A DNA stretch of 48,686 bases from an uncultured Bacilli bacterium (lineage in GTDB: Bacteria > Bacillota_I > Bacilli_A > RF39 > UBA660). The notes beneath the pieces are model-generated. The model was given only the letters and a program-made list of their open reading frames with translations. It made no database searches and had not been told where the DNA came from. This document shows, piece after piece, positions 1-48,686 of the stretch; the stretch's first letter is position 1, and each line of letters starts with the position of its first letter. Position numbers and translations under genes: made by a program. The stretch is from positions 1-48,686 of the forward strand of contig CANROW010000011.1 in assembly GCA_947632345.1 (NCBI GenBank), in the 5' to 3' direction.

Positions 1-584
1 TTGTGGTCGATATGGTAAATGGCTTTGTTAGGGAAGGAGCTTTAGCGGATCAACATATTGCGCTTACTATTTCAAGACAAAAGGAATTATTAGAAGAGTA
101 TCAAAAAGAAAGACAATTAGTCATCTTCATAAAAGATACACATACTAAAGACTCAGTAGAACATGATCGTTTTGGTGGTGCTCTTCACTGTCTAGCTGGA
201 ACTAGTGAAGCTGAGTTGGTTGATGAATTAAAGCCTTATGAAAATGCTGATAATACTATTGCGCTTGAAAAAAACTCAACGAGCTATATTTGGGCACGGA
301 ATGAGAAAGATGGATATAACTTTGTCGACGTGATGGAGAACTTAGAAAAGCTTGAAAGAGTTGATGTAGTAGGTTGCTGTACTGATATTTGTATCGCTAA
401 TGGTGTATTACCAATGATGAATTGGTTTGATCAAAACAATAAAAGAGTCAAAGTATATTTACACGAAGATGCGATCGATACCTATGAAATTCCGGGAGTG
501 CATGGAAGAGATGACTATGAGAAGGCTGCTTATATGCTTTTAGAACAACAAGGAGCTATTAGAGTTAAACAAAAAAAGATATAA
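1..584 (+). CDS. pncA: Nicotinamidase (isochorismatase-fold cysteine hydrolase), 5' end missing
   Basis: Converts nicotinamide to nicotinate plus ammonia, the entry step of deamidating NAD salvage. The visible part starts inside the conserved N-terminal strand: VDMVNGF supplies the catalytic Asp. The segment near residues 40-45 (IKDTH) matches the metal-site region, and GCCTDICI near residue 125 holds the nucleophilic Cys with the usual cis-peptide context. The first in-window GTG is almost certainly an internal Val, because the family has a few more hydrophobic residues before the Asp; the true start lies upstream of base 1. pncB follows 19 bases after the stop, so the two are probably co-transcribed. 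The neighbouring pncB, nadD, nadE and nadK make nicotinamidase far likelier than another isochorismatase-fold hydrolase. Confidence 0.88.
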   Translation, partial: VVDMVNGFVREGALADQHIALTISRQKELLEEYQKERQLVIFIKDTHTKDSVEHDRFGGALHCLAGTSEAELVDELKPYENADNTIALEKNSTSYIWARNEKDGYNFVDVMENLEKLERVDVVGCCTDICIANGVLPMMNWFDQNNKRVKVYLHEDAIDTYEIPGVHGRDDYEKAAYMLLEQQGAIRVKQKKI

Positions 585-603
585 TGGAAAAGGAGAGATG
601 ATT

Positions 604-2187
604 ATGGAAAAATTTACAATTAGTATTGATGAAGAGAGAAAAGAGGAACTTTTAAAGTTATTAGCGGAAAATGGATTTGAAAATCCTGATTTAAGAGAAG
701 ATGAGAGTAATATGTCTTTAATGACTGACTTCTATGAACTCACTATGGCTCAAGTTAATGTGTGTCAAGAAGATCCAAGTGGAATTGAATACTATGATGG
801 TTTCTTTCGCAAAGAACCATTAGAAGCTGGTTATGGACTTGTTTGTGGTACGGATACTATGATTGATTACATCAAAAATTTACATTTCCGAAAAAGCGAT
901 ATTGAGTTTTTACGCCGTACGGGTAAATTTACGGAAAAGTTTCTCGATTATTTAAAAGACTTTAAGTTTACAGGTGATATTTGGGCAGTGCCAGATGGAA
1001 CACCTCTCTTTCGCAACGAACCATTCATTACTGTAAGAGGTAATCGAGTTGAATGTAAGATTGTTGAGACAGCTTTATTAGCTATCTATAATAGTCAAAT
1101 TGCCTATGCGACAGCTGCGCGAAAGATTGTGGAAGCTGCTAATGGAGTTGATGTCGTAGTTGAAGATGAAAAAACTCACGAATTAATTCCGATTATGGAA
1201 TTTGGAGCTCGTCGTGCTTATGGATGTTCCGCTGCAATCGACGCTAGTAAATGTGCAGTTATCGCTGGATGTGCTGGGACGTCTAACACGAAAGCAGCTA
1301 AGATGTATGGCTTAACCCCAATGGGAACAATGGCTCATAGCGCCGTAATGGAAGCGAGTAGCGAATATGAAGCATTTAAAAAATATGCCAAAATGTATCC
1401 TGATAAACCATTGTTTTTAGTCGACACTTACAACACTTTAAAATGTGGAGTACCTAATGCTATCAAAGTTTGTAAAGATTTAGGAATTGAATTAGGGGGA
1501 ATTAGAATTGATAGTGGTGATTTAGCATACTTATCTAAAGCTTCTAAAGAATTGATGCAAAAAGACTTTCCTAATGCAAAGATTTGTTTATCTAATGGAC
1601 TATATGATAAATTGATCGTCTCTTTAAAGAGTCAAGGCGCTGTTATGGACTCACTTGGTACGGGCGATAATATAGCTTCACCAATCGGTAGGGTTGGCGC
1701 TGTTTATAAGAATGCTGGTATTGAAGTCGATGGTAAAATAATTCCTAAATTAAAGGTTAGTGAAGATAAGATTAAGACGACTAATCCTGGTTTCAAAAAA
1801 GTTTGGCGCTTTTATGATAAAGATACTAATTATGCTTTAGGCGATGTCATTGCTAAACATGATGAAGTAATACCACTAGATCACTATACTTTAGTCAATC
1901 ATGAAGATCCTCTTCAAACTAAGGAGTTAAATAATTACGTCGTTCGCCAATTACAAGTTCAAATCTTCAAAAATGGTGAACTAGTCTATGAAGATCCAAC
2001 TATTGAACAAAAGAAAATTTATTGCGATAGAGAAATGGCTAGCCTATATCCAGAAGTTAAACGGATTGACAATCCCCACCGTTACATTGTCGATTTATCA
2101 AATGATTTACGTATCTTACGTGATCAGTTGATTCAAGCTGTTAATGAAGAAACAAAGACTAAGACTAAGTCTTTAGGAGAAAAATAG
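604..2187 (+). CDS. pncB: Nicotinate phosphoribosyltransferase
   Basis: Makes nicotinate mononucleotide from nicotinate, PRPP and ATP. The family core begins at about residue 37 (SLMTDFYELTMAQ). It continues with the PRPP/phosphate-site regions and the GTMAH motif carrying the His that is phosphorylated in the family. ATG 604 is chosen over ATG 598 because AGGAG (591-595) sits 8 bases from 604 but only 2 from 598. About 35 charged residues precede the normal N-terminus, giving 527 aa where about 480-490 is usual for this subtype. The next gene starts directly after this stop codon, consistent with translational coupling in the NAD operon. Confidence 0.93.
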   Translation: MEKFTISIDEERKEELLKLLAENGFENPDLREDESNMSLMTDFYELTMAQVNVCQEDPSGIEYYDGFFRKEPLEAGYGLVCGTDTMIDYIKNLHFRKSDIEFLRRTGKFTEKFLDYLKDFKFTGDIWAVPDGTPLFRNEPFITVRGNRVECKIVETALLAIYNSQIAYATAARKIVEAANGVDVVVEDEKTHELIPIMEFGARRAYGCSAAIDASKCAVIAGCAGTSNTKAAKMYGLTPMGTMAHSAVMEASSEYEAFKKYAKMYPDKPLFLVDTYNTLKCGVPNAIKVCKDLGIELGGIRIDSGDLAYLSKASKELMQKDFPNAKICLSNGLYDKLIVSLKSQGAVMDSLGTGDNIASPIGRVGAVYKNAGIEVDGKIIPKLKVSEDKIKTTNPGFKKVWRFYDKDTNYALGDVIAKHDEVIPLDHYTLVNHEDPLQTKELNNYVVRQLQVQIFKNGELVYEDPTIEQKKIYCDREMASLYPEVKRIDNPHRYIVDLSNDLRILRDQLIQAVNEETKTKTKSLGEK

Positions 2188-2901
2188 ATGGAAAAGAAAA
2201 ATTTAGAAGAATTAAAGCGTTATTTAGAAGAACTCAAAACAGTTTCTAAGACCTTAATTTCCGAAGAAGAACGTCATCGTGAAAGTATTGTTGAAATACA
2301 AGGAGTAAAATTTATTCCCCTCGATGATATAACAAAGGGACATTTTATAACGACGGAGAGTTATCGTTGTACTCTTAACAATGGCGAAAAAATTTATCGT
2401 GAAAAATTGCAGAAAGCTAAGAAGGATGGATCAGCTGTCATCATCATTCCGGTCACTGATGATGATCAAGTCATCACGACGGTTGAACCACGCGTCTTTA
2501 TTGATAATACGGTTGGCGTAGGTTTCCCTGCAGGATATGTCGAAGCAGATGAAGAACCACATATGGCAGCGTTACGGGAACTAAAAGAAGAAGTTGGTTG
2601 TGTTCCTAAATATTTGATCAAATTGGCCAGTTTCTATCAAGACGAAGGAATAAGTGCTGCTAAAAATTTTACATATCTTGCTGTGGGATGTGTCGAAGGA
2701 TATGAAAAAAATCCTGATCCAGGGGAGTTCGTAAGATATTTCAAATGCAATTTCAATGATGTCAAAGAATTAGAACGCGAAGGCTACATCGCTGGTTGTG
2801 GCTCTATCATTGCCATTGCTAAAGCTAGTGAATATTTTGATGAAAATGGTAAAATAAAAGAATTAAAATTGGTAAATGCCAAGAATAAAATTATGGTTTA
2901 A
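2188..2901 (+). CDS. Nudix hydrolase, probably acting on ADP-ribose or another NAD-derived nucleotide
   Basis: A 237-aa Nudix protein. It has a complete Nudix box (Gx5Ex7REUxEExGU) beginning GYVEADEE and containing RELKEEVGC, so catalytic metal binding should be intact. The N-terminal about 40 residues are charged and helical, and a beta-rich segment precedes the box, as in the ADP-ribose pyrophosphatase subgroup. The ATG abuts the pncB stop codon and is preceded by TTAGGAG inside the pncB end. Position between pncB and nadE suggests clearance of ADP-ribose or oxidised/hydrolysed pyridine nucleotides. The substrate is inferred from context only. Confidence 0.85.
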   Translation: MEKKNLEELKRYLEELKTVSKTLISEEERHRESIVEIQGVKFIPLDDITKGHFITTESYRCTLNNGEKIYREKLQKAKKDGSAVIIIPVTDDDQVITTVEPRVFIDNTVGVGFPAGYVEADEEPHMAALRELKEEVGCVPKYLIKLASFYQDEGISAAKNFTYLAVGCVEGYEKNPDPGEFVRYFKCNFNDVKELEREGYIAGCGSIIAIAKASEYFDENGKIKELKLVNAKNKIMV

Positions 2902-2912
2902 AAGGTGATAAA

Positions 2913-4835
2913 ATGCTAAAAAAATATGGATATTTACGCGTAGGAGCAATTGTTCCTAGTCTAGAAGTTGGAAATGTTAAGAAAAATGTTAAAGAAATCG
3001 TTGAACAAATAAAAAGAGCCGCTATAGAAAAAGTTCAGGTGGTGACTACTCCCGAACTATCTTTGACAGGATATACTTGTAGTGATCTTTTCTTTCAAGA
3101 CATCCTATTACAAGATAGTTTGCATGGGTTACAAGAAATACTAGAGGCCACTCAGAAATTAGACATTATTTCGATTGTTGGATTACCGATCAAAATAAAG
3201 AATAAATTGTATAATTGTGCTTGCGTCATCCAAAAAGGTACTATTTTAGGGTTAGTTCCTAAAACTTATCTTCCCAATTATAATGAGTTTTATGAGAAAC
3301 GCTGGTTTGAGAGCGGTCGAGGTCTAAATGAAAGAGTAAAAGTTCTAGGTCAAGAAGTACCGGTTTCAACCAATCTCTTATTTCAAGATGCAGAAGACGA
3401 TAGCTATACCTTTGCGATTGAGATATGTGAAGATTTATGGGCACCAATTCCCCCAAGTACTTATCACGCTTTAAATGGTGCTACGGTCATTTTTAATCTA
3501 TCAGCTAGTAATGAAATCATCGGCAAGTATAGTTTCCGCAAGAGTCTAGTCAGCAATCAATCATCTAAAACCTTAACGGCTTATGTCTATGCTTCTAGTG
3601 GTGTCAATGAATCAACTACCGACGTTCTTTTCTCAGGACACGCTCTAATCAGTGAAGATGGATCTATTTTAAAAGAGAATGAACGCTTTGATTTCAATAG
3701 TAATTTGATATATGCCGATGTCGATATAAAGCGTCTTATGAACGACCGCTATAAAAATACATCATATCGCGAATTTACAAAGCAAGATTATACCGTCGTT
3801 AAAGTAAATGTCAAAGATGATACTACGGATTTGGCAAGGAATTATGCCCAATATCCGTTTGTTCCAAAAGATGAAACTCGTCGTAACGAGCGTTGTCAAG
3901 AAATATTCAACATTCAAGCGTGTGCACTTGCCAAGAGATTAAAACACATTGGTACGAAAAAGACGATTATTGGTATTTCAGGAGGCCTTGATTCAACTCT
4001 AGCTTTCTTAGTAATTGTTGCAGCTTATCAAAAGCTTGGAATTAGTAATGATAATATCATCGGGGTCACAATGCCAGGTTTTGGAACGACGGGTCGTACT
4101 TATAATAATGCCATTAGTCTCATTAAGGAGTATGGCGCAACTCTTCGTGAAATAAGTATCAAAGATGCTGTGTTACAACATTTTAAAGATATTGGACAAG
4201 ACGTTGATAACCATGATATCACTTATGAAAATGCCCAAGCTAGAGAAAGAACACAAATTCTCATGGATATCGCCAATAAAGAAGGTGGGATCGTCATTGG
4301 AACAGGTGATTTATCTGAATTAGCTCTTGGATGGTGTACTTATAATGGCGATCATATGAGTATGTATTCAGTCAATTCATCTATTCCTAAAACCTTAGTT
4401 AGATATCTAGTTAAATGGATTGCGGATACGACAGAAAACGCTCAACAAAAAGCTACTATTTACGATATTTTAGATACACCAATTTCTCCAGAACTATTAC
4501 CACCAGATAAAAATGGTAATATTGCGCAAAAGACCGAGTCGTCAATTGGACCTTATATCTTACACGATTTCTTCTTATATCATTTCTTCAGATATGGCGC
4601 TAGTCCTAGTAAAATAAGATACATTGCAAATCAAACTTTTAAAGATATGTATTCCCAAGAGGAAATTGATAAATGGTTAAGAGTCTTTTTAAAAAAATTC
4701 TTCTCACAACAATTTAAGCGCAGCTGTATCCCTGATGGAGTTAAAGTTGGTACTATTAGCTTATCTCCAAGAGGGGACTTGCGCATGCCAAGTGATGCCA
4801 AAGTGGATAGTTGGTTGAGTGATTTAGACGAATAG
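2913..4835 (+). CDS. nadE: Glutamine-dependent NAD+ synthetase
   Basis: Amidates nicotinate adenine dinucleotide to NAD+ using glutamine. The two-domain layout is clear. The N-terminal nitrilase-type glutaminase has the Glu-Lys-Cys triad: E48 in TTPELS, K117 in VPKTY and C172 in EICEDLW. The C-terminal ATP-pyrophosphatase synthetase has SGGLDST at about 355-361 and an IGTGDLSELALGW segment. Its 640 aa fit the long, glutamine-using form, rather than the short ammonia-only form of B. subtilis. A GGTGAT ribosome site precedes the ATG. A hairpin terminator follows at once, so this ends the first NAD transcription unit. Confidence 0.95.
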   Translation: MLKKYGYLRVGAIVPSLEVGNVKKNVKEIVEQIKRAAIEKVQVVTTPELSLTGYTCSDLFFQDILLQDSLHGLQEILEATQKLDIISIVGLPIKIKNKLYNCACVIQKGTILGLVPKTYLPNYNEFYEKRWFESGRGLNERVKVLGQEVPVSTNLLFQDAEDDSYTFAIEICEDLWAPIPPSTYHALNGATVIFNLSASNEIIGKYSFRKSLVSNQSSKTLTAYVYASSGVNESTTDVLFSGHALISEDGSILKENERFDFNSNLIYADVDIKRLMNDRYKNTSYREFTKQDYTVVKVNVKDDTTDLARNYAQYPFVPKDETRRNERCQEIFNIQACALAKRLKHIGTKKTIIGISGGLDSTLAFLVIVAAYQKLGISNDNIIGVTMPGFGTTGRTYNNAISLIKEYGATLREISIKDAVLQHFKDIGQDVDNHDITYENAQARERTQILMDIANKEGGIVIGTGDLSELALGWCTYNGDHMSMYSVNSSIPKTLVRYLVKWIADTTENAQQKATIYDILDTPISPELLPPDKNGNIAQKTESSIGPYILHDFFLYHFFRYGASPSKIRYIANQTFKDMYSQEEIDKWLRVFLKKFFSQQFKRSCIPDGVKVGTISLSPRGDLRMPSDAKVDSWLSDLDE

Positions 4836-4839
4836 TGAT

Positions 4840-4865
4840 AAAGAGATAGAAGCCTATCTCTTTTT
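4840..4865 (+). terminator. Rho-independent terminator after nadE
   Basis: AAAGAGATAG (4840-4849) pairs perfectly with CTATCTCTTT (4854-4863) across a 4-base loop and runs into T residues. It starts five bases after the nadE stop codon. Confidence 0.85.
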
Positions 4866-4869
4866 CATA

Positions 4870-4914
4870 AATATTTTAGAAAATATTGACTTATGTTTAT
4901 GTTTTTAATATAAT
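4870..4914 (+). promoter_or_regulatory. Consensus sigma-A promoter with an 18-bp palindrome over its -35
   Basis: TTGACT (4886-4891) and a perfect TATAAT (4909-4914) are separated by exactly 17 bases. A perfect inverted repeat, AATATTTT-AG-AAAATATT (4870-4887), overlaps the first two bases of the -35. This promoter would drive the second half of the NAD island (4943-8987). The palindrome is a candidate operator, perhaps for NrtR encoded downstream, but the match to any NrtR consensus was not tested and AT-rich palindromes arise by chance. Confidence 0.75.
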
Positions 4915-4942
4915 GTTAATAACAAAAAAAGAGGATGATATA

Positions 4943-5359
4943 ATGAACTTTAAAATTAAGAAAAATGATGTTATCAAATTTATAGAACAATATTATTGCG
5001 AACAGGAAAATCGCAATGTCAAAGTCACAATCAAAGCCGAAACAGAAAAAAGTGGATATGGAGTTAGTGAAGCAGATACGGTTATGACCCAAATTGTTTT
5101 AAATGAAGAAGTTACTATTTGCGGAACAAAATTCAAAACGAAGGAAAATCTTAGCCAAGATCAAGTTGGTGAGATTTTAAAATGGTTACTTGCTGTTGAA
5201 GGATATGACGTCGTATCTATCAATTATGATGATGGAATAAGAAGCCATATTGAGGGAATGTATATGGATGAACACGAAGTGAAACAAGCTTACTTTAATG
5301 GAATTGATGTAGAAGCTGTCCGCAAAACTAAGCAAAAGACTATAGGAGTGAAACAATAA
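4943..5359 (+). CDS. Uncharacterised protein inside the NAD salvage operon
   Basis: I do not recognise this 138-aa protein. It appears soluble and mixed alpha/beta, with no signal peptide or membrane segment, and is rich in Lys, Glu and Asp. An in-frame TTG at 4886 coincides with the promoter -35, so the real start is ATG 4943, preceded by GAGGATG. Its stop codon is one base from the nadD ATG, and the nadD ribosome site lies inside this gene, so the two proteins should be made together. Co-transcription with nadD, an ADP-ribosylglycohydrolase, pncC, nrtR and nadK suggests a role in pyridine nucleotide metabolism, but nothing in the sequence shows a catalytic motif. Confidence 0.8.
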   Translation: MNFKIKKNDVIKFIEQYYCEQENRNVKVTIKAETEKSGYGVSEADTVMTQIVLNEEVTICGTKFKTKENLSQDQVGEILKWLLAVEGYDVVSINYDDGIRSHIEGMYMDEHEVKQAYFNGIDVEAVRKTKQKTIGVKQ

Positions 5360-5360
5360 G

Positions 5361-5942
5361 ATGCGAATCGGTATTTTTGGAGGAAGTTTTAATCCTCCCC
5401 ATCAGATGCATGAGAGCATTATCAAACAATTATTAGATCGCAATTATTTAGATCACGTCATTTTAGTTCCAACTAGTAACTACTATCCCAAAGCTGGTTT
5501 AATCAGTGATGAACAACGCTTTAAAATGTTGGAGTTAATGAGTGAAAATGATAAAAGAATATCTTTATCAAAATATGAATTTGGTCGGCTTACTTATACT
5601 TATCAAACTTTAGAATACTTTCAAAAAGAACATCCTAATGATGAGATCTATTTTATTTGTGGTAGTGATAATTTGAGTGAAATGGATACTTGGCTGGAAT
5701 ATGAAAAAATTCTCGGTGATTATGAGGTAATAGTCATTCCGAGAAATCATGATATGCAGCAACTATTAGACAAATATGATCAATATCGCAATAATATCAA
5801 AGTTGTTGAATTAGAAAATAATTATTTATCATCAACTAAAGTTAGAGAATATTTAAAAGACAAAAACTATGATGCGGTAAAAGAATATATTGATGCTGAA
5901 GTTTTACAATATATCCAAGCAAATCATTTATATGAAAAATGA
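5361..5942 (+). CDS. nadD: Nicotinate-nucleotide adenylyltransferase
   Basis: Adenylylates nicotinate mononucleotide with ATP to give NaAD, the substrate of NadE. The nucleotidyltransferase signature GGSFNPPHxxH lies at residues 7-17 (H14 and H17), and the C-terminal SSTxxR motif is present as LSSTKVR. At 193 aa it has normal NadD length and is longer than the related CoaD (about 160 aa), which begins differently. ATG 5361 has TAGGAGTG about ten bases upstream. It follows the unknown gene by a single base, making tight coupling likely. Confidence 0.93.
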   Translation: MRIGIFGGSFNPPHQMHESIIKQLLDRNYLDHVILVPTSNYYPKAGLISDEQRFKMLELMSENDKRISLSKYEFGRLTYTYQTLEYFQKEHPNDEIYFICGSDNLSEMDTWLEYEKILGDYEVIVIPRNHDMQQLLDKYDQYRNNIKVVELENNYLSSTKVREYLKDKNYDAVKEYIDAEVLQYIQANHLYEK

Positions 5943-5981
5943 GATATCACACGAAAATTTTTTGAGATAGAGGTGAAAAAA

Positions 5982-6848
5982 ATGTTAGGTGCTATAATTG
6001 GCGACGTTATCGGTTCTTATTACGAGGTGTTAGAAATTCAAGCTATGAAAAATAAAACGCCAAGAAAATATTTAGAGCGAAGAGAAATATTAGACAAAAA
6101 TGTTCCTTTATTCACTGAAAATTCTTCAGTGACTGACGATTCAATTTTAACTTGTGCTGTTTATGATGCCATTATTAATGGACATTGCGATTATGAGAAG
6201 TATTTGCGAGAATATGGTTTAAGAGAAATACAATGTGGGGCAGATATGTACGGAAGAGGTCGTTTTGGTAAGGGCTTTGTCGAATGGTTAAAGCATAATA
6301 ATGAAGGAACAAGTTGGGGAAATGGTGCTGCTATGCGCATAAGTGCTGTCGGATTTTGCTTTGATGATTTAGAAGAGGTGAAACGAAATGCTTATTTAGC
6401 AACTATTCCTTCCCACGATCATCCTGAAGCTATTAAGAGTAGTGAAGCAGTAGCGGTAGCAATCTTTTTACTCCGCCAAGGCTTATCCAAAGAAGAAGTT
6501 GAAAAATATGTCAAGGATAACTATTATCCTTTAGATTACAATTTGAAGGATTTACAACAAAACTATACTTTTACATCTAGAGCTAGTGAATCAGTTCCTC
6601 AAGCTTTGTATGTCTTCTTTCAAGCCAATGACTTTGAAGATGGGATGCGTAAAGCTATTTCTATTGGTGGTGATAGTGATACGATTGCTGCCATTGTTGG
6701 GGCTTTATCAGAAGCTTGCTACGGCGTAGATGATAAGTTTAAAGAAAGTGTAAGACCGTATTTGTGCGATTATATGTATGATCTACTTAAAGAAAGATAT
6801 TATGATAAAAAAGAAGCAAAGGAGTTAAAATATGAAAGAGATAATTGA
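5982..6848 (+). CDS. ADP-ribosylglycohydrolase family protein
   Basis: A DraG/ARH-fold hydrolase of 288 aa that would remove ADP-ribose from a modified protein or small acceptor. The dinuclear metal signatures are visible: the N-terminal GAIIGDVIGS, the TDDS motif near residue 50, WGNGAAMR in the middle, and the C-terminal GGDSDTIAAI that supplies Asp ligands. ATG 5982 is preferred to GTG 5973, because AGAGGTG (5969-5975) would include that GTG. The 3' end overlaps pncC by 17 bases. Embedding in the NAD island links it to ADP-ribose turnover; the actual substrate cannot be told from sequence. Confidence 0.9.
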   Translation: MLGAIIGDVIGSYYEVLEIQAMKNKTPRKYLERREILDKNVPLFTENSSVTDDSILTCAVYDAIINGHCDYEKYLREYGLREIQCGADMYGRGRFGKGFVEWLKHNNEGTSWGNGAAMRISAVGFCFDDLEEVKRNAYLATIPSHDHPEAIKSSEAVAVAIFLLRQGLSKEEVEKYVKDNYYPLDYNLKDLQQNYTFTSRASESVPQALYVFFQANDFEDGMRKAISIGGDSDTIAAIVGALSEACYGVDDKFKESVRPYLCDYMYDLLKERYYDKKEAKELKYERDN

Positions 6849-7299
6849 ACTTTTAACCAAAAATAAGAAGACGATTGCGACGATGGAGTCGTGTACGGGT
6901 GGTGGAGTTGCTAATGCCATCACTAACATTGAAGGAGCTAGTGAAGTCTTAAAATTTAGCGCGGTCACTTACTCGAATGAATACAAGATAAAGATGGGAG
7001 TAAGTAGCGAAGTAATTGACAAATATAGTGTTTACAGTATGGAAACAGCCGTGGAGATGAGTACTAATATTGCTAAATTTGCCAATAGTAATTATGGAAT
7101 AGGAATTACGGGAAAGTTGAATAGAGTCGATAAAAACAATCCTTTTGGTGAAGATAATGTCGTTTTTGTATCAATATATGACGTCAATCATAATCTTTAT
7201 CATAACTTTACTGTTGAAGCAAGACAAACATCAAGAAAAGATAATAAAGAATTAGTCATCAGTAAGATAATAGAAGTGTTAAAGGGTATTATTTGCTAA
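6832..7299 (+). CDS. pncC: Nicotinamide-nucleotide amidase (CinA C-terminal domain protein)
   Basis: Deamidates NMN to NaMN, returning NMN from ligase or turnover reactions to the NadD/NadE route. The family signature TMESCTGGGVA is at residues 17-27. The protein is the stand-alone CinA C-terminal domain (155 aa) without the N-terminal MoCF-like domain. The usual glycine-rich TGxxGPGGG loop is replaced by ITGKLNRVDKNNPFG, a variant that could mean altered kinetics. It starts inside the end of the ADP-ribosylglycohydrolase gene, after an AAGGAG site. PncC activity rather than a competence role is inferred from the neighbours. Confidence 0.85.
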   Translation: MKEIIELLTKNKKTIATMESCTGGGVANAITNIEGASEVLKFSAVTYSNEYKIKMGVSSEVIDKYSVYSMETAVEMSTNIAKFANSNYGIGITGKLNRVDKNNPFGEDNVVFVSIYDVNHNLYHNFTVEARQTSRKDNKELVISKIIEVLKGIIC

Positions 7300-7303
7300 A
7301 AAG

Positions 7304-7332
7304 TTGTCTTTAGTTTAAAATTTAATTATGAG
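7304..7332 (+). promoter_or_regulatory. Weak possible promoter ahead of nrtR
   Basis: TTGTCT (7304-7309) and TATGAG (7327-7332) are 17 bases apart in the 48-base gap between pncC and nrtR. The -10 is poor (four of six), so nrtR may instead be read mainly from the promoter at 4886-4914. Confidence 0.3.
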
Positions 7333-7347
7333 ATAAGAAGGTGTAGT

Positions 7348-8175
7348 ATGGAAAAAGAGTATAAAAGTGAAGAAGATTTTTTAAAGCATTATGATGCATC
7401 AGCTTTTGAAAAATTATCAGCGACGGTCGATATAGCTATTTTTAGTGTTGCTTCTTCTAAACAAGAAAACTATCGGAAATTGAATAATAAACATTTCAGT
7501 GTTTTATTAGTCAAAAGAAATCGGTATCCTTTTAAAGATATGTGGTGTCTACCTGGTGGCTTCATCGGTATAGATGAGACGAGTGAAGATGCTGCCAAAA
7601 GAGTTTTAGCGCGGGAAACTAATTTGAAAAATATATATTTGGAACAATTATATACGTTTGATGATGTCAAACGGGATCCACGAATGCGCATTATCAGTAT
7701 TTCCTATATGGCACTAGTCGATAAGAATCGTCTTGATGATACTCTTTATGAAAATGCTTCGTGGTTTAATATGCAAATTGAAGAAGAGGACAAGAATATC
7801 AAAATAAATCTCAATAATGGTGAAGAAAATTTTGATATTGTCATTAAGAAGACTTTAAAAGAATTGACGACAGATCGTTACAAGTATACTATCGCTAAAA
7901 ATGATAGGTTGGCTTTTGATCATCCACTCACCATTGCGAGTGGTATAACGCGAATTAAGAATAAGCTCGAGTACACAGATGTTGCCTTTAATCTAATGCC
8001 GGAATATTTTACGCTTGGTGAATTACAACAAGTCTATGAAGTTATTTTAGGTAAAGAATTATTAGATCCAGCTTTTCGCCGCATTATCTCTTCGAAAGTA
8101 GAAGCGACTGATAAAGTGCGTGTCGATGGTGGTCATCGTCCGTCACGCTTGTTCAAATATAAGGGAAATAAGTGA
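7348..8175 (+). CDS. nrtR: NrtR-type transcriptional regulator of NAD metabolism (degenerate Nudix domain plus winged helix)
   Basis: A 275-aa protein with an N-terminal Nudix-like domain (about residues 25-165) and a C-terminal winged-helix segment (about 205-270). The latter carries the FTLGELQQVYEVILG and FRRII features typical of NrtR repressors, which bind DNA and respond to ADP-ribose or related NAD metabolites. The Nudix box is damaged: after G71 and E77 the core reads RVLARETNL instead of REUxEExGU. One catalytic Glu is therefore Arg (R89), the RE Glu is Val (V86) and the Gly is Asn (N92). Catalysis is probably lost and ligand sensing kept, as known for several NrtRs. It overlaps the nadK start codon, so it likely controls its own operon. 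Confidence 0.88.
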   Translation: MEKEYKSEEDFLKHYDASAFEKLSATVDIAIFSVASSKQENYRKLNNKHFSVLLVKRNRYPFKDMWCLPGGFIGIDETSEDAAKRVLARETNLKNIYLEQLYTFDDVKRDPRMRIISISYMALVDKNRLDDTLYENASWFNMQIEEEDKNIKINLNNGEENFDIVIKKTLKELTTDRYKYTIAKNDRLAFDHPLTIASGITRIKNKLEYTDVAFNLMPEYFTLGELQQVYEVILGKELLDPAFRRIISSKVEATDKVRVDGGHRPSRLFKYKGNK

Positions 8176-8987
8176 TGAAAAGACTGATTAATAAGATTAA
8201 ATTGTTCCCTAATGATAATGATAAGAGTCGTGATATCGCTAAGGAATTAAAACGTCGTTTAGAAATCGCCAACTTTAAAATAGTTGATAGTAAGTACGAT
8301 TTAGCGGTGGCAATTGGTGGTGATGGTTCATTTTTGCGTATGGTTAAGAATAATGTCTTCGATAGTGAAATCTTTTATGTTGGGGTCAACGCTGGCACAC
8401 TCGGTTTTCTCCAAGAAATTTCCATTGAGGATATTGATAGTTTTATTGAAAGACTTAACAATAATGACTTTACTATTGGAACTATTGGGGTCCAAGAGAC
8501 CAAAATTACGACTGCTAATGGGGATATGTCAAGGTTCTTTTCCCTCAATGAGATTGTCATTAGAAATCGCAGTTTGAAAACTACTAAAATGTGTGTTGAA
8601 ATCGATAACGAAATTTTAGAACATTATATTGGTGATGGAATTCTCATCTCCACTTCAGTTGGTTCCACAGCTTATAATTTGAGCTTTGGGGGATCAATTG
8701 TCTACGACGATTTACACACACTTCAAATAACGCCAATCGCCCCTTTAAACACCAAAAGTTATCGGGATGTTCTCAATTCGGTAATCGTACCAGAACACCG
8801 TTCAATTACCATTAAGCCACTAGATGAAACCAATGATTTAATAGTTACGATTGATGGTGAACACAATTATTATGATGATGTCAAGCAGATTGATACATGT
8901 GTCCGCGATAAGAAAATCAAATGTCTTCGCATGACGAGTTTCAGTTATGCGAGGAAGATAAATGAGAAATTTTTAACCGAAAAATAG
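8175..8987 (+). CDS. nadK: NAD kinase
   Basis: Phosphorylates NAD+ to NADP+ with ATP or polyphosphate, completing the pathway encoded by this island. The diagnostic GGDGSFLR is at residues 48-55, followed by GTLGFLQE, the NEIVIRN segment and GDGILISTSVGSTAYNLS, which builds the NAD site. At 270 aa it is the usual Bacilli size. ATG 8175 shares its A with the nrtR TGA stop (TGATG), and an AGGGAAAT site lies just before; the upstream in-frame GTG 8172 is rejected. No clear terminator was seen before the rpsU promoter. Confidence 0.95.
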   Translation: MKRLINKIKLFPNDNDKSRDIAKELKRRLEIANFKIVDSKYDLAVAIGGDGSFLRMVKNNVFDSEIFYVGVNAGTLGFLQEISIEDIDSFIERLNNNDFTIGTIGVQETKITTANGDMSRFFSLNEIVIRNRSLKTTKMCVEIDNEILEHYIGDGILISTSVGSTAYNLSFGGSIVYDDLHTLQITPIAPLNTKSYRDVLNSVIVPEHRSITIKPLDETNDLIVTIDGEHNYYDDVKQIDTCVRDKKIKCLRMTSFSYARKINEKFLTEK

Positions 8988-9016
8988 ACAAAAAAGTAAA
9001 AAAATGTCAAATTTTG

Positions 9017-9046
9017 TTGTACAAAAAGGAAAAACTATGGTATAAT
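9017..9046 (+). promoter_or_regulatory. rpsU promoter with extended -10
   Basis: TTGTAC (9017-9022), an 18-base spacer and TATAAT (9041-9046) preceded by TGG give an extended -10. The start site would be near 9053, leaving a leader of about 26 bases with a strong GGAGGGGAG ribosome site. Confidence 0.8.
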
Positions 9047-9078
9047 TCTTTGTAGTAATGACGGAAGGAGGGGAGAAA

Positions 9079-9279
9079 ATGATTAGAACACCTGTAAAAG
9101 ATAATAATATTGATGCAGCTTTAAAGAGATTTAAACAAAAAGTTGCGCGTGATGGTGTCCCTTCTGAATGTCGTAAAAGAGAATGTTATGACAAACCAGG
9201 AATTAGAAGAAGAGAAGCTAAGAAGGCTGGTATAAAAAACACCCAAAAGAGAAATAGAGCAAATAATCGAGGAATGTAA
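9079..9279 (+). CDS. rpsU: 30S ribosomal protein S21
   Basis: Small-subunit protein near the mRNA exit site, needed for efficient initiation. The 66-aa sequence has the family opening VKDNNIDAALKRFKQK, the Gly-Val-Pro turn and the RKRECYDKPGIRRR stretch, then a basic tail somewhat longer than the usual 57-58 aa. ATG 9079 follows GGAGGGGAG; the longer in-frame reading from 9058 is discarded. A terminator overlaps the stop codon, so S21 is made from its own short mRNA rather than with yqeY. Confidence 0.95.
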   Translation: MIRTPVKDNNIDAALKRFKQKVARDGVPSECRKRECYDKPGIRRREAKKAGIKNTQKRNRANNRGM

Positions 9280-9302
9280 GAAGTGGTTAACACTTCTTTT
9301 TT
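9279..9302 (+). terminator. rpsU terminator
   Basis: AGAAGTG (9279-9285) pairs with CACTTCT (9291-9297) over the loop GTTAA, followed by a run of T to 9302. The stem starts on the last base of the rpsU stop codon. Confidence 0.88.
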
Positions 9303-9313
9303 GGTAAACTTTA

Positions 9314-9322
9314 TGCTAGAAT
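9314..9322 (+). promoter_or_regulatory. Extended -10 promoter for the structured leader RNA upstream of yqeY
   Basis: TGC followed by TAGAAT (9317-9322) forms an extended -10 with no good -35. The predicted start, near 9329-9330, is the first base of the 5' arm of the pseudoknot described next, which supports both calls. Confidence 0.55.
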
Positions 9323-9328
9323 ATTGCT

Positions 9329-9420
9329 AGGAGATGACCAATAAAAATAAAAGCCTGTGGTAGTTGTCATCTCCAACCGGTCAAAGCCGTAAAAATATAG
9401 GAACAAATCCACAGTGCTTA
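9329..9420 (+). ncRNA. Predicted H-type pseudoknot RNA (candidate aptamer domain of a yqeY leader)
   Basis: No reading frame occupies this stretch, but it is strongly structured. P1 pairs GGAGATGAC (9330-9338) with GTCATCTCC (9366-9374), nine perfect pairs. Inside the P1 loop, AAGCCTGTGG (9351-9360) pairs with CCACAG-U-GCUU (9409-9419): ten pairs with one bulged U, closing a classical pseudoknot. A small hairpin CGG/CCG (9378-9380 with 9387-9389) lies in the third connector, and the first connector is A-rich, as in minor-groove triplex pseudoknots. I could not match it to a riboswitch class that I know. It sits between the rpsU terminator and yqeY and continues into the possible ribosome-site switch at 9423-9510. 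Confidence 0.55.
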
Positions 9421-9422
9421 AA

Positions 9423-9510
9423 TATTATATCTCATTTCAGATGTAATAAAAAAATATTATAGAAAGGAGCATCTAATATAGTGATTAATAAAAAAATCAC
9501 ATAATTAGAT
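9423..9510 (+). promoter_or_regulatory. Mutually exclusive helices around the yqeY Shine-Dalgarno (possible expression platform)
   Basis: Three helices compete. (i) TATTATATCT (9423-9432) pairs with AGATGTAATA (9439-9448), ten pairs. (ii) The same strand extended, 9423-9438, pairs with 9462-9478, masking GAAAGGAG: 14 of 16 positions pair, with two mismatches and bulged C9470. (iii) ATCTAAT...GTGATT (9471-9486) pairs with AATCAC...ATTAGAT (9495-9510) around an 8-base loop. Helices i and iii free the ribosome site, and iii also shortens the path from AAAGGAG (9463-9469) to the yqeY ATG at 9524 to about 14 bases. No other ribosome site is near that ATG. This is the layout of a translational switch; the ligand or trigger is unknown. 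Confidence 0.5.
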
Positions 9511-9523
9511 TATACGTGAAATT

Positions 9524-9967
9524 ATGGATTTATTCGAAAAGTTTAATAAAGATATGGTTACAGCCATGAAAGAACAAGATAAAGAACGCTTGACGGTTCT
9601 AAGAATGGTTAAAGGGGCTATGCAACTTGAACATATCAATGCTAAAAAAGAGATGAATGAAGAATTATTGATCGATTGTGTCGGAAAACAAATCAAAATG
9701 CGTAACGATTCCATTGCTGAATTTGAAAAAGGAAATCGTACGGATCTAATTGAACAGACCAAAAAAGAAATTGTCATATTGAATGACTATTTACCTGAAC
9801 AGTTATCTCAGGATGAGGTTGCAGTTATCATCGATGAAGCTTTCGCTAAAATCAAACCAAGTTCTGCCAAAGAAATGGGACTCATTATGAAAGAAGTAAC
9901 TCCTAAGTTAAAGGGTAAAACAGATATGAAACAAGTCAGTGATATGATTAAAAATAGATTAGCATAA
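9524..9967 (+). CDS. yqeY: GatB/YqeY domain protein
   Basis: A 147-aa helical protein with the whole YqeY family pattern: VTAMKEQDKERLTVLRMVKG near the start, a central EFEKGNRTDLIEQ segment and the C-terminal KGKTDMKQVSDMIKNRL. The domain resembles the tRNA-binding tail of the GatB amidotransferase subunit, and a role in tRNA-linked metabolism is usually assumed. The rpsU-yqeY order is conserved in Bacilli. The start at 9524 is forced by an upstream in-frame stop (9506) and lacks a nearby ribosome site, which makes the leader structure at 9423-9510 relevant to its translation. Confidence 0.92.
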   Translation: MDLFEKFNKDMVTAMKEQDKERLTVLRMVKGAMQLEHINAKKEMNEELLIDCVGKQIKMRNDSIAEFEKGNRTDLIEQTKKEIVILNDYLPEQLSQDEVAVIIDEAFAKIKPSSAKEMGLIMKEVTPKLKGKTDMKQVSDMIKNRLA

Positions 9968-9982
9968 TAATATAAACCAATG

Positions 9983-10009
9983 AGAATTGATATAAAATCA
10001 ATTCTTTTT
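9983..10009 (+). terminator. Terminator after yqeY
   Basis: AGAATTGAT (9983-9991) and ATCAATTCT (9997-10005) form a nine-pair stem with loop ATAAA followed by T residues. Confidence 0.85.
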
Positions 10010-10033
10010 ATTATATATTTTTATCCATTTTAA

Positions 10034-10039
10034 TATAAT
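10034..10039 (+). promoter_or_regulatory. Probable -10 element for the yqfC operon
   Basis: A perfect TATAAT lies 16 bases before the yqfC ATG, but no convincing sigma-A -35 stands 17 bases upstream. In spore formers yqfC and yqfD are read in the mother cell by sigma-E, so this assignment is tentative. Confidence 0.4.
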
Positions 10040-10054
10040 TAATCGGGTGATAAT

Positions 10055-10288
10055 ATGCATGGAGTTATTGACTATGTCCGCGATAATGAATTCAGAATGT
10101 TGGTTTTGAGTAACAAAATTGATATAGTTAATTATTCAGAACTTTTATCAATGAGTGAAGAAAGAGTATCAATTACTTCAGCAACCGGACGAATTGTCAT
10201 ACGCGGTGAAGGATTATCTGTAAAAAAACTCTTGAATCGCGAAATATTAATTGTCGGAAAATTTAGTAGTATTGAAATGGGTGAATGA
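10055..10288 (+). CDS. yqfC: Sporulation protein YqfC (YabP/YqfC family)
   Basis: A 77-aa, all-beta YabP/YqfC-family protein. The repeating pattern VNYSELLSMSEERVSI, then GRIVIRGEGL and a final ILIVGKFSSIE, matches the family. In Bacillus this gene is in the mother-cell sporulation regulon, with YqfD immediately downstream, as here. It is slightly shorter than the Bacillus protein (about 93 aa), lacking an N-terminal stretch. The ribosome site is GGTGAT. The yqfD start lies two bases past its stop, so the pair is one unit. The biochemical role is unknown. Confidence 0.85.
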   Translation: MHGVIDYVRDNEFRMLVLSNKIDIVNYSELLSMSEERVSITSATGRIVIRGEGLSVKKLLNREILIVGKFSSIEMGE

Positions 10289-10289
10289 T

Positions 10290-11420
10290 ATGTTTCATAA
10301 TTATTATAAATTGAAGATTTCAGGAAAAGATGTAAAGAGATTCATTAAACAGTTGTACAATATGCATATTTATTTTGAAAATATTGAATTTAGTGATAAG
10401 AGTGTTTATGTCAAAGTCGATAAAGATAATTATAGTAAGATTCAGGATATAAAGACTATTTATAAAATTGAAGTTGTCAGGTTATATGGACCTAATCGCC
10501 TAAGAGATATTATCCATCGCTATAATATTTTTTTTATATCCATTATCATTGGTCTTTTGATGTTGAATGTTTTAGGAAATATTCTTTTTGAAATCGAGAT
10601 AGATACCGACAATCAAGAGATATATGAATTGGTTTCTAGAGAGTTGCATCGTCACGGCATAAAAAAATTTTCGCTAATTAAACCTTTTTCTGAACGTGAA
10701 AAGATCATAAGTGATATTCTTGAAGACAATAAAGAAGATTTAGAGTGGATGGAAATTGAAAGGGTTGGTGTTAAATATATTGTTCGTGTTGAAGAAAGAA
10801 TTATTAAAAGAGAAAATGAGCAATGTCCTAATCGCCATATCATCGCTAAAAAAGAAGGACTCATTTTGAGTATTGTGTCATCACACGGCGAAATAAAAAA
10901 AGCCATAAATGATTATGTCAAAAAAGGCGATATCATCGTCAGTGGAATCATTACCAAAAACGAAGATGAAAAAAATAGAGTCTGCGCTGAAGGTAGAATT
11001 TTTGCGGAAACGTGGTATCAAATCAAAGTAGAAGTGCCTTATAACTATAAAGAAATAATTTATACCAAAGAAAAAAAGAAGAATTTATCAATCACTATTT
11101 TTAATAAAAGATTTGCTCTTTTTCAAGACTATGCCGATTTTGTGACCGAAGAAAAGACACTTAAAAATAATATTTTGCCATTGAAATTGAGCATAGAAGA
11201 TAATCAGAAAATAATCAAGATTGATCACATCTATACTTCCGAAGAATTAGATTTAAAAGCTTTGGAAATATCTCGTGAAAAATTGTTGACAATTTTAGGT
11301 GATGATGATGAGATTTTACTCGAAAAAAAATTGAAAACGACAGCAAAAGATAGTACAATAGAAGTAGTGATATTCTTCAAGGTAAAAGAAGATATTACTG
11401 CATATCAGGAAATAGAGTGA
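10290..11420 (+). CDS. yqfD: Sporulation protein YqfD
   Basis: A 376-aa membrane protein with a single transmembrane helix at about residues 82-105 (the IFFISIIIGLLMLNVLG segment). The cytosolic N-terminal domain resembles a short ferredoxin-like module, and the large extracytosolic part contains the YqfD domain. The family is found next to yqfC in spore formers and is made in the mother cell; mutants have mild or no phenotype in Bacillus. ATG 10290 follows GGGTG with about six bases spacing; readings from TTG 10251 or GTG 10281 are less likely. It continues into a VanZ-like gene with little gap. Confidence 0.87.
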   Translation: MFHNYYKLKISGKDVKRFIKQLYNMHIYFENIEFSDKSVYVKVDKDNYSKIQDIKTIYKIEVVRLYGPNRLRDIIHRYNIFFISIIIGLLMLNVLGNILFEIEIDTDNQEIYELVSRELHRHGIKKFSLIKPFSEREKIISDILEDNKEDLEWMEIERVGVKYIVRVEERIIKRENEQCPNRHIIAKKEGLILSIVSSHGEIKKAINDYVKKGDIIVSGIITKNEDEKNRVCAEGRIFAETWYQIKVEVPYNYKEIIYTKEKKKNLSITIFNKRFALFQDYADFVTEEKTLKNNILPLKLSIEDNQKIIKIDHIYTSEELDLKALEISREKLLTILGDDDEILLEKKLKTTAKDSTIEVVIFFKVKEDITAYQEIE

Positions 11421-11434
11421 GAAAGGGTGAGGCT

Positions 11435-12040
11435 ATGCATAATATGATTGATGCAACTATTCTAGAGATTTTGCATATCACATGGCCTACTTTATTCATT
11501 GCTGCGGTTTTGGTAGTCACAATTCGGATTGGCTACTTGTTGAAACATCATAATCAATTCATCTTTTATCGTGAAATATTGTATTTATGTTTTATGATTT
11601 ATATCTTGTGTGTGTTTCAATTGGTCACAGCTGAAGATTTAAATAGTTTAAATGGTAATAATCTTCAACTTTTTAAAGAGATTTTTCGTTATCAATTTGG
11701 AAGTAGACTATTTTTTAGAAACATTATTGGCAATGTTTTATTGTTCATACCATATGGCTTTTTCGCATCGCTCTACGTTGAATTAAAGAACCCATTAAAG
11801 GCTTTTGCTTTGGTATTCATCGCCTCTTTATCCATTGAAGTGACGCAATTATCAATAGGAAGAGTCTTTGATGTCGACGATATTTTATTAAATGTCGTTG
11901 GTGGTATGATCGGTTATGGTATTTATGTACTAGGTGCTAAAATAGGGGAAAAGTTCCCAGTCTTAAAAAAAGAGGTATGCCTCAATATTTTAACTACATT
12001 AGCGCTGGTAGGTATTTTGATTTTCTTCGTTTGGAGGTAA
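11435..12040 (+). CDS. VanZ-like membrane protein
   Basis: A 201-aa integral membrane protein of the VanZ family, with about five predicted helices: residues near 10-30, 45-62, 88-105, 118-135 and 178-198. The family core is visible in GNVLLFIPYGFFASL and the conserved SLSIEVTQL-x-GRVFDVDDILLN-x-GG segment with its acidic DVDD. VanZ proteins are associated with low-level teicoplanin resistance or cell-surface functions, but most homologues are uncharacterised. ATG 11435 has AAAGGGTGAGG just upstream. In Bacillus this position carries phoH and yqfF, which are missing here. Confidence 0.82.
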   Translation: MHNMIDATILEILHITWPTLFIAAVLVVTIRIGYLLKHHNQFIFYREILYLCFMIYILCVFQLVTAEDLNSLNGNNLQLFKEIFRYQFGSRLFFRNIIGNVLLFIPYGFFASLYVELKNPLKAFALVFIASLSIEVTQLSIGRVFDVDDILLNVVGGMIGYGIYVLGAKIGEKFPVLKKEVCLNILTTLALVGILIFFVWR

Positions 12041-12043
12041 TGT

Positions 12044-12490
12044 ATGGAGATAGAAGTTTTTAATGAAACGGATGAAAAATTAGAAAAAGAATTGCAAGAT
12101 TTAAAAGAACTTTTGATAAATGTTGCCCACGATGAAGACCTTGATAATATTTTATTTAATGTTATAATAGTAGATAATGATAAGATAAAAGAACTCAATC
12201 GTGATTATCGGGGCATTGATCGTGAGACTGATGTCATATCTTTTGCCTTAGAGGATGATAAGACTTTTAATCTATCAGATATCAGGGTACTTGGCGATAT
12301 CTATATATCAATTGATAAAGCTCGATCCCAAGCTGAAGAGTATGGACACTCATTTAAGAGGGAATTATCCTTTTTAGCAATTCATGGGTTCTTGCATTTA
12401 CTTGGGTATGATCATATGCGTGAAGAAGATGAAAAAGTTATGTTTGCTAAACAAGAGGAGGTCTTAGCTCGTTATGATATTAGTCGGTAG
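12044..12490 (+). CDS. ybeY: Endoribonuclease YbeY (rRNA maturation factor)
   Basis: A metallo-endoribonuclease acting in 16S rRNA 3'-end maturation and ribosome quality control. The zinc motif HGFLHLLGYDH (HxxxHxxxxxH) is complete and is followed by the acidic helix expected in the family. The central RGIDRETDVISFAL matches the conserved TDVLSFP-like strand. The length, 148 aa, is normal. It sits in its conserved place upstream of dgkA and overlaps that gene by 17 bases. Confidence 0.95.
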   Translation: MEIEVFNETDEKLEKELQDLKELLINVAHDEDLDNILFNVIIVDNDKIKELNRDYRGIDRETDVISFALEDDKTFNLSDIRVLGDIYISIDKARSQAEEYGHSFKRELSFLAIHGFLHLLGYDHMREEDEKVMFAKQEEVLARYDISR

Positions 12491-12872
12491 ACGTTTTAAA
12501 AAGGAAAAAAAGACGCCCCAAGGAACTGTTAAAAATGCTCTTGAAGGAATAATTTATACATTTAACACAGAGATTAATTTGCGAATTCATCTATTGATGA
12601 CAACGATTGTTTTACTTGGTTGTTATATTTTGGAAGCCAGTTTCTTTGAGGTACTCATCTGTCTCATATTAATTGGTTTAGTAATAACGACGGAGTTAAT
12701 CAATACAGCTATTGAGGTAGTGGTCGATATGATTGAACCACGATATAACCCATTAGCTAAAATTGCGAAAGACACTGCAGCGGGGGCAGTTTTGGTCATA
12801 GCGTCCACATCAGCTATTATAGGAGTAATGATATTTTTACCTAAGGTATTGGCGTTCATCGGTATAATATAG
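12474..12872 (+). CDS. dgkA: Diacylglycerol/undecaprenol kinase
   Basis: A small membrane lipid kinase, of the type that phosphorylates undecaprenol in Gram-positive bacteria. The 132 aa contain three hydrophobic helices (about 38-55, 57-75 and 100-130). The catalytic signature ELINTAIEVVVDMIEP is followed by KIAKDTAAGAVL. The ATG at 12474 lies inside ybeY; AGGAGG at 12456-12461 is 12 bases upstream, rather distant, so expression may depend on coupling to ybeY. The order ybeY-dgkA-cdd-era is the classical Bacilli arrangement. Confidence 0.93.
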   Translation: MILVGRRFKKEKKTPQGTVKNALEGIIYTFNTEINLRIHLLMTTIVLLGCYILEASFFEVLICLILIGLVITTELINTAIEVVVDMIEPRYNPLAKIAKDTAAGAVLVIASTSAIIGVMIFLPKVLAFIGII

Positions 12873-12880
12873 GAGGTCCT

Positions 12881-13267
12881 ATGTTCGAAAAATTGCGCGA
12901 ATTACAAAAAAATAGTTATGTTCCTTTGACTAACTTTAGAACGGCTGCTATCGTTTTTACGAAGGACGGAAAAGGTTTTCCAGGAGTAAATGTTGAAAAT
13001 CCGTCATTTCGGGATGGCCTTTGCGCTGAACAAAATGCCATTGCGGCTGCTTGTAGCCATGGTTATGGCAAAGGTGATTTTTCACTTATGTATTTGATAA
13101 CCGATGGTCAAACGATTTCAACACCTTGTTTTTTATGCCGTCAAGTAATTAATGAGTTATTTGATCCTAGTTCATCAATTATTTGTTATAATACGAAAGG
13201 TGATTTCAAAATCTATACAGTCCGTGAGCTTTGTCCAGAGCCATTTGATGAAAGAGATTTGAGTTAG
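12881..13267 (+). CDS. cdd: Cytidine deaminase
   Basis: Deaminates cytidine and deoxycytidine in pyrimidine salvage. The zinc site is intact: C48 and catalytic E50 in LCAEQNAIAAA, plus C83 and C86 in TPCFLCRQ. The substrate-binding NVEN is at 37-40. The 128 aa fit the homotetrameric class. The ATG has AGGAGGT close upstream. A tandem copy lacking zinc ligands follows nine bases later, so the two products are probably made together. Confidence 0.93.
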   Translation: MFEKLRELQKNSYVPLTNFRTAAIVFTKDGKGFPGVNVENPSFRDGLCAEQNAIAAACSHGYGKGDFSLMYLITDGQTISTPCFLCRQVINELFDPSSSIICYNTKGDFKIYTVRELCPEPFDERDLS

Positions 13268-13276
13268 GTGATTGAA

Positions 13277-13666
13277 ATGAATAATGAAAAATATCGTAAA
13301 CAATTGATTAAATTGCTTCAGAATTGTTGCGTTCCTAGTGATTCTCTCCATTTTTCAGCTATCGTAGTCATGAAGGATGGTAATGAATTTTATGGTGTGA
13401 ACGTCAAAAATTCGGTTTTCCGCGATGCCATTTATGCGGAACAATCAGCAATTGGGCAAGCAATTACATCAGGTTATAAAAAAGGTGATTTTGAAAAAAT
13501 ATATTTAATGGTTGGCAGTGATAAAGTTGGTGACTTAAAATATCTAGATCGAGCTGTCATCACAGAATTTTTTGAAGGCGAATGTGAAGTTTGTTGTATG
13601 AATCTCTTTGGTCAAGAAGTGATTCTACCAGTAGATAATTTGTATTCATCAGTCTTCAATTATTAG
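13277..13666 (+). CDS. Cytidine deaminase-like pseudoenzyme (zinc ligands lost)
   Basis: A 129-aa paralogue of the preceding cdd that aligns with it end to end: AIVVMKDG, GVNVKN and FRDAIYAEQSAI against AIVFTKDG, GVNVEN and FRDGLCAEQNAI. All three zinc-binding Cys positions are changed: the first is Tyr (Y53), and the PCxxC pair is Lys and Asp (K88, D91). The general-acid Glu (E55) remains. The frame is open and coding-like, so this is not decay by frameshift. Deaminase activity is not expected. A regulatory or structural subunit pairing with the active Cdd in a hetero-tetramer is a reasonable inference. The start ATG 13277 follows AGGTGA. Confidence 0.87.
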   Translation: MNNEKYRKQLIKLLQNCCVPSDSLHFSAIVVMKDGNEFYGVNVKNSVFRDAIYAEQSAIGQAITSGYKKGDFEKIYLMVGSDKVGDLKYLDRAVITEFFEGECEVCCMNLFGQEVILPVDNLYSSVFNY

Positions 13667-13675
13667 GAGGTTTTT

Positions 13676-14563
13676 ATGAAGAGTGGTTTTGTCAGTATTG
13701 TTGGTCGACCTAATGTTGGAAAATCAACTTTGTTAAACAGCATATTAGAGAGGAAAATAGCTATTACCAGCAATGTCAGTGGGACTACTCGGAACATCAT
13801 TCAAGGCATATATAATGATGATGATTCACAAATTGTCTTCATTGATACGCCGGGAATTCATAAACCGCATAATAAACTGGGAACTTATCTAAATGAAAAA
13901 GCTTATATGATGATGGAGGACGTGGATTTACTTCTTTTTTTAGTCGATGTTCAAAAAGGTTTTGGTAAAGGCGATAAATTTATTTTAGATAAATTAAAAG
14001 AAGAAAATAAACCTATATTTCTCATCTTGAACAAAGTCGACGGCATTAAGCGTGAGAATCTTCTCGCTGTGATTAAAGAGTATAGTCAACTATATGATTT
14101 TAAAGAGATTATTCCACTATCAGCTCTCAAAGGTGATAATGTCAATGATTTGATTAAGACGATTAAAAAATATTTGAAAGAAGATATAAAATATTACGAA
14201 GATGATGTCATTACTAATGTCAGTCGCAACTTCTTAATTGCCGAATTGGTTCGCGAAAAGATCCTTAATTTGACTAGTAAAGAGGTACCGCATACCGTCA
14301 ATTGTCTGGTTGAAAATTATGAAGATAAAGGTAATATTATTGATATAAGTGTTCTCATTGTTGTCGATCGGGATAATTTAAAAAAGATCATTATTGGTAA
14401 ACAGGGACGAATGCTTAAGGAGATTGGCATTCAAGCTCGTCGGGATATTGAAGAATTTTTAGGAAAACAAGTCTTTTTAGAGACGCACGTCAAAACAATT
14501 GAAGATTGGCGTGATAAAGAAAAATATTTGATTGAATTTGGCTTAAAGGAGATGGATGAATGA
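13676..14563 (+). CDS. era: GTPase Era
   Basis: Essential GTPase that binds the 3' end of 16S rRNA and helps 30S assembly. G motifs: G1 GRPNVGKS (10-17), G3 DTPG (57-60) and G4 NKVD (119-122). The C-terminal half has the KH domain with the conserved IIIGKQGRMLKEIG segment. The length is 295 aa. A strong TTAGGAGGT precedes the ATG. Its last four bases overlap the desulfoferrodoxin ATG (ATGA), so that gene is translated from the same message. Confidence 0.96.
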   Translation: MKSGFVSIVGRPNVGKSTLLNSILERKIAITSNVSGTTRNIIQGIYNDDDSQIVFIDTPGIHKPHNKLGTYLNEKAYMMMEDVDLLLFLVDVQKGFGKGDKFILDKLKEENKPIFLILNKVDGIKRENLLAVIKEYSQLYDFKEIIPLSALKGDNVNDLIKTIKKYLKEDIKYYEDDVITNVSRNFLIAELVREKILNLTSKEVPHTVNCLVENYEDKGNIIDISVLIVVDRDNLKKIIIGKQGRMLKEIGIQARRDIEEFLGKQVFLETHVKTIEDWRDKEKYLIEFGLKEMDE

Positions 14564-14931
14564 AAGATTTAATGTTAAAGAAATGTCATAGTTGTGGGGC
14601 GATTGTCAAAGTAATCGACGATTGTCATTGCCAATGCAATTTTCAATGCTGTGGCGAAAAAATGATGGATGTTGTTGCTAATTCAGTTGATGCGGCCGTT
14701 GAAAAACACGTACCTAATTACGAGAGAGACGATGATAAATTAATTGTTAGAGTAAACCATGTCATGGAGGATGATCACTACATTGAATGGATTGGTCTAC
14801 TTACTGAAAATACTGAAGAATACCATTATTTTAAACCCGGTGAAGAAGCAACGATAACATTTAATGATGTTAAAAATGGTGTTTTGTATTCATATTGTAA
14901 TAAACACGGACTTTGGAAAAAAGAGTTATAA
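14560..14931 (+). CDS. Desulfoferrodoxin / superoxide reductase
   Basis: Reduces superoxide to hydrogen peroxide without making oxygen, typical of anaerobes. The N-terminal desulforedoxin module has C9-x2-C12 and adjacent C30-C31, with extra Cys at 22, 24 and 26. The neelaredoxin-type centre shows the expected ligands: His in EKHVPNYE, VNHVMEDDHYIEW and the C-terminal YCNKHGLWK, which carries the Cys and His. At 123 aa it is a two-iron (2Fe) type. The start overlaps era by four bases. The gene is an insertion relative to the Bacillus era-yqzL-recO order, suggesting gain by an anaerobic ancestor. Confidence 0.93.
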   Translation: MKDLMLKKCHSCGAIVKVIDDCHCQCNFQCCGEKMMDVVANSVDAAVEKHVPNYERDDDKLIVRVNHVMEDDHYIEWIGLLTENTEEYHYFKPGEEATITFNDVKNGVLYSYCNKHGLWKKEL

Positions 14932-14949
14932 AATAATTGAGTTTTAAGC

Positions 14950-14985
14950 GAAGTTGTCAACCAAAAGAGGCACTTCCTTTTTTTT
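14950..14985 (+). terminator. Probable terminator of the dgkA-era-desulfoferrodoxin unit
   Basis: GAAGT (14950-14954) pairs with ACTTC (14972-14976), with a small inner TC/GA extension, and is followed by eight T residues (14978-14985). The stem is short, so strength is uncertain. Confidence 0.55.
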
Positions 14986-15084
14986 AATAAAATATATATA
15001 ATAGAAGAGGAATTTGATAAAAAAGCATTAATAATATGAATAAATAATTATTTTTGTCATCAATATATAATAAAGGTGATTGAC

Positions 15085-15228
15085 ATGGATAATTATGAAT
15101 TAGTTTGGAAACTTTTTAAAGAGACAGGCGATATAAAATATTATTTAATGGCTAAAAAATTAGAAGGTGATGTCGATGCCTCAAATCAAAAAAATACAGG
15201 GGATAGTCATAGGCGAGACCAATTATAG
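15085..15228 (+). CDS. yqzL: YqzL-like small protein overlapping recO
   Basis: A 47-residue frame. The first about 28 residues, MDNYELVWKLFKETGDIKYY, have the Trp-Lys-x-Phe, Thr-Gly and Tyr-Leu pattern of the YqzL family, which is encoded directly upstream of recO in Bacillus. The ribosome site AAAGGTGATTG precedes ATG 15085. The frame runs through the recO ribosome site and overlaps the recO coding region by 53 bases in a different frame, so its tail is constrained by recO. Translational coupling to recO is likely. Function is unknown. Confidence 0.7.
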   Translation: MDNYELVWKLFKETGDIKYYLMAKKLEGDVDASNQKNTGDSHRRDQL

Positions 15229-15913
15229 TGAATCCAGCAAAATTTTAAATGTTTTGACTAGGGATTATGGCATTATCGGTGTCATGTCCAAAGGATGTCG
15301 GCGTGTTAAAAGCAGTTTGCGAACGGTTAGTACTAAATTGATCTATGGTGATTTTAACGTCTATTATAAAGAAAATGGTTTATCGACATTGATCAGTGTT
15401 GATGTCATAAAATATTTTAAAAATATTATGACCGACATAGTCAAGATAAGTTATGCGACTTACTTACTCGAATTGACTAGTCAAGTATATAAACAGAATG
15501 CCGATATTGGTATTTACGATTTATTGATTGCGGCTCTAAATAAAATTGAAGATAATTTCGATCCTTTAATCATTACTAATATCATTGAATTAAAGTATTT
15601 AGATTATTTGGGAATTGGTATTAATGTGGACGGATGTAATATTTGTGGCAATACTACTGATATTGTGACGCTCAGCAGTAAAAGTGGAGGTTTTGTCTGT
15701 CGCGATTGCTACACCAATGAAAAAATTGTTAGTGATAAAACGATCAAAGTAATGCGTATGTTCTATTATGTCGATATTGCTAAAATATCTAAGTTAGAAT
15801 TAGCTAATCAAACCGTTAAAGAGATTAGTGAATTCTTAGATGAATACTATGAATTGTATTCAGGATTATATTTAAAGAGTAAGAGCTTTTTAAATATGTT
15901 CAATAAAGAATAA
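15176..15913 (+). CDS. recO: DNA repair protein RecO
   Basis: Recombination mediator that helps load RecA on SSB-coated single-stranded DNA in the RecF pathway. It has the N-terminal OB-fold (KIQGIVIGETNYSESSKIL, then GIIGVMSKGCRRVKS), a helical middle and the four-Cys zinc finger CNICG...CRDC. Of GTG 15167, ATG 15170 and ATG 15176, the last is best spaced from AAGGTG (15164-15169), giving 245 aa. Its position after era and yqzL is the standard Bacilli layout. It ends at a bidirectional terminator shared with the arginase gene. Confidence 0.93.
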   Translation: MPQIKKIQGIVIGETNYSESSKILNVLTRDYGIIGVMSKGCRRVKSSLRTVSTKLIYGDFNVYYKENGLSTLISVDVIKYFKNIMTDIVKISYATYLLELTSQVYKQNADIGIYDLLIAALNKIEDNFDPLIITNIIELKYLDYLGIGINVDGCNICGNTTDIVTLSSKSGGFVCRDCYTNEKIVSDKTIKVMRMFYYVDIAKISKLELANQTVKEISEFLDEYYELYSGLYLKSKSFLNMFNKE

Positions 15914-15948
15914 AAAAAGTAATTAGGAAAAATTCTTAATTACTTTTT
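15914..15948. terminator. Bidirectional terminator between recO and the arginase gene
   Basis: AAAAAGTAATTA (15914-15925) pairs with TAATTACTTTTT (15937-15948), with A runs before and T runs after, so it can act on both strands. It includes the stop codon of the minus-strand gene. Confidence 0.88.
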
Positions 15949-16783
15949 CTAATATGTCTAAAGCTATTTTTTGGGTTTTATCATCAATATCACGTGATGG
16001 ATTATATTCAACTAAATCTAACGATTTGACGAGATCTTTATTTTTTATTATTTCGTCAGTTATTTTTTTGGCTTCAATAACTGATATACCTGAAATCGCT
16101 GGAACACTGACACCTGGTGCTAGTAAAGGATCGATGACATCTAAATCATAACTTATATGAACCCCGTTGGTTCCCTCGCTCGCTATTTTAAAAGCTTCTG
16201 CCATAACTCTTTCGGGACCTAATTTATGAATGTCGTCAGTAGTAAAGATTTTAATATTATCTTTGATGAGATTGGGCATTTCCCAGTCATCAATATCACG
16301 CCCACCAACAATGACCGTATTTTTATGATTATAAAAAGTGTCGTTATGAAATGTTGTCAGTTTGGAACAGAGCCCATTGATAGCCGCTAGTGGAAGACCA
16401 TGAAGATTCCCGGTAATCGTCGTTTCAAAAGTGTTGTAGTCGCCATGGGCATCAATCCATATTATTCCCAAATTTCCTTCATTTTTAAGGGAAGCTAAAG
16501 CTGAGGCAATCGCAATCGAGTGATCACCACCAATAGTGATGGGAAACTCTTTTTTTTGTTTGATGTCATCAACTAGGTCATATAATTTCTTGTTAAAGTC
16601 ATTTACTCCTAACAAATTCTTTTGCCGATTCTTAGGCTCGCGATCTTTAGGAATATCAAGTTTATCAACTTTATAAATAGCTATTTTACCAGCAAAAGGT
16701 CTGGTCAAAAGAGGAGGTCCTTCATTCGCTCCATCAATTTTAACACCTAAATCTTGATTGGCTTCAATTAGATCAATTTTCAT
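15923..16783 (-). CDS. Arginase/agmatinase family hydrolase, probably arginase
   Basis: A manganese ureohydrolase, most likely splitting arginine to ornithine and urea. Metal-binding motifs are all present: GGDHS, DAHGDYN (usually DAHADxN) and SYDLDVIDPLLAPG, with the following VPAISGIS matching arginases better than agmatinases. The start is ATG at 16783 with GGTGAT before it; the upstream ATG at 16795 is less well placed. Length is 286 aa. It is read divergently from murE and from its own promoter. The Ala-to-Gly change in the DAHxD motif and the lack of arginine genes nearby leave the substrate open. Confidence 0.85.
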   Translation of the reverse strand: MKIDLIEANQDLGVKIDGANEGPPLLTRPFAGKIAIYKVDKLDIPKDREPKNRQKNLLGVNDFNKKLYDLVDDIKQKKEFPITIGGDHSIAIASALASLKNEGNLGIIWIDAHGDYNTFETTITGNLHGLPLAAINGLCSKLTTFHNDTFYNHKNTVIVGGRDIDDWEMPNLIKDNIKIFTTDDIHKLGPERVMAEAFKIASEGTNGVHISYDLDVIDPLLAPGVSVPAISGISVIEAKKITDEIIKNKDLVKSLDLVEYNPSRDIDDKTQKIALDILEKVIKNFS

Positions 16784-16800
16784 AACTATCACCATTAATA

Positions 16801-16829
16801 ATTATAATGTAAATTTTTGTATAATTCAA
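16801..16829 (-). promoter_or_regulatory. Promoter of the arginase-family gene
   Basis: Read on the minus strand, TTGAAT (16829-16824) and a perfect TATAAT (16806-16801) are separated by 17 bases, 18 bases before the start codon. The divergent murE has its own TATAAT at 16861-16866. Confidence 0.75.
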
Positions 16830-16860
16830 CTTAAATACATTTTTTTTACATTACATAGTG

Positions 16861-16866
16861 TATAAT
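16861..16866 (+). promoter_or_regulatory. -10 element of murE
   Basis: Perfect TATAAT 21 bases before the murE ATG, with a GTGGAGGTG ribosome site between. No convincing -35 lies 17 bases upstream; a TTTACA at 16845-16850 is too close. Confidence 0.55.
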
Positions 16867-16887
16867 TAGATATAGTGGAGGTGTGTT

Positions 16888-18336
16888 ATGAAAAAGTTAA
16901 ATGAACTATATGATTGTGATTATGACGTTAAGATTATGGGCATAAAAATCAATTCGAAAGAAGTTAAACCAGGGGACATCTTCGTCTGTACCAAGGGAGT
17001 GACAGCTGATCGGCATGATTTCATTGATAATGCGATTGAAAATGGTGCTGCTGCTATAGTAGTCAGTCGTGATGTCGGTGAAAAGAATGTTCCTATTATA
17101 AAGGTTGATGATACCAATAGCGAGTTACCTGAATTATGTCGGCGTTTCTACGATTATCCCGAAAAAAAATTACATATGATATCGGTAGGTGGAACCGATG
17201 GTAAAACTTCAACAGCTACTATAATTCAAGCTTTATTAGGAAGTAAGAATTGTGGTTACATTGGTACTAACGGTAGAAGTTGTAGTAAATTTTCGCGTGA
17301 TACCAACAACACAACTCCAGATAGCGATAAGCTATATATGTATTTAGATGAATTTGTCGATGCTGGATGTCAATATGTTGTCATGGAAACTTCCAGTGAA
17401 GCCTTTTTTCGCAAGAGGTTAGATGGTATAACATATCAAACTGGGGTCATTACCAATATAACGAGTGAGCATTTAAATATTCACGGTACTTTTGAAAATT
17501 ATCTAGATTGTAAGTGTCAACAATTTCGCCAAATCGCTGAAGATGGTAGTGCGATTTTTAATAAAGATGATCAGTATTATGAAAAAGTCCGGGCTAATTC
17601 TAATGCTAAATATAATTTGACTTATGGTTGTTCAAAGGATAATGATCTATACATAAAAAATTATAAAATAAGCCCAACTAAGACAAATGTCACCTTTGTC
17701 TATCAAAATAAAGAATACAACTTTGATAGTCCTTTGCTAGGCGAATTCAATGTTTATAATCTAGCAGCTGGGCTTTTGACGGTTTTATCGATGGGCAAGA
17801 CGATCGAAGAAGTTTTACCAAATTTGCAAGATGTAAATGTATCTGGACGTCTTGATATGTTACCAAATATTGGTCAGAATTTTTATGTCATGGTCGATTA
17901 TGCACATACACCAAATGGTATCGCTAATCTTTTGAAATTCGTTCATACTCTCGATATAAATCGCAGTATTGTCGTCATCGGTCAAGCTGGTGAAAGAGAC
18001 TATTTAAAGCGACCAATCGTTGGAAAAACAGTCTGTGATAATGCTAGTTATGCCATCTTTTGTTATGAAGATCCAAGAAGTGAAGATCCAAAAGATATCA
18101 TTGATATGATGGTTAAAGATATTTCTGATAAAACGAAGTATGAAATCGTTGTTGATCGGAGCGAAGCTATCAAAAGGGCTATTGATATAGCTGAAGAAAA
18201 AGATATCGTTTTGATACTAGGAAAAGGTAATGAAACATATGAGAAATTAAAGAATGAAGTCATTTATTTTAATGATGAAGAAGAAGCTATGAAGCATTTA
18301 AAGAGTCGAATGGAACGAGAAAAAGTTTCTGTATAG
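16888..18336 (+). CDS. murE: UDP-N-acetylmuramoyl-tripeptide synthetase (MurE family ligase)
   Basis: Adds the third residue to the peptidoglycan stem peptide on UDP-MurNAc-dipeptide. The Mur ligase order is clear: an N-terminal UDP-binding domain (GIKINSKEVKPGDIFVC), the central ATPase with GGTDGKTST at 101-109, NNTTPDS and ETSSEAF, and the C-terminal domain with DYAHTPNG, AGERDYLKRP and DPRSEDP. The last motif, where DNPR indicates diaminopimelate specificity, reads EDPR, so the added amino acid is uncertain. Length 482 aa is normal. The surface protein gene follows after 13 bases, probably in the same transcript. Confidence 0.92.
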   Translation: MKKLNELYDCDYDVKIMGIKINSKEVKPGDIFVCTKGVTADRHDFIDNAIENGAAAIVVSRDVGEKNVPIIKVDDTNSELPELCRRFYDYPEKKLHMISVGGTDGKTSTATIIQALLGSKNCGYIGTNGRSCSKFSRDTNNTTPDSDKLYMYLDEFVDAGCQYVVMETSSEAFFRKRLDGITYQTGVITNITSEHLNIHGTFENYLDCKCQQFRQIAEDGSAIFNKDDQYYEKVRANSNAKYNLTYGCSKDNDLYIKNYKISPTKTNVTFVYQNKEYNFDSPLLGEFNVYNLAAGLLTVLSMGKTIEEVLPNLQDVNVSGRLDMLPNIGQNFYVMVDYAHTPNGIANLLKFVHTLDINRSIVVIGQAGERDYLKRPIVGKTVCDNASYAIFCYEDPRSEDPKDIIDMMVKDISDKTKYEIVVDRSEAIKRAIDIAEEKDIVLILGKGNETYEKLKNEVIYFNDEEEAMKHLKSRMEREKVSV

Positions 18337-18349
18337 GTAGGGAGTTAGT

Positions 18350-19687
18350 ATGAAAAATAAAAAGAAATGGTGGTTTTTAACACTAGCGGTTTTTCTTTTA
18401 ATTATTGTTCTTGTTGGGTGCTTATTTATTTTTAAAGAAGATGAAGAAGAGAAAACAAACGAAAAAGAGGAAACGTATACGATGTATGTCAAGATTAATC
18501 CTCTGGTCAAATTAGTTTTTAAAGAACAATACACGTTATGTAAAGACGAAAACAATGCGGATATAGTATGCGGGGGAATTGATACCGAAGTCATTGGTTA
18601 TGAACTACTCAATGATGATGCGAAAGATATCTATGATGATTTAAATTTCAAAGGAAAGACGATAGAAGAGGTTCTTCTCATATTATGTGATACCGCTAGA
18701 GATAACAAAGTTGGATTTAAAAGTTTAGAGATAACTAGCGATAGTAATGACTTGGATAGCGATAAATTATTTAAATACTTACAAGATAATTCTAGGTATG
18801 AAGATGAGGTTGAAATATATGTCAATTTCGAAGAATACATCGATGAAGATAAAATATTAGAAAATGAAGAAAAAACTGAAGAACAGACATATACTATAAA
18901 ATTTGATAGTGATGGTGGTAACGAAATAGAAAATCAGAAAATAAACGCCAATGACAAAATTAAAGAACCAACTAAACCTACTAAAGATGGTTATACATTT
19001 GTTGAGTGGCAATTGGATGGTAAAAAATATGATTTTAATGCACCAGTAACTAAAGATATGACTTTGAAAGCAGTTTGGGAAAAGCAAAAGACTGATGATT
19101 ATCCTAAACCAAGTACTAATAATAATACTGGTAAAGAAGAAAAGCCACAAGAAAATAAACCTAAAATTACTTCGACAATTTCGAAAATTAATTTAAACGA
19201 GAATATCATGATTGAAATATATTATCCGACAACGGCTTGCGGTTGGGACTTTTTCCCAACTAATTTGGAGAAAATTTTTCCTGAACACGTTCAATCGAAA
19301 CATTTATATATAGATGATGGTTCGTATGGTTTAGCAAGAAGTGCTTATGAGGCCAAAGAAGACCAAATCGAGTATGATACTACCAAAGAAAATAACGCTG
19401 TCAATGAATTAAAGGTGATAGCTAATAAGAAAATACCAGGAATAGCCAACTTCCGGTATAGTTTTAATTCTCATCGTTTCTCTTATGATTATGAAGTGAT
19501 TGGTATTGTTGATAGGGATACTTTTAAAGAATTAAATGATGCTTTAGATAAAAATAGTAATCAGATATATAACATCTTTAAGGATGCCTATGTTGTTTCA
19601 GGGCCTTGTGGTACTGGACCAGATAGTCCAACATTGCTAACTGAAGAGATATGTGAAAAATATAACCTTACTTGTGCTAGATGGTAG
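18350..19687 (+). CDS. Membrane-anchored or lipid-anchored surface protein with RsgI-like segment and Listeria-Bacteroides repeat
   Basis: A 445-aa exported protein. Residues about 7-30 form a hydrophobic anchor after KNKKKWW. LVGC inside it fits a lipobox (C24), but the hydrophobic stretch continues, so a plain membrane anchor is also possible. Residues about 43-165 (KINPLVKLVF, GYELLNDDAKDIYDDL, FKGKTIEEVLLIL) resemble the extracytosolic middle domain of RsgI-like anti-sigma factors. Residues about 180-246 form one InlB/Flg_new repeat (FDSDGGN...GYTFVEW...LKAVWE). The C-terminal about 170 residues hold five Cys and match nothing I know. It follows murE and ends at a strong terminator. Function unknown; wall or adhesion roles are inference. 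Confidence 0.8.
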   Translation: MKNKKKWWFLTLAVFLLIIVLVGCLFIFKEDEEEKTNEKEETYTMYVKINPLVKLVFKEQYTLCKDENNADIVCGGIDTEVIGYELLNDDAKDIYDDLNFKGKTIEEVLLILCDTARDNKVGFKSLEITSDSNDLDSDKLFKYLQDNSRYEDEVEIYVNFEEYIDEDKILENEEKTEEQTYTIKFDSDGGNEIENQKINANDKIKEPTKPTKDGYTFVEWQLDGKKYDFNAPVTKDMTLKAVWEKQKTDDYPKPSTNNNTGKEEKPQENKPKITSTISKINLNENIMIEIYYPTTACGWDFFPTNLEKIFPEHVQSKHLYIDDGSYGLARSAYEAKEDQIEYDTTKENNAVNELKVIANKKIPGIANFRYSFNSHRFSYDYEVIGIVDRDTFKELNDALDKNSNQIYNIFKDAYVVSGPCGTGPDSPTLLTEEICEKYNLTCARW

Positions 19688-19693
19688 TTAGAT

Positions 19694-19732
19694 AAACATC
19701 TGAAATCAATTTAGTTGACTTCAGATGTTTTT
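19694..19732 (+). terminator. Terminator after the surface protein gene
   Basis: AAACATCTGAA (19694-19704) pairs with TTCAGATGTTT (19720-19730). An inner TCAA/TTGA extension and a T-rich tail complete a long stem. Confidence 0.9.
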
Positions 19733-19768
19733 GTATTCTTAAGAGCTTTAATAATTAAAAGATTTTCC

Positions 19769-19797
19769 TTATCATTTAGAGACAATTTTGGTATAAT
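19769..19797 (+). promoter_or_regulatory. lepA promoter
   Basis: TTATCA (19769-19774), 17-base spacer, and TATAAT (19792-19797) preceded by TGG (extended -10). Confidence 0.75.
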
Positions 19798-19814
19798 AAG
19801 ACAAGGTGGTATTT

Positions 19815-21614
19815 ATGGAAATGTCGCATATCAGAAATTTCTCAATTATTGCACATATTGATCATGGTAAGAGTACTCTTGCTGATCGCATTTTAGAATT
19901 GACACATGCGGTTAGTGCACGCGAAGCTAAAGCCCAACTTTTAGACAGTATGGATTTAGAGCGCGAAAGAGGAATTACAATTAAGCTCAATACAGCTGCG
20001 TTACATTACACTTATAATGGTGAAGAATATAATTTGAATTTGATTGATACGCCTGGACATGTCGATTTCAGTTATGAAGTCAGTCGTAGTTTGGCAGCTT
20101 GTGAAGGAGCACTTTTGGTTGTTGATGCAGCTCAAGGAATTGAAGCTCAAACGCTAGCTAATCTCTATTTAGCTATGGAAAACGATTTGACGATTATTCC
20201 CGTCATTAATAAAATTGATTTACCAAATGCTGATATTCCAAAAGTTAAAAAGGAACTTCATGATTTGTTGGGGTTTAATGATGATGAAATCGTATTGACA
20301 AGTGCCAAAACAGGTGAAGGAGTAGAGCAGTTAATAAGAAAAATTGTCGAAGTTATTCCGTCACCAAAAGGTGATCGACACGACAAGTTACAAGCTTTAA
20401 TCTTTGATAGCGTGTTTGATAGCTATCGCGGGGTCATCATATCAGCTCGGATTGTCAATGGAACTCTCCGTGTTGGTGACACTATTAAATTAATGGAGAC
20501 CAATGCTCTTTTTGAAGTTGTTGAACTGATGGTCAATACGCCTAAAGAAGTCAAGAAACAAGAGCTATCCGCTGGTGAGGTTGGTTTCATTGCTGCTAGT
20601 ATCAAAAACATATCGGATATCAAAGTCGGAGATACTATAACGAATGCGCTTGATCCAGCAAGTGAGCGGTTACCTGGATATAAACCGATGAAATCAATGG
20701 TTTTTTGTGGACTCTTTCCCATTGAATCCAATCGTTTTGAGGATTTGCGCGATGCTTTAAATAAATTAAAATTGAATGATGCCTCACTTGTCTTTGAACC
20801 AGAGACATCTAATGCTTTAGGTTTTGGTTTCCGTTGTGGTTTCTTAGGCCTTTTGCATATGGACATCATCAAAGAACGCATAACACGGGAATTTAATATT
20901 GAAATAATTACGACCGCCCCATCAGTTGTCTACGAAGCGGTCTTAACGAATGGAACGATTGAACTCGTTGATGCACCTAACAAGATGCCAGAACAGACAA
21001 AGATAAAAGAAGTCCGCGAGCCATATATTAAAACTAGTATTTTCACTCCAAGTGAATATATCGGTCCAATTATGGAATTATGTCAAGACAAACGTGGTAA
21101 TTATATCAGTATGGAATACATTGATAGTACGCGTGTCAATATTCATTACGAATTGCCACTTTCAGAAATAGTTTATGATTTCTTTGATAAATTAAAATCT
21201 TATACCAAGGGGTATGCCTCTTTTGATTATGAATTAATTGGTTATCGCGCCAGCAATCTCGTCAAAATGGATATTCTTTTGAATGGTGATGTCATCGACG
21301 CTTTGAGTACGATTGTTCATAAAGATTTCAGTTACAATCGTGGCAAGAGTGTGGTTGAACATTTGAAAGACGCGATTCCTCGTCAGTTATTTGAAATCCC
21401 AATTCAAGCCGCTATCGGTAGCAAAATAATTGCGCGAAGCACGGTTAAAGCTTTGCGAAAAGATGTTTTAGCTAAATGTTATGGTGGTGATATCACCCGT
21501 AAAAGAAAACTTTTAGAGAAACAAAAAGAGGGAAAGAAAAAAATGAAACAAATAGGTAGCGTAGAATTACCACAGGAGGCCTTCATGAGCATTTTAGCCA
21601 TGGATGATGAGTAG
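19815..21614 (+). CDS. lepA: Elongation factor 4 (LepA)
   Basis: Ribosomal GTPase with EF-G-like domains that affects initiation and back-translocation under stress. The G domain has [26 protein letters not shown] and [12 protein letters not shown] domains II, III and V follow, then the LepA-specific C-terminal domain with its basic [16 protein letters not shown] stretch. ATG 19815 follows AAGGTGG; GTG 19806 overlaps that site and is rejected. Length is 599 aa, close to the Bacillus protein. A gene for a SpoIIID-like regulator starts nine bases after the stop, behind AGGAGG. Confidence 0.96.
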
Positions 21615-21623
21615 GAGGAAACA

Positions 21624-22073
21624 ATGGCAAAGAATTTAAAAAATGATGAAGAAAGAGAACAAAGAGTTCTTTTAGTAGGCTCATTATTTAATGAGACAGG
21701 GATGTCAACCCGCCAATTAGCAATTTATATAACTGATAATTATTTTCCAATCAGTAACTGTACTGTCAGCAACTATTTAAAAAGATATTGTAAGTTAAAA
21801 CCGGAAGAACTTGAAACAATCCAAGCTAAAATCGTGGGAAACACCCCTGATAGCTTGGATAAACAAGAAGTACGTGACCGCGTTGAAACCAATGTTAAAC
21901 TATTTGAACAAGGTTATACCATTGAGGAAATCGCTAAAGCTACAGATAAGAATTATTGGTCTGTTTATCTAGATATTACAAGAAGAGCTAAGACGCTTAA
22001 TCCTGAAAGATATGAAAACATCATCAAACCACAATTAAAAGCTAATAGTAATAATAATTTACAAAAGAAATAA
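21624..22073 (+). CDS. Putative transcription factor with two SpoIIID-like helix-turn-helix units
   Basis: A 149-aa basic protein. Residues about 27-56 (MSTRQLAIYI...CTVSNYLKRYCKL) and about 96-121 (GYTIEEIAKATDK...SVYLDITRRAKTL) each look like the helix-turn-helix of SpoIIID. Each is followed by a P-E-x-(x)-E/Y segment like SpoIIID's post-HTH helix. SpoIIID itself is about 90 aa with one such unit, so this appears to be a tandem or fused form. Sporulation control is suggested by similarity and by the sporulation genes elsewhere in the window. It shares the lepA transcript. DNA target unknown. Confidence 0.65.
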   Translation: MAKNLKNDEEREQRVLLVGSLFNETGMSTRQLAIYITDNYFPISNCTVSNYLKRYCKLKPEELETIQAKIVGNTPDSLDKQEVRDRVETNVKLFEQGYTIEEIAKATDKNYWSVYLDITRRAKTLNPERYENIIKPQLKANSNNNLQKK

Positions 22074-22123
22074 ATAGAATTAAAAAGATGAGAGATGAGT
22101 TAGCTTATAAGGAAAACTTCTAA

Positions 22124-22151
22124 TTTACCTTTTATAAAAATAGTGTATAAT
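22124..22151 (+). promoter_or_regulatory. Promoter for the 22219 gene
   Basis: TTTACC (22124-22129) and TATAAT (22146-22151) with a 16-base spacer. The start site would lie near 22158, leaving a leader of about 60 bases. Confidence 0.6.
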
Positions 22152-22218
22152 GAAAGTATGAAGATACATAATATTGACTTATACTTTGAAACACTAAAAA
22201 AGAAAGGAGAACTTTTCG

Positions 22219-22896
22219 ATGCGCAATTATCCCAAAATCATAAAAGAATTAAAACTTGGCCCTAATTTTAATAAGATTGCTGATGAAATGAATCGCAATG
22301 GCTTTGTCTTAAAATATCGAATTAATCAAGAGGAAGATTATGTCAGTTATGATCAATCCAATGGCGATATTGGTATTGTTTTACCAAATGTGGAACATAA
22401 TGCTCATATCTACCTACCACAAAGACAAAAGAAACAACTAGAGGATTTAAACATTGCCTTAGAACCCGTCATAAAAGAAAAACACAAAATAACTAACCTT
22501 AAAATTGCCGGTAGTGTGGCTTGCTTTTTATCATCAACCTTTCTTTTAAAGAGATTATTGGCTAATTTAGTTGCCTTTGGGTCTGGATTTTGTGGCGGTT
22601 TGGCTTTCTTTGATAAAGTGAATGTCAATCAATTAAATGAATTATTAGAAATGGATACTTGGTTTTTAGATAATGCCAATACGGTTAGTCAAGAATTATC
22701 TTCAAATGAAAAACTTTATAAAAGATTGCATAGAGAGTCAAAAGATCTCTTAATGGCTGATGGCTCTATCAGTCTCAATAACATCGAAGATTTTCCGAAG
22801 AATGATTTAAAAAGAATTAGAAATGTCATTTCTAAAAATGAAAAAAAGAAAATTAAAAAAAGAAATAAAAATTTAAAGAAAATGAGGGGTATGTAA
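22219..22896 (+). CDS. Uncharacterised two-helix membrane protein, paralogue of the 37964 product
   Basis: A 225-aa protein with a hydrophilic N-terminal half, two adjacent hydrophobic segments at about 94-110 and 113-130 (a hairpin in the membrane), a hydrophilic domain and a very basic tail (EKKKIKKRNKNLKK). Similarity to the protein at 37964-38641 includes an MD-x-W motif just after the helices and a shared DG...LNNI...LK-x-I segment before the basic tail. ATG 22219 has AAAGGAG nine bases upstream. hemW begins one base past its stop. I do not recognise the family; both termini probably face the cytosol. Confidence 0.75.
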   Translation: MRNYPKIIKELKLGPNFNKIADEMNRNGFVLKYRINQEEDYVSYDQSNGDIGIVLPNVEHNAHIYLPQRQKKQLEDLNIALEPVIKEKHKITNLKIAGSVACFLSSTFLLKRLLANLVAFGSGFCGGLAFFDKVNVNQLNELLEMDTWFLDNANTVSQELSSNEKLYKRLHRESKDLLMADGSISLNNIEDFPKNDLKRIRNVISKNEKKKIKKRNKNLKKMRGM

Positions 22897-22897
22897 T

Positions 22898-24001
22898 ATG
22901 GGAGAATGTTTATCAGCATATGTACATATCCCTTTTTGTAAGCATATCTGTTCATATTGTGATTTTTGTAAAATGTTTTATGATGAGACAATGGTCAATG
23001 CCTATTTAGAAGCTTTGGATAAAGAAATTCAAGAAAGATATGATGGGGAAGTTCTAAAAACTGTTTATGTCGGTGGCGGAACGCCTTCTATTTTAAAAGG
23101 CTATCAATTAGACAAGTTATTTAATATTTTAAAAAAATTGAAACGAAATGGCGAATATGAATTTACTTTTGAATGTAATGTTTCAGATATTGATGAAGAA
23201 CTTTTAAACATTTTGAAAAATAATGGTGTTAATCGTTTAAGTATTGGTGTTGAGACCATTAATGAGAAATTTTATAAATTCTTAAATAGATACAACGATA
23301 AGGAAGAAGTAATGACTAGGATTACTTTAGCAAAAAAATATTTTGACAATATCAATATTGATCTAATGTATGCTTTTCCTGGTGAAGCAATTGCCGATTT
23401 AGATACTGATTTATCTTTTTTTAAGGATTTAGATGTGCCTCACATATCCATCTATTCTTTAATTATTGAGAAGAATACTAAGTTATACATAGATAATGTT
23501 CAGCCAATTGATGAAGAATTAGATGCGGCGATGTACTATCACATTATCAAGTATTTAAAAGCTTTAGGGTATGATCATTATGAAATAAGTAATTTTGCCA
23601 AAAAAGGATATGAATCAAGACATAATTTGACTTATTGGAATAACGAAGAATATTATGGCTTTGGTCTATCGAGTGGTGGTTATGTTTCAAAAAAAAGATA
23701 TACTAATACGCGGAGTTTAAATAATTATTTAAAGGGAAAATATATTTTAGAAGAAGAAGTTATGGATGTTCAAACAGATATGGAAAATGAAATGATTTTA
23801 GGTCTTCGTAAAATGAAAGGGATTAATAAAGATACTTTTTTTAGAAAATTTAATTCCCACGTTGAAGACAATTTTGATATAATGGAATTAGTTAAAAAGA
23901 ATTTGTTAATAGACGATAATGGCTATATTTATATCAAAGAAGATAAGCTCTATTTATCCAATCAGATTCTTGTTAACTTCATCGGAGGTAGTAATGAATA
24001 A
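22898..24001 (+). CDS. hemW: Heme chaperone HemW / radical SAM coproporphyrinogen oxidase-like protein
   Basis: A radical SAM enzyme with the Cys cluster C14-x3-C18-x2-C21 and a further C24 (FCKHICSYCDFC), and GGGTPS for SAM binding. The 367-aa length and the SIGVET and YEISNFAKKG segments match HemW, which inserts heme into respiratory proteins, rather than HemN. lepA-hemW proximity is conserved in Bacilli, although two genes have been inserted here. Its 3' end overlaps the HD-domain gene by eight bases, and its ATG lies one base after the previous stop codon. Confidence 0.92.
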   Translation: MGECLSAYVHIPFCKHICSYCDFCKMFYDETMVNAYLEALDKEIQERYDGEVLKTVYVGGGTPSILKGYQLDKLFNILKKLKRNGEYEFTFECNVSDIDEELLNILKNNGVNRLSIGVETINEKFYKFLNRYNDKEEVMTRITLAKKYFDNINIDLMYAFPGEAIADLDTDLSFFKDLDVPHISIYSLIIEKNTKLYIDNVQPIDEELDAAMYYHIIKYLKALGYDHYEISNFAKKGYESRHNLTYWNNEEYYGFGLSSGGYVSKKRYTNTRSLNNYLKGKYILEEEVMDVQTDMENEMILGLRKMKGINKDTFFRKFNSHVEDNFDIMELVKKNLLIDDNGYIYIKEDKLYLSNQILVNFIGGSNE

Positions 24002-24575
24002 AGTAGCAGTATTTGAAAGAGAATTACAATATATTAAAAATCAATCTTATCGCAATGATGCAATGTATTTAATTGATAATTTGCCAGATTATTTTTTTGA
24101 GATTGAAGCAGCATCAACAGGAAAGTATCATCCACCTTATGCACAAGGTAATGGTGGTTTAGTGCGTCATACTAAAGCTGCCGTTCGAATTGCTTATGAA
24201 CTGTTACAAGATGAAGCTATCGGTAATAAATACACCGCTGATGAAAAGGACTTAATGTTAATTGCTCTAATGCTTCATGATGGTTTGAAACTCGGTAAAG
24301 AACAAGCACGCTATACCAAGTTCGATCATCCATTATTAGTTGGTGAATTTATAAGAGAGAATAAAAAGAATTTAAATTTTAGTGATGAAGAAATAAAATT
24401 CTTATGTGATGTTATCGCATCGCATATGGGGCCATGGACAAAGGATTATGATGGTAATGAAGTGTTGCCTTATCCCAAAACAAAATATCAAAATTTTGTG
24501 CATATGTGTGATTTTCTAGCTAGTCGTAAATTTTTAATAGTCAATTTTGACGGAGATAATAATGTAATTGGTTAG
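23994..24575 (+). CDS. HD-domain phosphohydrolase-like protein
   Basis: A 193-aa soluble protein with HD-superfamily features: a first His in GGLVRHTKA, the HD doublet in MLHDGLKLGK, a later His in KFDHPLLVGEF and another in IASHMGPW. That spacing fits a metal-dependent phosphohydrolase. ATG 23994 follows GGAGGTA and overlaps hemW; the longer reading from 23919 lies inside hemW and is rejected. It precedes thyA by 11 bases, so it may act on nucleotides, but no subfamily was recognised. Confidence 0.75.
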   Translation: MNKVAVFERELQYIKNQSYRNDAMYLIDNLPDYFFEIEAASTGKYHPPYAQGNGGLVRHTKAAVRIAYELLQDEAIGNKYTADEKDLMLIALMLHDGLKLGKEQARYTKFDHPLLVGEFIRENKKNLNFSDEEIKFLCDVIASHMGPWTKDYDGNEVLPYPKTKYQNFVHMCDFLASRKFLIVNFDGDNNVIG

Positions 24576-24586
24576 GAGGTTATAAA

Positions 24587-25489
24587 ATGTCAAAATGGGA
24601 TGTAGAGTATATTAAATTATGTAAAAAAATCTTGGATGAGGGAATTGAAAAAGAAAATAGAACAGGTGTCAATACTATTGCGATACCTTCATATCATTTA
24701 CAATTCGATTTGAATGAAGAATATCCAGTTCTAACGACTAAACAGTTATTTTTTAGACAAGCTATTTTAGAGATGCTTTGGATTTATCAGGCTCAATCTA
24801 ATGATGTGCGTTGGTTAAAAGAGCGGGACGTTAATATTTGGAATGAATGGGAAATTGATGAAGATGGTATTTGGCGCGCTGAACAAATGGTTCCAGATGA
24901 AAATGGTCACTTAGTTAAAACCCAAGTTGAAAAAAATTTTGGTCCAGAATGGGCTCATACCATTGGAACAGCTTATGGGTGGATTGTCAACAAATATAAA
25001 CTAATTGATAATTTACTTGATAAATTAAAGAATAACCCTAATGATCGACGAATGATTATGAGTTTGTGGCAAGATGAATATTTAAAAACAGCCGTTCTAC
25101 CATCATGTGTATGGAGTAGTGAATGGGATGTAACTGATGGCAAATTAAATGCTTGGGTACACCAGAGAAGTTGTGATGTACCGTTAGGAGTTCCGTTTAA
25201 TGTAACCCAATATGCCACTTTGCAATGCCTTCTTGCGCATGTTACAGGACTTGAGCCAGGAACGTTAGATTGGAGTATGAAAGATGCCCACATCTATGTC
25301 AATCAAATCGATGGTATCAAGGAACAAATTAGACGTTTTGATACGCAGGGTGATTTACCGGCTCCTGAATTATGGATTAATCCGGAAGTCGATGATTTCT
25401 TTAAAATAGATAATTCAAGGGATTTAAAAGATATAAAGATAAAAAAATATGAGCATATGGGACCTATTAGATTCCCAAAGGCGAGGTAA
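24587..25489 (+). CDS. thyA: Thymidylate synthase (variant active-site loop)
   Basis: Methylates dUMP to dTMP with methylene-THF. The family signature QRSCDVPLGVPFN is complete, the N-terminal ENRTGV has the phosphate-binding Arg, and ILEMLW carries the catalytic Glu. The nucleophile is the Cys in VLPSCVW. The His that normally follows it (PCH) is Val, and the next residues differ from the usual FQF-type strand. The length is 300 aa, and TTAGGAGGT precedes ATG. It forms a tight dTMP cluster with folA (2-base gap) and tmk (2-base gap). Confidence 0.92.
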   Translation: MSKWDVEYIKLCKKILDEGIEKENRTGVNTIAIPSYHLQFDLNEEYPVLTTKQLFFRQAILEMLWIYQAQSNDVRWLKERDVNIWNEWEIDEDGIWRAEQMVPDENGHLVKTQVEKNFGPEWAHTIGTAYGWIVNKYKLIDNLLDKLKNNPNDRRMIMSLWQDEYLKTAVLPSCVWSSEWDVTDGKLNAWVHQRSCDVPLGVPFNVTQYATLQCLLAHVTGLEPGTLDWSMKDAHIYVNQIDGIKEQIRRFDTQGDLPAPELWINPEVDDFFKIDNSRDLKDIKIKKYEHMGPIRFPKAR

Positions 25490-25491
25490 TT

Positions 25492-25974
25492 ATGACGTTA
25501 TCAATCATTGCTGCCATTGGTCGCAATAATGAGCTTGGTAAAGATAATCAACTCATTTGGCATTTACCAGGCGACTTAAGATTTTTTAAAGAGACAACAA
25601 TGGGAAAAACGATTGTGATGGGACATAATACTTTCTTATCTCTACCACGAAAATTAGTTAATCGCCATTACATCGTTTTAACTTCTAGGAATATTGAATT
25701 AGGTGAAGATATCCAAGTATTTCACAATATGGACGATATGCTTGATGAGATACAGTCCTATGATGATGAAGTTTTTGTCATTGGTGGTGCGAGCATCTAT
25801 CGCCAATCTATTGATAAATGTGACAAGCTCTATTTGACGGAGATTGATGCCGAAGCCGAGGCCGATGTTTATTTTCCGACTTTTAATCACGACGATTATA
25901 CTGAAGAACTTCTAGATCAACAAGAAGACCATGGAATTAAATATAAACATATGGTATATAGGAGGAAAAAATAA
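25492..25974 (+). CDS. folA: Dihydrofolate reductase
   Basis: Regenerates tetrahydrofolate from the dihydrofolate made by ThyA. Characteristic motifs: an AAIGRNNELGKDNQLIWHLPGDL start with the W-x-L-P-x-D substrate site, GKTIVMGHNTFLSLP, VLTSRN for NADPH binding, and VIGGASIY. It has 160 aa. The start is two bases after the thyA stop; the order thyA-folA is typical of Firmicutes. Confidence 0.95.
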   Translation: MTLSIIAAIGRNNELGKDNQLIWHLPGDLRFFKETTMGKTIVMGHNTFLSLPRKLVNRHYIVLTSRNIELGEDIQVFHNMDDMLDEIQSYDDEVFVIGGASIYRQSIDKCDKLYLTEIDAEAEADVYFPTFNHDDYTEELLDQQEDHGIKYKHMVYRRKK

Positions 25975-25976
25975 TC

Positions 25977-26660
25977 ATGGAACGTGGTAAATTAATAGTC
26001 ATTGAAGGTACTGATTGTTCGGGGAAAGAAACCCAATCCAAGCTTCTTGAAGAAAAGCTAAAGAAAATGGGATATAAATGTTTTCGAATGGGTTTTCCCG
26101 ATTATGAGAGCCCAACTGGTAAAATAATTGGTGGACCATTTTTAGGAAAACCAGAAATAAGTGCGTCTTTTTTTGAAGAAGGGGCAACTAACGTTGATCC
26201 TAAAGTGTCATGTCTATATTATGCAGCTGATCGCAAATACAATATAAACGAGACTTTAAAACTCTTAAATGATGGTTATTATGTCATATTAGATCGTTAT
26301 ACAACATCAAATATGGCCCATCAGGGATGTAAAATTGCTGATAAAGATGAACGTATCAATATGTATCAATGGATAGATCGTTTAGAATACTGGCTTCTAG
26401 GTCTTCCTAAACCTGATTTGACTATTTTCCTTCATGTACCATTTACAATATCATTAGAACTTCTAAAAAACCGCAATGGATTAATAGATGATAATGAAAA
26501 AGATCAAAACTATTTGCAACAAGCTGAACAAGCTTATGTCGAATTATCAGAATTATATAATTGGAGTAGATTAGAATGTACTCTTAATGGTAAAATGCGA
26601 AGTATTGAAGACATAAGTGAAGATGTTTTAAAGATTGTTTTAGAAAATAAAAAATACTAG
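25977..26660 (+). CDS. tmk: Thymidylate kinase
   Basis: Phosphorylates dTMP to dTDP. The P-loop is EGTDCSGKETQS (Lys in KET), the DR motif is LDRYTTSN and the lid region contains LLKNRNG. At 227 aa it is slightly longer than common Tmk proteins; the insertion around residues 45-75 (GGPFLGKPEISAS) occurs in one Tmk subgroup. The ribosome site is AGGAGG, and folA ends two bases before the ATG. A bidirectional terminator overlaps the stop codon. Confidence 0.9.
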   Translation: MERGKLIVIEGTDCSGKETQSKLLEEKLKKMGYKCFRMGFPDYESPTGKIIGGPFLGKPEISASFFEEGATNVDPKVSCLYYAADRKYNINETLKLLNDGYYVILDRYTTSNMAHQGCKIADKDERINMYQWIDRLEYWLLGLPKPDLTIFLHVPFTISLELLKNRNGLIDDNEKDQNYLQQAEQAYVELSELYNWSRLECTLNGKMRSIEDISEDVLKIVLENKKY

Positions 26661-26675
26661 AAATTCTAGTATTTT
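26651..26675. terminator. Bidirectional terminator between tmk and the pilus ATPase gene
   Basis: AAAATACTAGAA (26651-26662) and TTCTAGTATTTT (26664-26675) form a nearly perfect palindrome flanked by A and T runs. Both convergent genes end within it. Confidence 0.8.
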
Positions 26676-28630
26676 TCTTTTTCTTCATCCTTTATATCCA
26701 TTTCGACGACATCACTAATAGTAGGACCAATATTGGAATAAGCATCAATCAAATCTAAAAGATCTTTATAATTGAATTCAACATTATCTAAATTGAGAAC
26801 ACGGTTTAATGAATGATCAAAGTTTCCTTGTCCACCAATGACATTATCAATAGTATTTTGTTGTCCTAGAACGATATCGTCAGCATCTAAATCTGTTAAA
26901 TCAAATTCGTCAATTAAAGGATTATTTATATTATCAAAGGCATCAATGATTTCTAATTTATCATTATCTTCTTTATTTTCATCTATATGTGTATCTATAT
27001 TTGTTTCAGTTGTTGTATCTTTTACATCATAAGCATTGATTTCTTCTGAGGCATTGTTTTCTTCATCAATCTGAATCTGTTGTTCTTTGTCTTTTTCTAG
27101 CGCTTTCTCTTTCTCTTTTTGTTTTTCTTCTTCAAGGAATTTTAAACGTTCAGCTTCAGTATCTTCAACCATGACTTTATTATCTTCATAAATAAAGAAT
27201 TTAACGAAATCAACATCACTTGGATTTAAAGTCTTATTAAAATCTTTCTTAATTTCAACGACATCCAAAATTGAAGTGTCAAGGGTAGGTAAGTCAGTTT
27301 CGTCTGACTGGTCAATGTCAATTAGTTCAAGCTCATCATCAAAGACACCATCAAAGTCTTGCCAATCATCATCTTCATCCATTGTATCGAGATCCATATC
27401 TTCTGGTTTAAGTCCCATTTCTGACTTAATAGCATTATCTAGATCAACGTCAACATCAACAACTCGATATACTTCTTGGAAAGTTGTATAACCTGCTAAA
27501 ACCTTTTGTAAGGCATCTTGAAGTAGGGTAGTCGTTTCACCGTTACCATAAACCTCTTGGCGCAATTGTTCTTTGTCAATGTTTTCATCAGATATTAAAT
27601 CACGTAAATGCTCTGAAATGTATAGAACTTCATGAAGTGCCATTCGTCCAGTAAATCCCTGATGACATTCGCTACATCCAACAGGTTCATAAATCTCTTT
27701 AACTTTTTTATGTAAAATTCTTGCAAACATATATCGTTCGTATTTTGTTGTTCGTCGAAGACCTTTACATTTATTACAAAGGGTTCTTACTAATTTTTGC
27801 GAAATGATACCAGCTACAGAAGTAGCAAGCATATATCTTTCAACTCCCATATCAATTAAACGTTCAATAGTAGCAAGTGCATTATTTGTATGGATAGTTG
27901 ACAATACTAAGTGCCCAGTAATAGAAGCACGTACAGCTATTTGGGCGGTTTCTTCGTCACGCATCTCTCCAATAAGAATGATATTTGGGTCTTGACGAAG
28001 AATAGATCTCAAGGCAGAAGCAAAGGTTAATCCAATGTCTGTATTGACTTGAACTTGGTTGATTCCCTCGATATTCATCTCTATTGGGTCTTCTACAGTA
28101 ATTATATTTGTTTCCTCTTTATTGAGGACACTTAACATGGAATAAGTAGTAGTTGATTTACCAGATCCAGTAGCACCAGTAACTAGAATTATTCCGTTTG
28201 GTATTCCAAGCATCTTCTTAACTTTTTGTAAATTATTTTTAGAGAAACCTAATTCTTCTAAACCATTAAGACCTTTTTGGAAATCCAAAATACGGATAAC
28301 ACATTTTTCACCTTCATTTGTAGGGAGAATAGATACACGCATATCTAAATCACGTCCACCAATGCGTCCTTTGATAGCACCATCTTGTGGGAGACGTGTT
28401 TCAGTAATATTCATAGCGGCGATTAACTTAACTCTTGTAATAAGATTTCTTTCATATACTTTAGGAACTAATGAATGATTTTGTAAATCACCATCAATTC
28501 TCATACGAATCATTAATGCATCTTCAAGGGGGTCGAAGTGAATGTCACTAGCCCTATGTTGTGCAGCATATAAAATAATTTGATTGACGATGTCAACAAT
28601 TGGCACCTTCACGAAATCATACTCTACCAT
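26666..28630 (-). CDS. Type IV pilus / type II secretion assembly ATPase with long acidic C-terminal tail
   Basis: Hexameric motor of the GspE/PilB family. The core (about residues 1-395) has the ASDIHFDP motif, Walker A GATGSGKST (152-160), Walker B ILIGEMRDE (218-226) and the zinc site C285-x2-C288 with C319-x2-C322. It lacks the N-terminal MshEN/c-di-GMP-binding domain of long PilB proteins. About 260 extra residues follow the core, very rich in Asp and Glu, low complexity and probably disordered, with scattered hydrophobic motifs. The start has AAGGGG upstream. Two prepilin genes lie divergently, so it drives their pilus or a competence-like pseudopilus; no pilC or prepilin peptidase is visible here. 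Confidence 0.9.
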   Translation of the reverse strand: MVEYDFVKVPIVDIVNQIILYAAQHRASDIHFDPLEDALMIRMRIDGDLQNHSLVPKVYERNLITRVKLIAAMNITETRLPQDGAIKGRIGGRDLDMRVSILPTNEGEKCVIRILDFQKGLNGLEELGFSKNNLQKVKKMLGIPNGIILVTGATGSGKSTTTYSMLSVLNKEETNIITVEDPIEMNIEGINQVQVNTDIGLTFASALRSILRQDPNIILIGEMRDEETAQIAVRASITGHLVLSTIHTNNALATIERLIDMGVERYMLATSVAGIISQKLVRTLCNKCKGLRRTTKYERYMFARILHKKVKEIYEPVGCSECHQGFTGRMALHEVLYISEHLRDLISDENIDKEQLRQEVYGNGETTTLLQDALQKVLAGYTTFQEVYRVVDVDVDLDNAIKSEMGLKPEDMDLDTMDEDDDWQDFDGVFDDELELIDIDQSDETDLPTLDTSILDVVEIKKDFNKTLNPSDVDFVKFFIYEDNKVMVEDTEAERLKFLEEEKQKEKEKALEKDKEQQIQIDEENNASEEINAYDVKDTTTETNIDTHIDENKEDNDKLEIIDAFDNINNPLIDEFDLTDLDADDIVLGQQNTIDNVIGGQGNFDHSLNRVLNLDNVEFNYKDLLDLIDAYSNIGPTISDVVEMDIKDEEKEKY

Positions 28631-28681
28631 ATTTTTTGCCCCTTTTTAAACTTCCGTCTAGTATTTTATTCTAGTCTATTA

Positions 28682-28703
28682 TATAATATCTTTAGAATAT
28701 AAT
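28682..28703 (+). promoter_or_regulatory. Two overlapping -10 candidates for the prepilin genes
   Basis: Perfect TATAAT at 28682-28687 and again at 28698-28703, neither with a good -35. CTAGT occurs twice just upstream (28658-28662 and 28671-28675), in the space shared with the divergent ATPase gene. A regulator site is possible but unproven. Confidence 0.45.
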
Positions 28704-28725
28704 CAATAAAGGTAAGTGATTTTTT

Positions 28726-29256
28726 GTGAAAAAAAATAATGAAAAGGGGTTCCTTTTGGCTGAGGCCATTGTTGTAGGGGTTTTCGTTTTATCGTTATTT
28801 ACATTCCTATTTGTTAACGTAGTTCCTTTGGTTGGTAAGTATGAAGAAGCTGAAAAGTATGATACTGTCGATGGGGTATATAATGCAAACTTAGTTCGCA
28901 ATATGGTTTTAGAAGATGCTAATTGGAAAAATGTATTAGCTCTTGGTACAAATGATTATAAAATGTATTCAACTGAAGAATTTTGTAAAGCTTTAGCTAG
29001 CCCTAATTACTGTAAGACGTTGTTGAGCTCAACCTTCTTAAATGTTAAGCTCGTTTATGTTACTTGGTACCGAACAGCAAAAATAAAAACTAGTAGTAAA
29101 AATAATGTCGAGTTTGATCGTGCGGCTCGCGATTACATAGATAGTTTAGATGGCTTTACTCAGCCAGCTGGTAGTACTTATCAAAAATACCATCGACTTA
29201 TCATCTATTTCAATGACGGTAGCTTTGCCAATGTTGAAGTAAAGATTAGTGAATAG
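28726..29256 (+). CDS. Prepilin-like protein with class III-type leader
   Basis: A 176-aa protein beginning KKNNEKG then FLLAEAIVVGVFVLSLFTF. This is a short basic leader, Gly at the cleavage point, a Phe-start mature N-terminus with the Glu at position +5, and one hydrophobic helix: the hallmarks of type IV pilin or pseudopilin processing. The soluble part has two Cys (near 86 and 95). The start is GTG 28726, with AAAGGT about 12 bases upstream, a wide spacing. The second prepilin gene follows directly, and the assembly ATPase is divergent. It could be a minor pseudopilin or ComG-like component. Confidence 0.8.
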   Translation: MKKNNEKGFLLAEAIVVGVFVLSLFTFLFVNVVPLVGKYEEAEKYDTVDGVYNANLVRNMVLEDANWKNVLALGTNDYKMYSTEEFCKALASPNYCKTLLSSTFLNVKLVYVTWYRTAKIKTSSKNNVEFDRAARDYIDSLDGFTQPAGSTYQKYHRLIIYFNDGSFANVEVKISE

Positions 29257-29266
29257 AGGAGGATTT

Positions 29267-30499
29267 ATGAAGAAATTGAATAATAAAGGTTTTACTATTG
29301 TTGAATTGACTCTCAGTTTTGTCTTTGTCTTTACTTTAGCTTTTTCGATGTATCAATTACTTTTTAATTATCGAATGAAACAAAACGAGGAATCTATTAA
29401 ATCACAAATGTTAGATTATAAAAATCAAGTTACACTGGCTATTCAAAATGACATAAATGAAAAGAGTTTAAAAAAAATTGATTATTGCATGAATGGTAGC
29501 AGCGTTGTCAATCGGTGTTTAGTCTTATATTTCAATGATGGGACAAGCAAACAATTGGCAGTAGAGAAGGGATACACTACTTATGATGGCGAAGAATTTG
29601 AAATTAATTATATAAGCTATGGTGGAGTCATTTATCAATCATCTGATGCCATTCTTCTCGAATACCGGGCTAATTACATGTTATATAATACATATGAATC
29701 AAACCACCTCGAAAATGATAATGTCAAAATTTATCGCATATCCATTCCCATATACCATAATGATTTGAGCGATAATTATGGCATTGAAATCGTGGCTACA
29801 GCCTTTAATTATGATTATGAAGGATCTAGAGATGTTGTCGGTGATGGAACAATTACAAGTCCTGATGAAAATTTAAAAACAGCAGATGGTACAATATATA
29901 ATGGCTATGTCACATCAACTAATAGACATATTGATTCTGATGTTAAAAATCAAACGATAATTGCCCGTGTCAAATTTGATAGTGCTAAAACGGGAACATT
30001 TCAACAATATTTTGGCAATTGGCAATTTGGTGGTGGTGGCCTATCTTTAGGTTCACGTAGTGATGTCGCAAGCAATAAAGCTTGTTTTGGAGCCCAAGTA
30101 TCAAATAATAAATCGTATACCTCGACTTATACAGAAGTGTGTAGTTCAAGTGCTTTAAGCCCAAATAGATTTTATATCATTGCTGGTACTTTTGATAGTT
30201 CAGCTAAGACGATGAAAATATATGTTGATGGTGTTGAGAGTGGCAGTTTGACTTTAAGTGCTGATTCCGTTATTGATAAGTCTTCTATGTCCTTTGGTCT
30301 AGGTGGAAATCCTGGTGTTAATACTAGTAACTTATTCTATGGAACTATATCTAATGCCATTGTTTATAATACGACTTTGAATGGAACTGTTATTAGTAAC
30401 TGTTTTAAGACAGCTATCGATACTGGTTGTGCTACGACTAATGGCATTAATGCCAATGCTAAAATCATCGATGAATCATTAATATATATAAAAAAATAG
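29267..30499 (+). CDS. Prepilin fused to a LamG/concanavalin A-like domain
   Basis: A 410-aa protein with a textbook prepilin start, KKLNNKGFTIVELTLSF (cleavage after Gly, Glu at +5). A pilin-like region runs to about residue 190. From about residue 200 to 385 it has the features of a LamG/concanavalin-like jelly roll: QTIIARVKFDS, FYIIAGTFDSSAKTMKIYVDG, LGGNPG, FYGTISNAIVYN. Such domains bind glycans or act as spacers. Placed on a pilus tip it could be an adhesin. ATG 29267 follows AGAGGAGG, overlapping the previous stop. It converges with ylbJ with a single base between the stop codons. Confidence 0.82.
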   Translation: MKKLNNKGFTIVELTLSFVFVFTLAFSMYQLLFNYRMKQNEESIKSQMLDYKNQVTLAIQNDINEKSLKKIDYCMNGSSVVNRCLVLYFNDGTSKQLAVEKGYTTYDGEEFEINYISYGGVIYQSSDAILLEYRANYMLYNTYESNHLENDNVKIYRISIPIYHNDLSDNYGIEIVATAFNYDYEGSRDVVGDGTITSPDENLKTADGTIYNGYVTSTNRHIDSDVKNQTIIARVKFDSAKTGTFQQYFGNWQFGGGGLSLGSRSDVASNKACFGAQVSNNKSYTSTYTEVCSSSALSPNRFYIIAGTFDSSAKTMKIYVDGVESGSLTLSADSVIDKSSMSFGLGGNPGVNTSNLFYGTISNAIVYNTTLNGTVISNCFKTAIDTGCATTNGINANAKIIDESLIYIKK

Positions 30500-30500
30500 T

Positions 30501-31466
30501 TTAATTAATGAAAATCTTAAAGAGAACAAATACGAGAATTGAAGATAGAAATGCGTGAATTATGCGGGCAATCAGAAAATTCTTGTATTTTATTTTGCTT
30601 CCCATGATGACGCTACTAACCTGCATATGGACGCTAAAACCTCCAAATGAAAGAAAAAAAGTTATAAAAATAGTTTTAGTTAAAAGAGGCCAATTACTAG
30701 CGGAAACAAATTTAACGCCCTGTGTCATTTCCATTATTCCCTTTATGAACAAAGATAGATTTTCATCAAGAGGGAAAAGCTTATTTATGATGTTATTGAG
30801 TATTAAAAAAACGATGATGATGCCCAATAAAAGAATTAAAATATCAATGGTATTGTAAATAGAATCAGATAAGATTTTAATAAAGTTATTCTTATTGTGA
30901 ATTCTTTTGTCATTCATAATGTTAATGGCACGTTTGATTGATATTTTTTCATGAGAAATCTGGTGATTTACGCGAAACATTATACCGATAATAAAATTAC
31001 TGGTGAAATGAGCAATCAAAATAATTAGACCAGCATGATAGTTTTTAAGGAGGACACTACCTATGGTACCCAAAATGAAAAGTGGATTGGAAAAATGTGT
31101 GAATCTTATTAAATGATTGGCTTCTTGTTCGGTTATTAGACCATTGTTGAGTAATTGGACCGTATATTTTGGTCCGCTTGGGAAGCCAGATATGAGACTG
31201 CCGAGTAGGGGAAAACTACAATAACCGGATAAGCCAAAGATCGTCATTGTATTTTTAAATATCTCACTTAAAAATTCGATGAAACCATAATTGACAAGTA
31301 AATTAGCGATAATAAAAAAAGGAAATAATGACGGAAAAACATTATATACCCATATATTGATACCAAATAATACGGTATCAATAGTATCTTTAGGATATGT
31401 TAAAATCGATAGAAGAATTACAAATAGAATAGTGATGATGGCGATACTTTTTAATTTTGTTTTCAT
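30501..31466 (-). CDS. ylbJ: Sporulation integral membrane protein YlbJ
   Basis: A 321-aa polytopic membrane protein with the paired gate-type regions of the YlbJ/nucleoside-recognition group: VFPSLFPFFIIANLL, LISGFPSGPKYTVQL and a second half with LSFGGFSVHMQV. In Bacillus YlbJ is made in the mother cell under sigma-E and is needed for heat-resistant spores. The gene is divergent from ylbL, which is also its Bacillus neighbour. AGGGAG precedes the ATG. No terminator separates it from the convergent prepilin gene. Confidence 0.88.
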   Translation of the reverse strand: MKTKLKSIAIITILFVILLSILTYPKDTIDTVLFGINIWVYNVFPSLFPFFIIANLLVNYGFIEFLSEIFKNTMTIFGLSGYCSFPLLGSLISGFPSGPKYTVQLLNNGLITEQEANHLIRFTHFSNPLFILGTIGSVLLKNYHAGLIILIAHFTSNFIIGIMFRVNHQISHEKISIKRAINIMNDKRIHNKNNFIKILSDSIYNTIDILILLLGIIIVFLILNNIINKLFPLDENLSLFIKGIMEMTQGVKFVSASNWPLLTKTIFITFFLSFGGFSVHMQVSSVIMGSKIKYKNFLIARIIHAFLSSILVFVLFKIFIN

Positions 31467-31490
31467 ACCTGGCTCCCTTTTTGATATAAT
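31462..31490 (+). promoter_or_regulatory. ylbL promoter overlapping the ylbJ start
   Basis: TTCATA (31462-31467) and TATAAT (31485-31490) with 17 bases between. The -35 lies on the ylbJ start codon (31464-31466), so the two divergent genes may interfere with each other. Confidence 0.55.
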
Positions 31491-31509
31491 AAATTTAGGA
31501 TGTGATATT

Positions 31510-32544
31510 GTGTTTAAGAAAATATATGAGAAATTTAAAACTTTTATATCAGAAAATTGTCGTGAATTGATTTTAATATTAGGATTTTATGTCTTTATGA
31601 CATATCCCTTACCATATTTCATCTTAGTATCAGGAGGAACGATTGATGTCAGTGATCGCGTTGATATAACAGAAGAATATCAACAAAAGGGAAGTTTTAA
31701 TCTCGCTTATGTCAATGAGTTGCGCGGGACATTACCAACGGTAATTTTAAGTCATATCATTCCTGATTGGACTCTTTATAAAGAAGAAGACTACGCTTTC
31801 GATGAAGATGAGAACACTGCCGAGATCGTTGCGCGTGATCGCTTTCTATTGAGCGAGTCTATGCAAAATGCTACTAAAGTGGCCTATGAAGCGGCTGATA
31901 AGGATTTTTCAATCAAGAATGAAGAGTACTACATATATTACGTCTATAATTTTGTCAAAGAGTATTCTCTTCTTCGCGTTGGTGATAAATTAATATCCTA
32001 TGATGGAATGAATTTTGATGATATTGAAATTTATCGCGAATATGTACAAAATAAAGAAGTTGGTGATGAAATAGAAATAACTTTTGAAAGAAATGGTCAA
32101 AAAAAGGATACCATTCTTAAAGTATATGAAGAGGATGGTCAAAAATATACGGGATTTCAAATATTTCCTTTATTAGAATATGAGACTGATCCTGAGATTA
32201 AGTTTCATTTCAGTAAAAATGAGAGTGGTTCAAGTGGTGGATTGACCATAGCGCTTGCCATCTATAATAAATTGACGAAAGAAGATATCACCAATGGTTT
32301 AAAAATTGTTGGTACGGGAACTATTGATCAAAGTGGTACAGTTGGTGCAATTGGGGGAGTAGAATATAAATTAGCTGGAGCTGTTAAAGCTAAAGCTGAT
32401 GTCTTTATCGTTCCGACTGGTGATAATTATGAAACGGTCAAAAATATTACAGCAGAAAAAGGCTACAAGATTAAAATTATTGAAGCTACCACTTTCCAAC
32501 AGACGGTCAAAGATTTGCAGGAATATACCAAATCAGTTAAGTAA
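31510..32544 (+). CDS. ylbL: YlbL-type membrane-anchored PDZ/Lon-like protease
   Basis: A 344-aa protease anchored by one N-terminal helix (about 19-40, LILILGFYVFMTYPLPYFIL). A PDZ domain lies near residues 145-210 and a Lon-type Ser-Lys domain near 225-335. The nucleophile is in ESGSSGGLTIAL and the catalytic Lys region in GGVEYKLAGAVKAKADV. The family includes YlbL/SepM, which cleave peptides or help cell-wall and DNA-damage responses. The start is GTG 31510 with AGGATGTG close by; upstream in-frame codons lie inside ylbJ and are rejected. It keeps the ylbJ-ylbL neighbourhood but in divergent orientation. Confidence 0.88.
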   Translation: MFKKIYEKFKTFISENCRELILILGFYVFMTYPLPYFILVSGGTIDVSDRVDITEEYQQKGSFNLAYVNELRGTLPTVILSHIIPDWTLYKEEDYAFDEDENTAEIVARDRFLLSESMQNATKVAYEAADKDFSIKNEEYYIYYVYNFVKEYSLLRVGDKLISYDGMNFDDIEIYREYVQNKEVGDEIEITFERNGQKKDTILKVYEEDGQKYTGFQIFPLLEYETDPEIKFHFSKNESGSSGGLTIALAIYNKLTKEDITNGLKIVGTGTIDQSGTVGAIGGVEYKLAGAVKAKADVFIVPTGDNYETVKNITAEKGYKIKIIEATTFQQTVKDLQEYTKSVK

Positions 32545-32563
32545 GTATATAAGAATTAATTAG

Positions 32564-32586
32564 AAAGAGACTAGTTCTCTTTTTTT
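32564..32586 (+). terminator. Terminator after ylbL
   Basis: AAAGAGA (32564-32570) pairs with TCTCTTT (32576-32582) around CTAGT, followed by T residues to 32586. Confidence 0.85.
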
Positions 32587-32646
32587 GTCGAATAAAATGC
32601 TGTCTATTTGGACAAAATCACTAATATTATTTTTTAGGAGGCTCTT

Positions 32647-35283
32647 ATGAATAGAAAAAATATTAGTGGTCTAAGTGATAAAGAAGTAATAAAGAATAGA
32701 GAAAAATATGGTTCTAATGATATAACTAGCAAGAGTAATAATACTTTCATTAGTCTATTAATAAATGCCTTAAAAGATCCTATTATTAAGATATTATTAA
32801 TTGCTTTAGGAATAAAAGTTATCTTTTTATTCAAAGATTTTGACTGGTATGAAACAGTTGGTATTATGTTGGCCATTTTTATCGCCACGACGATATCAAC
32901 GCTATCCGAGTATGGTAGTGAAAAAGCTTTTACAAAGATGCAGGAAGAAGCTAGTAAAATAAAGTGTCGTGTCTTGCGTAACAATAAGGTCGTTGAAATA
33001 AAGATAGATGAAGTAGTGGTCAACGATATAGTATTGTTGGCATCTGGTGATAAAGTACCAGCTGATGGCGTGATAATTAGTGGGGAAGTCAGTGTCGATG
33101 AATCTAGTCTCAATGGCGAATCCAAAGAGATATATAAAGAAGAAATTACGAATAACAATAATGTTCCCAGTGAAAAAAATAAATTGTATCGCGGAACGAC
33201 TATTTATTCGAAAGAAGCAATTATGAAGGTTATGCAAGTTGGGGAGAATACCATTTATGGCAAATTGGCTAAAGAGTTACAAGAAGCGAAACCCGATAGT
33301 CCATTGAAATTGCGACTTACTAAATTAGCTGGTGTCATTAGTAAGATTGGCTACATCGGTTCTTTTCTCGTTTCCTTTTCTTATCTATTTTCTGTTATTG
33401 TGTTAAATAATAATTTTGATATGTCAAAAATAGTAGCGACTCTTACCGATTACCCTTATATGATCTCACAACTCTTATATGCTTTAACCCTATGTGTGAC
33501 CATCATTGTCGTAGCGGTCCCAGAAGGTCTACCAATGATGATCACCTTGGTTTTGTCTTCAAATATGAAAAGAATGTTAAAGAATAATGTTTTAGTAAGG
33601 AAATTGACAGGAATTGAAACAGCCGGTAGTATCAATATTCTATTTACCGATAAGACGGGTACATTGACTTATGGTAATTTAGAAGTGACAAGTTTTATGA
33701 ATGGTGATTTACGCGAGTATAAAAGTATAGCTGATTTTCCTAATAATAAATATTTAGAAATTGTCAAAAAGTCAATTATTTATAATAATTCTGCCACTTA
33801 TGATCCTGAAAAAGATGAGGTAATTGGTGGTAATACAACGGATAAGAGCTTAATCAAATTTATAAGAGAAGAGAAAAAAGAAAACGTTAAAGTCCTTAAA
33901 ACGATTCCTTTTAATAGTAAAAATAAGTATTCAGTCACCCAGATCAAGGATGATCAAGAGGTCATAAATTTAGTTAAAGGAGCTCCAGAAAAACTTTTAG
34001 ATAAGTGTCATTACTTTTATGATTCACTCGGCAATAGAGTGCGCTTGACTAAACGGGAAAGAATTAATGCTGAGATTGAAAAAGCTACTAAAAAAGGGAT
34101 AAGAGTATTATTGTTAGGAGTCAATAAATCAGAATTTATCAACGCTATCGATGAGTTAATTTTAGTGGGAATCGTTTTTATTAAAGATGAGGTTCGAAAA
34201 GAGACTAAAGAAGGAATTAATCTCGTCCGCGATGCTCATATTCAGACAGTTATGATCACTGGTGACAACAAAGAGACTGCTATGGCGATTGGCAAAGAGA
34301 TAGGTCTCATCGAAAAAGATAGTGATTTAATCATCACGAGTAGTGATTTAGCCCGAATGGATGATGACGAAGTAAAGAGTATCTTGCCACGCTTACGCAT
34401 CGTTGCACGCAGTCTTCCCAGTGATAAGAGTCGCCTCGTTCGAATTGCGCAAAGTATGAATCTGGTTGTGGGTATGACCGGAGATGGAGTTAACGATGCG
34501 CCTGCTTTAAAAAGAGCTGATGTCGGTTTTGCAATGGGAAGCGGAACAGAAGTGTCCAAAGAAGCTAGTGATATCGTCATTCTCGATGATAATTTCTTAT
34601 CTATTTCTAAAGCTATTCTCTTTGGTAGAACTATTTTTAAAAGCATCCGCAAATTCATCATTGTCCAATTGACAATCAATATGTGTGCCATATCCTTATC
34701 AATCGTCGGACCATTTATTGGCATTGAGACACCAGTCACGGTCATTCAAATGCTCTGGGTCAATATGGTGATGGATACGCTAGCGGGCTTGGCTTTTGCT
34801 TATGAGCCACCTATTATCGAGTACATGCGAGAAATGCCTAAGAAAAAAGATGAAGCGATTATTAATAAATATATGGTTTCTGAAATACTTTTCACAGGCC
34901 TTTATTCAGCCATTCTTTGCATTTGTTTCTTAAAATTGCCTCTCATTCGGAACCTCTTTCGCCCTAGTATTGATGACATTTATCTCATGACCGCTTTTTT
35001 TGGCTTATTCATCTTTATTGATATCTTCAACAGTTTAAATGCGCGGACCAGTCGCCTTAATCTTTTAGCTAATATATGGCAGAACAAAGTATTTATCTTA
35101 ATTATGACTTTCATCGTCTTCGTTCAAATCATTTTAATTTATTATGGTGGAGCTCTTTTTCGTACGAGTGGTCTCACTTTTAAAGAATTCATCATCATGT
35201 TAGTTTTTGCTAGTAGTGTTGTACCAATTGATTTTTTGCGAAAGCTCATTTATAAGAAACATAATCCAAACATGGGCGTCTAA
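32647..35283 (+). CDS. P-type calcium-transporting ATPase (PMCA/SERCA-like)
   Basis: An 878-aa P2-type pump, probably exporting Ca2+. Phosphorylation site DKTGTLT with D335; PEGLP in helix M4 at 292-296, the Ca2+ site signature; the actuator-domain SLNGES; nucleotide domain KGAPE; hinge TGDGVNDAPALK. About ten hydrophobic helices are predicted. The N-terminal cation-ATPase domain (GLSDKEVIKNREKYG) matches SERCA/PMCA-type bacterial pumps. TTAGGAGG precedes ATG. It stands alone between terminators and the mutS promoter. Mn2+ transport cannot be excluded. Confidence 0.92.
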   Translation: MNRKNISGLSDKEVIKNREKYGSNDITSKSNNTFISLLINALKDPIIKILLIALGIKVIFLFKDFDWYETVGIMLAIFIATTISTLSEYGSEKAFTKMQEEASKIKCRVLRNNKVVEIKIDEVVVNDIVLLASGDKVPADGVIISGEVSVDESSLNGESKEIYKEEITNNNNVPSEKNKLYRGTTIYSKEAIMKVMQVGENTIYGKLAKELQEAKPDSPLKLRLTKLAGVISKIGYIGSFLVSFSYLFSVIVLNNNFDMSKIVATLTDYPYMISQLLYALTLCVTIIVVAVPEGLPMMITLVLSSNMKRMLKNNVLVRKLTGIETAGSINILFTDKTGTLTYGNLEVTSFMNGDLREYKSIADFPNNKYLEIVKKSIIYNNSATYDPEKDEVIGGNTTDKSLIKFIREEKKENVKVLKTIPFNSKNKYSVTQIKDDQEVINLVKGAPEKLLDKCHYFYDSLGNRVRLTKRERINAEIEKATKKGIRVLLLGVNKSEFINAIDELILVGIVFIKDEVRKETKEGINLVRDAHIQTVMITGDNKETAMAIGKEIGLIEKDSDLIITSSDLARMDDDEVKSILPRLRIVARSLPSDKSRLVRIAQSMNLVVGMTGDGVNDAPALKRADVGFAMGSGTEVSKEASDIVILDDNFLSISKAILFGRTIFKSIRKFIIVQLTINMCAISLSIVGPFIGIETPVTVIQMLWVNMVMDTLAGLAFAYEPPIIEYMREMPKKKDEAIINKYMVSEILFTGLYSAILCICFLKLPLIRNLFRPSIDDIYLMTAFFGLFIFIDIFNSLNARTSRLNLLANIWQNKVFILIMTFIVFVQIILIYYGGALFRTSGLTFKEFIIMLVFASSVVPIDFLRKLIYKKHNPNMGV

Positions 35284-35301
35284 AAGAAAACAATAAAAAA
35301 A

Positions 35302-35330
35302 ATACCATTTTTAAAGTAAAGTGGTATAAT
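35302..35330 (+). promoter_or_regulatory. mutS promoter with an overlapping inverted repeat
   Basis: Extended -10 TGGTATAAT, with TATAAT at 35325-35330. ATACCATTTT (35302-35311) and AAAGTGGTAT (35318-35327) form an inverted repeat with one G-T pair that covers part of the -10, so a DNA-binding regulator could act here; a weak terminator for the pump gene is an alternative. No strong -35 is seen. Confidence 0.5.
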
Positions 35331-35349
35331 AGTTAACATGGTGGTAAAA

Positions 35350-37914
35350 ATGAATAGACGTGATGTAGATAGAGAAAAGATAAGTCCAATGATGCGACAA
35401 TATCTAGATATTAAAGATAAATATAATGATACAATCATCTTTTACCGTTTAGGTGATTTCTATGAGATGTTTTTTGAAGACGCTATTATTGGAAGTCGAG
35501 AACTTGAACTGACGCTAACAGGACGGAATGCTGGTTTAGATGAAAGAGTTCCAATGTGTGGTGTTCCGCATCACGCCTATTTGTCATATCTTGATAAATT
35601 AGTTGAAAAAGGTTACAAAGTAGCTATTTGTGAACAGATGCAAGATCCTAAAGAAACGAAGGGAATGGTTGATCGCGAGGTAATTCAAGTGGTCACCAAA
35701 GGAACGCGACTCGACAGTTTCTTAAATGAGAAAGATAGTAATTATATCGGTAGTATCTATGATTTTGAATATTGTTATGGTTTGAGTTTTGCTGATATAA
35801 CGACGGGTTACTTTTACACTTTGATCGTTGACCATGATGAAAATAAAATTGTTAAAGAGATTGTTAAACGGAATATTAGCGAAGTCATCGTTAACGATAA
35901 GATGGATAGAGAAATAATTAATACTCTTCGCAGTAATTATAATATCTTGATAACGATTACCGATGAATTATATGAAATGGATGATTATAAATTTGTCTAT
36001 AAGAATGTAGCGGATATTAGAAGTGTTACTAGTATCAAGCATTTACTAGCTTATATCATCACGACGAAAAAAGGTGATTTATCGCATCTTCAAGAAGCTG
36101 AAGTGATCAATAGTGAAAAATATTTATCATTTGATGTCCATACGAAAAGAAATTTGGAATTGACGGAAACTTTGCGCAATAAAGATCGGATGTATTCTTT
36201 ACTATGGTTACTCGATAAGACTAAGACGGCAATGGGAAGTCGCTTTTTAAAGTACAACATTGAGAATCCACTCACGGATATTGAAGAGATCAATCGTCGT
36301 TACAGCATCATTGAAAAATTATTAAATGAATTTATCTTAAAAGAAGATTTACAAAGAGAACTTGATCAAGTCTACGATTTGGAACGGTTAGCAGGGCGGA
36401 TTTCTTATGGCAATTTGAACGCTCGCGATTTAATTCAATTAAAAAACTCTTTGCGAGTACTTCCTAATATCCAAAGGATTTTAAAAGATATCGATTATTC
36501 TAAAAATATTGAGACTCTTGATGAATTGTATCAATTACTTGAGAAATCGATTAATGAAGACGCCCCAGTAACGGTTAAAGAAGGGGGACTAATCAAGAGT
36601 GGATACAATGCGGAACTCGACGAGATTAAGGATATAGCAAGTGGATCTAAAGATTTCATTCTCAATTTTGAGAAAGAGGAACGGGAAAGAACCGGAATCA
36701 AGACATTAAAAGTTGGATATAACAAGGTCTTCGGTTATTATATTGAAGTGAGTAAAGGCAGTATTCCGTTAGTTAAAGAAGAGTGGGGGTATGATCGAAA
36801 ACAGACTCTATCCAATTGTGAGCGTTTCATCACACCACTCTTAAAAGAAAAAGAGAATATTATTTTGGGAGCCGAAGAAAAAATCATCAATCTCGAATAT
36901 AAATTATTTATGGATATTAGAGATGAGGTCAAAAAGTATATCGGTCGTCTTCAAAAAATTAGTAAAGTTATTGCGGAAGTGGATATGATGGCCGCTTTGA
37001 CAACCGTCGCAGAAGAAAATGTTTATGTTAAGCCAACCATAACTTTAGAACGCAATATTTATATCAAAGATGGACGACATCCTGTCGTTGAAAAAGTCAT
37101 TAAAGACGACTATGTACCGAACGATATCATTATGGATCAGAATACGGATATCCTATTGATAACGGGTCCTAATATGGCTGGTAAATCAACATATATGCGG
37201 CAACTCGCCATCATCGTCATCATGGCCCAAATCGGTTCGTTCGTGCCAGCCAAGAAATGTTCGATTCCCATCTTCGATAAAATTTTTACTCGTATTGGAG
37301 CGAGTGATGATTTAGTCAGTGGTGATTCAACTTTTATGGTAGAGATGAAAGAAGCTAACAATGCCATCAGTGAAGGGACAGAGAACAGCCTGATCCTTTT
37401 TGATGAATTAGGACGTGGAACAGCGACTTATGATGGTATGAGTCTTGCTCAAGCCATTCTTGAGTACATTCACGATAAGATTAGAGCAAAAACGCTCTTT
37501 TCGACACACTATCACGAATTGACGTCTTTAGCAGTTGATTTGCCAAGATTGAAAAATGTTCATGTCAGTGCTGTCGAAGAGCAAGGCGAGATAACCTTTT
37601 TACACCGCATCAAGAATGGGGCGGTCGACAAGAGTTATGGTATTCACGTTGCTGCTTTAGCTCACTTGCCAAAGAGCTTGATTGAACGAGCTACAGAGAT
37701 ATTAAATGTTTATGAAAATAAGACGAAAAAGAAAGAGACATTTACACAGACATCGCTATTCTTAAATTTAGATGAACAAAAAGAAGAACCGAAAGTGAGT
37801 GCAATCGAAGAACGATTAAACGAAATAGATCCTCTTCAAACAACACCACTTGAAGCTTTAAACATCCTTTATGAACTAAAGGAGGAGCAAAAAAAGAATA
37901 CCTCTAAAAATTGA
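35350..37914 (+). CDS. mutS: DNA mismatch repair protein MutS
   Basis: Recognises mismatches and recruits MutL. The mismatch-binding motif is FYRLGDFYEMFFEDA, in which the Phe wedge lies in the GDFYE segment. The ATPase has GPNMAGKSTYMRQ, the Walker B LILFDELGRGT and the STHYHEL signature. From ATG 35350 the protein is 854 aa. ATG 35338 would fall almost on the predicted transcription start and lacks a ribosome site, whereas GGTGG lies just before 35350. mutL is 6 kb downstream rather than adjacent. Confidence 0.96.
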   Translation: MNRRDVDREKISPMMRQYLDIKDKYNDTIIFYRLGDFYEMFFEDAIIGSRELELTLTGRNAGLDERVPMCGVPHHAYLSYLDKLVEKGYKVAICEQMQDPKETKGMVDREVIQVVTKGTRLDSFLNEKDSNYIGSIYDFEYCYGLSFADITTGYFYTLIVDHDENKIVKEIVKRNISEVIVNDKMDREIINTLRSNYNILITITDELYEMDDYKFVYKNVADIRSVTSIKHLLAYIITTKKGDLSHLQEAEVINSEKYLSFDVHTKRNLELTETLRNKDRMYSLLWLLDKTKTAMGSRFLKYNIENPLTDIEEINRRYSIIEKLLNEFILKEDLQRELDQVYDLERLAGRISYGNLNARDLIQLKNSLRVLPNIQRILKDIDYSKNIETLDELYQLLEKSINEDAPVTVKEGGLIKSGYNAELDEIKDIASGSKDFILNFEKEERERTGIKTLKVGYNKVFGYYIEVSKGSIPLVKEEWGYDRKQTLSNCERFITPLLKEKENIILGAEEKIINLEYKLFMDIRDEVKKYIGRLQKISKVIAEVDMMAALTTVAEENVYVKPTITLERNIYIKDGRHPVVEKVIKDDYVPNDIIMDQNTDILLITGPNMAGKSTYMRQLAIIVIMAQIGSFVPAKKCSIPIFDKIFTRIGASDDLVSGDSTFMVEMKEANNAISEGTENSLILFDELGRGTATYDGMSLAQAILEYIHDKIRAKTLFSTHYHELTSLAVDLPRLKNVHVSAVEEQGEITFLHRIKNGAVDKSYGIHVAALAHLPKSLIERATEILNVYENKTKKKETFTQTSLFLNLDEQKEEPKVSAIEERLNEIDPLQTTPLEALNILYELKEEQKKNTSKN

Positions 37915-37939
37915 CAGATCATCACAAAAATGTTAAAAT
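37911..37939 (+). promoter_or_regulatory. Promoter for the 37964 gene inside the mutS stop region
   Basis: A perfect TTGACA (37911-37916), overlapping the mutS TGA, then 17 bases and TAAAAT (37934-37939) preceded by TGT (extended -10). Confidence 0.8.
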
Positions 37940-37963
37940 AAATCCGATTTTTAAGGTGTTTTT

Positions 37964-38641
37964 ATGAGAGGGTTTAAAAGATTTAAAGGCAATGTTAAAA
38001 AGGTGCTTAGCCTTATTCCTTTAGAAGAAAAACGATGGGTAGATTCTTATTCAATTGACAAGGAGCGCAAAGAGATTACAGTTTATTATGTCGATGGCCA
38101 TATTGAATATGTTCCTTTAGAAGATTGGACTCAAGAAGAGATAGATGAAAAAATTTCAAATAGTTTAGCTGAAATAGGTGATGAGGCCAAAAAGACTAAA
38201 AAATTAAATAGATCATTCATCGCATACTCTTACGGAATAGCTACCGTTGTTGCAACTATGTTTGTATTAGCCGGTCTACCTCCTCTTGGAGTATTTTCAT
38301 ATTCCTATGGTGTCTTTTCGATCGTTAATATTCCTTATTTACGAGAGAATCTTGTGGCTAATATGATGTTGAAGCGATTAAAGATGGATAAATGGGTCTG
38401 TGAACATTCTGAAGAAACCAATCAAGTAATTAAGGAAGAGGTTGAAAATGTAGCCCAACCTAAGGAAGTTGATGCGACACATCTAATTCCCGTACCAACA
38501 AGTTACATCTATCCAGAGGGTAAGACACCATATTCACAAGAAATGTATGAGGACGGTATCAATCTAAATAATATTGCTGAACTTCAATATAACGAATTGA
38601 AAAAAATAAAGAAAAAAGTGTTAAAGAAGTCGAAATACTAA
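37964..38641 (+). CDS. Uncharacterised two-helix membrane protein, paralogue of the 22219 product
   Basis: A 225-aa protein, the same length as the 22219 product. It has a charged N-terminal half (residues 1-80), two hydrophobic helices at about 85-102 and 107-120, an MD-K-W motif soon after, and a C-terminal DGINLNNIAEL...LKKIKKKVLKK segment. Family unknown. It has a strong promoter of its own at the mutS stop and a terminator directly after. ATG 37964 follows AAGGTG with five bases. The central YSYGxxxxV-x(n)-YSYGVFSIV repeats suggest a helical hairpin, with both ends probably cytosolic. Confidence 0.75.
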   Translation: MRGFKRFKGNVKKVLSLIPLEEKRWVDSYSIDKERKEITVYYVDGHIEYVPLEDWTQEEIDEKISNSLAEIGDEAKKTKKLNRSFIAYSYGIATVVATMFVLAGLPPLGVFSYSYGVFSIVNIPYLRENLVANMMLKRLKMDKWVCEHSEETNQVIKEEVENVAQPKEVDATHLIPVPTSYIYPEGKTPYSQEMYEDGINLNNIAELQYNELKKIKKKVLKKSKY

Positions 38642-38642
38642 G

Positions 38643-38664
38643 TGTCATAAATTGACATTTTTTT
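38643..38664 (+). terminator. Short terminator after the 37964 gene
   Basis: TGTCA (38643-38647) pairs with TGACA (38653-38657), followed by seven T residues. The stem is only five pairs. Its 3' arm doubles as the -35 of the next promoter. Confidence 0.6.
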
Positions 38665-38680
38665 CTTTTTGTGATAGTAT
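38652..38680 (+). promoter_or_regulatory. Promoter for the 38714 gene
   Basis: Perfect TTGACA (38652-38657), 17 bases, TAGTAT (38675-38680) preceded by TGA (extended -10). Confidence 0.7.
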
Positions 38681-38713
38681 ATAAAACAGTTTTTTGGAAA
38701 GAGGGGGATTTGT

Positions 38714-39142
38714 ATGGAAAATGATGAAATTTATCAAAAGGGGTTAAATGAAACTCATATGTTTCTAGCTGAAGTAACCTTTGAAGAATTCTTAGATTTA
38801 GGAAAAGGTTACCCAGATGACTTCTATTGTGTCTTTGTCAATCAAAGAACAGGAGCTTTAGAGGCAGCTGTTCCTGGGCGCTTTTCAATTAATAATGATA
38901 GGAGTAATATCTATGGTCTTGTCGATTCCGAATATTATGTACCAATGCAAAATATTGGTTTAAGGTATCCTTTAGCACTTGAGGCTGGTAAAAAAGTTTT
39001 TCATATTATTATGGATGGAAACCATCATATTATTGAATCACGAGAGATTGGTAATGAAGAACAGATGAGTTTAAATGATTTTGTTGACAAGGGAAAATCA
39101 AAAGTTATTTTTTTTAAACATACACCAAGAAAAACGGACTAA
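38714..39142 (+). CDS. Uncharacterised small soluble protein
   Basis: A 142-aa protein that I cannot assign. No signal peptide or membrane helix. It has an acidic N-terminus and a beta-rich middle with many aromatic residues (YPDDFYCVFVNQRTG, VPGRFSINNDRSN, DSEYYVPMQN), then a helix/strand C-terminal part with HHIIES. The pattern suggests a compact beta fold, possibly ligand- or RNA-binding, but no motif is diagnostic. A GAGGGGGA site precedes ATG 38714. It has its own promoter and a terminator follows. Confidence 0.7.
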   Translation: MENDEIYQKGLNETHMFLAEVTFEEFLDLGKGYPDDFYCVFVNQRTGALEAAVPGRFSINNDRSNIYGLVDSEYYVPMQNIGLRYPLALEAGKKVFHIIMDGNHHIIESREIGNEEQMSLNDFVDKGKSKVIFFKHTPRKTD

Positions 39143-39165
39143 CATTAAATAGTTAAACTCAAATT

Positions 39166-39191
39166 AGAATTAACAATTCGTTAATTCTTTT
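39166..39191 (+). terminator. Terminator between two unknown genes, overlapped by an alternative hairpin
   Basis: AGAATTAAC (39166-39174) and GTTAATTCT (39180-39188) pair over AATTC with a short T run. The 3' arm is shared with a second hairpin at 39181-39210. Confidence 0.7.
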
Positions 39192-39210
39192 ATTTAGAAT
39201 AAAAGATTAA
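39181..39210 (+). promoter_or_regulatory. Alternative hairpin before the 39222 ribosome site
   Basis: TTAAT-T-CTTTTATT (39181-39194) pairs with AATAAAAG-ATTAA (39198-39210): 13 pairs, one bulged T and a three-base loop. It cannot coexist with the 39166-39188 stem and ends two bases before the GGGGG ribosome site, so it may act as an antiterminator or translational control. Confidence 0.45.
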
Positions 39211-39221
39211 TAGGGGGAAAT

Positions 39222-39908
39222 ATGACTAAAGAAGAAATAAATCGCATTGGTGAAATGCAAAAGGAATGGCGTAGTGATCGTTTACCAGATTATGATGATA
39301 ACCTTTTCTATAAGTGTCAAAAAATTATGTTCGATTTAAAAATTAATGATCTATTGTTTGTCGGAAGTACTTTCCCGCAAAATCCCAATAATAAAGCAGG
39401 CAGTTTTTGGCAATTTTTAACAGATTTGGATTCACACTATCAATTGAATGGCAATATTTCTTTGGGATTACTCGATATGCTTTTTCAAAATGTACAGTTG
39501 CAGAAGGACTATGAAGGAGTATATAATTCGCTCAATTTTGTCAAAAATACTATTTATCGAAAGATGCAATATGGTGATAAAAGCGAATGTGATTCTTTGA
39601 GTTTATTGCGATCTTTAAAAATAAATAAAAAATATATTAATGAGCACTTAGGAATGAAAAATGTTTGCTTCCATTTAGATCAAGTTCGTTCTGGAATCCC
39701 TGATTGTCGCAGTTCTATTTCTAATGGTAGTATTTTTAGAGGAAAAAATAAGATTGGTAAATCTGTAACTATTGCTCAAGACTTTTTGACAGATGCCGTT
39801 GCGTTTACAACATTTTATAGTGAACTTGAAAATGAAGAGTACAAGGCTACTGAACGTTTATTATATGTTCCAAACGAAAAAATAAAAGTGAATAACTATC
39901 GTTATTGA
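39222..39908 (+). CDS. Uncharacterised soluble protein
   Basis: A 228-aa protein with no recognised family, signal peptide or membrane helix. The N-terminal quarter is charged and helical (KEEINRIGEMQKEWRSDRLPDY), and two central helices lie around LTDLDSHYQLNGN and LGLLDMLFQNVQLQKDY. A C-terminal half contains CFHLDQVRSGIPDCRSSISNGS and GKNKIGKSVTIAQDFLTDA. The N-terminal half is likely a helical bundle. Five Cys are scattered without pairing motifs. AGGGGG precedes ATG 39222. It is the last of three unknown genes between mutS and cvpA. Confidence 0.7.
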   Translation: MTKEEINRIGEMQKEWRSDRLPDYDDNLFYKCQKIMFDLKINDLLFVGSTFPQNPNNKAGSFWQFLTDLDSHYQLNGNISLGLLDMLFQNVQLQKDYEGVYNSLNFVKNTIYRKMQYGDKSECDSLSLLRSLKINKKYINEHLGMKNVCFHLDQVRSGIPDCRSSISNGSIFRGKNKIGKSVTIAQDFLTDAVAFTTFYSELENEEYKATERLLYVPNEKIKVNNYRY

Positions 39909-39943
39909 TAAAAGTACAGTTCGTAAAAAATGTCAAATGATGT

Positions 39944-39975
39944 GATAGAATTATAAGTAATTCTATCTTTTTATT
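39944..39975 (+). terminator. Terminator after the 39222 gene
   Basis: GATAGAATTA (39944-39953) and TAATTCTATC (39958-39967) form ten perfect pairs over TAAG, followed by T residues. Confidence 0.9.
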
Positions 39976-39983
39976 TTATTTTT

Positions 39984-40013
39984 TTGTTGTTTAATGTATA
40001 CTTTTATTAGAAT
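39984..40013 (+). promoter_or_regulatory. cvpA promoter
   Basis: TTGTTG (39984-39989), 18 bases, TAGAAT (40008-40013); the AGGAGGT ribosome site follows directly. Confidence 0.55.
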
Positions 40014-40024
40014 AGGAGGTAGAC

Positions 40025-40723
40025 ATGGATATATTTTCATTAAATGTTATTGATGTTGTTATCGTTTTGCTCATCTTGTGTGCTGGTGTTGTTGGAATGA
40101 AGAGAGGGGTATTTAAGGAGTTAGTTATGACGGTTGGATATCTCATCTTGATAGTTGCTTCCCTCATCTTGAAAAATCCGGTTGCGGAATTCTTATCATT
40201 AAAATTACCATTCTTTGATTTCCCAGGAAAATTTCAAGGTTTAGTTGTTCTAAATATATTTTTATATCAACTCATTGCCTTTATTTTAGTTTTTGCAGTT
40301 TTAAGCATCATCTTCAATATCGTTTTAGCCATAACAAAGGGATTTGAAAAACTATTAAATTTGACAATCATACTTGGAGCTTTTTCAAAATTTCTTGGTC
40401 TAATTGTTGGTTTGATTAATGGCTATATATTAGTCTTCATCATGTGTGTTGTTTTATCTTATCCTTTCTTCAATCAATCCGTAATCGCTGAATCTAAGTT
40501 GCGAGATAAAATAGTAACTTCAACACCTGTACTCAGCCATATTGCGAAGGATATGAATGAGTCGATTGATGAAATTGTTGAATTGACTAAGACCGATATT
40601 GTTAATGATAAGGATAAGTTCAATACTCAAAGTATTGAGATAATGTTAAAAAATAAATTAATTACTGAAGAATACGTTCAAAAATTAGTTGATGCTGGTA
40701 AAATAACTTTATCTCAGTATTAA
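40025..40723 (+). CDS. cvpA: CvpA family membrane protein
   Basis: A 232-aa protein with about four hydrophobic helices (near 8-25, 32-50, 72-98 and 112-148) matching the CvpA family opening, NVIDVVIVLLILCAGVVGMKRGVFKE. The family is linked to colicin V production in E. coli and to envelope homeostasis more widely; its exact role is open. The C-terminal about 70 residues are soluble and charged. It is single in its transcript, with a bidirectional terminator after it. Confidence 0.87.
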   Translation: MDIFSLNVIDVVIVLLILCAGVVGMKRGVFKELVMTVGYLILIVASLILKNPVAEFLSLKLPFFDFPGKFQGLVVLNIFLYQLIAFILVFAVLSIIFNIVLAITKGFEKLLNLTIILGAFSKFLGLIVGLINGYILVFIMCVVLSYPFFNQSVIAESKLRDKIVTSTPVLSHIAKDMNESIDEIVELTKTDIVNDKDKFNTQSIEIMLKNKLITEEYVQKLVDAGKITLSQY

Positions 40724-40730
40724 TAGTTAA

Positions 40731-40762
40731 AAAATAAAGAGGTGAAAACTTCTTTTATTTTG
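40731..40762. terminator. Bidirectional terminator between cvpA and yigZ
   Basis: AATAAAGAGGT pairs with ACTTCTTTTATT around GAAA (one G-T pair and one bulge), flanked by A and T runs, and serves both convergent genes. Confidence 0.75.
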
Positions 40763-41327
40763 TTTCAATATCTATTTTTTTGATGATTTTGTAATCAATT
40801 GATGATAATAAATTGATATCTGTAATAGGAATTAGAACGCGATATTTAACAGTGTCGGAATACTCCTTTTCTATGTCAAAAGCCCTTAGAGAATAATCAA
40901 TATTTTTTTGGCTTTCATAACTGGTTATAAATTCTACTTCATAGCCGGTTACTAGGTTGGCAATATTTTTATCATCAAGGGTGAGAACGGCCGCTTTGGC
41001 ATAAGCCCTAACAAGACCACCAGCTCCTAATTTGATCCCACCAAAATATCTGACGACGACACATAAAACATAATTGAGATCATTTTTTAATAGGACTTCC
41101 ATAATGGGAACACCCGCAGTCCCACCTGGTTCACCATCATCACTTGATTTGCGATTATCGTTTATGATATAAGCATAACAGTAATGGGTTGCTTCACGAT
41201 AATCCATTTTAATTTTATTAATTTTACTCTTAACTTCATCAACGGTTTTAACTTTAAACAATAGCGCGATAAAACGTGATTTGTTTATTTCAATTTCCGC
41301 TATATTGTCTTTTAAAATTGTACGCAT
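40755..41327 (-). CDS. yigZ: YigZ/IMPACT family protein
   Basis: A 190-aa member of the YigZ/YvyE family, with the N-terminal IMPACT domain bearing the signature DDGEPGGTAGVPIMEVL and RYFGGIKLGAGGLVRAYAKA. The C-terminal part is the ferredoxin-like DUF1949-type domain. Eukaryotic IMPACT counters the Gcn2 kinase; the bacterial function is unknown, with ribosome or elongation-factor links suggested. The start is taken at 41327, where GGTGATG lies just upstream; an upstream in-frame ATG at 41354 lacks such a site. It is convergent with cvpA and divergent from a Nudix gene. Confidence 0.9.
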   Translation of the reverse strand: MRTILKDNIAEIEINKSRFIALLFKVKTVDEVKSKINKIKMDYREATHYCYAYIINDNRKSSDDGEPGGTAGVPIMEVLLKNDLNYVLCVVVRYFGGIKLGAGGLVRAYAKAAVLTLDDKNIANLVTGYEVEFITSYESQKNIDYSLRAFDIEKEYSDTVKYRVLIPITDINLLSSIDYKIIKKIDIETK

Positions 41328-41434
41328 ATCATCACCACGATTAAATTTTATCAAATAATAAATAATAAGTAAAATTAAAACCTAGCAAAAAAACTATAAA
41401 AGTACTAAAATAATATTAGTTAACGGGAGGTCCT

Positions 41435-41896
41435 ATGAAAAAAAGCGCTGGTATTTTAGTATATAAAAGAGAAAACGGAAAAATCAAAGTATTATTGTGT
41501 CATCCTGGTGGTCCATATTGGGAGAATACGGAGCTTCACAGTTGGGGAATTCCTAAAGGTGAAAGAGAAGTTGATGAGAAAATAATAGAAACCGCGGTTC
41601 GGGAATTCAAGGAAGAAACGAATCTTGGAATTGAAAAGAGCCGTTTAGAATTTCTCTATGCCAAAAAATTATCTAATCAAAAATTAGCGGTAATCTTTAC
41701 GGTTGAAAAGGACCTCGATTTGCGTGACTGTAAGAGCAACACTTTTTCTTTAGAGTGGCCAAAAGATTCAGGAATCGTTAAAGAATATCCCGAAAATGAT
41801 AAATATGCCTGGTTCGACATTGATGAAGCTAAAGACTATATTTTTCCTAAACAAGTTGTATTTTTAAATATGTTAAAAATCAGAGTATCAAGGTGA
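41435..41896 (+). CDS. Nudix hydrolase
   Basis: A 153-aa Nudix protein with the box Gx5Ex7REUxEExGU nearly complete: it starts GEREVDE and ends REFKEETNL, with only the Gly changed to Asn; all metal-binding Glu are kept. The SAGILVYKRENGKIKVLLCHPGGPYW N-terminus and WGIPKGE resemble DNA mismatch/MutT-like or diadenosine polyphosphate hydrolases. The substrate is unassigned. GGGAGGT precedes ATG. It is four bases ahead of uvrC, so it may take part in nucleotide pool clean-up along with DNA repair. Confidence 0.85.
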   Translation: MKKSAGILVYKRENGKIKVLLCHPGGPYWENTELHSWGIPKGEREVDEKIIETAVREFKEETNLGIEKSRLEFLYAKKLSNQKLAVIFTVEKDLDLRDCKSNTFSLEWPKDSGIVKEYPENDKYAWFDIDEAKDYIFPKQVVFLNMLKIRVSR

Positions 41897-41900
41897 TAAT

Positions 41901-43679
41901 ATGAGTGAAGAAACGCGAAATTATATAAAAGAAAAATTGAAATTGGTTCCTGAACTTCCAGGTTCCTATCAGATGAAAAATAGTGATGGTCTCATCATTT
42001 ATGTCGGAAAAGCTAAGAATTTGAAACGACGCGTATCGAGTTATTTTAATAAGACGCAGACGGGAAAAACTCTGATGTTGGTCAATGATATAACTGATTT
42101 TGAATACATTGTTACTTCAACGGAACTAGAATCATTAATTCTAGAGATAACACTAATTAAGAAGTATAATCCAAAATATAATATTCTTTTAAAAGATGAT
42201 AAGAGTTATCCCTATATTGAATTTACAAAGGAAAAATATCCTCGTTTAAAAATTGTTAGAAATATTAATCGAAAAAAGAATAAGAATCGCTTATATGGTC
42301 CATATCCCAATGTTTCAGCGGCTCGTAAAACGGTCAATATCATCAATCGTGTCTATCCTCTTCGCAAATGTGATAATTTAAAAAAAGAAGTTTGTCTTTA
42401 CTATCACATCGGTGAATGTTTAGGTTATTGTGCGAAAAAGATTGATGATCAATATATGGAAAATATGTGTAATGAAATCACATCTTTCTTGAATGGTAAT
42501 AGTGATGTCGTCAAGGAAAAACTTCAAAGACAAATGGCCAAAGCCAGTGCTGATATGAACTATGAACGAGCTTTAGAGATCCGCGATATGTTAAATGATA
42601 TCGATATTACGCTTGCTAAGCAAAAGATCTCACTCAATACACGATACAATTTTGATGTCTTCAATTGCTTCCGTCATAATAACTATCTATCAGTAGAAGT
42701 ATTTTTCATTCGTGAGGGCTTACTATTTGGTCGTCACGATCAGATCTTGACGGTCGTTGATCATGACGATGAAGCGTTGACGGAGTACATCATTAAATTT
42801 TATGAAAAAAACAATATTATGCCAAGAGAAATTATTGTTCCGGATTTTATCAATCGTGATATTTTGAGTGAATATTTAAATATAAAAGTCTCTTCACCAA
42901 CTCGTGGTGATCTAAAAAAATTATTAGATCTAGCTAGTGAAAATGCTCAAATCAAATTAGAGGAGAAAGAAGAAACTTTGTCTAACAGTGAAAAGGCGCG
43001 GCACGAAGCACTTGACGATTTGCGAAAAATATTAAAGACAGATAAAGTGACCAGAATTGAAGCGTTTGATAACTCCCATCTCTTTGGCACATTTTATGTC
43101 GGTGGTATGGTTGTGTTTGATGACTTTTTACCCAATAAAAATTTATATCGAAAATTTAAGATTGACGCCAATGTCAAAGATGATTTAGGAGCGATGAAAG
43201 AAGTTTTATACCGGCGCTATTATCGCGTTTTAATGAACGAAGAAGAAAAGTGTGATTTGATTGTTGTCGATGGTGGCGAAAACCAAGTCAACGTCTGCAA
43301 AAAAATTATTGATGACTTTAAATTGGATATCAGAATTATTGGACTTAAAAAAAATGATAAACATCGCACCAGTTCATTAATTGATGAAAATTTAAATGAA
43401 ATTCCCCTTGACCGTCATAGTAATCTTTTCCTCTTTTTGAGTAAGATTCAGGAAGAAGTTCACAATTATGCAATCAGTTACCATCGCCAAATTAAAAGCA
43501 AAGGTACTTTATCAAGTCTTCTCGATATGGTTGATGGCATAGGGGAAGTGCGAAAAAAAGAACTGTTGCGAAAGTTTGGGTCATTGAAGAAAATGAAAGA
43601 AGCTTCGCTTGAAGAATTGGAGAAAGTTTTAAATAAAGATGTTGCGAATAACTTGTATAACTATTTAAAATCTATTTAA
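41901..43679 (+). CDS. uvrC: Excinuclease ABC subunit C
   Basis: Makes both incisions in nucleotide excision repair. The N-terminal GIY-YIG nuclease shows PGSYQMKNSDG and IIYVGKAKNLKRRV. The UVR motif lies near residues 200-235 (MAKASADMNYERALEIRDM). The RNase H-like second nuclease has EAFDNSHLFGT and VVDGGENQV, and a helix-hairpin-helix end (LLDMVDGIGEVRKKELLRKFGS). Length 592 aa is complete. The ribosome site is AGGTGAT. The upstream Nudix gene is probably co-transcribed. Confidence 0.96.
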   Translation: MSEETRNYIKEKLKLVPELPGSYQMKNSDGLIIYVGKAKNLKRRVSSYFNKTQTGKTLMLVNDITDFEYIVTSTELESLILEITLIKKYNPKYNILLKDDKSYPYIEFTKEKYPRLKIVRNINRKKNKNRLYGPYPNVSAARKTVNIINRVYPLRKCDNLKKEVCLYYHIGECLGYCAKKIDDQYMENMCNEITSFLNGNSDVVKEKLQRQMAKASADMNYERALEIRDMLNDIDITLAKQKISLNTRYNFDVFNCFRHNNYLSVEVFFIREGLLFGRHDQILTVVDHDDEALTEYIIKFYEKNNIMPREIIVPDFINRDILSEYLNIKVSSPTRGDLKKLLDLASENAQIKLEEKEETLSNSEKARHEALDDLRKILKTDKVTRIEAFDNSHLFGTFYVGGMVVFDDFLPNKNLYRKFKIDANVKDDLGAMKEVLYRRYYRVLMNEEEKCDLIVVDGGENQVNVCKKIIDDFKLDIRIIGLKKNDKHRTSSLIDENLNEIPLDRHSNLFLFLSKIQEEVHNYAISYHRQIKSKGTLSSLLDMVDGIGEVRKKELLRKFGSLKKMKEASLEELEKVLNKDVANNLYNYLKSI

Positions 43680-43694
43680 AAAGAATGATTAATT

Positions 43695-43703
43695 TGTTAT
43701 AAT
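43695..43703 (+). promoter_or_regulatory. Extended -10 promoter for the 43732 gene and mutL
   Basis: TGTTATAAT, with the perfect TATAAT at 43698-43703. No strong -35. The transcript would carry the small membrane protein gene, mutL and the ABC exporter genes. Confidence 0.6.
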
Positions 43704-43731
43704 ACTTTTATAAAATAAAAGAGGTGTGAAT

Positions 43732-44124
43732 ATGAAAAAAGAGAAGATTAAGGATTTTTTGAAAAATAATAAGAAGGGTGTCTTAATAGGTGTAGCTGTT
43801 ATAATTATTTTATTAGTCGTTGGTATTATAATCTTATTAAACGTTGATAAAAAACCAGATGATGAGAAAAAACCAGGTAATGATAAGGTTATTTCCGATG
43901 AGGAAACGATTGAAGAAGAATATGGTTTTTCAAAAGAAGATGCCATTGAAGTTATTAAGAAAATATATTTGAGTGACAATTATGAGTTCTCTGCTGAAGC
44001 TCGTGAAGACAATATGTGGATTGTAACTGTAAAGAATATAGAGACTGGTTCCGAGACTAAATATGTTGTTGATCCAAACAATGGAACTCATCAAGAAATT
44101 TTTGAATCAGAAAGTGATGAATAA
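43732..44124 (+). CDS. Small single-pass membrane protein with an exported acidic domain
   Basis: A 130-aa protein: basic cytosolic start (KKEKIKDFLKNNKKG), one helix at about 15-36 (VLIGVAVIIILLVVGIIILL), a Lys/Asp/Pro linker, then an exported domain of about 75 residues. The last (FSKEDAIEVIKKIY, AEAREDNMWIVTVKN, ETKYVVDPNNG) has the helix-strand pattern of PepSY-like domains, often found with protease or wall regulators; this is only a resemblance. ATG 43732 follows AGAGGTG. It shares the A of its TAA stop with the mutL ATG, so it is translated in step with mutL. Confidence 0.72.
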   Translation: MKKEKIKDFLKNNKKGVLIGVAVIIILLVVGIIILLNVDKKPDDEKKPGNDKVISDEETIEEEYGFSKEDAIEVIKKIYLSDNYEFSAEAREDNMWIVTVKNIETGSETKYVVDPNNGTHQEIFESESDE

Positions 44125-45902
44125 TGAGTAAAGTTTTATTAATGGACCCGGATTTAGCTAATAAAATCGCCGCTGGAGAAGTCGTTGAAAAAGTTGTCAG
44201 TGTCGTTAAAGAATTAGTTGAAAACGCTATTGATGCTCAAGCAACGGAGATAAAAATTGAACTTGTTGATAGTGGTGTCAAGGAAATCATTGTTACTGAT
44301 GATGGTATCGGTATGGATAAGGAAGATGCAGTTTTATGTTTTTCCCGCCACGCAACTAGTAAATTGAAGGCATTGGAAGATCTCTTCAATATCGAGAGTC
44401 TTGGATTTAGGGGTGAAGCTTTACCATCTATTGCTTCAGTCAGTAATACGACGCTTACGACAAATGATGGCAAAGAGACCACGAATGTAGTTATTGATGG
44501 TGGTAAAATTGTCAGTGTTAAAGCAAGTGATGCGCCTAAGGGTACTAAAATTCGTGTCAAAAATTTATTTTATAATACCCCGGTTCGATTAAAATATCTT
44601 AAAAATCTATATGTTGAACTAGCTAATGTCGTAGAATATGTCGATAAGATAGCACTATCTTATCCTAATATAAGATTTAGTCTATACAACAATGAAAAGA
44701 ATCTTTTGAATACGGATGGCAGTGGTAATTTACTAAAAGTTATATCCAAAATATATGGTGTAGATGTTGCCAAAAAAATGATTCCCATTAGTGGTAGTAA
44801 TGGAGATTATACGATTACAGGATTCATTTCATATCCGGAAAAAGCCCGTTCTAACCGCAATGCGATGACTACTTTTGTCAACAATCGTTTGATTCGTAAT
44901 AATGATTTGAATAAGGTTATAACTGATGCATATCATACTTATATACCAGCTTCTAAATTTCCCATTGTCGTATTAAATATTGAGGTTGATCCTTTATTGA
45001 TTGATATCAATATTCATCCGACCAAAATGGATATTAAGTTTTCTAAGATGGACACTTTAAAAGAATTATTGGAAAAGTTAATATTAGAAAAATTAGAACA
45101 TCGCAATTTAATCCCTACTCTTGAAGCTAAAGAAGAAACAAAACGAGAAGAATCTTCAGAAATTTTAAAGAAAATTATCATTGCAAATGAGGAAACTTCC
45201 CAGGAAGAGGATAATAATTATAATAGACTCGAAGAAATGCAGTTGGATTTTGATGTCTGTGAGGAAGAAGTGCCACTCTATAATCCCAATGCCGTTGACG
45301 TTACTAAAAAGGAACGCATCAAAAAGATGTATCCAGTCGGTTTAGCTTTGGGAACTTATATTATCGCGGAAAATGAAGATGGTCTTTATATGATTGATCA
45401 ACATGCCGCTGCCGAACGAATCAATTATGAAAAGTATTTGAAAAAAATGGGAACCCACGATAACCATATGCAGGACCTTTTAATACCATTGAAAATAGAG
45501 CTATCAAATACTGATTATTTGATATTGAAGGAAAAGATGGATAAGTTGCGCGATTTGAATTTTGAAATAGAAGAGTTTGGCATCAATACTATTTTGGTTC
45601 GTAGTCATCCCTATTGGTTACCCGAATATGCTTTAGAAGAAGCCATTCGTAAAATAATTGATATCGTCATCAGCGAAAAGGAATTTGATCCATATAAATT
45701 TACTGAAAAGATTGCGATAACATTAGCTTGTAAGATGAGTATTAAAGCTAATGATCACATTGAGATGGTAGCTATGGAAGATTTACTTGACCGGTTGCGC
45801 GAAACAGAAAATCCTTTTACGTGTCCGCACGGTAGACCAACTATTATTACGTATTCTAAATATGAGTTAGAAAAATTATTTATGAGAAGCATGGAGAAAT
45901 GA
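44124..45902 (+). CDS. mutL: DNA mismatch repair protein MutL (endonuclease type)
   Basis: Couples MutS to strand incision. The N-terminal GHKL ATPase has ELVENAIDA, DDGIGM and SLGFRGEALPSI. A variable linker runs around residues 330-390. The C-terminal nuclease has DQHAAAERINYEKY (the DQHA-x2-E-x4-E metal motif), ACKMSIKA and CPHGRPT, so this MutL should nick DNA by itself, as in bacteria without MutH. Length 592 aa. Its stop overlaps a downstream ATG (ATGATG), tying an ABC transporter to the same message. Confidence 0.95.
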   Translation: MSKVLLMDPDLANKIAAGEVVEKVVSVVKELVENAIDAQATEIKIELVDSGVKEIIVTDDGIGMDKEDAVLCFSRHATSKLKALEDLFNIESLGFRGEALPSIASVSNTTLTTNDGKETTNVVIDGGKIVSVKASDAPKGTKIRVKNLFYNTPVRLKYLKNLYVELANVVEYVDKIALSYPNIRFSLYNNEKNLLNTDGSGNLLKVISKIYGVDVAKKMIPISGSNGDYTITGFISYPEKARSNRNAMTTFVNNRLIRNNDLNKVITDAYHTYIPASKFPIVVLNIEVDPLLIDINIHPTKMDIKFSKMDTLKELLEKLILEKLEHRNLIPTLEAKEETKREESSEILKKIIIANEETSQEEDNNYNRLEEMQLDFDVCEEEVPLYNPNAVDVTKKERIKKMYPVGLALGTYIIAENEDGLYMIDQHAAAERINYEKYLKKMGTHDNHMQDLLIPLKIELSNTDYLILKEKMDKLRDLNFEIEEFGINTILVRSHPYWLPEYALEEAIRKIIDIVISEKEFDPYKFTEKIAITLACKMSIKANDHIEMVAMEDLLDRLRETENPFTCPHGRPTIITYSKYELEKLFMRSMEK

Positions 45903-45904
45903 TG

Positions 45905-46807
45905 ATGAAAATATTAGAATGTAAGAATTTAAAGAAATCGTTTGGGAAAAAACAAATTATTAAGGGTGTCAGTTTCGATTTGGAAGAGGGGGACATTCTC
46001 GGTTTTATCGGACCAAATGGTGCTGGTAAAACGACGACGATTAAACTTATTTTAGGATTACAAGGAATCGATGAAGGACAAGTGCTAATCAATGGCCATG
46101 ACGTCGAAAAAGAATTTGTTCAAGCGATAGAACGCGTTGGAACCATTGTTGAAAATCCTGATATGTATATGTATTTGAGCGGTAAGAAAAACCTCTTATT
46201 GGCTTCAAGACTCTATAAAGATGTTGATTCTAAAAGAATTGATGAAGTAGTAAAGACCGTTGGCTTAGAAAAGCGCATCGATGATAAGGTCAATAAATAT
46301 TCGCTTGGAATGCGTCAAAGATTAGGGATTGCCCAAGCAATTTTACATCGACCTAATCTGTTAATACTTGATGAACCGACAAATGGTTTAGATCCAGAAG
46401 GTATAATGGAATTGCGCCAATTGCTAAAGAAATTAGCCAAGGAAGAAAAAATGGCTATTTTGATATCGAGTCATAATCTTTTTGAATTGGAAAGCTTTTG
46501 TAATAAAGTGTGCATCATTCAAAATGGGGAAATAATTGAACAGAGCAGTATTAAAGAATTAAAGAAAAAGATGAGTAATTCTTTATACCATTTCTATGTC
46601 AGTTCAACTGAAAAATTGGATAAAGAGTTTAAAGATATTAATATTTTAAATGAATTTAATTTTGAAATAAAGATTACTAAAGATGAAGTTACTGAAACAA
46701 TTTCTAAACTTATTGCTAAAAAGATTGATATCTATGCTGTCTATCCAAAAACGGTGTCTTTGGAAGAAGTGTTTATGAAAAAGACAGGGGGTAATGTAAT
46801 TGATTAA
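45905..46807 (+). CDS. ABC transporter ATP-binding protein (BcrA-like exporter)
   Basis: The ATPase of an ABC-2 exporter of 300 aa. Walker A GPNGAGKTT, Q-loop region, signature YSLGMRQRLGIAQA (a common LSGGQ variant in this group), Walker B NLLILDEPTNGLDPEG and the switch His in SSHN are present. The C-terminal about 80 residues resemble BcrA-type extensions. ATG 45905 is spaced eight bases from GGAG (45893-45896); ATGs at 45899 and 45902 are too close to it. The permease gene overlaps its end. Substrate unknown: lantibiotic immunity, bacitracin-like export and lipid export are all possible. Confidence 0.9.
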   Translation: MKILECKNLKKSFGKKQIIKGVSFDLEEGDILGFIGPNGAGKTTTIKLILGLQGIDEGQVLINGHDVEKEFVQAIERVGTIVENPDMYMYLSGKKNLLLASRLYKDVDSKRIDEVVKTVGLEKRIDDKVNKYSLGMRQRLGIAQAILHRPNLLILDEPTNGLDPEGIMELRQLLKKLAKEEKMAILISSHNLFELESFCNKVCIIQNGEIIEQSSIKELKKKMSNSLYHFYVSSTEKLDKEFKDINILNEFNFEIKITKDEVTETISKLIAKKIDIYAVYPKTVSLEEVFMKKTGGNVID

Positions 46808-48224
46808 TTTGATTCGGAATGAACTATATAAAATTTTCCATAAAAAAGGTATTTACATTACTTTATTAGTTGTCGTAGCTTATTCCTTTTTAACGAACTT
46901 TATCTATAATTTAGACTTGATCAATAGTGAGTCTTTTGAAGGTATAGCTAGTAAAGTTGATGATTCTCTTCTAGCGACATATGAAGATGAAGGAAATGTT
47001 AAAAATGAAGAGTATGTCGGTTTTAAAGCCAGCAGTTTAGTTCACGAATATTCCAGCAGTTTGCCTAAAGGCTCTTGGCAGCGATATGTCCTCATCAATG
47101 CTGAAGATGAATATTATGACCAAATCTATGATTTTTATTACAAGATAGTTGCCTATGAAGTTCAATTGACTAACGACGAAGAAGAGTATCAAAAAGCGAA
47201 AAGCGAAAAAGATAGCTTTATAACGCGCTTTGAACAGATGTCATGGCAAGAATACGTTAAAGAAAGAAAAGCTAAATTAGAAAGTATGCAAGATTCAGCA
47301 GGGGATCAATTGTTTTATATTCAAGCACAAATTGAAGGTTTAGACTTGCGCCTTAAATATGAAATTGATTTCTCAAACAATACTCGGAACGACTATATCA
47401 ATAGTTATGTTAGCAATCGTGCTTATATTCTTGAAAATGCGGATAAGGATAAATTAGAGGAATATGATAAGAAACAGTTGGATGAATCAGAAGCACAAAT
47501 CAGTGAAATATTATATCGTTTTGAAAATGATATCAAAGATTATCCAATGAATTCTAATAATGGTATTATTGAAAACTTCTACAACGAATATTTTATAATG
47601 ATTTTAATCATCATCATAATTGTAGCTGGAAGTATTGTAAGTGAGGAGTTCTCCAAAGGAACGATTAAATTGTTGTTAGTCAAACCTTATTCAAGAACAA
47701 AGATTTTACTAAGTAAATATATAACCGCCATTCTAATGGTTTTCTTCGCCATAGTGACTGTTTTAGGAATTCAATTGATAGTAGGTGGTATTTTCTTCGG
47801 TTATGATACTTTGGCCATTCCGAAATTAGTTTACAATTTTACGACAAAAACAATCCTGGAAATGAATGTCTTCAAATATTTCTTATATAATACGATAGCC
47901 GTCTTACCACAATTGATTTTACTCACAACCCTTGCTTTTTCTATAAGTACGATCTCTTTAAGTACTTCTCTAGCCAATACCTTGACAATCGTTGGAAGTC
48001 TAGCTGGTGATATAATCAATTCGATTGCTGTATCTTATGAAATAAATATCCTAAAGTTATTTGTGACTCTCAACTGGGATTTTACACCATATCTATTCGG
48101 TGGTAGTTCACCATATTTGGGAATAACACTACCATTCTCAATCGTCGTCTGTCTCGTTTATTGGTTAATAATGCTTATTGTTACCATAATCGTATTTAAA
48201 AGGCGAAACATAAAAAATATTTAG
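46800..48224 (+). CDS. ABC-2 type transporter permease
   Basis: Membrane partner of the preceding ATPase, 474 aa. The first helix is at about 18-38 (IYITLLVVVAYSFLTNFIY). It is followed by a large extracytosolic, helical domain of about 200 residues (SEKDSFITRFEQMSWQEYVK region) and five or six helices in the second half, including the ABC-2 core GSIVSEEFSKGTIKLLLVKPYSRTKILL. The start is TTG 46800, eight bases after AGGGGG and overlapping the ATPase end by eight bases; no ATG is available in that position. A long hairpin follows. Confidence 0.87.
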   Translation: MINLIRNELYKIFHKKGIYITLLVVVAYSFLTNFIYNLDLINSESFEGIASKVDDSLLATYEDEGNVKNEEYVGFKASSLVHEYSSSLPKGSWQRYVLINAEDEYYDQIYDFYYKIVAYEVQLTNDEEEYQKAKSEKDSFITRFEQMSWQEYVKERKAKLESMQDSAGDQLFYIQAQIEGLDLRLKYEIDFSNNTRNDYINSYVSNRAYILENADKDKLEEYDKKQLDESEAQISEILYRFENDIKDYPMNSNNGIIENFYNEYFIMILIIIIIVAGSIVSEEFSKGTIKLLLVKPYSRTKILLSKYITAILMVFFAIVTVLGIQLIVGGIFFGYDTLAIPKLVYNFTTKTILEMNVFKYFLYNTIAVLPQLILLTTLAFSISTISLSTSLANTLTIVGSLAGDIINSIAVSYEINILKLFVTLNWDFTPYLFGGSSPYLGITLPFSIVVCLVYWLIMLIVTIIVFKRRNIKNI

Positions 48225-48229
48225 TGTTG

Positions 48230-48280
48230 AAATGTAATCTAGTAGATTGTTTTTGAAACAATTTAATGATTACATTTTTA
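48230..48280 (+). terminator. Large terminator hairpin after the exporter
   Basis: AAATGTAATC (48230-48239) pairs with GATTACATTT (48268-48277), enclosing a second hairpin ATTGTTT/AAACAAT (48246-48262). T residues follow. Confidence 0.85.
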
Positions 48281-48342
48281 TTTATGTTTTATTTTATCTT
48301 TTAAAAAGAATGTGTTAAGATATCTTTAAGAGGTTGATATTG

Positions 48343-48686
48343 ATGATTGTTGTCATAGTTGGGCCAACTGGAGTTGGGAAAACAAAGCTTAGTGTCGAGC
48401 TAGCCAAAAAGATAAATGCCGAAATAATTAATTGTGATTCGATGCAAGTCTATAAAGATTTAAATATTGGAACCGCTAAAGTCACAGCTGAAGAAAAAGA
48501 GAACATTCCCCATCATTTGTTAGACATTGTTGATCCGCGTGAACTCTATACAGTTTTTGATTACCAACGCGATTGCCGTAAAATGATTGCGGAGTTACAA
48601 GCCAAAAAAAAGAATATCATCATTGTCGGTGGTACTGGTTTATATGTCAAGGCTACTCTATATGATTATCGGTTTGAAGAAGAGAC
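48343..48686 (+). CDS. miaA: tRNA dimethylallyltransferase, 3' end beyond the window
   Basis: Prenylates A37 of tRNAs that read UNN codons. The visible 114 residues give the P-loop [11 protein letters not shown], the [18 protein letters not shown] tRNA/substrate motif, [10 protein letters not shown] and [12 protein letters not shown], all diagnostic of MiaA. ATG 48343 follows AAGAGGTTG. A possible extended -10 (TGTTAAGAT, 48313-48321) lies upstream. mutL and miaA are neighbours in many bacteria; here an ABC exporter separates them. The gene is cut by the window end, not broken. Confidence 0.94.

What the first reader, a model, noticed from the sequence alone, without database searches (positions are those of the whole stretch)
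9329..9420. Unrecognised H-type pseudoknot RNA between rpsU and yqeY
Nine perfect pairs (9330-9338 with 9366-9374) and ten pairs (9351-9360 with 9409-9419, one bulge) interlock as a pseudoknot in a non-coding leader. The likely transcription start lies exactly at its 5' arm. Long, GC-richer pairing inside such an AT-rich gap is unlikely by chance. An A-rich first connector and a hairpin in the third resemble small-ligand riboswitch pseudoknots, but it fits no class that I know.
Basis: partly seen in the sequence, partly recalled or inferred. Interest (0 to 1): 0.78.

Follow-up and report, generated by a model that had tools for sequence, protein, structure and literature searches.

The report
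IS110 bridge-RNA remnant at ribosome-binding site
The 'pseudoknot' is the leftover end of an RNA-guided jumping gene (IS110 family) that inserted between the ribosome-binding site and the start codon of yqeY, and its two 'stems' are the guide RNA's own stem plus the match between the guide and the site it targeted; related elements in many gut bacteria carry guides aimed at ribosome-binding sites.

Summary
The pairings exist as described, but they are not a riboswitch-like leader. The seven congeneric genomes with a readable rpsU-yqeY gap have only TAGGAGATGA(R)..ATG there; the window has a 182-nt insert (9337-9518) between Shine-Dalgarno (SD) and ATG. The insert is a repeat family. Most complete copies carry an IS110 recombinase gene (PF01548/PF02371) on the opposite strand. 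[quoted passage not shown] In 16 copies the guide matches its own left flank (0/20,000 permutations reach the observed total). The second guide matches the right flank (3/20,000), a donor guide matches the element's end (12/14), and the circle junction forms TTGACW-N17-TATAAT in 14/14 full copies. The window copy has lost the recombinase and donor loop, so the target SD and its guide lie in one transcript and look like a pseudoknot. 41/43 copies sit 2-8 nt before a start codon; 60/62 recombinase relatives have SD-like guides. The mechanism is known (IS110 bridge/seek RNA); a clade programmed against SDs appears undescribed in the papers searched. Transcription and mobility are inferred.

The parts
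9278..9298 (+). rpsU intrinsic terminator (upstream context)
   Evidence: terminator scan; same layout in congeners
9314..9322 (+). extended -10 (TGcTAGAAT) of the native yqeY promoter, left of the insertion
   Evidence: by eye; similar TATGTTAAAAT at the same place in congeners; not called by the consensus scan
   Evidence: congeners read TAGGAGATGAGATTATG here; guide match test
9337..9518 (-). the insertion: 182 nt including one core copy; IS110-type left end with bridge-RNA 5' part, recombinase gene and donor loop deleted
   Evidence: full homologues L033, L092 etc.; core assignment
9337..9338 (-). last two bases (AC on +) of the IS right end left after the internal deletion, followed directly by CAATAAAAATAAAAG of the left end
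   Evidence: L092 reads GGAGATGAC|TAACTATAA...CTAACTAATTAC|CAATAAAAATAAAAG
   Evidence: near-invariant in 28 copies; motif in 15/395 class genomes, 0 controls
   Evidence: matches own flank in 16 copies, 0/20000 permutations
9378..9389 (-). apical hairpin of the target-binding loop
   Evidence: G-U/C-G exchanges on the minus strand in 28 copies
9389..9400 (-). left target guide (sense-identical to the right flank GTGAAATTATGG)
   Evidence: identity to own right flank across 28 copies, 3/20000 permutations
9460..9469 (+). TAGAAAGGAG, SD-like on the yqeY strand; GAAAGG present in 28 of 28 copies
   Evidence: function as replacement SD is inference
9471..9510 (.). terminal hairpin ATCTAAT..ATTAGAT (5' stem-loop of the bridge RNA on minus)
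   Evidence: compensatory changes at 4 pairs
9509..9514 (-). -10 box TATAAT of the bridge-RNA promoter, complete only in the circle junction
   Evidence: TTGACW-N17-TATAAT in 14 of 14 full copies
9517..9518 (.). right core dinucleotide (TG on +, CA on minus)
9524..9967 (+). yqeY (147 aa), start codon 5 nt after the core

Best explanation
9337-9518 is a decayed IS110-family insertion sequence inserted antisense between the SD and ATG of yqeY. [quoted passage not shown] The right target guide (9366-9374) is complementary to the SD it was targeted to and the left guide (9389-9400) resembles the start-codon side. An internal deletion removed the right end, recombinase gene and donor-binding loop, placing target and guide 27 nt apart; read on the + strand they look like an H-type pseudoknot (P1 = target x guide, P2 = target-loop base stem). 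The intact relatives work as known IS110 elements: excision as a circle rebuilds a promoter at the junction, the bridge RNA is made, and its two loops pair target (SD) and donor (IS ends) at a CT/CA core. Shown: insertion, family, guide-target and guide-donor matches, junction promoter sequence, target position. Inferred: transcription, recombination activity, loss of mobility of this copy.
For: The seven congeneric genomes with a readable gap lack the insert. Repeat family in 38/385 family genomes, reversed-pattern control found in 1. IS110 recombinase adjacent (PF01548 1.6e-35, PF02371 1.7e-18). Guide vs own left flank 0/20000 permutations, 11 distinct guides also 0/20000; guide 2 vs right flank 3/20000. 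Junction promoter 14/14. Donor guide 12/14, 0/5000 permutations. 41/43 copies 2-8 nt before an ORF start. Guide orientation on the recombinase strand matches the LTG/RTG rules in PMC11208160. A second tnp-less copy, L109, at an SD in the same arrangement. Compensatory changes in the 5' hairpin.
Against: No RNA-seq or recombination assay. The base stem is too conserved to test by covariation. G-U evidence for the minus strand is modest and one near-invariant position (C-A on minus, U-G on plus) points the other way. No recombinase copy was found in the window's own 78%-complete genome. Guide 2 matching is weaker than guide 1. The permutation tests do not correct for relatedness beyond collapsing identical guides.
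Confidence: 0.95

Rival explanations
1. A cis-acting + strand leader RNA (riboswitch or ribosomal-protein-type regulator) of yqeY that folds as the pseudoknot.
For: The pairings exist; a promoter-like site lies just upstream; the + strand transcript through the remnant could physically form P1 and P2.
Against: Absent from yqeY leaders of relatives; the same element stands before ddl, gap, a Nudix gene, a tmcAL-like gene and many others; in full copies the P1 arms are 1.4 kb apart; the minus strand carries the junction promoter.
Confidence: 0.02
2. A self-splicing intron or ribozyme whose internal guide pairs with the 5' exon (the SD), so that splicing restores SD-ATG spacing.
For: Insert sits between SD and ATG and carries a 9-nt match to the 5' flank; removal would restore the ancestral leader.
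Against: No group I/II family match; an IS110 recombinase, CT/CA core, donor guide and junction promoter explain all features; guide 2 matches the right flank in sense, as in a bridge RNA.
Confidence: 0.01
3. The 182-nt unit is an independent miniature element (MITE) of this IS, mobilised in trans, rather than a copy that decayed in place.
For: L109 is a second short recombinase-less copy at an SD; short copies keep the left end and target loop.
Against: L109 and the window have different deletion endpoints (TAACTA repeat versus AC); the window keeps only two bases of the right end, so donor recognition should fail; the nearest full-length match (97%, L033) belongs to a full element.
Confidence: 0.08

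Closest known systems
IS110-family insertion sequences with bridge RNA (IS621; Durrant et al. 2024, PMC11208160)
   Same: DEDD/Transposase_20 recombinase; RNA in the left end upstream of the gene and on its strand; target loop then donor loop; left guide identical to left target and right guide complementary to right target; core CT; promoter rebuilt at the circle junction
   Different: Target is the SD instead of REP elements; some copies use core CA; the window copy lacks recombinase, donor loop and right end
IS1111/IS110 seekRNA elements (ISEc11, ISEc21; Siddiquee et al. 2024, PMC11187229)
   Same: RNA-directed, element-specific target choice; circle-junction promoter; non-coding region upstream of tnp as in the IS110 type (ISEc21)
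   Different: IS1111-type subterminal inverted repeats were not examined; SD targets are not mentioned in the passages read
preQ1-II-like or other H-type riboswitch pseudoknots
   Same: Superficial layout: two interlocked helices with a hairpin in the third connector (recalled, not tested by alignment)
   Different: No Rfam hit; not conserved at yqeY; P1 is guide against DNA target

Membership tests
IS110-family element (as a decayed member) | DEDD_Tnp_IS110 + Transposase_20 recombinase | tested here: met
   Met in full homologues (L033); absent in the window copy itself and not found elsewhere in its genome
IS110-family element (as a decayed member) | Non-coding RNA region with target guides matching both flanks, opposite strands | tested here: met
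   (guide 1: 0/20000; guide 2: 3/20000)
IS110-family element (as a decayed member) | Donor-binding loop guides matching the element ends | tested here: met
   12/14 full copies; deleted in the window copy
IS110-family element (as a decayed member) | Shared core dinucleotide at both junctions, no longer duplication | tested here: met
   CT or CA core explains the junctions inspected and the empty sites
IS110-family element (as a decayed member) | Promoter rebuilt at the circle junction | tested here: met
   TTGACW-N17-TATAAT in 14/14; activity not testable here
IS110-family element (as a decayed member) | Bridge RNA bound by recombinase, RNA-guided recombination | not testable with these tools
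   needs RNA-seq and recombination assay
Riboswitch / cis-regulatory leader of yqeY | Conserved structured leader upstream of orthologous genes | tested here: not met
   absent in the congeners' yqeY leaders; no Rfam match
IS1111 subgroup | Non-coding RNA region downstream of tnp | tested here: not met
   RNA lies upstream of tnp in every full copy
IS1111 subgroup | Subterminal inverted repeats | not tested
   not examined

The most novel reading that the evidence does not exclude
A widespread clade of IS110 elements has its bridge RNA programmed to the Shine-Dalgarno sequence, giving it a target in front of very many genes, and its left end carries on the opposite strand a replacement SD (GAAAGG, 28/28 copies) that a hairpin loops towards the start codon, so that the invaded gene stays translated.
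Probability: 0.35. Interest if true: 0.75.

Novelty: new variant of a known kind. Interest (0 to 1): 0.52.

Why it matters
It removes a false riboswitch candidate and replaces it with a natural case of RNA-guided transposition aimed at a universal functional motif, the ribosome-binding site. The clade (Bacilli and Clostridia, including isolates) offers many natural guide-target pairs for testing bridge-RNA rules, and raises a testable question: how a gene stays translated after its SD has been moved away by an insertion. It also warns that target x guide complementarity in decayed IS110 copies can mimic a pseudoknot.

Tried and rejected
Rfam at gathering and at relaxed threshold: nothing meaningful. 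HDV-like, group I and group II ribozyme readings were considered from the layout and dropped once the recombinase and guides were seen. An IS200/605-type miniature element with ATGA/GTGA targets was considered and rejected: the core is explained by CT/CA and the recombinase is IS110. A target-site duplication of 3-4 nt was considered; it is explained by the core plus the IS end base. A 7-aa leader peptide (GTG at 9482) was rejected: not conserved in divergent copies (L051). The first ddl search had wrong coordinates, repeated; ddl empty sites were read in only two congeners. In one search many of the listed relatives (28 of 79) lack the TATAAT-type left end I searched for, and their boundaries were not worked out.

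Full report
Observation. Interlocking helices of this size occur in about 1% of dinucleotide shuffles, so the sign was worth following. Rfam has no match.

What it is. The yqeY leader of seven congeneric genomes (L003-L009) is short: rpsU terminator, promoter, TAGGAGATGA(R)..ATG. The window has 182 extra nt after TAGGAGATG. The ancestral leader here is inferred as TAGGAGA-TG-AAATTATGG. A 97% identical copy of the insert stands before ddl in another congener (G008), with further contig-end pieces before other genes. A conserved 18-mer from it occurs in 38 of 385 genomes of the family; the reversed control occurs in one. In most copies with enough contig a divergent, opposite-strand ORF precedes it; the one tested is an IS110 recombinase (PF01548, PF02371).

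Why it is a bridge-RNA region. On the recombinase strand the stem CUGUGG/CCACAG encloses a 5' guide, an apical hairpin and a 3' guide, the layout of an IS110 target-binding loop (PMC11208160). The 3' guide is complementary to the element's own right target, which is the host SD read from the other strand. Written on the + strand, guide/flank: GTCATCTCC/GGAGATGAC (window, L033, L092), GTCACCAATA/TATTGGTGAC (L101), GTCTCCTTTAA/TTAAAGGAGAC (L110), GCCTCCAA/TTGGAGGC (L098). Over 16 copies the summed contiguous match is 134 nt; permuted pairings average 52.6 and never exceed 100 in 20,000 trials; with 11 distinct guides the result is the same. The other guide is sense-identical to the start-codon flank more than expected (174 against 153.1, 3/20,000). 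Between this loop and the recombinase gene lies a second region holding a copy of the right-end sequence TAGTTAG and a 6-mer complementary to core plus left end; the latter fits its own element in 12 of 14 copies (permutation mean 5.4, maximum 11). Joining right end, core and left end gives TTGACW-N17-TATAAT in 14 of 14 full copies. Across 28 copies the terminal hairpin shows compensatory changes and the base stem is nearly invariant. G-U exchanges in the apical hairpin favour the minus strand at two positions; one near-invariant position would pair only on the plus strand, so this strand test is weak by itself.

The window copy. Full copies read GGAGATGAC|TAACTATAA...recombinase...CTAACTAATTAC|CAATAAAAATAAAAG; the window reads GGAGATGAC|CAATAAAAATAAAAG. 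Everything between two AC dinucleotides is gone, including the donor loop and all but two bases of the right end. L109 is another short copy, with a deletion between two TAACTA repeats. These repeats are the right end and the donor guide that matches it, so guide-end identity gives a direct repeat through which the gene can be lost (inference). The deletion brings target and guide close together on the yqeY transcript; hence the 'pseudoknot'.

Target choice. 41 of 43 copies lie 2-8 nt before the start codon of an ORF of at least 50 aa. Recombinase relatives in Bacilli and Clostridia, including Lacrimispora xylanisolvens, show the same: 60 of 62 readable right target guides are SD-like (31% expected for their composition, using a permissive SD pattern), and 36 of 51 with a recognisable left end have a host ORF of 40 aa or more starting 1-11 nt away. 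These counts include near-identical relatives. The loop motif GCACTGTGGATTTGT is found in other families of the class, with seven copies in G541, all with the same guide; by eye each lies next to a start codon. I found no description of SD-targeting IS110 elements in the papers searched; preprints, subscription papers and supplementary target logos were not searched, so absence there is weak evidence.

Possible effect on the invaded gene. The insertion moves the SD away. The element's end and core leave a partial SD (GTGA, GAGA or GAGG) next to the start, and on the host strand GAAAGG occurs in 28 of 28 copies directly before a hairpin that ends about 12 nt from the ATG. A replacement SD looped towards the start codon is possible; equally CCUUUC may serve the bridge RNA. 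Untested.

Classification. Member of the IS110 family by every feature testable in full copies; the window copy is a remnant. The mechanism is known; the SD-programmed guide is the variant.

Noticed in passing
L211-L217 (G541, seven loci): Seven copies with the same guide (TTGGAGGAGAC) and identical left-end sequence next to start codons of seven different genes in one contig of 2.16 Mb: a recent multi-copy expansion on SD sites.
   Followed up: partly
L117 / L050 (G008:C26, near 12228-12298): A 5'-truncated piece of the left end directly downstream of what looks like a tmRNA 3' end (TCTCTCTGTCTCCGCCA), before a copZ-like gene.
   Followed up: no
L108 and L051: Decayed copies in which an SD is followed directly by the apical hairpin or guide; the P2 5' arm is lost, so no pseudoknot could form.
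   Followed up: partly
L103 (G389:C45): Full copy with about 100 nt of extra sequence, including inverted repeats, inserted inside the bridge-RNA 5' region.
   Followed up: no
L184, L185, L190 (CP076021.1, Mycoplasmatota strain zrk7) and other Acholeplasma-like relatives: Related recombinases without the TATAAT-type left end recognised here; their boundaries and targets were not worked out, though L190, L192, L195 and L198 have SD-like guides.
   Followed up: no
L095 (G249:C3): Full copy whose right flank has no start codon near the core (GTGAATTTAGATAA), possibly a decayed host gene.
   Followed up: no
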